NCBI GenBank assembly: GCA_017457295.1
Contig: JAFTHS010000038.1
Location: 1 to 36,809 of the forward strand
Direction of reading: 5' to 3'
DNA: 36,809 bases
From: Paludibacteraceae bacterium
Lineage (GTDB): Bacteria > Bacteroidota > Bacteroidia > Bacteroidales > Paludibacteraceae
The notes beneath the pieces were generated by a model. That model was not told the DNA's origin. It did not search any database and saw nothing but the letters and a program-made list of their open reading frames with translations. Shown piece by piece: positions 1 to 36,809 of the stretch (its first letter is position 1; every line of letters starts with the position of its first letter). Both the position numbers and the translations under genes were made by a program.

Positions 1-149
1 CCGAGCGTTTGGTATATTGGCAAACGCTCTTTGAGCAGCAACTTGACCATCCTCAACAAGGCGAAAAACAGTACGTTAAACTACAATGTTATATCGCTGC
101 ACAACTGCTTATAAAACTGAAAGCAGACAATAACACAAAGACAAACTAA
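1..149 (+). CDS. 3' end of an unidentified protein gene (partial)
   Basis: The third reading frame is open from the window edge to a TAA at 147-149 and gives about 48 residues, beginning ERLVYWQTLFEQQ and ending KADNNTKTN. It is hydrophilic and probably helical, with a charged Lys/Asn-rich end as expected of a C-terminus. The other two forward frames hit stops earlier. I recognise no domain. The gene begins outside the window, so its function cannot be judged. Its 3' side is followed within 25 bp by the inverted iteron block at 174-276. Confidence 0.55.
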   Translation, partial: ERLVYWQTLFEQQLDHPQQGEKQYVKLQCYIAAQLLIKLKADNNTKTN

Positions 150-173
150 TACAGACAAATGCCTCTCATTCGT

Positions 174-276
174 GTGTAACAGTGTAACGGTGTAACACCT
201 CATTCTATAATATATACCCCCGCACACACATGTATAGTTATATAAAACTACTGTTACACTGTTACACCGTTACACC
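174..276. repeat. Inverted pair of 8-bp iteron blocks
   Basis: The left block holds three GTGTAAC units at 174-180, 182-188 and 190-196. The right block holds three GTTACAC units, the reverse complement, at 253-259, 261-267 and 269-275. Both have an exact 8-bp period. The arms are about 23 bp, differ only at the single-base separators, and lie around 56 bp of AT-rich DNA. They could form an imperfect hairpin or a paired protein-binding array. The block fills the gap between the partial gene and the methyltransferase at 304. I know no function for it. Confidence 0.8.
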
Positions 277-303
277 TAAATAGTCAAAATAATAGATAAA
301 AAT

Positions 304-978
304 ATGAAAACAACTCAATTGATTATTAGCGGATTATGTAAACTCCTGTGTGGTATGGCCTTGATTGGCTTGCTGCTCTTTTGGCCAGCAGGCACATGGC
401 ACTATTGGCAGGCGTGGTTGCTGCTTGCCTTGCTGTTTGTACCTATGACTTGCATGGGTATTTGGCTACTAATCTCCATGCCCGAGCTATTGGCTAAACG
501 GCTGAACAACAAGGAGAAAGAGCAAACCCAAAAGCATGTAGTAGCCCTTTCGGGATTGATGTTTATCGGCGGCTTTGTCCTCTGCGGTTTAGACCACCGT
601 TTCGCGTGGTCAAGTTTGCCCCTTTGGGCGAGTGTCATTCCCTCGGTAGTCTTCCTGATAGGGTATGCCTTGTACGCCGAAGTGTTGCGCGAAAATGCCT
701 ACCTATCCAGAACCATTGAGGTGCAAGATCATCAACAATTGATTGACACTGGATTATATGGCATTGTGCGCCATCCGATGTACACAGCCACCTTGCTCAT
801 GTTCCTCTCAATGCCAATAGTGCTGGGCTCTGCTTGGGCATTGTTGGTGTTTGGTGTTTATCCCATACTCATTATCCGACGCATATACAACGAGGAGCAG
901 GTGCTGGCGGCAGGACTGCCCGGATATACCGATTATCAGCAACGCGTCCGCTGGCGCCTCATACCAGGCATTTGGTAG
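304..978 (+). CDS. Isoprenylcysteine carboxyl methyltransferase-like integral membrane protein
   Basis: This 224-residue protein has about five hydrophobic segments (near residues 6-27, 34-57, 79-97, 107-128 and 160-191). It also carries the hallmark of the ICMT/PEMT-like membrane methyltransferases: YGIVRHPMY, with Arg156-His157-Pro158, followed by a C-terminal EEQ..., GY..Y and R.R..P block that binds S-adenosylmethionine in the family. Family members methylate small molecules or lipids at the membrane; bacterial substrates are mostly unknown, and no prenylated-protein substrate should be assumed. It appears to be a single-gene unit with a hairpin and T-run just after the stop (994-1015). 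No consensus TAnnTTTG promoter is visible upstream, where the inverted iterons lie. Family assignment is good; substrate unknown. Confidence 0.82.
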   Translation: MKTTQLIISGLCKLLCGMALIGLLLFWPAGTWHYWQAWLLLALLFVPMTCMGIWLLISMPELLAKRLNNKEKEQTQKHVVALSGLMFIGGFVLCGLDHRFAWSSLPLWASVIPSVVFLIGYALYAEVLRENAYLSRTIEVQDHQQLIDTGLYGIVRHPMYTATLLMFLSMPIVLGSAWALLVFGVYPILIIRRIYNEEQVLAAGLPGYTDYQQRVRWRLIPGIW

Positions 979-993
979 GATAAGAGAGAATGG

Positions 994-1015
994 GATAGAT
1001 AAAATCTATCTTTTT
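994..1015 (+). terminator. Probable intrinsic terminator of the methyltransferase gene
   Basis: GATAGAT at 994-1000 and ATCTATC at 1004-1010 make a 7-bp stem with a 3-nt loop, directly followed by five T (1011-1015). The stem is AT-rich and weak, but it sits 16 bp after the stop at 978. A near copy with a 5-nt loop and six T lies at 1236-1260. Confidence 0.5.
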
Positions 1016-1235
1016 CGATAAAATCGCACTATAATTTGCATATATGCGGAATTTTTTGTACCTTCGAGGACACCGACCTTGCTACGCTCGCCCACCTCGA
1101 AATTACAGTAGCGAAATGCGGTAAATACTCCAGTACACTCGCAATCATTTGCAACAATAAGTTAGCACTTAATCATCCTATCATTTAGCATCTCACAACT
1201 AAGCAAGCTTGAATGAGTGCTAAATGATAGGCTGC
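1016..1235. repeat. Non-coding stretch with nested inverted repeats
   Basis: No plausible gene lies between 979 and 1378. This part holds a 10-bp palindrome around 1037-1048, a 7-bp inverted pair (TTCGAGG at 1063-1069, CCTCGAA at 1095-1101), and a 14-bp perfect inverted repeat, CCTATCATTTAGCA at 1177-1190 with its complement at 1218-1231. The 14-bp arms extend by CTCA/TGAG with one bulged base, giving an 18-bp stem with a loop near 1196-1213. The stretch is bounded on both sides by GATAGAT...ATCTATC-T5/6 hairpins. It may be a small RNA region or a decayed element; no promoter matching the local consensus was found inside it. Confidence 0.55.
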
Positions 1236-1260
1236 GATAGATGTCAAATCTATCTTTTTT
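1236..1260 (+). terminator. Hairpin with T-run upstream of aspS promoter
   Basis: GATAGAT (1236-1242), a 5-nt loop, ATCTATC (1248-1254), then TTTTTT (1255-1260). It lies upstream of the aspS promoter at 1282-1312, so it would not attenuate aspS; it could end a transcript coming from the 1016-1235 stretch. Confidence 0.4.
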
Positions 1261-1281
1261 ACAAATAATTTCTCGTTTTAC

Positions 1282-1312
1282 TTGCGTATTTACATTTTTT
1301 GTTGTAACTTTG
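1282..1312 (+). promoter_or_regulatory. aspS promoter (TTG-N20-TAnnTTTG)
   Basis: TTG at 1282-1284, 20 bp, then TAACTTTG at 1305-1312, matching the -33/-7 consensus of the Bacteroidetes primary sigma factor. The expected start near 1318 leaves a leader of about 60 nt, CA-rich, before the ATG at 1379. This position decides the aspS start: an in-frame ATG at 1241 lies upstream of the promoter. Confidence 0.75.
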
Positions 1313-1378
1313 CGCGTTTTTTTGTGGGGCAACAATACACCACACTACACAACTGCTAACAATACTACACAATACATT

Positions 1379-3169
1379 ATGTTTAGAACCAACACTTGTG
1401 GCGAGCTTCGCCTCGCCGATGCAGGCAAAACAGTCACCCTTGCAGGGTGGGCACAACGTATCCGCAAAATGGGCGGTATGACATTCATCGACCTTCGTGA
1501 CCGATATGGTATCACACAACTTGCTTTCCAATCTGACGGCAGCGCAGAGCAAGACGCTTTGCTGGAACAAGCCAATGGAGTAGGGCGCGAGTTTGTACTA
1601 CAAGTAACTGGCGAAGTCATTGAACGTCAAAGCAAAAACGCGCAAATACCTACAGGCGAAATAGAAATTAAAGTAGCCCAAATGAATATCCTCAACGCTG
1701 CTGTTACTCCTCCATTTACCATTGAAGATGAGACCGATGGTGGCGATGATATTCGTATGAAATACAGATACTTAGATCTTCGTCGCAACTGCGTAAGAAA
1801 GAACCTCGAACTCCGCCACAAAATGGCGTTCGAAGTACGCCGTTACCTGGATGAAAAGGGCTTCCTTGAGGTAGAGACACCAGTACTCGTGAACTCAACC
1901 CCAGAAGGCGCACGCGACTTTATCGTGCCAAGCCGTATGAACCCAGGACAGTTCTACGCACTGCCACAAAGTCCACAGATTTTGAAGCAATTGCTTATGG
2001 TCAGCGGTTTCGACCGTTACTTCCAAATTGTAAAGTGCTTCCGCGATGAGGACTTGCGTGCAGACCGCCAACCAGAGTTCACACAAATCGACTGCGAGAT
2101 GTCGTTCGTGGAGCAAGAAGATGTGCTTCAACTCTTCGAAGGGATGTCAAAACACCTGTTCAAGTCCATTCTCAATATTGACTTGCCAGATTTCCCACGT
2201 ATGACATGGGCTGATGCCATGAAATACTACGGAAGCGATAAGCCAGATACACGCTTTGGTATGGAGTTCGTGGAGCTGCATGACCTTTTCCACGCTATCG
2301 AGGAACAGAAAGAAGAGAAGTTTAGTGTATTTGCTAATGCTGCATACATTGGCGGTATCTGTGCTACAGGTTGCGCTACATACACCCGCAAGCAATTGGA
2401 TGCCCTCACAGACTACGTGAAACGCCCACAGGTTGGCGCGAAAGGTATGGTTTATGCCCGCGTAGAGGCAGATGGCAATGTGAAATCGAGCGTAGATAAA
2501 TTCTACAACCAAGACCAATTGCAAGAGGTGGCTAAGGCGATGAATGCTCAGCCAGGTGACTTGATTCTGATTCTCTCTGGCGACGATGCCATGAAGACTC
2601 GCAAGCAATTGTGCGAGCTGCGTCTGGAGGTCGGCAAACAACTCGGTTTGCGTGATCCTAAGAAGTTCTCATGCCTATGGATTGTGGATTTCCCAATGTA
2701 CGAGTGGAGCGACGAGGAGCAACGCCTCATGGCTATGCACCATCCATTTACCAGTCCAAAACCAGAGGATATTCCACTGATGGACACCGATCCTGCAGCT
2801 GTACGCGCTAACGCTTATGATATGGTAATCAACGGTGTAGAGGTTGGTGGCGGTAGTATCCGTATCCACGATGCAGCTTTGCAACAACGCACCTTCGAGA
2901 TACTTGGTTTCACACCAGAAGAGGCACAACTCAAGTTCGGCTTCCTGATGAATGCCTTTAAGTTCGGTGCGCCACCTCATGGCGGTTTGGCATACGGCTT
3001 GGATCGTTTCGTTAGTTTGTTTGCTGGCTTGGATAGCATCCGCGACTGCATCGCATTCCCAAAGAACAACCAAGGACGCGATGTGATGTTGGGCGCTCCT
3101 GGCTTGGTGGATCAAAAGCAACTGGATGAGTTGATGATTGATCTCCGTGAAATGAAAAATGAAAACTAA
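1379..3169 (+). CDS. aspS: Aspartate--tRNA ligase
   Basis: The protein charges tRNA-Asp with aspartate in the cytoplasm, using ATP. From the ATG at 1379 it has 596 residues, the usual size of a bacterial AspRS that includes the GAD insertion domain. The start reads [11 protein letters not shown] and runs into the OB-fold anticodon-binding domain. Class II motifs are visible: motif 1 around FLEVETPVL, motif 2 around [19 protein letters not shown] near residues 220-235, and motif 3 as GLAYGLDRF near residue 535. An in-frame extension back to 1241 is open, but it is hydrophobic, unlike AspRS, and precedes the promoter, so I reject it. The gene is followed at 13 bp by a small membrane-protein gene in the same direction. 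Confidence 0.97.
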
Positions 3170-3182
3170 AAAGGGATAAGTC

Positions 3183-3497
3183 ATGGATAAAATAATGCGA
3201 AATGGCGTTGTTGATTTGTTAACACAACTATCAATGCAGTTTAATATGGATACAGAAACCATGATTTGGGTAGTGTTTGCTGTTGGTATGACTCTAGCTA
3301 TTGGTATAACATTATTGTTGTCACGTAAATCAACTACCATCTATAATTGGACACATGATGAAAATGGACAAATCAATAATAATATTAAGATAGTTATTTT
3401 TGGATCACTGTTTCTTATTATTGGACTGCTGTATGGTCTATTATGGTTAATATCCCAAATTGATTGGGTTATATCAAATCATAACTATTTATGGTAA
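3183..3497 (+). CDS. Small two-TM membrane protein, unknown function
   Basis: This 104-residue protein has a short amphipathic start and two clear membrane helices, near residues 27-46 (WVVFAVGMTLAIGITLLLS) and 70-92 (IVIFGSLFLIIGLLYGLLWLI). They are separated by a hydrophilic stretch with NWTHDENGQINNN. I recognise no family. It begins 13 bp after aspS, so it is probably cotranscribed. Its coding sequence is clearly more AT-rich than aspS or lon, which may indicate a recently acquired or fast-evolving gene. A 221-codon opposite-strand frame overlaps it but mostly mirrors aspS. Whether it is expressed is an inference from spacing and the clean membrane topology. Confidence 0.65.
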   Translation: MDKIMRNGVVDLLTQLSMQFNMDTETMIWVVFAVGMTLAIGITLLLSRKSTTIYNWTHDENGQINNNIKIVIFGSLFLIIGLLYGLLWLISQIDWVISNHNYLW

Positions 3498-3613
3498 TAT
3501 AATTCAAAGACATTGTGTTTTCCCTAATTGCAATTATGTAAAATAGAATTTATTGAGAAGTACCCTAGTAAAATTAAATTGTGAAATTGTATATTGAAAA
3601 TTTATAAATCAAA

Positions 3614-6040
3614 ATGACCTACCTTGATGAATTATTAAACACTGATGATAATCAGAAAGTGGAAGTAGATTATATTCCATTGGCTGCTGATGACGATACC
3701 AAAGAACCAGACTTGCAAGATGGCGATGTGCTAGGCGTGTTGCCACTTCGCAATATGGTGCTCTTTCCTGGTGTGCTGCTACCAGTGACTGTAGCACGAC
3801 CCAAATCCAAGAAACTTGTTACCAACGCTTTCAAGAATGATGAACTGCTTGCCGTATGCTGTCAACGTGTACAAGATGTGCAAGAACCATCATCTGATGA
3901 CCTCTATACCATTGGCACCGCAGGACGCGTGATGCGTACACTCGACATGCCAGATGGCAGTTTGATGGTGATAATGGAAGGTATTCAACGTATTGAAATA
4001 CAAGAAATTACTGCTACAAAGCCATATATGAAAGCTAAAGTGGCTGTTTTGGAAGAGGATTTTCCAAAGCGCAACGACAAAGAGTTTATCGCCCTTGTTA
4101 GCAGTCTCAAAAACCAAGCTGAGAAAATACTCAAACGCATGGATAACATACCTGCTGAAGCAGGCATGACCTTGCGTAGCATAGATAATCCTCCTACTCT
4201 GGTAAACTATATTTGCGGAAACTTTGGCGTGCGCATACCAGATAAACAACGATTGTTGGAAATGTCCTCACTGAAAGAGCGTGCAGTAACTCTACTTGAA
4301 ATATTGACTAGCGAGCTGCAAATGCTTGATATGAAGGCGGTTATCCAAAATAAAACCAAAGAGGATATCGACAAAGAGCAACGCGAATATCTACTCCAAC
4401 GTCAGATGGAGACTATTCAGCGTGAGTTGGGTAATACAGATGAGCAAATGGCTAACGCAATGCTCGAACGTGCCAAGCAAAAGAAGTGGAGTGAGAAGAT
4501 GCAAAAGACCTTCGAGAATGAACTAAAGAAACTGCGTCGCATACCTACCCACTCGCCAGAGTACTCCACCCTGCAAAACTACCTTGAGATATTGCTCGAC
4601 TTGCCTTGGAATGAATATTCAGAGGACAATTACGACATACGCAATGCACAAAAGGTGCTTGACCAAGACCACTATGGCATGGAAAAAGTCAAGGAGCGTA
4701 TCATAGAATATCTGGCTGTACTGAAGATGAAAGCTAACACCAAAAGCGGTGATATGAAAGCTCCTATCCTATGTCTCTACGGTCCTCCAGGTGTAGGTAA
4801 AACCAGTCTTGGTCGCTCTATAGCAGAAGCATTGGGCAGAAAATATGCGCGCATCAGTCTCGGTGGTTTGCATGACGAATCAGAGATTCGCGGTCATCGT
4901 CGCACCTATATTGGTGCTATGCCAGGACGTATCATTGAGAACCTCAGAAAAGTGAAGACCAGCAACCCTGTGTTTGTCTTGGATGAGATAGACAAAATCG
5001 GCTCTGACTACAAAGGCGACCCAACGAGCGCATTGCTTGAAGTGCTTGATCCTGAGCAGAATGGAACGTTCCACGACAACTACCTTGATGTGGATTATGA
5101 CTTGAGCAAAGTACTGTTTATTGCTACAGCCAACTCGCTAGACACAATTCCTCGCCCCCTACTCGACCGTATGGAACTTATCGAGATGACGGGTTACTTG
5201 CAAGAGGAGAAAGAGGAGATTGCCAAACGCCACCTGCTGCCTAAAGAACTGCATAACCACGGACTGAAGGCATCGCAACTAAAACTGAAGAAAGCCATCA
5301 TAGCAGAGATCATAGATAAGTACACCCGCGAGTCTGGTGTGCGCAGTTTGGAACGTCAGATTGCTGCTATCTGCCGAAAAGTAGTGACACGTATCTCATT
5401 GGAAGAGGATTACAACGTTTCTGTTACGAGCGAAGATCTGGTAGCATATCTCGGCAAACAACGCTACTCGCGCGATGAGTGGGAAACCAACAAATATATA
5501 GGTGTAGTAACAGGATTGGCATGGACACAAGTGGGTGGCGAGATACTTTTTATAGAAACCTCGCTCTCACCAAGCAAGACCCCTACCCTTACCCTCACGG
5601 GAAACTTGGGCGACGTGATGAAAGAATCAGCCACCATCGCTATGGGCTATATCAAGGCGCATGCTGACCAATTCGGCATAGCACGCAAAATGATTGACAC
5701 CCACTCCGTGCATATCCACGTACCTGAAGGCGCCATACCTAAAGATGGACCTAGTGCAGGTATTACCATGACTACTGCTCTCGTTAGTGCCTTCACATGT
5801 CGCAAAGTACGCCCTCGCATTGCCATGACAGGCGAGATGACGCTGCGCGGAAAAGTACTGCCAATCGGAGGCGTAAAAGAGAAGATTTTGGCGGCTAAGC
5901 GTGCAGGAATTACAGATTTAGTACTGTGCCAAGACAATCAAAAAGACGTGGAGGATATCGCACCTAAATACCTAAAAGGACTATCATTCCACTATGTGAA
6001 AGATATTCAAGAGGTGATTGAATTGGCTCTGCTGAAATAA
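3614..6040 (+). CDS. lon: ATP-dependent endopeptidase Lon
   Basis: Lon degrades damaged and regulatory proteins in the cytoplasm, coupling ATP hydrolysis to unfolding and proteolysis. The 808 residues contain, in order, the N-terminal LON substrate-binding domain ([16 protein letters not shown] near residue 43), a coiled helical region, an AAA+ module with Walker A GPPGVGKT at 390-397 and Walker [11 protein letters not shown], and the Lon protease domain. The catalytic serine is Ser714 in DGPSAG and the lysine is in the KEK motif at 755-757. All key residues are present and the length is typical. It follows the small membrane protein by 116 bp of AT-rich DNA with no consensus promoter that I can see. 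It ends at a strong palindromic terminator. Confidence 0.97.
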
Positions 6041-6067
6041 TGAGAAAATAGATAATCAGATGATAAC

Positions 6068-6103
6068 AAAAAATAGGGTCAGAAATTTCTGACCCTATTT
6101 TTT
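6068..6103. terminator. Bidirectional terminator between lon and acyl-CoA ligase
   Basis: A perfect palindrome with arms AAATAGGGTCAGAAA (6071-6085) and its complement (6086-6100), flanked by A-runs on the left and T-runs on the right. It forms an intrinsic terminator on both strands between convergent genes. Confidence 0.92.
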
Positions 6104-6119
6104 TACAATATATTTTTGA

Positions 6120-7772
6120 TTACTTGTACATAAAGCGTTTAATACTACGTTTAGGCGTTTTCTCAAACTCTTTCTCAACTAATTCAATAGTAGTAACTTG
6201 GCTATAATTAGGAAGCATCTTGTTGAGTTTCACCACATTCTCCTTCATAATTTGATCCACCGTATTGCCTTGCAACACTTCTGCCTTAGCCAATGATGGA
6301 TCAGAGTATACCAATGCTACCAACTTGTGCTCACGATCTACTACGACAGACTCAGTAACGAGAGGCAAACTATTGAGCTTATCCTCTATCTCCTCTGGAT
6401 AGATATTCTGACCATTAGGACTGAGCAACATATTTTTGCTACGTCCGCGCAAGAAGAGATTGCCCTCCTTGTCAATGATACCCAAATCGCCAGTGCGCAT
6501 CCAACCATCTTTGGTAAATGCTTCTTTCGATGCTTCCTCGTTTTTGTAATAACCCATCATCACGTTCACACCGCGCAATTGTAACTCACCCTCTTTCGTA
6601 GTTGGATCTTCGGAATCAATGCGCATTTCCATGCCAACAATGCCTTTACCACAGGAACGATATACATATTTATCCCAATCTTCGTATGTTACCAAAGGTG
6701 CACATTCGGTCATACCATAACCCACGCAATATGGGAAATGCATATCCTTCATACATTTCTCTACCTCTTCGTTGAGCGCAGCACCACCGATAATTAAGAA
6801 ACGCAACTGACCACCAAAAGCTTGCAACAAGGTATTACGTACCTTTTTGTGGATTAGTTTGTTGATAAGTGGAGTCTTCCATAATACTTTCATCACCGGT
6901 TTGTTGATGATTGGGAGTACTTTGCCTTTGATAATCTTCTCAATTACCAATGGAACAGTGAGAATCATGAATGGATGTACTTGCGCAAAAGCCTTCATCA
7001 AGATAGATGGAGTTGGTGCCTTAGTGAGGAAATATACCTCAGCACCATCACATACTTGATACAAGAACTCGAACATCAATCCAAACATGTGCGCAACTGG
7101 CAACATTGACAATACTTTATCACCTGAATTGTGAGGAATCTTCTTTACTGCGAAGTCAATATTTCCACTCAAGTTCTTGTGGGTAATCATCACACCTTTA
7201 GGATTTCCTGTCGATCCTGAAGTATAATTGAGCAAAGCTAATTCGTTGATATTATCAGTTGGATAATTCACATCCGCCTTGCTAAAACCATTAGGATATG
7301 CTTCTGCAAAAGCAGTATCTACCTTGGTATATGCTTGGGCAATTTCCTCATTAGCAGCAAACTGCAACGTATAATCGTCCATCAATACGATTGCAGACAA
7401 CGCAGGCATGTGACTAGCATCAATCTTTTTCAATACGTTAGGGCCCGTGTAAAGCAACTTTGCCTCTGAGTGATTAACTAAATTCTCAACACCTTCGCCA
7501 GTAAAATCAGGCAAAATACTGACAGCTACTGCCTTATACGACTCAATTGCCAAAAAAGTGACACCCCAGTTGGAACAATTGCGTCCGCAGAGCGCAATCT
7601 TATCACCTTCTTGAATACCCAAAAGGCGGAAAGTAGTATGCAGACGAGCAATTTGCACAGCTAATTCACCATAAGTGTATTGAGTTGCACCATCTAAATC
7701 TTTCATCGCCAAATCCGACCACTTGTTGATGACCGTGTTTTGGAGATATTCCATGTAATGTTTCAATTCCAT
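6120..7772 (-). CDS. AMP-dependent acyl-CoA synthetase/ligase (first paralogue)
   Basis: The enzyme is expected to activate a fatty acid with ATP to acyl-AMP and transfer it to CoA (or ACP). The 550 residues show the ANL-superfamily signatures: the P-loop LLNYTSGSTGNPKGVMITH, the GYGMTE adenylate motif, the DGWMRTGDLG hinge region, and a C-terminal lysine segment EFEKTPKRSIKRF that fits the catalytic Lys. The length is somewhat short for a FadD, as in many Bacteroidetes long-chain ligases. A paralogue with the same C-terminal signature is at 32902-34569. The gene appears monocistronic, with a TACCTTTG -7 box and a palindrome at 7817-7834 upstream. Chain-length specificity cannot be read. Confidence 0.88.
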   Translation of the reverse strand: MELKHYMEYLQNTVINKWSDLAMKDLDGATQYTYGELAVQIARLHTTFRLLGIQEGDKIALCGRNCSNWGVTFLAIESYKAVAVSILPDFTGEGVENLVNHSEAKLLYTGPNVLKKIDASHMPALSAIVLMDDYTLQFAANEEIAQAYTKVDTAFAEAYPNGFSKADVNYPTDNINELALLNYTSGSTGNPKGVMITHKNLSGNIDFAVKKIPHNSGDKVLSMLPVAHMFGLMFEFLYQVCDGAEVYFLTKAPTPSILMKAFAQVHPFMILTVPLVIEKIIKGKVLPIINKPVMKVLWKTPLINKLIHKKVRNTLLQAFGGQLRFLIIGGAALNEEVEKCMKDMHFPYCVGYGMTECAPLVTYEDWDKYVYRSCGKGIVGMEMRIDSEDPTTKEGELQLRGVNVMMGYYKNEEASKEAFTKDGWMRTGDLGIIDKEGNLFLRGRSKNMLLSPNGQNIYPEEIEDKLNSLPLVTESVVVDREHKLVALVYSDPSLAKAEVLQGNTVDQIMKENVVKLNKMLPNYSQVTTIELVEKEFEKTPKRSIKRFMYK

Positions 7773-7798
7773 AGTAACAATAATTTATGAATTTGCCA

Positions 7799-7834
7799 CA
7801 AAGGTACAATTTATTTTTCGAACGAGTGTTCAAA
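7799..7834 (-). promoter_or_regulatory. Acyl-CoA ligase promoter with overlapping palindromic operator
   Basis: On the minus strand TACCTTTG (complement of 7799-7806) is a good -7 box, but no TTG occurs at the usual 20-bp spacing. Where the -33 element should be sits TTCGAACGAGTGTTCAAA (7817-7834), an interrupted palindrome with GAAC-N4-GTTC at its core and outer TT/AA bases. That arrangement suggests repressor or activator control, for example by a TetR-type fatty-acid regulator; the regulator is not in this window. Confidence 0.5.
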
Positions 7835-7879
7835 AATATAAATTAATGTTATTTTTTTTGATTTTATTCACTTTTTTTA

Positions 7880-8908
7880 TTATTTTCGCTTTTGTAAGAG
7901 ATAATAATCAACAATTATACTACGTTTGCTGATTAGCGATGGATAAGCATTTACCGAAGCAGACAAATTGCTTTTTCTGATAGCAACGTATTCACGCTTC
8001 ATTCTCCAGAAAGCAGTTCTAGCTTGCACAACGGCCTTAGCATTAGACAATTTACCAGCACATAGCATTTGCAAAGCAGCTACGTAATCCATGAAAAAGC
8101 GAACGACAAACACCACTATTAGTGATATAGTAGGCAGATTCTTATACAACATTAGCAAGTTGTTGCGGAAATTGAGGAAAGTTTTGCGAGGACTCTCATA
8201 TCCCAAAGCTCCCCCGCCCAAGTGATAAACCGATGATTGAGGAACTGCCACCACAGAATATCCTCGACTATTGAGACGCCAACACAAATCTATTTCCTCT
8301 TGATGAGCGAAGAATTTGGCATCTAACCCACCCTCCTTGAGATATATCTCACGACGAATCAGCAAGCAAGCACCCGAAGCCCAAAAAATAGGAGTAATCT
8401 GATCGTATTGCCCATGGTCGGCCTCAAGATGCGTGAGAAAGCGGCCTCTACAATAAGGATAACCCAAGCAATCAATCATGCCCCCTGCTGCACCCGCATG
8501 CTCAAACAGTACATCGTCGGAACCAGAAGCAATAGCATCTTCCTTAGATTGCCAACTAAGTATCTTAGGTTGTACGGCCACCGCGTGCGCGTGCGTACGC
8601 ATGTAAGATAATAAAGGGTTTAGCCAACCATCAGTAACTTCCACGTCGGAATTGAGCAATACCACATACTCAGAATTCACTTGACTGATGGCACGATTGT
8701 AGCCTTCAGCAAAGCCATAATTCTGCTCCAACTGGATAATTCGTATAGCAGGTTGTGTTTGTAGATATGCTATTGAGCCATCAGTGGAAGCGTTGTCAGC
8801 TACCACTAATTCTACTCCATCGCATTGCGTGTGTTGAATTACGGAAGGAAGATAGCGACGTAACATAGCTTCGCCATTCCAATTTAATATGATAACACTA
8901 CAAGTCAT
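7880..8908 (-). CDS. Family 2 glycosyltransferase
   Basis: The protein transfers a sugar from a nucleotide donor to a glycan acceptor at the cytoplasmic face of the membrane. The 342 residues begin with the GT-A signature CSVIILNWNGEAMLRRYL, continue with VVADNASTDGS and GFAEGYNRAI, and have the metal-binding NSD near residue 92. The middle resembles rhamnosyltransferase-type GT2 enzymes (GACLLIRREIY, EEIDLCWRL), and a hydrophobic segment near residues 255-280 could anchor it. It is last in the run from bactofilin, 65 bp after the Wzi-like gene, which places it in cell-surface polysaccharide synthesis. Donor and acceptor are unknown. Confidence 0.88.
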   Translation of the reverse strand: MTCSVIILNWNGEAMLRRYLPSVIQHTQCDGVELVVADNASTDGSIAYLQTQPAIRIIQLEQNYGFAEGYNRAISQVNSEYVVLLNSDVEVTDGWLNPLLSYMRTHAHAVAVQPKILSWQSKEDAIASGSDDVLFEHAGAAGGMIDCLGYPYCRGRFLTHLEADHGQYDQITPIFWASGACLLIRREIYLKEGGLDAKFFAHQEEIDLCWRLNSRGYSVVAVPQSSVYHLGGGALGYESPRKTFLNFRNNLLMLYKNLPTISLIVVFVVRFFMDYVAALQMLCAGKLSNAKAVVQARTAFWRMKREYVAIRKSNLSASVNAYPSLISKRSIIVDYYLLQKRK

Positions 8909-8973
8909 ATTAGCATCGTTTTTTAGGGCTCAAATGGCAGTTGTTGGGTAGCGCAAAGGTTGCGAAATGATGG

Positions 8974-10764
8974 TTAAAAACCAAACGAGAATGAGCCCGA
9001 AATAGTGAGGTTCTTTCCTTGGTAATACAACGGACAAAAAGCATCTAAATATTGCTGTGCTGTACCGATATATTCACTAGGAAGAGGGTCTGATTTTAGA
9101 TTGTCGAATCCCTGAGCATTGTTGTAGCCAATCGACAAACGGAGATACATATTAGGATGTGCCTCGTAGATACCGTCAAAACGAATCTCATCGTTACGAT
9201 AAATACAATGGTCGAATGGCTTTTGAGCAATAGTTTCAGAGATATTATCGCGCAGATACGAGTACGAATTATACTTCATATCGTTGGTATAACTCAGTTT
9301 AAGGAGCAATCCACGCACTGGACGATATGCTAGTTCAGCATAAATGGATTGAGCATTATCACCCATATAATGCCCCATATTGTAGCTATTAGATGCCCAT
9401 GTCAGCACATCAATAGAATGCGTATAACAAGCAATATACGAGCGCATAAATTCGCCTTTCAAACTCAAGCCATCAATAGGCCATCCTGACCAATTGAAAC
9501 CAACCAGATATGATATTGGGTTATTCTCTGGTTCACTAAGTTTGAAGCGAGAGAACTTGACTTCATCAAGAAAGAACGAACCATATAACTGCAAATGATT
9601 GACAGGACGCACCGAAATAGATGCAAAAACTTGAGAGTTTTGGTTTTGGGTTCTTACTCCTTTTGTCAGCAAGTGATCAAGCGATTTGTAGAATGCAATA
9701 GGAATTAGATATGCCACTTGCAACGATTGCTCAGCATATACGATAGAATTACCCAACGAAATAGATAAATGCTTTATGGGAGTAAAAGTGAACATATTTG
9801 CCGCCATGAATTTGTTGTATGGACGGTAGTTCTTCAACGAGGCATTGCCATTAGTAGTATTCTCAAGGTAATAGTATGTAGAGTCAAGTACATTGGAAAC
9901 TAACCAGGCATGAAAATAATCGAACTGGAACCACTTGCATGGAGTGAGTTGTAGCGTAATCATCGGTACGGCAGGATTACGTCCTGACAAAATATTAGAA
10001 CTATGGTAGGAATCACCCCAACGAATATTCTCGCGTTGAATACCAATGCTGCCCCACCATGAATATAAATTGATTCCACCTTTCGAATCAGAGAAATCCC
10101 CGCCATAAGTAGCTTCCTTGTATTGCACTCCAGGTATATTGCTTAGTGCAGGCGTTTGTTGCGAAGCGCCATAGTGAATGCGAGCACCGTTTATTCGCGC
10201 ATAATCAGAAGGAAAATAGTCTGTATTCAGCCAATTGCCATTCCAAGAGTTGTCACGCAAACTCCCCCAAATACTGAGATGCTTTGCGATATCCATTTGG
10301 ATTTCTGCGCCCCACCAACGTTGGACAATAGCACCTTTTTTGCTCAACATGACATCTCCACCCAAGATAGGACGGATACGCATCTTGAACATATTGTTGA
10401 GCGACTTGTAACTAAATTGTGGATCTGCAAGCGAAAGAGAAAAAGTACGACGATCGGTATATTGAACAAAATTGTCAACCATTAGATCGTTCTCAAGTGC
10501 AAACTCGTTGAGGTAGAACTTCAATTCATTTTGCTGACGATTGCTCAATAGCGAGTCAGCACGCTGAGCTTGCGTCAACATGTCGGCAATCTGATTGCGC
10601 GTATATGGACGAATAGCCGTCTGATTGGTGACAACACCATCCATAATCAATTCGTCGATGAAATCATATACCTTCGTATAGGAAAGTGATACAGGAATAT
10701 TTTGCGCCCATGTGATTACATGGGGAAATATACACAAGAATATGACAATGCAAAAACGCTTCAT
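8974..10764 (-). CDS. Capsule assembly Wzi-like outer-membrane barrel
   Basis: The 596-residue precursor has a signal peptide (MKRFCIVIFLCIFPHVITWA, cleavage near AQ-N). The N-terminal helical region, with DELIMDGVVTNQTAIRPYTR, is followed by many alternating aromatic beta strands ending in GSFSFGF, typical of an outer-membrane beta barrel. Bacteroidetes members of the Wzi-like capsule-assembly family have this arrangement, and Wzi in E. coli anchors capsule at the surface. It lies 3 bp after the sugar-phosphate transferase gene, so the two are surely cotranslated or at least cotranscribed, which supports a polysaccharide role. Assignment rests on architecture, not a diagnostic catalytic motif. 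Confidence 0.7.
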   Translation of the reverse strand: MKRFCIVIFLCIFPHVITWAQNIPVSLSYTKVYDFIDELIMDGVVTNQTAIRPYTRNQIADMLTQAQRADSLLSNRQQNELKFYLNEFALENDLMVDNFVQYTDRRTFSLSLADPQFSYKSLNNMFKMRIRPILGGDVMLSKKGAIVQRWWGAEIQMDIAKHLSIWGSLRDNSWNGNWLNTDYFPSDYARINGARIHYGASQQTPALSNIPGVQYKEATYGGDFSDSKGGINLYSWWGSIGIQRENIRWGDSYHSSNILSGRNPAVPMITLQLTPCKWFQFDYFHAWLVSNVLDSTYYYLENTTNGNASLKNYRPYNKFMAANMFTFTPIKHLSISLGNSIVYAEQSLQVAYLIPIAFYKSLDHLLTKGVRTQNQNSQVFASISVRPVNHLQLYGSFFLDEVKFSRFKLSEPENNPISYLVGFNWSGWPIDGLSLKGEFMRSYIACYTHSIDVLTWASNSYNMGHYMGDNAQSIYAELAYRPVRGLLLKLSYTNDMKYNSYSYLRDNISETIAQKPFDHCIYRNDEIRFDGIYEAHPNMYLRLSIGYNNAQGFDNLKSDPLPSEYIGTAQQYLDAFCPLYYQGKNLTISGSFSFGF

Positions 10765-10767
10765 AAC

Positions 10768-12297
10768 TTAATGACTACGAGCTCGCTTGAATACAATTGT
10801 GTAGAAAATGCGCCAGAAATAGATAATATCAGTCTTGAATGTTCCTTTCTCCTCACACATGGTGAGATAGCGCATCTCCGAATCCTCGATCTCTTCAAGC
10901 GTTTTAGGCATATCCGCATAGAAAGGTGGAAGCAAGCCAGGTTTGTGGCAAATACGCTTAGCTTGCAATTCTGGGCTATACAAGGAGAAATAATGTTGCG
11001 AGATAGGACGTACACCTACCAATTTCATATCACCTTTGATAAGATTTAGCAACATAGGAAGTTCGTCTAGCCAATATTTACGGGCTATACGCCCCAGAGT
11101 AGTCACACGGATATCATGGTTGAACTTACCGCCCTCTTGCAATGAATATCGGTTATAGATATATGCTTGCAAAAACTCGGAATACGGGTGCATCGTTCGT
11201 AATTTGAAGACATTAAACTTCTTTCCACCCTTCCCTACTCGTTTGAGCTTTACAAATATACCATACAAGCGTCGATTAGTAAGCTGTGGACGGAACTGAC
11301 GACGAGCAATGACGTAGTTTAAATCGCCTATCTTGCGCTCAGTCACAATCTCAAATCCACAATAACACAAGCGTCCTAATACTTCGGCCTTGCTGAGAAC
11401 TCGATCTTTGCCTTCTGTAATATCAAAGTACAGACGAGAGGTCATAATCATCTTAGGAAGTACTCGTTTATAAAGAAAAAAGGCAATGTAGTATAGCCAA
11501 TTGAGGACTGGCGGATAACGATGCAAAATATTGCGTTTGGTTACTGATTGAGGTTCATAACAACACACCCAAAGGCCGTCATCGGGTAATTTATCATTAA
11601 CCGTAGTGAAGAGCTTGTTGACACCGCGTATTTGGTTAAGCGGCATAAAATTCACTAGTGTATCATAACGATAATTACGCAACTTCTGGATATTGTATAA
11701 TTCAGAAGAACGAAGGGTGAAGGTATTGCTAGAATATAGCGTAACGTGCTTCTCTAAGTAATCCAAGGCAGCTGGCGTGGCAAACTCCAGCATGCTATTG
11801 CGCAAAGATTCCTTCTCAGCATCATCGAACAGAACGGGAGCTTTCAGGACCGCTTGCTCAGCACGCTTTGGAGCTTTAATAGGTTGATCATCAGCATCCA
11901 ACGCATAACGATATGCATGCTTGAAGATCAAGAAAACCACCGACATACCAAACATAATCAGCCATATGGTAAGCAATACCCAAATGGAAAAATTATTTCC
12001 AGAGTGATACCACATATAGCCGTACATCACCATGAAGGTAAAGATACTTGCTGCTAAGAGACGGCGAATATCTTTACCCATTTTCATGTATTTAACAGGT
12101 ATATACCGATGGCATAAGTAGCTATTTAGCAACCATATAACTGAGAAAATAGTAACAAACACACTATATTTTTGGAATGGTATTTGTGTGGATAGCGGAA
12201 ACCACCACAAGACAACTATCACACTCAAAATGAGCGTGATAGCATCTATGATGAAATACCTCCAATAGGGTTTGTATATTAAACGTATTGGTTGCAT
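10768..12297 (-). CDS. Polyprenyl sugar-phosphate transferase (initiating glycosyltransferase)
   Basis: This enzyme would load the first sugar-1-phosphate onto undecaprenyl phosphate to start a surface polysaccharide. The 509 residues begin with four membrane helices (about residues 12-33, 45-66, 83-101 and 108-133) and end in a PF02397-type domain: GKKFNVFKLRTM, YWLDELPMLLNLIKGDMKLVGVRP and KPGLLPP. The residues before that domain (about 150-350) are unusual. Instead of leading directly into the catalytic core they contain a stretch resembling a remnant methyltransferase or NAD-binding fold (SKAEVLGRLCYCGFEIVTE). The VGVRP form of the usual VGPRP occurs in Bacteroidetes relatives. It sits 16 bp from the OmpH-like gene and 3 bp from the Wzi-like gene. 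Confidence 0.85.
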   Translation of the reverse strand: MQPIRLIYKPYWRYFIIDAITLILSVIVVLWWFPLSTQIPFQKYSVFVTIFSVIWLLNSYLCHRYIPVKYMKMGKDIRRLLAASIFTFMVMYGYMWYHSGNNFSIWVLLTIWLIMFGMSVVFLIFKHAYRYALDADDQPIKAPKRAEQAVLKAPVLFDDAEKESLRNSMLEFATPAALDYLEKHVTLYSSNTFTLRSSELYNIQKLRNYRYDTLVNFMPLNQIRGVNKLFTTVNDKLPDDGLWVCCYEPQSVTKRNILHRYPPVLNWLYYIAFFLYKRVLPKMIMTSRLYFDITEGKDRVLSKAEVLGRLCYCGFEIVTERKIGDLNYVIARRQFRPQLTNRRLYGIFVKLKRVGKGGKKFNVFKLRTMHPYSEFLQAYIYNRYSLQEGGKFNHDIRVTTLGRIARKYWLDELPMLLNLIKGDMKLVGVRPISQHYFSLYSPELQAKRICHKPGLLPPFYADMPKTLEEIEDSEMRYLTMCEEKGTFKTDIIYFWRIFYTIVFKRARSH

Positions 12298-12313
12298 AGC
12301 TTAATAGCAAATG

Positions 12314-12904
12314 TTATTTCTTTTGATAACGTGCATTTAGACCATTTACCACGTCATTGGTAATGTCGTATTGCTCGTTTGCCATCAAGACATTGTCTTT
12401 AGCGGTATTGCTAAGAATTATGTGGTAGCGACCATCCGCATTGAATTCCTTCAAGAAATTGTTGAGAGAGTCTGCCAATTGCTGGTTCAATTTTTGATTC
12501 TCAATCATAATATCTTGAGTGAGTTTAGCCTCTAATTCTTGCAATTCTTGTTCTTTCTTTGCCAAACGTTGTTGCTCTTTCTCTGCACGCTCGCGGCTCA
12601 GGAAAGCATTATTCTCTAATTTGCGTTGAAAATCAGCAACTTCGTTTTGGAAAGTACGAAGTTTAGTGTTCATTTTCACACGCGCATCCTCTTGCTTGCT
12701 CATGAGTTTCTCGCTAGCTTCTTGTGCAAAAGTGTAGTTAGCAAGCAAACTATCCACGTTCAAGTATGCTACAGGCATTACTTCAGATGTACCAGTAACA
12801 AGGGTTTCAGTGGCTGCAGGAGCCTTTTTTGAAAAAAAGATTACAAACAATGCAGCTACAGCAGCTACAAGGATTACATTGATTAAAATTTGAATTTTGT
12901 TCAT
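12314..12904 (-). CDS. OmpH/Skp-family periplasmic chaperone-like protein
   Basis: The 196-residue protein starts with one hydrophobic helix (about residues 7-24), which is followed by FFSKKAP rather than a clean cleavage site, so it may stay membrane-anchored. After the strand VAYLNVDSLL comes a long charged coiled coil (about residues 60-150, rich in Glu, Lys and Gln) and a return strand YHIILSN. This is the jellyfish-like plan of Skp/OmpH, which holds unfolded outer-membrane proteins in the periplasm. It lies between DUF1015 and the sugar transferase with 22- and 16-bp gaps. It may serve the Wzi-like barrel made by the same operon, which is an inference. Confidence 0.85.
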   Translation of the reverse strand: MNKIQILINVILVAAVAALFVIFFSKKAPAATETLVTGTSEVMPVAYLNVDSLLANYTFAQEASEKLMSKQEDARVKMNTKLRTFQNEVADFQRKLENNAFLSRERAEKEQQRLAKKEQELQELEAKLTQDIMIENQKLNQQLADSLNNFLKEFNADGRYHIILSNTAKDNVLMANEQYDITNDVVNGLNARYQKK

Positions 12905-12926
12905 TTCTTTATGTGTTTAATTATTA

Positions 12927-14171
12927 TTATTTTAATTCGTGAATAACCAATCCTGAACGCAGTTTAGGTTCAAACCATGTGGTCTTTGGTGGCATGATAT
13001 TACCTGTATCTGCAATACGAATCAATTGATCCATCGTCACAGGATATAATGCCAATGCCATTTGCATTTCGCCAGAATCTACGCGTGCACTCAACTCGCC
13101 TAAACCGCGGATACCACCTACGAAATCAATGCGTTTATCAGAACGCAAATCTTTGATACCAAGCAGTTTGTCCAAAATAAGATTAGAAGAAATAGTAACA
13201 TCCAATACGCCTATAGGATCTTGGTCGTCGTATCTACCTTCTTTGGCAACCAATTTATACCAATGTCCCGCCAAATACAACGCAAAGGTATGTAATGCTT
13301 CGGGGCGATAAATATCAGTACCCATATCTACTACTTCAAAATCTTCGCGAAGTGCCTGCAAAAATTCATCAGCACTCATACCATTCAAATCGCGTACCAC
13401 GCGATTATAGTCCATGATATGTAGTTGATTATCAGGGAAGCAAACCGCTAAGAAATAGTTATACTCTTCATCGCCCTGATGATTTGGATTTTGCAGTTTC
13501 CTTTCGTTTCCAACCAAAGCAGCTGCTGCACTACGATGGTGACCATCAGCAATATACATAGCAGGAATATCGTTAATGATTTCAGTAATGCGAGCTATGG
13601 TAGCCGCATCTTTAATTACCCAAAACGTATGACCAAAACCATCCAAATCAGAAACGAAATCATATTCTGGAGTAGTAGCCACCACCGATGCAATAATGGT
13701 ATCCAGATCATCACGATGGGGATATGCAAAGAATACTGGTTCCACATTTGCATCATTCACACGTACATGTTTCATACGATCTTCTTCCTTGTCGCGACGT
13801 GTCAGCTCATGCTTCATAATTCGGCCCTCCATATAGTCATCTACCCATGCAGCTAACACCAATCCATACTGAGTGCGCCCTTCCATGGTTTGGGCATATA
13901 CATAGTAGCAGTCTTGCTCATCTTGCACCAACCAACCTTTTTCTCTAAACATATCAAATTGCTGACGTGCAACGGCATATACACGCTCATCGTGCTCGTC
14001 AACATGCTCTACGAAATTGATTTCAGGTTTGATAATGTGATATAATGACATTGGATTATTCTCTGCCTCCTGGCGTGCCTCTTCCGAGTTTAACACGTCG
14101 TAAGGACGACTACTCACTTGCTTTGCTAGTGACTGAGGAGGACGAATACCACGAAATGGTTTTACTTTCAT
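12927..14171 (-). CDS. DUF1015 family protein
   Basis: The 414-residue soluble protein begins MKVKPFRGIRPPQ, followed by SRPYDVLNSEEAR and LYHIIKPEI. It carries the family's most conserved segment, MYIADGHHRSAAA, near residue 210. These are diagnostic of DUF1015, widespread in Bacteroidetes and other phyla. The DGHHR motif suggests a metal- or phosphate-handling site, but I know no established reaction. In other Bacteroidetes I recall this family near serine-biosynthesis genes (unchecked). Here it lies 15 bp after bactofilin and 22 bp before the OmpH-like gene. No membrane or signal segment is visible. Confidence 0.88.
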   Translation of the reverse strand: MKVKPFRGIRPPQSLAKQVSSRPYDVLNSEEARQEAENNPMSLYHIIKPEINFVEHVDEHDERVYAVARQQFDMFREKGWLVQDEQDCYYVYAQTMEGRTQYGLVLAAWVDDYMEGRIMKHELTRRDKEEDRMKHVRVNDANVEPVFFAYPHRDDLDTIIASVVATTPEYDFVSDLDGFGHTFWVIKDAATIARITEIINDIPAMYIADGHHRSAAAALVGNERKLQNPNHQGDEEYNYFLAVCFPDNQLHIMDYNRVVRDLNGMSADEFLQALREDFEVVDMGTDIYRPEALHTFALYLAGHWYKLVAKEGRYDDQDPIGVLDVTISSNLILDKLLGIKDLRSDKRIDFVGGIRGLGELSARVDSGEMQMALALYPVTMDQLIRIADTGNIMPPKTTWFEPKLRSGLVIHELK

Positions 14172-14186
14172 AGCGTAATAGATTAA

Positions 14187-14555
14187 TTATTTTTGGTTTG
14201 AAGATTGAGGCATCACTTTTCCCATTGTACACGAGCCGTTGAAGATTGCGTTGGGCTCTACCATTAAGGTTTGTGTGTTAATATCACCCTTGATATTTCC
14301 TGTAGAGCGCAAAGATAATGCATTTTTCACATCAATCTTGCCATCAAGGCTGCCCATAATCTCTGCATTGTGGCATTCCACGGTACCTTTTATCTTACCT
14401 TGTTCACCTACCACCAATTTGCCAGAGCATTTCACATCGCCTTCGATTGTGCCATCGATACGAATATCGCTATCTGTGATGATTGTACCAATAATCTTAC
14501 TACCCGATGTAAGGGCATTATACAAAGTACCTGCATTTTGTTGTACTGTAGCCAT
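14187..14555 (-). CDS. Bactofilin (polymer-forming cytoskeletal protein)
   Basis: Bactofilins polymerise without nucleotides into filaments or sheets that localise envelope enzymes. The 122 residues match the family: a short disordered N-terminus, then a repetitive right-handed beta-helix core with the regular I.G.I..D..I.IDG.I.GDV.C.G.L.VGE.G.I.G.V pattern, and a short polar tail. Bactofilins are often next to an M23 peptidase gene; here the neighbours are DUF1015 and polysaccharide genes instead. It is the first gene of the minus-strand run to 7880 and has its own consensus promoter at 14616-14646. Confidence 0.93.
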   Translation of the reverse strand: MATVQQNAGTLYNALTSGSKIIGTIITDSDIRIDGTIEGDVKCSGKLVVGEQGKIKGTVECHNAEIMGSLDGKIDVKNALSLRSTGNIKGDINTQTLMVEPNAIFNGSCTMGKVMPQSSNQK

Positions 14556-14615
14556 CTTTATTATTTTTTAGCGGTTATTATTTACAAATTAACATGCTTC
14601 TCAAAAAGTAGCCTG

Positions 14616-14646
14616 CAAAGGTACAAAAAATATCTCACACGTGCAA
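14616..14646 (-). promoter_or_regulatory. Promoter of the bactofilin-led operon
   Basis: On the minus strand TTG (complement of 14644-14646), 20 bp, TACCTTTG (complement of 14616-14623). The expected start near 14610 leaves a leader of about 55 nt before the ATG at 14555. Confidence 0.8.
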
Positions 14647-14706
14647 GCGCACGAGCATTTTTATAAAAATATTGTTGTAAAATTAGGTTATTTGAAAAAA
14701 AAGTAG

Positions 14707-14714
14707 TACTTTTG
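14707..14714 (+). promoter_or_regulatory. -7 element for the small membrane protein/porE-like unit
   Basis: TACTTTTG at 14707-14714 fits TAnnTTTG and lies 26 bp before the ATG at 14741. The position 20 bp upstream reads TTAG rather than TTTG, so the -33 element is weak. It is divergent from the bactofilin promoter. Confidence 0.5.
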
Positions 14715-14740
14715 CAAGATATTTTTGGTACATTTCATAT

Positions 14741-14950
14741 ATGAAAGAAATTATTATTGTAATATCCGCTATAGCACTTGCGTTTTTGCTATTGAGTATC
14801 AGAATAATACTAAAGAAAAATGGCACTTTTAGCAGCCAACATATTTCTGAAAATCGAAGAATGCGTGAGGATGGAATTCACTGCGCCACGTCGCAGGACA
14901 GAGAAACCAGAAGAAAGAATAAAAACAAGATAAATGTAAATCAACTCTAA
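14741..14950 (+). CDS. Small one-TM protein upstream of the porE-like gene
   Basis: The 69 residues hold one N-terminal membrane helix (IIIVISAIALAFLLLSIRIIL) followed by a charged tail with FSSQHISENRRMREDGIHC and SQDRETRRKN. I recall similar small Bacteroidetes proteins with a membrane helix and a pattern of the form HxxxNxxMRxxGIxCxxSQDxxxR, so I take it as a real gene and not chance, but I cannot name a function. It ends 7 bp before the lipoprotein gene at 14958, and both probably share the promoter ending at 14714. The single Cys and the conserved polar motif would face the cytoplasm if the N-terminus is outside. Confidence 0.78.
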   Translation: MKEIIIVISAIALAFLLLSIRIILKKNGTFSSQHISENRRMREDGIHCATSQDRETRRKNKNKINVNQL

Positions 14951-14957
14951 AACATAT

Positions 14958-16997
14958 ATGCGCAATTTTTCATCACTCATCATATTTTGTTTTCTATTTG
15001 TGGGATTAACTTCTTGTAGTATCAATGCCCGCATCAAAAAAGCAGATAAAAAATATGCCATAGGCGAATACTATGAGGCGGGGGAAATATATCGTCAAAC
15101 ATATCGTCGAGTATCTACAAAAGACAAAAAGATGCGCGCTCACGTGGCTTTTATGCAAGCCGAGAGCCAACGAATTCTTAATAATTCGAAAGCAGCTAAT
15201 GCTTATAAAAACGCTATACGCAACAACTATCCCGATTCTATTGTATATCTTCATTACGCACAGGTGCTGCAATATCAAGGCAAGTACAAAGATGCGATTA
15301 AGCAATACGATATTTACTTGCTCAACCATCCTAATGATTATGTAGCTCAAGCAGGTAAATATGCTTGCTTACAAGTGGAGAATTGGCGTAAAGAACCTTC
15401 TCGCTACAAGGTGGTTCCTGCGAAGGCGTTTAATGCAAAGCGTTCGTCAAGTTTCGCACCTTCTTTCACATCTGAAGATGGAGATGCACTGGTATTCACG
15501 TCCAATCGCCAAGAAAAAACCACTGATAAGAAACAGAAGATTCGCACATCACCCGTTACGGGCGTTTCTCCTTACAATCTCTATTCCGCGCGTAAGAATG
15601 CAGCCGGAGTATGGGAAGATATCGAGGTATGTCTTGGATTATACGAAGAAGCCGAAAGCGAGGATAGCGAAGAGGGCACAGGATTTCAGAAAAAATCAAG
15701 CATGGTGGAGCTAGGTGTCTGCTGTTTTTCTCCAGACGGTAAGACAATGTATTACACCTATTCACGACCAGTCAACGGACAAGATTTAGGTGCTAAAATC
15801 TACACTTCTACGCGTGCTGGAGGAGAATGGAGCGAAGGTCGCGAACTGAAACTATTCAATGATAGTAGCATAACTGTTGGTCATCCGTCATTAAATGCTT
15901 CTGGCGACACGTTGTATTTCGTTAGTGATGCACCCAATGGATTTGGAGGCAAAGATATCTATATGGCAGTGCAAGATGGTAGTGAATGGACTGACATACA
16001 GAACCTTGGTCCAAAAATCAATACAGCGGATGATGAGTTGTATCCATATATGCGCCATGATGGACGTTTGTATTTCTCATCAAAGGGTCATCCTGGATAT
16101 GGTGGATTAGATTTGTTTTACGCCATTCCTAATGACACCACATGGAGTGTTTACAACATGGGGGCACCATTCAATTCTCAGAACGATGATTTTGGTATTG
16201 CTTTTGCAGGAAAATCCGAGAACGGCTTTTTCTCCTCTAATCGAGGCCAAAAGAAGGGATATGATCTGATTTATGAGTTTTCGTTACCCGCAATAGAATT
16301 CATTGTTGAGGGCAATGTATATGATAGCAATGGCGAGCATCTGAGCGAAGCCACCATTCGTTTGGTGGGCGATGATGGCACCAACGTGAAGGCACAAATT
16401 CGCCGTGACGGAACATATCGCCTTAAGTTGCAAAAAGATACGCGCTATGCCATGCTTGTTACATCGCGTGGATTCCTCAATCAAAAGCACGAGTTGGCTA
16501 CTACGGGACTAACAGACAGCTACTCATACCTGCAAGACTTCACTCTGGCACCTATTTCCAAGCCCGTGAAAATGAGCAATGTCTTCTACGAGTTTGGCAA
16601 ATGGACACTCACTGCCGATTCCGAGAAAGGGCTAAACGAACTCGTACAATTGCTCAACGACAATCCCAATATCACCATCGAATTATCTGCCCATACGGAC
16701 ATGGTTGGTAACGATGCTGCCAACAAACAATTGTCGTTGCAACGTGCACAATCGGTGGTAAATTATCTGATCAAGCATGGTATAGAAAGTGAGCGTCTAA
16801 CGCCAGTAGGATATGGCGAAGAAAAACCAGTAGTAGTGGATGATGCTTTGCACAAGCAATATCCATATCTGCCTGTAGATCAAGCATTAGACGAAGCATT
16901 TATCACTACTCTACTCCCCGAGCAACAGGAGATATGCCATTCGCTCAATCGTCGTACCGAGTTTCGTGTACTCAAAACTACGTACAACCTTTATTAA
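14958..16997 (+). CDS. porE: PorE-like type IX secretion lipoprotein (TPR, beta-propeller, CRD, OmpA domain)
   Basis: The 679-residue precursor has a lipoprotein signal (LTSC, lipidated Cys20). Domains in order are TPR-like helices (about residues 25-160); PD40/WD40-like propeller repeats (about 165-435, with SFAPSFTSEDGDALVFTSNR, CFSPDGKTMYYT and HPSLNASGDTLYFVSD); a carboxypeptidase-regulatory-like beta sandwich (about 445-520, EGNVYDSNGEHLSEATIRL); and an OmpA-type peptidoglycan-binding domain (from about 540, SAHTDMVGNDAANKQLSLQRA). This exact four-part order is that of PorE of the Porphyromonas type IX system, thought to link the translocon to peptidoglycan. General OmpA-family proteins with propellers are the alternative. 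It is preceded at 7 bp by the small TM protein and followed at 21 bp by thyA. Confidence 0.82.
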   Translation: MRNFSSLIIFCFLFVGLTSCSINARIKKADKKYAIGEYYEAGEIYRQTYRRVSTKDKKMRAHVAFMQAESQRILNNSKAANAYKNAIRNNYPDSIVYLHYAQVLQYQGKYKDAIKQYDIYLLNHPNDYVAQAGKYACLQVENWRKEPSRYKVVPAKAFNAKRSSSFAPSFTSEDGDALVFTSNRQEKTTDKKQKIRTSPVTGVSPYNLYSARKNAAGVWEDIEVCLGLYEEAESEDSEEGTGFQKKSSMVELGVCCFSPDGKTMYYTYSRPVNGQDLGAKIYTSTRAGGEWSEGRELKLFNDSSITVGHPSLNASGDTLYFVSDAPNGFGGKDIYMAVQDGSEWTDIQNLGPKINTADDELYPYMRHDGRLYFSSKGHPGYGGLDLFYAIPNDTTWSVYNMGAPFNSQNDDFGIAFAGKSENGFFSSNRGQKKGYDLIYEFSLPAIEFIVEGNVYDSNGEHLSEATIRLVGDDGTNVKAQIRRDGTYRLKLQKDTRYAMLVTSRGFLNQKHELATTGLTDSYSYLQDFTLAPISKPVKMSNVFYEFGKWTLTADSEKGLNELVQLLNDNPNITIELSAHTDMVGNDAANKQLSLQRAQSVVNYLIKHGIESERLTPVGYGEEKPVVVDDALHKQYPYLPVDQALDEAFITTLLPEQQEICHSLNRRTEFRVLKTTYNLY

Positions 16998-17018
16998 GAT
17001 TACTTAAATATACACAAT

Positions 17019-17813
17019 ATGAAACAATATCTTGACTTATGTGAACGTGTACTTCGTGAAGGAACAGAGAAGCACGATCGTACAGGTACGGGCACCATTT
17101 CTGTTTTTGGTCATCAAATGCGTTTTAATTTGGAGGAAGGATTTCCATTATTGACCACCAAAAAGCTCCATCTCAAGTCCATCATTTACGAACTCTTATG
17201 GTTTCTCAAGGGAGATACTAATGTGAAATATCTGCAGGAACATGGTGTACGTATTTGGAACGAATGGGCTGATGAGAATGGCGAATTAGGTCCTGTGTAT
17301 GGCCACCAATGGCGTTCGTGGCCTGATTATCAAGGTGGTCATATTGATCAGATAGCACAATTGGTGGAGCAAATCAAACGCAATCCAGACTCTCGCCGTC
17401 ATATCGTTAGCGCATGGAACGTTGCAGAAGTCAACAACATGGCATTGCCTCCTTGCCATACATTGTTCCAATTCTATGTGGCAGATGGTCGTCTCTCGTT
17501 GCAACTCTATCAACGCTCTGCAGATATATTCCTTGGTGTACCATTCAATATCGCGTCTTATGCTTTGCTTCTGCAAATGATGGCTCAGGTTACAGGACTA
17601 AAAGCGGGTGATTTTGTACATACTTTTGGCGATGCACATATTTATCTAAACCACATTGAGCAAGTGAAACTACAACTCACACGTGATCCGCGTCCGCTAC
17701 CAAAGATGCTTATCAACCCCGACGTGAAAGATTTGTTCGACTTCAAGTTCGAGGATTTCACACTCACAGACTATGACCCACATCCACACATAGCAGGCGT
17801 CGTAGCCGTGTAA
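17019..17813 (+). CDS. thyA: Thymidylate synthase
   Basis: It methylates dUMP to dTMP with methylene-tetrahydrofolate, producing dihydrofolate. The 264 residues match the E. coli enzyme in length, and the catalytic cysteine is at the same number, Cys146 in [11 protein letters not shown]. Also visible are the phosphate-binding [11 protein letters not shown] near residue 21, the [24 protein letters not shown] block, and the C-terminal [11 protein letters not shown] ending in valine. It sits 21 bp after the porE-like gene and 46 bp before folA, which regenerates its cofactor. Confidence 0.98.
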
Positions 17814-17859
17814 TATACATCTCCTTATCCTTTTGAAACTCTTAAAACCTTTATAATAT

Positions 17860-18348
17860 ATGCTCAATCTTATCGTAGCTATTGCTGAAAACAATGCCAT
17901 TGGCAAAGCAGGTGATTTGCTCTGCCATATGCCAAGTGACTTACAATACTTCAAACGCCAAACTTCTGGTTGCACGGTCATCATGGGGGAGCGCACTTTC
18001 TTCTCGCTGCCCAAGCATCCACTGCCTAATCGCCGCAATATTGTGCTTTCCGACCGCGCTGACTTCACCTTTGATAATACAGAGGTGGTACACTCTATTC
18101 CAGAGGCACAGGCAGCCGTTGCGCCTGATGAGCAAGCATTTATCATTGGCGGTGGAATGGTATATCGCCAGTTTCTACCTCTGGTAGATAAACTTTATAT
18201 CACCCACATTCACCATTCGTGGGAAGATGCCGATACATTCTTCCCTGAGATTGATCCTGCGCTCTGGCAATGCGTGAGCGAGGAGCATCACGAAGCAGAC
18301 GAGAAGAATCCTTATCCATATACTTTCGCTGTATATACTAAGAAGTGA
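17860..18348 (+). CDS. folA: Dihydrofolate reductase
   Basis: It reduces dihydrofolate to tetrahydrofolate with NADPH, closing the cycle opened by ThyA just upstream. The 162 residues start MLNLIVAIAENNAIGKAGDLL and have the catalytic acid at Asp27. They continue with the NADPH-binding VIMGERTFFSLP and LPNRRNIVLSD segments and the FIIGGGMVYRQFLP motif. Residue 22, usually Trp, is Cys here (LLCHMPSDL), a substitution I believe occurs in other Bacteroidetes. It is the last gene of the plus-strand run; an 11-bp tandem repeat array and a hairpin follow. Confidence 0.97.
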   Translation: MLNLIVAIAENNAIGKAGDLLCHMPSDLQYFKRQTSGCTVIMGERTFFSLPKHPLPNRRNIVLSDRADFTFDNTEVVHSIPEAQAAVAPDEQAFIIGGGMVYRQFLPLVDKLYITHIHHSWEDADTFFPEIDPALWQCVSEEHHEADEKNPYPYTFAVYTKK

Positions 18349-18364
18349 TTTTTTCCCTCTCGCA

Positions 18365-18408
18365 CCGCACAATAACCGTACAATAACCGTACTATTACCG
18401 CACAATTC
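18365..18408. repeat. Four-unit 11-bp tandem repeat array
   Basis: Four consecutive 11-bp units start with CCG: CCGCACAATAA (18365), CCGTACAATAA (18376), CCGTACTATTA (18387) and CCGCACAATTC (18398). The array begins 17 bp after the folA stop, between convergent genes. The core CGCACAAT is shared, in the opposite orientation, with the array at 25173-25227. Confidence 0.85.
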
Positions 18409-18449
18409 GTGGCGGTTATAATACCCCGAAGAAACAAATAACTATAAAA

Positions 18450-18477
18450 CAAGTGCGGGCACTTCTGTCCGCACTTG
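18450..18477 (-). terminator. Terminator hairpin after the LRR gene
   Basis: CAAGTGCGG (18450-18458) pairs with CCGCACTTG (18469-18477), a 9-bp GC-rich stem with a 10-nt loop. On the minus strand it is followed by TTTTAT, so it most likely ends the LRR gene (stop at 18542), and perhaps folA from the other side. Confidence 0.7.
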
Positions 18478-18541
18478 CTCTCTAAACTATAACGGCTTTA
18501 CCGCGTTCTGTAGGCGCTACGTGCCATTCTCTAAACAAAGA

Positions 18542-21500
18542 TTACATCTCTTGTCCCATCACGCTGTAGGTCTTACCTTCGCGAAGGATTAGCAATTGAC
18601 CATCACGAACAATCTTCTGTACGTTAGACCCATTAGCTACAGTATTTTCCACCGAAGTAGGAGCGTTGCTCTTGCCTTGGATATTAAATTCTTTCCAATA
18701 TGGATCGTTTTTGTATGTATCTACCACTTCATCTGGAACATATACTGGAATTTGGCGGTCAACGTCAAAGAATGTTTTAGCATGAATAGCAGGAGGTGTC
18801 ATTGCTTTTACCGTCATCTTCTTCAACTTACCACAAAGAGCAAAACCATTATCTGCAACTTGTTGCATTGTACTTGGTAAAGTAAGTTCGTTGAGATAGG
18901 TGCAACCATAGAAAGCGGCATGCCCAATCTCTGTAACACCCTCAGGAATAACAATATTGGTCAACTCATGGTTGTTGTAGAATGCCCAATTGCCGATTCT
19001 GGATAATTCACCATCTTCTGCAAATGTAATAGAAGAAAGCATACGGCAGTTCTCGAATGCGCGGTCATCAATCTCAACAACACTAGCAGGAATTACAATT
19101 GATTGTAAGTTAACACATTCTGCTACAGCCATGTATGGGATTTTCTCCAATTGAGCAGGTAGAACTAATGAGTCTAGTTTGTAACAATTCTCGAATGCTT
19201 CTTCTGCCAACGTAGTACTAGTTGAAGCAGACAAATCAATGTGCTTAATGTTACGATGGTTGTGGTTGATGAAATCAAAAGTAAGAGGATGCAATTCATC
19301 TCCACTAATGATAGTTAATGACTCTAAAATATTTGTAAAGTATGGCATTTCTTCGCCAACAATTTCTGCGTATTCTTCATCAATTGCACCAAAGAAATCG
19401 GCAGGAGCAATAAGTGTTTTCAGTTTATAACATTGACCAATAATCCACATTGAATAATTGTAAGAAACCCAACCGTATTGGTCCACATATACAAAATCAA
19501 CAGAGCTAGGAATAGATAAGTATGTTAGTTCAGAGCAACCAGCGAATGCCCCTGTACCTAAATACGTAACACCGTCAGGAATGGAAACTGAAGTGATAGA
19601 AGAGCATCCCTCAAATGCATAATTTCCAACATGAGTTAATCCTACAGGAAGATTGATTGAAGAAAGTACAGAGCAATAAGCAAAAGCATAATCATTTATT
19701 GTTGTAACCGTAGAAGGAATGGCAATAGAAACGAGAGAGTTGCAATTGCGGAAAGCATAACTACCTATGCTGGTTAACCCTTCAGGAAGTACCACTTTCG
19801 TTATTTCAGGTGCATATGCAGCCCAAGGTCCTCCTTCGTAGATGTAGTCGTACATATCTCCTGTTCCTGTAATGGTAAGAGTGGTCGTTAGAGGATCATA
19901 TTCCCAAGTGAGACTATCACCACATTGATCAAATCTTGCAAATTTAGCAACTATAGTAGTGTCGGAATGTAGTATATAAAAGTCTAAGTAAAGACATTGG
20001 TCCATATTACCATTGCTCCATCCCATAAACATATATTCTTCATTATTAGTATATACACAGCAATTAATACTAGGATGACATTCCGAAAAATCTGGTACTA
20101 TCATTTCTTCACCATAGCCTCCAACTATATATTCATAATTTTCTAAGTATCCACCTTCTTCAGCAACAATGCGAACAGAATATGTAGCTACATCGAAGCG
20201 AGAAGTAATAACTGTATCAGACGTAACAACGATAGAACGCCATTGTTCCATCTCTCCATCACTCCATCCTAACCATGTACCACAACCCGATTCTTCAGAG
20301 AAATCAACTGTAGTTCCCTCATATGCTATAAATTCAATATTCTCCCCCCACATTTCTTCATATCCCCAGCGACCATTCCATGATGCGTGGAGATTATTTC
20401 CTTTAAGTGTTACGTTATAAGTAGGTTTCTCGACATATTGAGACTTAATTACAGTATCTTGAGTAATAATGATCGTACGAGGGTTTTCTGTAATGCCATC
20501 GCTCCATTGGCTGAATGAAGCAAACTCAGAAAGATAATCTTCAACTGTTATTTTTGTTCCATCATATACTGTAAATTCTATTGACTCACCAGTCATTTCT
20601 TCATATCCCCAACGACCGTCCCAATATGCGCGGAGATTATATCCTTCGAGTCTTACATTATAACTAGGTTTCTCAATATAATGAGCGATGATAGTAGTAT
20701 CTTGAGTAAGGGTCAGCGTACGAGGATTGTCTGTATTGCCATCGCTCCATTGGCTGAATGAAACAAACTCATTAGCCCCATATGCTTCAATGGTTACACT
20801 TCCTGTTTCACAAACTGATTCAATAACGTGAACATATGTTCCGGCCGCATCAGTAGCAAGACTTAATCTATGATTCACTCCTACCAAAGTAGGGGGGTAA
20901 CCTTCCACGCTGTTAAAAAAGTTTTCTAATGCGGAACAAGGAACACAAATGGATGCATCTGGGTGAAACGCACCATTATATCCTGAAGGAGGAATTGTTC
21001 CCTCTATAACTACACTTCCATAAAATTCAGAAAAAGCACCTTCTCCTATATACGATATGCTACTTGGAATAGTTAGTGCAACATGAGATTGTATTCCTGA
21101 AAAAGCATAAGGAGCAATGCCTGTTACTTGATAGGTAGTTTGTTCAAGATTTGATTCGTCTGTACAAACTATATTTTGCCATCCTAATACGCGTATATAA
21201 ATAACTTGATTATCAACACCGACATACACATCACCGCCCTCGTATTCTCTCCATACATCGCCTTTAACAAAGTCTAAATCATAAGCTTGATAATCCCAAG
21301 TCCAACTACCATCTGCATTTGCGGGCACAATTTTGAATCTTGGATTATCACTTGACTCATCTCCTTTCCAATCAAAAGTACCTGCATACCAGGTATCTGT
21401 ACCATCCACTTTGTTAATCCATTGACCATTTGCACCTGCAGGTCCTTCAGACCATGTAGTAATAGTACCTGGAATTGCAATACCCATACCCTCGCAAAGA

Positions 21501-21757
21501 GGTTGTGGAACCTGTACACAAATTGTCACTTTCCCCGCGCCAGGATTAGGCAAATCAGGTAATGCTGCGTTTGGAAAAGCAGGACCATTCACTTCTGATG
21601 GGATTTCTAAAACATTGTCATACCAATTGTACCCCACAACTTCTACGGTTGATTCACTAGTAACCGCGTAGCGAAGCCCATCGCCTGCTTCGAATTCTTG
21701 TGCCCAAAGGGCAGACGTGGCAAAGAGTGCCACGAAAAGAATGAAAAACTTTCTCAT
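18542..21757 (-). CDS. Secreted BspA-type leucine-rich repeat protein with T9SS-like C-terminal tail
   Basis: The 1071-residue precursor has a signal peptide (MRKFFILFVALFATSALWA). A first region (about 55-200) resembles a beta-sandwich carbohydrate-binding module (VQVPQPLCEGM..., many Trp/Tyr). Next come InlB-B-like modules (about 305-600) with repeated FSQWSDG.T.NPRT...T.DT...A.Y, including an 81-residue tandem duplication (nucleotide period 243 bp, near 20351 and 20594). BspA-type LRR_5 repeats follow (about 615-1030; LTSIGSYAFRNC, AIPSTVTTINDYAF and similar). The end, VQKIVRDGQLLILREGKTY through GQEM, looks like the short T9SS type A sorting domain of Bacteroidales. It is probably a surface adhesin or glycan-binding protein. 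It is preceded by the structured RNA at 21820-22156. Confidence 0.88.
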   Translation of the reverse strand: MRKFFILFVALFATSALWAQEFEAGDGLRYAVTSESTVEVVGYNWYDNVLEIPSEVNGPAFPNAALPDLPNPGAGKVTICVQVPQPLCEGMGIAIPGTITTWSEGPAGANGQWINKVDGTDTWYAGTFDWKGDESSDNPRFKIVPANADGSWTWDYQAYDLDFVKGDVWREYEGGDVYVGVDNQVIYIRVLGWQNIVCTDESNLEQTTYQVTGIAPYAFSGIQSHVALTIPSSISYIGEGAFSEFYGSVVIEGTIPPSGYNGAFHPDASICVPCSALENFFNSVEGYPPTLVGVNHRLSLATDAAGTYVHVIESVCETGSVTIEAYGANEFVSFSQWSDGNTDNPRTLTLTQDTTIIAHYIEKPSYNVRLEGYNLRAYWDGRWGYEEMTGESIEFTVYDGTKITVEDYLSEFASFSQWSDGITENPRTIIITQDTVIKSQYVEKPTYNVTLKGNNLHASWNGRWGYEEMWGENIEFIAYEGTTVDFSEESGCGTWLGWSDGEMEQWRSIVVTSDTVITSRFDVATYSVRIVAEEGGYLENYEYIVGGYGEEMIVPDFSECHPSINCCVYTNNEEYMFMGWSNGNMDQCLYLDFYILHSDTTIVAKFARFDQCGDSLTWEYDPLTTTLTITGTGDMYDYIYEGGPWAAYAPEITKVVLPEGLTSIGSYAFRNCNSLVSIAIPSTVTTINDYAFAYCSVLSSINLPVGLTHVGNYAFEGCSSITSVSIPDGVTYLGTGAFAGCSELTYLSIPSSVDFVYVDQYGWVSYNYSMWIIGQCYKLKTLIAPADFFGAIDEEYAEIVGEEMPYFTNILESLTIISGDELHPLTFDFINHNHRNIKHIDLSASTSTTLAEEAFENCYKLDSLVLPAQLEKIPYMAVAECVNLQSIVIPASVVEIDDRAFENCRMLSSITFAEDGELSRIGNWAFYNNHELTNIVIPEGVTEIGHAAFYGCTYLNELTLPSTMQQVADNGFALCGKLKKMTVKAMTPPAIHAKTFFDVDRQIPVYVPDEVVDTYKNDPYWKEFNIQGKSNAPTSVENTVANGSNVQKIVRDGQLLILREGKTYSVMGQEM

Positions 21758-21819
21758 ACTCTTTAATTGTAATGGTTAATATTGTTGTTAATTGTTGTAT
21801 TTTGTAGGCATATAGACAC

Positions 21820-21866
21820 AAAAAAGCGCAGACCTCCGTTGATTATTCACCAATAGAGGTCTTCGC
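21820..21866 (-). terminator. Intrinsic terminator at the end of the structured RNA
   Basis: On the minus strand GCGAAGACCTC (complement of 21856-21866) pairs with GAGGTCTGCGC (complement of 21826-21836), an 11-bp stem with one mismatch, then six T (21825-21820). It lies 62 bp upstream of the LRR start codon, so it either ends a separate RNA or works as an attenuator. Confidence 0.85.
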
Positions 21867-22156
21867 ATTACCCAAACAGTCAAATAAACAACAGGAAACC
21901 TACGCTGGTATGAAAACACACTACACCCAATTGAGATGTAGTATGGATATAATCATACCCATAGGCATCTATTGAATACTTTGATTTTGACTGTTTTTGT
22001 TTGAAAAGTTGCGAAGTTTTCTATTGGTCAAACGCAAAGCGTCAATAAACGCTATCAATATGTCCGAACCTACCCTGTTGAGCACTCAAGATACCCTAGA
22101 GATACACAATTGCGAAACACTTTCCGCAGGACATATATCCCTCCAGCGTAGGAATC
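21820..22156 (-). ncRNA. Unassigned structured RNA or long regulatory leader, about 335 nt
   Basis: The unit starts at a consensus promoter (22162-22192) and ends at an intrinsic terminator (21820-21866), and I find no plausible gene in it. Helices, in plus-strand coordinates: closing helix 21899-21908 with 22143-22152 (10 bp, CCTACGCTGG); 22058-22065 with 22129-22136 (8 bp), stacked on hairpin 22111-22128; hairpin 22038-22053; hairpin 21920-21942; helix 21909-21912 with 21954-21957; and an 11-bp helix 21874-21884 with 21986-21996 (AAACAGTCAAA) that crosses the closing helix, a pseudoknot. It lacks the RNase P conserved core and any tRNA-like end of tmRNA. It could be a free RNA or the attenuating leader of the LRR gene, since no other promoter is seen for that gene. 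Confidence 0.65.
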
Positions 22157-22161
22157 GGCAG

Positions 22162-22192
22162 CAAAGGTACAGATTTTTTTCGAATTGAGCAA
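22162..22192 (-). promoter_or_regulatory. Promoter of the structured RNA
   Basis: On the minus strand TTG (complement of 22190-22192), 20 bp, TACCTTTG (complement of 22162-22169). The start is expected near 22156, just before the closing helix of the RNA. Confidence 0.82.
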
Positions 22193-22209
22193 GAAAAGCA
22201 GATAATATT

Positions 22210-22240
22210 TTGTATATTTCCCAAAAAAGTAGTACCTTTG
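22210..22240 (+). promoter_or_regulatory. Promoter of the S9 peptidase gene
   Basis: TTG at 22210-22212, 20 bp, TACCTTTG at 22233-22240. The expected start near 22246 leaves a leader of about 22 nt before the ATG at 22268. It is divergent from the structured-RNA promoter 18 bp away. Confidence 0.82.
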
Positions 22241-22267
22241 CGAAAGATTTAGATAACTACAACAACT

Positions 22268-24364
22268 ATGCGAAAATTGATTTTTATGGCTACACTTGCC
22301 CTATTGGCTGCCTCTTGTCAAACGAAAGAGGATACCACTAAAGCACCTATTACCAAACCACAAATCACTATCGAAGGTGGTCGTTTTACTCCTGAAGCTC
22401 TTTGGGCTATGGGACGAATCAACTCCGTTTTGCCCAACGAATCAACCAACCTACTTGCCTATACCGTCAGCTACTACAGTGTAGAGGAAAACCGCTCTAC
22501 CTCGTGGATTCGCGTAGCAAAAGAAACGGAGAATGGAAAACTAGAAACACAAAGCGAATGGGTAGGATACGAACCAGCATGGTGGAATGACAAAATCGCA
22601 TATCTCAACGCAGGCAAACTATATATTAAAGGAGATAAGAAAGACATTGCTCTTCAAGGGTTTGACAAAGACATTGACGGATTTCTAATTTCGCCACAAG
22701 GAGACAGAATCATCCTTATTGCCCAGGTGAAAACCGTAGCATCTACTTTAGACAAGCACCCCGACTTGCCTTTGGCTTCGGGGCGTGTGGTAGATGACCT
22801 GATGTACAAGCATTGGGATGAATGGACAGAGACGGCCCCACATCCTTTTGTGGGAGATCTTACATTCAATGGTAAATCGTTGGTAGTAAACAATTTGGTG
22901 GATATTCTAGATTCCACTCCCTACGAATCTCCTATGAAACCTTTTGGCGGTGTCGAGCAATTGGCTTGGAGTCCAGATGGCAAACAAATAGCATACACCT
23001 GCCGCAAGAAAGTGGGATTAGACTATGCGGTTTCCACCAATTCCGATATTTATCTCTACGATATTGCTACAGCCACACATAGCAATATCACGAAAGCCAA
23101 CAAGGGATATGACACCAATCCTTCTTACTCTCCTAATGGTCAATACATAGCTTGGCAATCGATGGAGCGCGATGGATACGAGAGCGATGAGAATAGACTG
23201 ATGATTCACAATCTTGCTACAGGCGAGCAAATCTACTTGAGCAAAGGGCTCAACACCAATGTCGATTCCTACTATTGGAAAGACGACAACACGCTCGTTT
23301 TCAGTGCCGTATGGCATGGAACCTCTATGCTCTATGAGATAAACATTGAGGGGTTGAAAAGTATTGAAGATTCTAAAAGTTTTGAGGGTGATTTTGAGTG
23401 CCTCACGACGGGGCAATACGATTATGTGCCTGCTGCTAACGTTGGCAACACCTACTATTGTTTGCGCCATTCAATGCGTGAGGCCAACGAGATTTTCCGT
23501 TTCTGCAAAGGGGAAGCCCCTGTGCAAATCAGCCATGAGAACGACAATATCTACTCACAGATAGAAATGGGTACAGTAGTGCCACGTTGGCAAAAGACCA
23601 CCGACAACAAAGATATGCTCACGTGGGTGATTTATCCTCCTCATTTCGATCCAAACAAGAAATACCCTACTCTGCTCTATTGTGAAGGTGGCCCTCAATC
23701 TCCAGTAAGCCAGTTCTGGAGTTTCCGTTGGAATTTCATGATGATGGCAGCCAACGATTATATAGTCGTTGCGCCTAACCGTCGTGGTTTACCTGGTTTC
23801 GGAAACGAATGGAACGAGCAAATCAGCGGTGATTATGGTGGACAATGCATGAAGGACTATCTATCGGCTATCGATGAGTTTGTGGCTAACGAGCCATATG
23901 TGGATAAAGACCATTTGGGTTGCGTAGGAGCCTCGTTTGGAGGTTTTAGTGTGTATTGGTTGGCGGGTCATCACGAAAAACGCTTCAAGGCGTTTATCGC
24001 CCACGATGGTATCTTCAATATGGAGATGCAATACCTAGAAACAGAAGAAAAATGGTTTGCTAATTGGGATATGGGTGGCGCATATTGGGATAAAAAGAAC
24101 AAGATTGCGCAACGCACCTTTGCCAACTCGCCACACTTGTTTGTAGATAAGTGGGATACTCCTATTCTCTGTATCCACGGCGAGAAAGATTATCGTATCC
24201 TTGCCAATCAAGGAATGGCAGCTTTTGATGCTGCCAAGATGCGTGGTGTACCTGCACAACTATTGATTTTCCCAGACGAAAACCACTGGGTACTCAAGCC
24301 ACAAAATGGAATACTTTGGCAGCGCACTTTCTTCTCTTGGCTCGACAAGTGGCTCAAAGAATAA
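22268..24364 (+). CDS. S9 family serine peptidase, DPP5/acylaminoacyl-peptidase-like
   Basis: The 698-residue protein has a lipoprotein-type signal (LLAASC, Cys17). An N-terminal beta-propeller region (about 40-420; LAWSPDGKQIAYTCR, NPSYSPNGQYIAW) is followed by an alpha/beta-hydrolase domain. The catalytic triad is readable as Ser556 in GASFGGF, Asp641 in HGEKDYR and His673 in DENHWVLK. Family S9 enzymes cut short peptides, often dipeptides from the N-terminus. The length and the GGPQSPVSQFWSFRWNF segment best fit the DPP5-like group of Bacteroidales, which feed on peptides. A lipid anchor would place it in the periplasm or outer membrane. It has its own promoter; fabG follows at 59 bp. Confidence 0.87.
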   Translation: MRKLIFMATLALLAASCQTKEDTTKAPITKPQITIEGGRFTPEALWAMGRINSVLPNESTNLLAYTVSYYSVEENRSTSWIRVAKETENGKLETQSEWVGYEPAWWNDKIAYLNAGKLYIKGDKKDIALQGFDKDIDGFLISPQGDRIILIAQVKTVASTLDKHPDLPLASGRVVDDLMYKHWDEWTETAPHPFVGDLTFNGKSLVVNNLVDILDSTPYESPMKPFGGVEQLAWSPDGKQIAYTCRKKVGLDYAVSTNSDIYLYDIATATHSNITKANKGYDTNPSYSPNGQYIAWQSMERDGYESDENRLMIHNLATGEQIYLSKGLNTNVDSYYWKDDNTLVFSAVWHGTSMLYEINIEGLKSIEDSKSFEGDFECLTTGQYDYVPAANVGNTYYCLRHSMREANEIFRFCKGEAPVQISHENDNIYSQIEMGTVVPRWQKTTDNKDMLTWVIYPPHFDPNKKYPTLLYCEGGPQSPVSQFWSFRWNFMMMAANDYIVVAPNRRGLPGFGNEWNEQISGDYGGQCMKDYLSAIDEFVANEPYVDKDHLGCVGASFGGFSVYWLAGHHEKRFKAFIAHDGIFNMEMQYLETEEKWFANWDMGGAYWDKKNKIAQRTFANSPHLFVDKWDTPILCIHGEKDYRILANQGMAAFDAAKMRGVPAQLLIFPDENHWVLKPQNGILWQRTFFSWLDKWLKE

Positions 24365-24423
24365 GCAATATTAACGAAAACAACATATACATAATAAAAA
24401 TATATACATTCATATAACATAAG

Positions 24424-25167
24424 ATGATAAACTTACAAGGAAAATCAGCTTTAATCACAGGCGCATCGCGCGGTATAGGTCGCACTATTGCCCTACTATA
24501 TGCTGAATATGGTTGCGATATTGCATTCACCTACATATACGAAGATCAAGAAGCAGCGAAGTTGACCAAAGAACTTCAATCAAAGGGAGTAAAAGTGCTA
24601 TGCATTAATAGCGATGCAGCAGATTTTGAGTCGGCTCACGCAGTTGTAGAGCAAGTGATTACCGAGTTCGGTAAACTTGACATTCTAGTATGCAATGCGG
24701 GCATTGCTCAAGATACATTGCTCATGCGTATGTCGGAGCAGCAATGGGATAATGTATTGAATGTCAATCTGAAATCAGTGTTCAACTATTGTCATGCAGC
24801 TACTCCACAAATGATACGTCAACGTAGTGGCTCTATCATAGCCATGTCATCTGTAGTAGGTATTGGTGGTAATGCTGGACAAGCCAACTATGCTGCTTCT
24901 AAAGCAGGTATCATTGGATTTATCAAATCGCTGAGTAAAGAACTTGGTAGCCGTAATATCCGTGCTAATGCTATTGCTCCAGGTTTTATTCTTACCGACA
25001 TGACGCTTGCTTTGCCTGAAACTACGCGTGCAGAAATGGTAAAGATGGTTCCTATGCGCCGCTGTGGAGAACCCGAAGAAGTAGCCAAAGTAGCACTGTT
25101 CTTAGCATCTGATTTGTCATCCTACGTATCGGGACAGGTGATTTCCGTTAATGGTGCGATGGGATGA
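24424..25167 (+). CDS. fabG: 3-oxoacyl-ACP reductase
   Basis: It reduces 3-oxoacyl-ACP to 3-hydroxyacyl-ACP with NADPH in fatty acid elongation. The 247 residues are of normal length. They show the short-chain dehydrogenase cofactor motif TGASRGIG (residues 12-19), the NAG motif in VCNAGIAQD, and the catalytic Ser143, Tyr156 and Lys160 in MSSVVGIGGNAGQANYAASK. The C-terminus YVSGQVISVNGAMG is typical of FabG. Other short-chain dehydrogenases are possible, but the whole pattern fits FabG well. No consensus promoter is visible in the 59-bp gap before it, so it may be read from the peptidase promoter. An 11-bp repeat array starts 6 bp after the stop. Confidence 0.92.
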   Translation: MINLQGKSALITGASRGIGRTIALLYAEYGCDIAFTYIYEDQEAAKLTKELQSKGVKVLCINSDAADFESAHAVVEQVITEFGKLDILVCNAGIAQDTLLMRMSEQQWDNVLNVNLKSVFNYCHAATPQMIRQRSGSIIAMSSVVGIGGNAGQANYAASKAGIIGFIKSLSKELGSRNIRANAIAPGFILTDMTLALPETTRAEMVKMVPMRRCGEPEEVAKVALFLASDLSSYVSGQVISVNGAMG

Positions 25168-25172
25168 GCACA

Positions 25173-25227
25173 ATAGTGCGTGTATTGTCCGTGTATTGTG
25201 CGTCTATTGTGCGTGAATAGTGCGTAA
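25173..25227. repeat. Five-unit 11-bp tandem repeat array
   Basis: Five 11-bp units run head to tail: ATAGTGCGTGT (25173), ATTGTCCGTGT (25184), ATTGTGCGTCT (25195), ATTGTGCGTGA (25206) and ATAGTGCGTAA (25217). The array begins right after fabG, between convergent genes. Its core ATTGTGCG is the complement of CGCACAAT found in the array at 18365-18408. Confidence 0.87.
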
Positions 25228-25245
25228 AAAGCAGCAAAATAATGA

Positions 25246-25283
25246 AATAAAGAGGGTGTGTCAATTGACACACCCTCTTTATT
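25246..25283. terminator. Bidirectional terminator between fabG and nrdJ
   Basis: A perfect 38-bp palindrome (arms 25246-25264 and 25265-25283) with a GC-rich middle GAGGGTGTGTC and AT-rich ends that give T-rich runs on both strands. It lies between convergent genes. Confidence 0.92.
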
Positions 25284-25317
25284 AGAAATATATAATTCTT
25301 TTGCCGAAAGCAGCAGA

Positions 25318-27882
25318 TTATCCACCACAACGGCTATAGCCACACTCGCGACAGTGCATACACCCTTCTTCAAAAATGAGTGGTTGGCCGCAGTTGGGAC
25401 ATACCTGACCTTGTACTACAGTCCCATCTTGAATATACTTCTTGAGAGCACGCTCAACACCTACTTTCCACGAGTTGATGGTTTCAGAGTCCATTTGCAA
25501 ACTGCTAATCATCTTGATTACTTGATCAATAGGCATACCATAACGTAAGACACCAGAAATGAGTTTAGCATAGTTCCAGAATTCCTTATCAAACTTGTAG
25601 CTCAGTCCTTCCATGGTAGTTTTAAAGCCACGTGAGTTAACAAATTGGAAGTCATAGCGTTTGGTGCCATCCTCTTGAACTACACGAATAATCTTACCTT
25701 TAGTTACAGATTTTGGCAACAAAATACCTTCCTCATCGTCTGCAAGACCAGTAAAAATCTCGTATGGAACGCCTTCCTTGAGTCCAACAAAAGCAATCCA
25801 TTTATCTTTATTGTTTTGGAATCGTACTACATCACACTCCAACTCAGCAGGACGTATGCGCACTTTGTTGTCGAAGCAGACACAATTCTTTTCTTCCTTA
25901 TGATCATGCTTTTCTTCTTTCTTCTTCTCTTTTATACCCTCTAGCACACCTGTTCGTGAGCCATCGCGATAAACCGTACAACCCTTGCAGCCACAACGCC
26001 ATGCCTCTTCGTACAGCTTGCCTACGAGCTCTTCGCTTACATCGTTAGGCAGGTTGATTGTCACAGAGATAGAGTGATCCACCCACTTCTGGATAGCACC
26101 TTGCATATGCACTTTCTCCATCCAATCTACGTCATTAGCTGTAGCTTTGTAATAAGGAGACTTCTGTACTAATTCATCAATCTCTGCTGGAGTATAACGG
26201 TGAGATGCATCGTAGGTATAGCCATTAGCATTCATCCAAGTAATAAACTTATGGTGGAACACTACATATTCCTCGAAGCTATCGCCAACTTCATCCACAA
26301 GGTCCACATGCACATTTTTATCGTTTGGATTTACTTTGCGGCGACGACGATATACAGGTTGGAATACTGGCTCAATACCACTGGTAGTTTGAGTCATGAT
26401 ACTGGTGGTACCAGTAGGAGCAATAGTCAAGCAAGCAATGTTGCGACGACCATATTGCACCATCAGTTCGTACAACTCAGGATCTGCCTCTTTGATACGT
26501 TGGATGTATGGATTATTTTCCTCGCGTTTAGCATCATATACCTTGAATGCTCCACGCTCTTTCGCCATCATCACACTGCTTCTATATGCAGCCAAGGCAA
26601 GTGTCTTGTGTACTTCCACTGAGAATGCAGTTGCCTCTGGAGTACCATAGCGCAATCCCATAGCGGCAAGCATATCGCCTTCAGCTGTTGTACCTACACC
26701 AGTACGACGGCCTTGGGTGGTTTTAGCCATAATCTTCTCCCACAACTCACGCTCGGTACGTTTGATAGACTCTGCTTCTGGGTCAGAATTAACCTTAGTT
26801 AGAATTTTCTCAATCTTCTCCACTTCGAGGTCAATAATATCATCCATCATGCGCTGTGCCACAGCCACATGCTTTTTGAAGAGGTCGAAATCAAACTCAG
26901 CTTGAGGTGTAAATGGATTCTTCACATAGCTATATAGATTAATAGCCAACAGACGACAACTATCGTATGGGCACAAAGGGATTTCTCCGCAAGGGTTTGT
27001 GCTGACAGTCTTGTAGCCCAAATCTGCATAGCAATCAGGCACAGACTCACGGGTAATAGTATCCCAGAAAAGCACTCCTGGTTCTGCTGATTTCCAAGCA
27101 TTGTGGATTACTTTTTTCCACAACTTAGCAGCATCCACTTCCTTGGTGTGTATAGGATTTTCTGCATCAATAGGATACTGTTGCAAATAGGTCTTATTGG
27201 CAATAGCAGCTTCCATGAAATCATCATGCATCTTCACCGATACATTAGCTCCAGTTACCTTACCTGATTCCATCTTAGCATCAATAAACGATTCACTATC
27301 AGGGTGCTTCACGCTAACGCTAAGCATCAGTGCTCCACGACGACCGTCTTGTGCTACTTCACGAGTAGAGTTGCTATAGCGTTCCATGAATGGCACCAAG
27401 CCAGTAGATGTCAGAGCAGAGTTTTTCACAGGACTACCGTAAGGACGAATATGACTGAGATCATGACCTACTCCACCTCTACGTTTCATCAACTGAACTT
27501 GCTCTTCATCAATTTGAATAATCGCGCCATAACTATCTGCACTACCATCTTGACCAATAACAAAGCAGTTGCTCAAACTGGCAACTTGAAAATCGTTTCC
27601 AATACCAGTCATAGGACTACCAGCAGGCACAATATACTTGAAATCGCGTAGCAATTCAAACAATTCTGCCTCTGACATTGGATTGGCATACTTCTGTTCG
27701 ATACGAGCGATTTCGCCGGCCAAACGGTGGTGCATGTCATCTGGGGTCAACTCATACAAGTTGCCAAATGAATCTTTCAACGCATACTTTGTACTCCATA
27801 CACGAGCAGCTAATTCATCTCCACCGAAATAATCCACCGATGCTTTTTCAGCCTCTTTTTGAGTGTAAACTTTCTTTTCCAT
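25318..27882 (-). CDS. nrdJ: Class II (adenosylcobalamin-dependent) ribonucleotide reductase
   Basis: It makes deoxyribonucleotides from ribonucleotides using a radical generated from coenzyme B12, without needing oxygen. With the start at 27882 (MEKKVYTQKEAE) it has 854 residues; an in-frame ATG seven codons upstream (27903) is possible. The active-site NPCGE motif has Cys298 (this numbering), with SNCFVIGQ, GGVGHDLSHIRPYGSPV and APTGTTSIMTQTTSGIEPVF also matching the class. A lysine/glutamate-rich linker is followed by the C-terminal domain. It ends in a zinc-ribbon-like CPNC...CRECGYSRC segment holding the redox cysteines. It is transcribed alone from the promoter at 27952-27982. Confidence 0.95.
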   Translation of the reverse strand: MEKKVYTQKEAEKASVDYFGGDELAARVWSTKYALKDSFGNLYELTPDDMHHRLAGEIARIEQKYANPMSEAELFELLRDFKYIVPAGSPMTGIGNDFQVASLSNCFVIGQDGSADSYGAIIQIDEEQVQLMKRRGGVGHDLSHIRPYGSPVKNSALTSTGLVPFMERYSNSTREVAQDGRRGALMLSVSVKHPDSESFIDAKMESGKVTGANVSVKMHDDFMEAAIANKTYLQQYPIDAENPIHTKEVDAAKLWKKVIHNAWKSAEPGVLFWDTITRESVPDCYADLGYKTVSTNPCGEIPLCPYDSCRLLAINLYSYVKNPFTPQAEFDFDLFKKHVAVAQRMMDDIIDLEVEKIEKILTKVNSDPEAESIKRTERELWEKIMAKTTQGRRTGVGTTAEGDMLAAMGLRYGTPEATAFSVEVHKTLALAAYRSSVMMAKERGAFKVYDAKREENNPYIQRIKEADPELYELMVQYGRRNIACLTIAPTGTTSIMTQTTSGIEPVFQPVYRRRRKVNPNDKNVHVDLVDEVGDSFEEYVVFHHKFITWMNANGYTYDASHRYTPAEIDELVQKSPYYKATANDVDWMEKVHMQGAIQKWVDHSISVTINLPNDVSEELVGKLYEEAWRCGCKGCTVYRDGSRTGVLEGIKEKKKEEKHDHKEEKNCVCFDNKVRIRPAELECDVVRFQNNKDKWIAFVGLKEGVPYEIFTGLADDEEGILLPKSVTKGKIIRVVQEDGTKRYDFQFVNSRGFKTTMEGLSYKFDKEFWNYAKLISGVLRYGMPIDQVIKMISSLQMDSETINSWKVGVERALKKYIQDGTVVQGQVCPNCGQPLIFEEGCMHCRECGYSRCGG

Positions 27883-27925
27883 GATATAATTATGTAGTAT
27901 CACTATTTATTACAAAATATACATC

Positions 27926-27941
27926 CCGTTTGTACAAACGG
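27926..27941. promoter_or_regulatory. Perfect 16-bp palindrome in the nrdJ leader
   Basis: CCGTTTGTACAAACGG reads the same on both strands and lies immediately downstream of the expected transcription start (near 27945). It may be a repressor operator or an early mRNA hairpin. It does not resemble the NrdR box as I know it, nor a cobalamin riboswitch. Confidence 0.6.
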
Positions 27942-27951
27942 AAATCGAGTG

Positions 27952-27982
27952 CAAAGGTACTACATATTTATGAACTATGCAA
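27952..27982 (-). promoter_or_regulatory. nrdJ promoter
   Basis: On the minus strand TTG (complement of 27980-27982), 20 bp, TACCTTTG (complement of 27952-27959). The expected start is near 27945, about 63 nt before the chosen ATG. Confidence 0.82.
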
Positions 27983-27995
27983 GTTTTTGAACATA

Positions 27996-28112
27996 AAAAG
28001 TTTTCAACACAAATAAAAAGTTGTCCAAAACAAAATCGCAATCTGCATATAATCAGCAAATTGCGATTTTTAAGAACATAAAAAGTTTTCCGTTTTAGAA
28101 AAGTTATCAACA
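27996..28112. repeat. Four DnaA-box-like repeats upstream of nrdJ
   Basis: The pattern AAAAGTTnTCnA occurs from 27996, 28016, 28081 and 28099, giving TTTTCAACA, TTGTCCAAA, TTTTCCGTT and TTATCAACA. The copies form two pairs spaced 20 and 18 bp. The last is one base off the DnaA-box consensus TTATCCACA; the others are weaker. They lie upstream of the nrdJ -33 element, and the 28016-28081 interval contains the thioesterase terminator. GAACATAAAAAGTTTTC occurs twice in full. Confidence 0.45.
28032..28071 (-). terminator. Terminator after the acyl-ACP thioesterase gene
   Basis: AAAATCGCAAT (28032-28042) is complementary to ATTGCGATTTT (28060-28070), an 11-bp stem with a 17-nt loop. On the minus strand it is followed by TTTTGTTTT. 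It closes the operon that begins at 35039. Confidence 0.82.
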
Positions 28113-28880
28113 GGTCAGTTTGTCTATTTGTGTGATTTTTGCGCTACAACAAGTAGTACCATTTTCATCTACTTGCTGATACTGAGTAGATTGCGCAGTT
28201 TTTACAAACCGAGTGTACATTTGCTCTCCTTGATACAATTCTTTCACATAATTTATATCTAATCTGAATGGCCTTTGATTATCAGCTAATTGAACAGCAT
28301 TAAGCATCCATTCTAAGTATTTACAAGAATTGCAATGTCGATTGTAATCAACATCAGAGTATTGTATTTCATGCAATACCTCACCCACGCGTAAAGCATT
28401 GCTATCGTCTTCCAAATCATCTAGCATGATAGGACGCATCTTTGGTGCTCGAGTCATATTCAGTACTTCACCATCCACAGCACCATCAAACATAGGATGA
28501 TCGAAAATATTCACAATCTCTCGCGAACTCAAATCCAATACTGCCCACACAGATTTAGCACAACCAATCAACTGCTCTGAACCATCATGCTGTGGTTTAT
28601 AGATACGGAAATCACGTATTGACAACATATGAGCATTGCGCTCTATCCACGTCTCAACAATCAGTTCTTCGTTGTGCATAGGCAGATAGAGCATCTCCAT
28701 ATTCAAATGAGTAATAATCCAAGTATAATTCATCGGTAATAGACTAGGAATACCGATACCCATCTCATCTGCCACTTTACCTGCTATATTTAGCAAATAA
28801 TTTTCCATTGTATATAGACGCAACCGTCTAGATGCATCTACATCTTGGTAGGGAACAATAAAAGAATGTCGAAATTTCAT
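28107..28880 (-). CDS. Acyl-ACP thioesterase
   Basis: It should release free fatty acids from acyl carrier protein in the cytoplasm. The 257 residues form two hotdog halves as in the FatA/FatB-like family. The first opens with FRHSFIVPYQDVDASRRLRLYTM, and the middle has ETWIERNAHMLSIRDFRIY. The second has the catalytic-type segment YSDVDYNRHCNSCKYLEWML, where the Asn-x-His and Cys pattern of plant FatB enzymes is partly recognisable. It is the last gene of the operon that also holds an acyl-CoA ligase, which together could recycle acyl chains. It follows lptC by 16 bp. Confidence 0.88.
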   Translation of the reverse strand: MKFRHSFIVPYQDVDASRRLRLYTMENYLLNIAGKVADEMGIGIPSLLPMNYTWIITHLNMEMLYLPMHNEELIVETWIERNAHMLSIRDFRIYKPQHDGSEQLIGCAKSVWAVLDLSSREIVNIFDHPMFDGAVDGEVLNMTRAPKMRPIMLDDLEDDSNALRVGEVLHEIQYSDVDYNRHCNSCKYLEWMLNAVQLADNQRPFRLDINYVKELYQGEQMYTRFVKTAQSTQYQQVDENGTTCCSAKITQIDKLTC

Positions 28881-28896
28881 AGTTAAACAAAATAAA

Positions 28897-29484
28897 TTAT
28901 TCCTTAATAGGGAATACGCCTGTAGGACGCAAAATTGTATATTTGGTCATTTCTTGATTGGAGGTAAAACCAATACCCTTGATTATAGATTTCTCTCGTG
29001 TAATCACAATTGAGGAATCAGAATACACCGATTCTGAACGCTGATCCCAAAATAGTAATGGTGTCTCAAAGGTTTCACCTTCCAGATTCATGGCTTTTAC
29101 ATTGCCCACCAATTTCCATCGCTGAGCAGTCTCATTATAGTACGCATAATCGGCTTCAACAGTTGCATCAGCCTCTAAATTCAAATTGAATTTCTCAAGG
29201 TAAATGCCATTAGGAAACTCCCAATAAGGGGTATCAGCCTTATCAAAAACAAGCCATTTTTGCGCTTTAATGCGGTATCTTGTGATACCAGAGTCCGATA
29301 TCAATGTATTTACATTCTCTCCTTCTAGTACAGGCATTGCTGCTCTATCAGCAATAGCTGCTGCACGATGGCGCACCTCCTGTCGGCTGCATGCTGTGAT
29401 AGAGACACACAACAACATCGAGAGAACCACTCGCGTGATTCCCTCGATAGTATGTGTTAGTTTTATTTTCAAAACGATTGACAA
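28897..29484 (-). CDS. lptC: LPS export periplasmic protein LptC
   Basis: LptC links the inner-membrane LptBFG complex to LptA in the bridge that carries lipopolysaccharide outward. The 195 residues have an N-terminal hydrophobic segment ending in a lipobox-like SITAC (Cys32), then a beta-jellyroll region: PVLEGENVNTLISDSGITRYRIKAQ, NGIYLEKF, ADYAYYNETAQRWKLVGNVKAMN and FETPLLFWDQRSESVYSD. These are the standard LptC/OstA-like repeats. The start may lie further in (Met23), since the first 22 residues are not needed for the signal. It is in an operon with a TPR protein (9 bp) and a thioesterase (16 bp). Confidence 0.9.
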   Translation of the reverse strand: MSIVLKIKLTHTIEGITRVVLSMLLCVSITACSRQEVRHRAAAIADRAAMPVLEGENVNTLISDSGITRYRIKAQKWLVFDKADTPYWEFPNGIYLEKFNLNLEADATVEADYAYYNETAQRWKLVGNVKAMNLEGETFETPLLFWDQRSESVYSDSSIVITREKSIIKGIGFTSNQEMTKYTILRPTGVFPIKE

Positions 29485-29493
29485 TCGATTGAA

Positions 29494-30867
29494 TTATTCT
29501 GCCTTTGAGCGGCAAGTGGTAGTCTTATTCACCCATCCTCCTACGCGGAAAGGAGCACCTTCATTCAAATCGCGATGGAAGAACACATCTTCTTTAGATG
29601 GGAAATATTGTGAATAAGTAGCAATCAACTTATTAGCATCGCTTGAGCAAGATGAATCCACAGTTTTTGCTTTGCGGAACATATCGCATGCTACCCAGAA
29701 AACAGAACGAGCCAAAATAGGATCATCATAGATTTTAGCACTAGCATAGCAAATGCCCAACAACAAATAGCAACGGCCATCCTCAGCATTTACATCCAAT
29801 GCTTGTTGTGCAATAGCTGCACCTTGTTGATAGTTCTTCATAGCAACATAAACATTTGCCATGCGATATAAATAATCTGCCTTATCCTCATCATTATCTA
29901 CCATTGAGAGTGCTTGTTTGTAGTAATCGACAGCACCAACATAGTCTTCTTTCTTGATACACATTTGTGCACAACCTGCAGCAGACTCTGCAGTAGGTTG
30001 CAATTTGTGTGCATTCTCAGCTGCTGCAAAATATACGTCACTCTCTGTACAGCCAAGACGACGATACAGTTTCATAATCGAACCTAACTTCTCTAAATCA
30101 GTAGCACTCTCAGCCACTACGCTAGCATACATTTGGTCCATTTGACCGCAATCAGCAGCACCAGAAGCCGCATACAAACGATCCACATATGCCTTTTGGC
30201 TTTGAGCATGATGAGCATTTTTGCCACCCTTTGCTGCAATAGCATCCAACAATGCTGCTACATTTTGATAATCCGCCAAGAACTGATTACTATATTGATC
30301 TTGGTTTGACTTATAGATATTGTAGCTCACTTCTACCAGTTTGCGAAGAACAGTGATTTGCGAATTTTCACCCATTCCGGCTACAGATTGCTTCAAATAT
30401 TCATATGCAGGCAATGCCAACTCATCTTCTGGATAATGAGTTAAATAGTCCATACCCTTCAATCCTAATACATATGCATCAGGATATTTAGGATCATCAA
30501 AGAACTTAATACGCTCATCATGCAAACGCATAATCATCTCACGCCATTGGTTCTTCTCTTCAGGAGTTTGAGCATTTTCCCATTTATACTCTAGAATCTT
30601 GTCACCATCAGTAAAAATAGTCTTATTGAAATCTGGGCGACTCTTATACAATTTCGACCAGTTTTCGTAGGCATCATCATACAATTCGCCTTTTACTGAT
30701 TCGTGACTCAATGAGAGCAACATTAGGCACTCCTCATCGTCTAATACTTCAACTACAGGAGCAGCTACTACTTCTTCTTGCGCAGGTTTCTTTTTGCCTT
30801 TTTTCTTTTGAGCAAAACCTGCCATTGGCACTGCAACGCATAGTGCGATAATCAATAATTTCTTCAT
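29494..30867 (-). CDS. Exported TPR-repeat protein
   Basis: The 457-residue protein has a signal peptide (MKKLLIIALCVAVPMAGFA), followed by an unusual lysine-rich stretch QKKKGKKKPAQEE. Helical repeats follow; the clearest TPR-like units are near residues 310-385 (KKEDYVGAVDYYKQALSMVDNDEDKADYLYRMANVYVAMKNYQQGAAIAQQALDVN, broken into two repeats). It ends in a basic tail with two Cys. It is probably a periplasmic scaffold for protein-protein contacts; no partner can be named. It lies between an outer-membrane barrel gene (20 bp) and lptC (9 bp), a neighbourhood I recall as conserved in Bacteroidales. Confidence 0.82.
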   Translation of the reverse strand: MKKLLIIALCVAVPMAGFAQKKKGKKKPAQEEVVAAPVVEVLDDEECLMLLSLSHESVKGELYDDAYENWSKLYKSRPDFNKTIFTDGDKILEYKWENAQTPEEKNQWREMIMRLHDERIKFFDDPKYPDAYVLGLKGMDYLTHYPEDELALPAYEYLKQSVAGMGENSQITVLRKLVEVSYNIYKSNQDQYSNQFLADYQNVAALLDAIAAKGGKNAHHAQSQKAYVDRLYAASGAADCGQMDQMYASVVAESATDLEKLGSIMKLYRRLGCTESDVYFAAAENAHKLQPTAESAAGCAQMCIKKEDYVGAVDYYKQALSMVDNDEDKADYLYRMANVYVAMKNYQQGAAIAQQALDVNAEDGRCYLLLGICYASAKIYDDPILARSVFWVACDMFRKAKTVDSSCSSDANKLIATYSQYFPSKEDVFFHRDLNEGAPFRVGGWVNKTTTCRSKAE

Positions 30868-30887
30868 ATTATTTAATATTTATGTTA

Positions 30888-32105
30888 TTATAGTTTTCTC
30901 TTGAAGAACCAATTCTCTGCTATAGAAGCACTGATTACAAAGCGAAGATAATTTTCTGCTAATGCACCTCCCGTCATATCACCTCTATGTCCATACTCCA
31001 AAGTGGTGTTTACAATTGTGCCTACGGTTCGCAAAGGGAATCCTATTCCCAAAGTGACTCCTATCTCTGGCATGGAGGTTGCCATTGAATACGCAGTAGT
31101 ATAGTTGGCACCTAATCTCCAATACATTCGTTCTGCATAGTTTCGGCTCATTGGATTATGTCGATATTCTACACCCGCCGCCCAACGTTGGCGCACCTTG
31201 AGTACATTTTCCTCATTAAAGTACTTCGTTTTGCTCCAATCTTGGCATTGATAATCACATGATATCACTAAACGCCCATCATAAGTATAACTAAGACCAG
31301 CTCCATACATCATAGGCATTTCAAAAGCATTATCTAGCATACTGACGGTATCTTCTGTAGTAGTTTCTATTTGCTGATACTCGCTACGTGAGAATCGTTG
31401 TTTATTTTCGAATACACCACCAAGTACTATGGTATGTTTGCCAAACGTATGAAATAGTTGTGCTCCATAGCGAAGTCGCAAACTGCTAATGGACAAGTAA
31501 TCTGTTTGAGAAGCTCCTTTCGCATCGGTTTCTGCGAAAGTTTGAGTACGAGACTTCGTCAAATCGCCAAACATATAATATGCATTTGCGCCAAATGCAA
31601 ACCAATTGCAGATATTAAAACTCAAACCACCATAAACTTGCGTGAATCCACCTTCACCAGAATAAGTATGGGTGTAATGGAAATCCGAGTTGATAGAATC
31701 CGACAATGAAAAATTGTATCCCACAGCAGAATATGGCATTACACCCGCAGACAAAGCAATATGCTGACGCCAAATAGGCATCTGTAATGTGATATACTCT
31801 AGATTTCCATTTACACGATTGCGTTGTCCATACGAATCGCCGTAGTTGGTATATAAAAACGAACCCGCCAAATCAAACATAAATGTCATGGAGTCGCAGG
31901 ATGTGTAGGAAGCAGGTTGTGCAGGGTTGATAGCCTTGTTCGAACGCATACCTATCCCCACTCCACCCATAGCGCGATAGGCGCTTGGCAAATTATCATT
32001 CAGTTCGCCATAGCCAAAGCGTGATGAAGGAGAAGATGTGGCATTCTGTGCCCATACTGCAATCGTCATCAACGATGCTGCTATGATTAATACGTATTTT
32101 TTCAC
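30888..32105 (-). CDS. Outer-membrane beta-barrel protein
   Basis: The 405-residue precursor has a signal peptide (MKKYVLIIAASLMTIAVWA). The mature part starts SSPSSRFGYGELNDNLPSAYRAMGGVGIG, a motif shared by FadL/OmpP1-like barrels of Bacteroidetes, and contains about a dozen aromatic-flanked strands. The end reads NYLRFVISASIAENWFFKRKL, with a terminal aromatic-rich strand. FadL-like proteins import hydrophobic compounds; the nearby acyl-CoA ligase and thioesterase would fit, but the substrate is an inference. It overlaps nothing and begins 5 bp after coaX, in an operon that also carries lptC. Confidence 0.78.
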   Translation of the reverse strand: MKKYVLIIAASLMTIAVWAQNATSSPSSRFGYGELNDNLPSAYRAMGGVGIGMRSNKAINPAQPASYTSCDSMTFMFDLAGSFLYTNYGDSYGQRNRVNGNLEYITLQMPIWRQHIALSAGVMPYSAVGYNFSLSDSINSDFHYTHTYSGEGGFTQVYGGLSFNICNWFAFGANAYYMFGDLTKSRTQTFAETDAKGASQTDYLSISSLRLRYGAQLFHTFGKHTIVLGGVFENKQRFSRSEYQQIETTTEDTVSMLDNAFEMPMMYGAGLSYTYDGRLVISCDYQCQDWSKTKYFNEENVLKVRQRWAAGVEYRHNPMSRNYAERMYWRLGANYTTAYSMATSMPEIGVTLGIGFPLRTVGTIVNTTLEYGHRGDMTGGALAENYLRFVISASIAENWFFKRKL

Positions 32106-32110
32106 TCTAT

Positions 32111-32851
32111 TTATTGTTTTATTTCCTTATTATACTCTAATATACAGTTCAGTCCTATCAATACCAAATGTGGTTCGGATCTTACTTCCGATTTCATAGC
32201 ACTCAATATATAAGGGGCATGCCCACCAGTCACATATACCTCATAAGATATGTTTTGTTCTTTCAAGGCGCGCATGTATCCTTTCACCTCAAATATGATT
32301 CCCCTAACCACTCCTGCAGCAATTGCTTCATGCGTATTCTTGCCAAATAATGGACGTAAAGCATTCTCTTCCACTTCAATTCTTGGCAATTTCTTTGTCA
32401 TCTGATTGAGTACAGTCAGTCGCATCTTGATGCCTGGAGCAATATTTCCACCCATGAACCTTCGATCGGCAGATACAAAGTCATAGGTCACAGCCGAACC
32501 TGCATCTACAATCAGCAAATTCTTGTCAGGACACAGATACGAAGCACCTACTGCTGATGCTATACGATCATGTCCCAACGTATCAGGGGTTTGATAGTAA
32601 TTAGCAATAGGCAACGGAGTTAAGTGGTCAAACAATATAAAGTGCTTTGACAATCTATGCAATGCATTCACCACAGCAGGCTCTATATTGGCCACCGATG
32701 ACACTATGCTATCTGTGATTGGATACAAAGAGAACAAACGCTCTACATCCGCACTCGTAAAGGACTTGTATATCAAGTTCTTGACTATTCTACCATCCTT
32801 AAACAGTGCAACTTTTGTGCGCGAATTGCCTTGATCAATACACAGATTCAT
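32111..32851 (-). CDS. coaX: Type III pantothenate kinase
   Basis: It phosphorylates pantothenate, the first step in making coenzyme A. The 246 residues have the ASKHA-fold motifs: phosphate-1 CIDQGNSRTK (Asp6), the DTLGHDRIASAVGA block with the conserved GxDR-like segment, and phosphate-2 VDAGSAVTYD (Asp116). GGNIAPG follows. The length is typical of type III enzymes. It lies in an operon with an acyl-CoA ligase (50 bp upstream), which consumes CoA, and an outer-membrane barrel gene 5 bp downstream. Confidence 0.95.
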   Translation of the reverse strand: MNLCIDQGNSRTKVALFKDGRIVKNLIYKSFTSADVERLFSLYPITDSIVSSVANIEPAVVNALHRLSKHFILFDHLTPLPIANYYQTPDTLGHDRIASAVGASYLCPDKNLLIVDAGSAVTYDFVSADRRFMGGNIAPGIKMRLTVLNQMTKKLPRIEVEENALRPLFGKNTHEAIAAGVVRGIIFEVKGYMRALKEQNISYEVYVTGGHAPYILSAMKSEVRSEPHLVLIGLNCILEYNKEIKQ

Positions 32852-32872
32852 ATCTTTTATACCACTTCTAAC

Positions 32873-32900
32873 TTTTCAGTTTTCCGTTTTCAGTTTTCAC
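32873..32900. repeat. 7-bp tandem repeat between coaX and acyl-CoA ligase
   Basis: Four units TTTTCAG, TTTTCCG, TTTTCAG and TTTTCAC occupy 32873-32900, filling half of the gap before the acyl-CoA ligase stop at 32902. On the mRNA strand it reads as A-rich GAAAA repeats, which could act as a translation-initiation enhancer for coaX or be a slippage-prone tract. Confidence 0.6.
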
Positions 32901-32901
32901 G

Positions 32902-34569
32902 TTATGCTTCATACAAGAAGCGCTTGATACTCTTCTTTGGAGTCTTCTCAAACTCGTGGTTGAATATCCTAATCTCGTTGATTTGTTCGTAGGTTGCTAA
33001 TTGTTGATTAACCAACTTACGATTCTCCTCCATCAGCACTTCCAATTGAGTTTGTGTGAGATGGTCTGCATCTACAGCCTCAAAATCTGGACAAACAAGG
33101 GCTACCAATTTAGTATCTTTCTGCAGCACAAGAGATTCCAACACATATGGCATATTATTGATTTTTGCTTCAATCTCCTCTGGATATATATTTTGTCCAG
33201 AAGCGCCAAGCAACATCGTCTTGCAGCGACCTTTAATATATATAAAACCATCGGCATCCACTGTACCCAAGTCGCCAGTGCGCAACCAACCATCTTCGGT
33301 AAAGCTTTCTTTGGTAGCTTGTTCATTCTTGTAGTAGCCCAACATCACATGCTCTCCACGCACCTGAATCTCTCCTACTCCATCGCCATCAGGACTAGCA
33401 ATACGCACTTCCATCAGTCCGTCCAACACTTGTCCGCACGATTGTGATTTGAATTTATCCCAGTGAGCAAAACTAATCAGCGGAGCCGTTTCGGTCATAC
33501 CGTAACCAACTGTTAATGGGAATTTGATACGCTTTAAGAACGCTTCTACTTCTGCGTTCAACGGTGCACCACCGATGATGATTTCAGAGAACTCACCACC
33601 AAACGCATTCACCAATGTCTCACGAATCTTATTTAACACCACCTTATCCAGCAATGGCATTTTTAGCACCCAACTAACGGCTGTTCGTGATATTTGTGGC
33701 TGAATCATCTTCTTATAAATCTTTTCCAGAATCAGCGGAACCGACAAAATCACAGTTGGTTTCACTTCTGCAAACGCCTTCATCAATATTTTTGGCGAAG
33801 GAGTTCTTCCTATCAAATGTGTATGTCCACCAGCGGCCAGACATGCCAAGAAATCGAATGCACAACCATAGGCATGTGCCAAGGGCAAAAATGCCACATG
33901 GCGGCAACCCGGATATACCAAACCTGTTTTAAAACCAAATAGTATGTTTCCCGCTAGCGCATTAGCAGGCGTGATGACACCTTTTGAGAAGCCCGTAGTG
34001 CCTGATGTGTAGTTGATTGATGCTACTTCGGCATTGCTACGCTCTATGTATTTCACATTGTCTTTGCTAAAGCCATTTGGATATGCCTCTGCAAACAAAT
34101 CCTCAATCGTCATCGTATCAACAGCTTGCGACTTGGACATGCGACTCAGTATCAGCTCCATATTGTTGAGCGACAAAACTGCCTGCAAATCAGGCACTTG
34201 TTCCGCATCAATATTCTCCCATATCAGATCTGTGATAAACAATAGCTTCGATTCAGAGTGATTGATGATATGTATAGCATCGTTGGCCTTGAAATCTTGT
34301 AATATAGGTACAATCACTGCGCCATAAGTGATAGTAGCCAAGTAAGTAATCACCCAATTGCTATTATTCTTGCCCATCACGGCTATTCTATCACCTTCTT
34401 TTATACCACAATGTTTGAATAGCAGATGCATACGAGCGATACGCTCAGCCATCTGCCCATACGTCAATACTATGGTTGTTCCGAAATCAGAAACCGCCTC
34501 CAAATCCCAATGTTGACGGAAGGAATTTTCGTATATCTTTATTAGATTTTCTTCTGGCTTATTCAGCAT
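32902..34569 (-). CDS. AMP-dependent acyl-CoA synthetase/ligase (second paralogue)
   Basis: The 555-residue ANL-superfamily enzyme has the P-loop INYTSGTTGFSKGVITP, GYGMTETAPL, DGWLRTGDLG, and the C-terminal catalytic-lysine segment EFEKTPKKSIKRFLYE. It clearly shares descent with the protein at 6120-7772 (identical stretches such as SGQNIYPEEIE against NGQNIYPEEIE). However, it differs in the substrate region and in regulation: it lies inside an operon with coaX and a thioesterase, 26 bp after the small membrane protein gene. It probably activates a different acyl chain or works on ACP; specificity cannot be read. Confidence 0.88.
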   Translation of the reverse strand: MLNKPEENLIKIYENSFRQHWDLEAVSDFGTTIVLTYGQMAERIARMHLLFKHCGIKEGDRIAVMGKNNSNWVITYLATITYGAVIVPILQDFKANDAIHIINHSESKLLFITDLIWENIDAEQVPDLQAVLSLNNMELILSRMSKSQAVDTMTIEDLFAEAYPNGFSKDNVKYIERSNAEVASINYTSGTTGFSKGVITPANALAGNILFGFKTGLVYPGCRHVAFLPLAHAYGCAFDFLACLAAGGHTHLIGRTPSPKILMKAFAEVKPTVILSVPLILEKIYKKMIQPQISRTAVSWVLKMPLLDKVVLNKIRETLVNAFGGEFSEIIIGGAPLNAEVEAFLKRIKFPLTVGYGMTETAPLISFAHWDKFKSQSCGQVLDGLMEVRIASPDGDGVGEIQVRGEHVMLGYYKNEQATKESFTEDGWLRTGDLGTVDADGFIYIKGRCKTMLLGASGQNIYPEEIEAKINNMPYVLESLVLQKDTKLVALVCPDFEAVDADHLTQTQLEVLMEENRKLVNQQLATYEQINEIRIFNHEFEKTPKKSIKRFLYEA

Positions 34570-34595
34570 AACATATGTTTTATCAATTCAATATC

Positions 34596-35039
34596 TTAAT
34601 TTCCAAGCGGAACATCCACAGGAGCAGGAATATCCAACAGGTTATCTTCTACTGCAGGCGCATTTTTAACAGAGATGATAGAATCTACCACATATTGGCT
34701 ATTTCCGCGCCATGGCAGAGTACCCAAATAGCGTTTCCAATGCAATTTAATCTGACGGCTGGAATTGCTGTCTATTTGTTCTGCGATACGGTCATCCACA
34801 ACCGAAAACTTGAATTCATTCGACTGAATTGTAGCACTCGTATTGTGAGAGTTATATCCCGTTTGAATCATCTTGCCCTCATAGGTTTTGAAAATAAATC
34901 CCTCGCGTTGAAAATAGTTGATATCGCCTTCGTTGGTTCCCTCGCTATATACGAAGAAAAACTTAAAAAACACGAAGATAGCCAAACCAAGCACCAAAAT
35001 GCTTGCAACACTAGTTACTATTTTACCGCCCGTACTCAT
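34596..35039 (-). CDS. Small membrane-anchored protein, unknown function
   Basis: The 147 residues have one N-terminal membrane helix (VTSVASILVLGLAIFVFFKFFFV) and a soluble domain of about 115 residues with SEGTNEGDINYFQREGFIFKTYEGKMIQTGY, SNEFKFSV and LHWKRYLGTLPWRGNSQYVVDSI. It ends in an acidic/proline tail. I recall uncharacterised Bacteroidales proteins with the same FKTYEGK...LPWRG pattern but no demonstrated function. Most likely the domain faces the periplasm. It is the first gene of the operon that runs to 28107, with a consensus promoter at 35151-35181 and a leader of about 105 nt. Confidence 0.75.
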   Translation of the reverse strand: MSTGGKIVTSVASILVLGLAIFVFFKFFFVYSEGTNEGDINYFQREGFIFKTYEGKMIQTGYNSHNTSATIQSNEFKFSVVDDRIAEQIDSNSSRQIKLHWKRYLGTLPWRGNSQYVVDSIISVKNAPAVEDNLLDIPAPVDVPLGN

Positions 35040-35150
35040 AAATATATTTGTTTAAAATGTTCTACCATATTAGTTCATTATTAAATTTCGTTTCACACCT
35101 CTTAACCAACGAATAACAATCTTCATGCCAATAGTGTGCAAAATTCCGTG

Positions 35151-35181
35151 CAAAGGTACAAAAAATATTCGACATATGCAA
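35151..35181 (-). promoter_or_regulatory. Promoter of the 35039-28107 operon
   Basis: On the minus strand TTG (complement of 35179-35181), 20 bp, TACCTTTG (complement of 35151-35158). The gap 35040-35252 holds nothing else clear apart from a short hairpin (35227-35240) after the plug gene stop, which lacks a T-run on that strand. Confidence 0.8.
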
Positions 35182-35252
35182 AAACTATTGCATTTTCTAT
35201 TTTTTTTAATATTTATTTAACACTGTGATTGTCATCAATCGGCATTGGAATC

Positions 35253-36545
35253 TCAAAGTACCTTACGGCCTACTAATTGGTCATATCTTCCGCCAAAGGG
35301 GCGGTAATATACATCGAGCGTATATTCGTTTTGCGTTTGCCAATGCGATCCCTCGAGAGGCAAGGTGGTTACGCCGTTTGCACGCACCACATAGTACATA
35401 TAGTCGTATCCGCCTTGCTTCAAATAGGCATATAGATAATAGCATTTTTGTTCCGCATCATATTCCATCTTATTGACCGCAGAGTACTGATTATCAAACA
35501 CATCGCCTCCTATAAACACATACCCATTCATTATGGGTTCGCTTACCGGCAAGCAGAAGTGCACCCACATATAATCAGCTTCTGTATTCACATCATCTGA
35601 CTTCTCGCAATTGACAACCCACTGACCATTAGCATCTTGTTCTGTAAGGTATGGCAGCCCTTCTCTGCCTGCGCCACGCCCCATTGTACCGCGCACTTCG
35701 TCTAGCTCTAAAACTGCATGATATTCGCCTTGCGCATAGCGAATTCTATTGACATGATACCCCGCATAGTAGGTAGAATATGTATCAAAGTGACGAAATT
35801 CGTTTCCACCTTCAAAAATCAATGCCGATTGATTTTGATAACGCAATCGGTTAGGTTCTACAAAAGTCGGCTTAGCAACAACGACTTGGTTATCGCTTCT
35901 ATTATTTTGGCGAACTACCAATTTGATATCCTGAGGATTACGCACATCTAAGTTAGCCGTTTGAACATCGATATCCAATTGCTGGTATCTACCATTATAT
36001 TCTGTATCGGTATTGCCTCGTACCTCAACCGAAATGCCCGCTAATGGTTCTACTACGGAGAAACACACATGTGCTACAGCATTATTCACATCGCCATCTT
36101 CATAAATAATTAGCACGTAGTTTCCGCTCTTAGTCAGCTGCATATCTTCGTTAGGGAAAGTGAAGCGATAGTTGGTATATATCTGTTGCGTATTGAGCGA
36201 CTGCATATAATCGATTATATCAGCCGTAGTATAACCATTTAGATATTCGTAGCTGCTCAAGTCCGAAGGAGTCCAATCATAATTAAGATGCAATACTGTA
36301 TAAGAATACATTCGTGCATCATGACTAAACTCATCGAACGATATATCCAACGCATTTTGCGGATCGCTGCCATCCACCACTCCACTATTATCAAGTATCA
36401 GATAAGGGCGCTGTAGCACAGCATCTTCTTCTGCATATCGCATGCGGAGTGTATGAACATTAGGATGTAACACGCGCGTCTGATATTGCGCCCATACGGG
36501 GAATGTCAAACAGCAAAAGAACAATATAGCATATACTTTTCTCAT
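35253..36545 (-). CDS. Type IX secretion system plug protein (DUF5103-like)
   Basis: With the start at 36545 it has 430 residues, beginning with a signal peptide (MRKVYAILFFCCLTFPVWA). The mature part is beta-rich, with the family's segments RPYLILDNSGVVD, LNYDWTPSDLSSYEYLNGY, NYRFTFPNEDMQLTKSGNYVLIIYEDGD and YVFIGGDVFDNQYSAVNKMEYD. These match the DUF5103/T9SS plug family, which closes the SprA translocon from the periplasmic side in Flavobacterium. An in-frame ATG four codons upstream (36557) is excluded by the promoter overlapping it. It is divergent from a tRNA locus. Plug function in this organism is inferred from family. Confidence 0.85.
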   Translation of the reverse strand: MRKVYAILFFCCLTFPVWAQYQTRVLHPNVHTLRMRYAEEDAVLQRPYLILDNSGVVDGSDPQNALDISFDEFSHDARMYSYTVLHLNYDWTPSDLSSYEYLNGYTTADIIDYMQSLNTQQIYTNYRFTFPNEDMQLTKSGNYVLIIYEDGDVNNAVAHVCFSVVEPLAGISVEVRGNTDTEYNGRYQQLDIDVQTANLDVRNPQDIKLVVRQNNRSDNQVVVAKPTFVEPNRLRYQNQSALIFEGGNEFRHFDTYSTYYAGYHVNRIRYAQGEYHAVLELDEVRGTMGRGAGREGLPYLTEQDANGQWVVNCEKSDDVNTEADYMWVHFCLPVSEPIMNGYVFIGGDVFDNQYSAVNKMEYDAEQKCYYLYAYLKQGGYDYMYYVVRANGVTTLPLEGSHWQTQNEYTLDVYYRPFGGRYDQLVGRKVL

Positions 36546-36554
36546 TTCTGCCTG

Positions 36555-36585
36555 CAAAATTACAAAAAAATATGCAATTCACCAA
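36555..36585 (-). promoter_or_regulatory. Plug gene promoter; mRNA nearly leaderless
   Basis: On the minus strand TTG (complement of 36583-36585), 20 bp, TAATTTTG (complement of 36555-36562). The expected start is near 36549, leaving only a few bases before the ATG at 36545. Confidence 0.7.
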
Positions 36586-36590
36586 AAATA

Positions 36591-36622
36591 TTTGTGTATT
36601 TCAAAAAAAAGCAGTACTTTTG
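36591..36622 (+). promoter_or_regulatory. Promoter of the tRNA locus
   Basis: TTTG (36591-36594), 20 bp, TACTTTTG (36615-36622). The tRNA starts at 36670. Confidence 0.78.
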
Positions 36623-36669
36623 CAGTCGCGTTCGGGCAACACTAATCAATTGCCGAAAACGACTACGTT

Positions 36670-36724
<55 letters not shown>

Positions 36725-36786
36725 TAGAAGCTGAAAATTGAGCCAAAATGGATTGAATTGCGATGTAAATCGCTGAAAATCAAATT

Positions 36787-36809
36787 GCCACCATAGCTCA
36801 GTTGGTAGA
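36787..36809 (+). tRNA. 5' end of a second tRNA gene (cut by the window)
   Basis: GCCACCA followed by TAGCTCAGTTGGTAGA is the acceptor strand and D arm of a tRNA. The anticodon lies outside the window, so the amino acid is unknown. The D arm is nearly identical to that of the broken tRNA 117 bp upstream. Confidence 0.8.

Follow-up and report, generated by a model that had tools for sequence, protein, structure and literature searches.

What lies in the gene-free segment upstream of a leucine-rich repeat (LRR) protein gene in this Paludibacteraceae contig, and does it act as a free RNA or as a leader of the gene behind it? A preliminary description of the 36,809-nt stretch analyzed here (the window) proposed a structured RNA with pseudoknots, a promoter and a terminator of its own, and a possible role as an attenuating leader. 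Covariation among copies and genomic context support this proposal; they also confirm that the observation is real and show that it reaches further than was supposed. We postulate, with a probability of roughly 0.6, that the RNA belongs to a family of cis-acting leaders that work as transcription attenuators, a reading built on sequence comparison.

Fold of the RNA in the window

The features that the argument needs are listed below. A4 denotes an alignment of 100 copies, whose structure comprises 66 pairs in 12 helices.

22162-22192, minus strand: Bacteroidota-type promoter (TTG at 22187-22192 and TAccTTTG at 22162-22169)
21820-22158, minus strand: whole RNA, about 339 nt, from just 3' of the promoter to the U-run; fold z −7.35
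22148-22157, minus strand: P0 5' strand, partner 22065-22073; has bases in common with the P1 5' strand
22143-22152, minus strand: P1 5' strand (closing helix of the preliminary description), CCTACGCTGG, pairs with 21899-21908
22043-22052, minus strand: P2 5' strand, GCGUUUAUUG, partner 21965-21974; 96.8% of cells paired on A4
22035-22040, minus strand: P3 5' strand, partner 21978-21983; 94.6% of cells paired
22003-22021, minus strand: kissing hairpin 1, loop strand CUUCGCA at 22010-22016
21986-21995, minus strand: 5' strand of long-range helix d (11-bp helix of the preliminary description), partner 21875-21884
21907-21959, minus strand: hairpin e, GGUAUGA with UCAUACC, with a variable apical hairpin at 21917-21945
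21899-21908, minus strand: P1 3' strand, CCAGCGTAGG, overlaps the P6 5' strand
21826-21905, minus strand: P6, conserved 3' helix, 21895-21905 with 21826-21836; outer part paired in 94.1% of cells (A4)
21883-21892 with 21838-21847, minus strand: P6b, extends P6, strands present in the window; two pairs at 68.0% and four at 97.2% of cells (A4)
21858-21872, minus strand: kissing hairpin 2, loop strand UGCGAAG at 21861-21867
21820-21825, minus strand: U-run, intrinsic terminator tail behind P6, read from the sequence
18542-21757, minus strand: next gene, BspA-type LRR protein of 1,071 aa (Pfam LRR_5, E 2.4e-73)

Both boxes of the promoter claimed at 22162-22192 are present on the minus strand as stated, and the RNA strand carries no open reading frame (ORF) of at least 60 aa inside the RNA. 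The LRR gene starts 62 nt past the U-run, and a search for a TAnnTTTG box between the two found none. The predicted folding energy of the RNA is −121.8 kcal/mol, compared with a shuffle mean of −81.8, and 0 of 100 dinucleotide shuffles folded equally well. ARAGORN detected no tRNA or tmRNA in the window, so the tRNA-like domain and tag ORF that define tmRNA are not seen here. Elsewhere in the window, the divergent neighbor gene (22268-24364) encodes dipeptidyl-peptidase Dpp5 (NCBIfam E 4.6e-295), and two widely separated acyl-CoA-ligase-like genes (6120-7772 and 32902-34569) each have best 25 NCBIfam matches that all fall below the cut-off.

Covariation among aligned copies is decisive for both the fold and the family. 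In alignment A1, from which the covariance model (R1) was built, 90.6% of cells pair, compared with 84.5% after shuffling and 39 to 46% with partners slid. A4 was fitted to a nested model at a stricter E-value, which drops antisense and secondary rows (29 of 129 matches in an earlier search). On A4, 91.9% of cells pair (83.5% shuffled), double changes occur in 50 of the 66 pairs (31.7 shuffled), and there are 590 double-change cells (204.4 shuffled); each value lies beyond all 500 shuffles, to be read with the caution that related copies inflate shuffle-based covariation and that the nested helices on A4 lean on the model. The kissing-loop helix and helix d are absent from the model and do not depend on it. 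P2, P3, the hairpin stems, and P6 likewise exceed their own shuffles.

The kissing-loop helix, which the preliminary description did not list, is paired in 681 of 688 cells and has 51 double-change cells (6 shuffled, maximum 12). It was chosen by inspection of the first copies; in 59 copies outside model building, 408 of 409 cells pair. A further 36 copies, which include divergent home-genome copies and loci outside the order, pair in 220 of 228 cells, compared with a mean of 159 (maximum 175) when partners are swapped between copies. Among these 36, the loops vary yet remain complementary (UCCGGAA/UUCCGGA, ACUACCA/UGGUAGU, CCUGAGA/UCUCAGG). The scheme extends beyond the order: all 6 aligned cells pair at each of the loci L147, L148, and L300, and 4 of 7 do so at L299. 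Two weak home-genome rows (L136 and L138) have few aligned letters at this helix.

Helix d, described earlier as crossing the closing helix, is present in the window and covaries across copies (77% of cells paired compared with 60% shuffled; 185 double-change cells compared with 81), although in distant copies no more than 59% of cells pair, compared with 50%. The covariation check proposed for homologues thus came out in favor of the closing and the crossing helices, and of the kissing loop as well.

The terminator hairpin placed at 21820-21866 can form in the window, but it is not conserved in distant copies (51% of cells paired compared with 52% shuffled, 32 copies), and we rejected it as a general structure since it does no better there than its shuffles. 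Across all 100 copies it pairs in 76% of cells compared with 74%, with 31 double-change cells compared with 19 (maximum 29), and it may matter in close copies only. The helix conserved throughout before the U-run is the long-range P6 (21895-21905 with 21826-21836). Another local hairpin, GCGUUUAUUGACGC, first taken for a stem, was replaced by P2, which uses the same bases and covaries.

Distribution and novelty of the family

By DNA search, the home genome contains a second copy (79% identity), and 25 of 61 genomes, every one from the same genus, gave matches. R1, built on A1 from 41 of 42 extracted copies (L039 was left out), matches the window RNA with 225.6 bits over 21820-22073. In the home genome it returned 17 rows, of which one is antisense to another row, leaving 16 places, and it matched 175 of 178 searched genomes of the genus. 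In the order sample, 93 of 393 genomes matched, representing 53 of 206 genera. Matches in the class sample (11 of 395) comprised the home genome, 8 others of the order, and 2 from beyond it; of the 5 in the phylum sample of 395, 3 lay outside the order yet inside the class. The RNA is therefore a member of a multicopy family in Bacteroidales. Fifteen genomes searched together had from 1 to 30 model matches each, a count that may include antisense or secondary rows.

The compact relatives outside the order (L147, L148, L299, and L300) are about 185 nt long and are weaker matches. An exact 18-mer occurs in at least 119 stretches of named genomes; among the 80 matches listed, most are from Paludibacteraceae or Bacteroidales genomes, with some Muribaculaceae and one Lentimicrobiaceae, and the four listed from other phyla have no model match at E 1e-6. 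The 18-mer was also found in three viral contigs, none with a model match at that threshold; a phage or plasmid RNA, for which neither collection gave a match, was rejected.

The Rfam scan suggested earlier (RNase P, tmRNA, 6S, SRP, and Bacteroidales-1) gave no match at the RNA. Rfam 15 had no gathering-threshold match in the window, and another 20 loci likewise gave none at the RNA. When the 601 bases around the window RNA were scanned with relaxed settings, one chance match appeared (E 3.5), and relaxed scans of 20 order-level, 7 home-genome, and 6 class-level loci gave only chance scores at the RNA, such as MIR1319 over L147 (E 4.1). By these scans, the RNA is a new family, absent from Rfam 15.

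Novelty with respect to Rfam 15 was thus tested, and novelty with respect to print was tested in part. A literature search, with most subscription papers outside its scope, returned no recognizable description of the RNA, and by term counts the Bacteroidales names sought are absent from the main text of two discovery papers. A 2017 publication by Weinberg and colleagues is reportedly a motif survey. The LOOT RNA was considered and set aside; the search returned no text about it.

Among known RNAs of related bacteria, FopS of Bacteroides thetaiotaomicron is also multicopy, with a canonical promoter and an intrinsic terminator (PMC11697453). In the passages available, it consists of a single-stranded 5' stretch and a terminator hairpin and pairs in trans with susC-type mRNAs; those passages describe no complex fold (PMC11697453). 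The RNA here, with its 66 pairs and 12 helices, is more than a single-stranded seed and a terminator hairpin and differs from FopS in this respect.

Genes and elements behind the RNA

We examined the context of 90 copies, comprising 74 of 75 named-contig matches (the weakest, L186, was left out) and the 16 home-genome copies. The next gene was co-oriented with the RNA in 80 of the 82 copies with a called downstream gene, while the upstream genes were mixed (50 co-oriented, 30 opposed, and 10 uncalled). In order- and class-level loci, the first called ORF was co-oriented in 44 of 46, a count that skipped 8 loci without coordinates; a cruder gene caller gave 24 of 28 for order loci. Location upstream of, and in the same direction as, a gene is what distinguishes a cis-acting leader, and comparison of copies establishes this position as near-obligate for the family. 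On the question left open earlier, leader or free RNA, this context favors the leader.

In 81 of the 90 copies, the 180 nt upstream of the core contain a TAnnTTTG box, compared with 9.9% of random windows. Between RNA and gene, such a box is present in only 4 of 62 co-oriented cases within 300 nt. The scarcity of promoter boxes there suggests that the RNA and the gene may share one transcript.

Some copies are followed by a known leader element. DUF805b (RF02914), a 35-nt cis element, follows the RNA at a distance of 30 to 51 nt in L003, L004, L016, and L137. Of 167 copies, 17 have a DUF805b-like core in the 150 nt behind them, where 0.0025 would be expected per window. None of these 17 has a promoter box between the RNA and the core. 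In these copies the RNA sits between the promoter and a leader element, which again suggests a single transcript.

DUF805b thus resembles the RNA described here in being a cis element in the leaders of the same bacteria, directly behind some copies. It differs in being a separate element: the core is absent within 150 nt of 150 of the 167 copies, and three of the four DUF805b in the home genome (C61, C73, C29, and C77) stand behind a promoter box of their own. Only the one on C61 directly follows an RNA copy with no promoter box between, a point against the cis-leader reading. The C77 element, which is below the cut-off, follows a weak copy at 151 nt, and a promoter box intervenes; two others stand behind a promoter box with no detectable copy, one of them about 95 nt from the box. 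One of the three home-genome elements behind a promoter box (L280) is preceded by a 5' leader similar to the beginning of the RNA but without its core.

The genes behind the RNA are diverse. Signal-peptide-like N termini, by a simple rule, are enriched among them (44 of 64 next genes compared with 124 of 377 other genes, p 1e-7). In a set of 57 of these 64 next-gene proteins, the best 25 of 36 Pfam families included LRR_5 (6 proteins), PEGA (3), and EcoRI methylase (2), together with single matches to fumarase, cytosine methylase, radical SAM, and others. Single candidate NCBIfam matches were to DISARM DrmD, a phospholipase-D-like antiphage protein, and radical-SAM maturases. A second set of 46 proteins, taken from distant loci (42 of the 44 co-oriented first genes and two later genes, at L108 and L109) and from the home genome (two genes, at L126 and L136), contained two each of LRR_5, MBOAT, type III methylase, BACON, zinc-ribbon, and NusG domains. 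The compact relative L147 precedes a type III restriction-modification methylase.

Certain links between the RNA and a gene type recur across families. HxsD-HxsB are found behind copies in both the home genome and G450, and MBOAT proteins behind copies in both the home genome and G465; in each pair the genomes belong to different families. CXXX-repeat peptides occur as a later gene behind copies at L109 (above the cut-off) and L108 (below it). Such recurrence favors cis action, and we consider that the RNA most likely acts in cis. No pathway common to the downstream genes was detected (LRR proteins, methylases, radical-SAM systems, fumarase, amylases, and others), so they provide no clue to a ligand, nor the metabolic theme that would point to a riboswitch. 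The RNA probably decides whether these downstream surface, defense, and peptide-making genes are read.

Competing helices and the proposed switch

The closing helix of the preliminary description, P1, is present in the window (22143-22152 with 21899-21908) and covaries across copies. Its 3' segment has the form CRGCGURG, of which GCGURG also builds the base of P6; given this overlap, P1 and P6 are mutually exclusive. A promoter box is present in 145 of 169 distinct copies. Within 70 nt, 77 of the 145 have the P1 5' strand, 53 are without it, and in 15 the P6 strand was unrecognized. Three of the 77 follow a relaxed pattern and the strict pattern gives 74 of 130; in random 70-nt windows the strict motif occurs in 5% and the relaxed one in 10%. 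Searched for anywhere before the core, the P1 5' strand was present in 88 of 118 usable copies. P1 is not universal, being missing from part of the copies, and the compact pseudoknotted core is kept with or without it.

Two positions vary in a compensated manner. When the second base on the P6 side is A, 26 copies have U and 0 have C as the P1 partner; a G there faces C in 31 copies and U in 20 (Fisher p 4e-8 for the A and G cases). At the seventh base we counted A-U in 60, A-C in 3, G-C in 11, and G-U in 3 (p 2e-8); both p-values ignore the relatedness of the copies, and the motif required pyrimidines at the tested places. With this requirement lifted, 11 copies had G facing a purine (A or G) at one place, and 10 had purines on both sides at the other; some of these purine-purine cases are probably wrong strands. 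All eight pairs form in 70 of the 77 copies, compared with a mean of 53.8 (maximum 61) with partners swapped, and in 67 of 74 of the strict set (51.4 swapped, maximum 58).

P0 also appears to be conserved, with a helix score of 17.6 compared with 14.0 (maximum 14.6) for swapped partners in 118 copies. A further candidate, P1b (AUAUGUCC with GGACAUAU), is present in the window and was rejected: its score of 12.46 in the same number of copies is above the shuffled-region control (11.0) but within the range for swapped partners (12.16, maximum 12.47). Nested folding does not predict P1, which speaks against a switch between P1 and P6: before the P6 3' strand is made, 59 of the 60 rows listed give P1 a probability of 0.0. 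Of 99 rows, a set that includes duplicates, only 29 have a P1 state more stable than the P6 state, and on average 2.6 kcal/mol favors P6.

Mutually exclusive helices, one of which is the terminator, are the hallmark of a transcription attenuator, and that arrangement is found here, with P1 in part of the copies. The placement of P1 and P6 on one strand suggests a transcription-attenuation switch. We propose that the RNA is transcribed from its own promoter ahead of an accessory gene and would end in an intrinsic terminator. The stem of this terminator would be P6, the long-range helix within a globular pseudoknotted fold made of P2, P3, the kissing-loop helix, and helix d. P6 and the U-run would terminate transcription. 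In copies with P1, its 5' strand could capture the GGCGUAG-type segment that P6 needs, thereby blocking the terminator and allowing the polymerase to read into the gene, and P0 could in turn hold the P1 5' strand. A signal, be it a ligand, a protein, or the speed of folding, would set the balance between P1 and P6. Copies without P1 would have to function without a strand swap.

Attenuating leaders and riboswitches consist of a promoter, a structured domain, a terminator, and then a gene in the same direction, with a 5' strand competing for a strand of the terminator. The RNA described here has the same order and a strand common to the closing helix and the terminator. It differs in being large, with several pseudoknots and no Rfam match, and in its many copies before unrelated genes, part of them without the competing strand.

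Other explanations would account for some of these features. The RNA could be released by the terminator and act in trans, regulating other transcripts or binding a protein, with the downstream gene incidental or reached by leak-through; multicopy small RNA families do exist in Bacteroides, as the accessible passages on FopS describe (PMC11697453), and an own promoter box, a U-run, and a compact core conserved regardless of P1 are what such an RNA would have. We consider this unlikely, for the next gene is co-oriented almost without exception (80/82 and 44/46), promoter boxes are mostly missing between RNA and gene, and the DUF805b-like leader elements behind 17 of 167 copies also follow without one. 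Slightly less likely still is processive antitermination, by which the fold would bind RNA polymerase, possibly with a NusG-like protein, and carry it past this and later terminators. The location of the RNA, at the transcript's 5' end and immediately ahead of a terminator, is consistent with this, as is the NusG domain in 2 of the 46 distant-locus proteins. A leader that simply stabilizes the 5' end of the mRNA, or fixes expression through partial termination with no regulated switch, would fit with the absence of P1 from part of the copies, its poor showing in nested folding, and the diversity of the downstream genes. We regard it as the least probable of the three: P1 and P6 covary and are mutually exclusive, and the kissing loop and P2 are conserved more heavily than a passive terminator needs.

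The put RNA and EAR are processive antitermination elements, and in LoaP/UpxY-type antitermination a leader before accessory operons lets terminators be read through. The RNA described here shares the accessory-operon leader position, and two distant copies precede NusG-domain genes. These are the first genes at L107 (genome G563) and L108 (G471); a third NusG-domain gene directly follows another copy on C12 of G563. They suggested a dedicated NusG paralogue as partner, an idea that seven genomes of the genus do not support. Each has a single NusG-domain gene alongside 8 to 30 model matches (a count that may include antisense or secondary rows), which argues that a dedicated paralogue is not needed there and sets the RNA apart from the LoaP/UpxY type. 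Among other model-positive genomes, G553, G563, and G471 have more than one NusG-domain gene.

Returning to the attenuator, we speculate, at somewhat less than even odds, that this is a new class of large regulatory RNA of Bacteroidia. Its core, built of a kissing loop and pseudoknots, would govern a long-range terminator through strand exchange, and a single signal would thereby gate a wide range of unrelated accessory genes. Genes for surface proteins, restriction and defense genes, and modified-peptide operons would then be under a common layer of control over how these gut bacteria face hosts, phages, and rivals. For an RNA this large and covarying, found in almost all the genomes searched in a gut genus and in many other Bacteroidales, absence from Rfam 15 would mean a sizeable gap in the catalog of bacterial regulatory RNAs, and its helices are open to testing one by one.

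Two observations concern the surroundings of individual copies. On home-genome contigs C9, C54, C82, and C126, several RNA copies lie within a few hundred bases of the contig ends, as if adjoining repeated sequence had broken the assembly. Some leaders have a small hairpin of their own. Variants with a GGAG loop occur in L131, L132, L134, and L135; the GGAG-loop hairpin was rejected as a common leader feature, being weakly enriched (7 of 167 compared with 7 of 600 random windows). In L126, L129, and L130, the leaders have in common a hairpin of the GCAUAG UUGGGAGUUC CUAUGC type, which stands before the start codons of unrelated genes.
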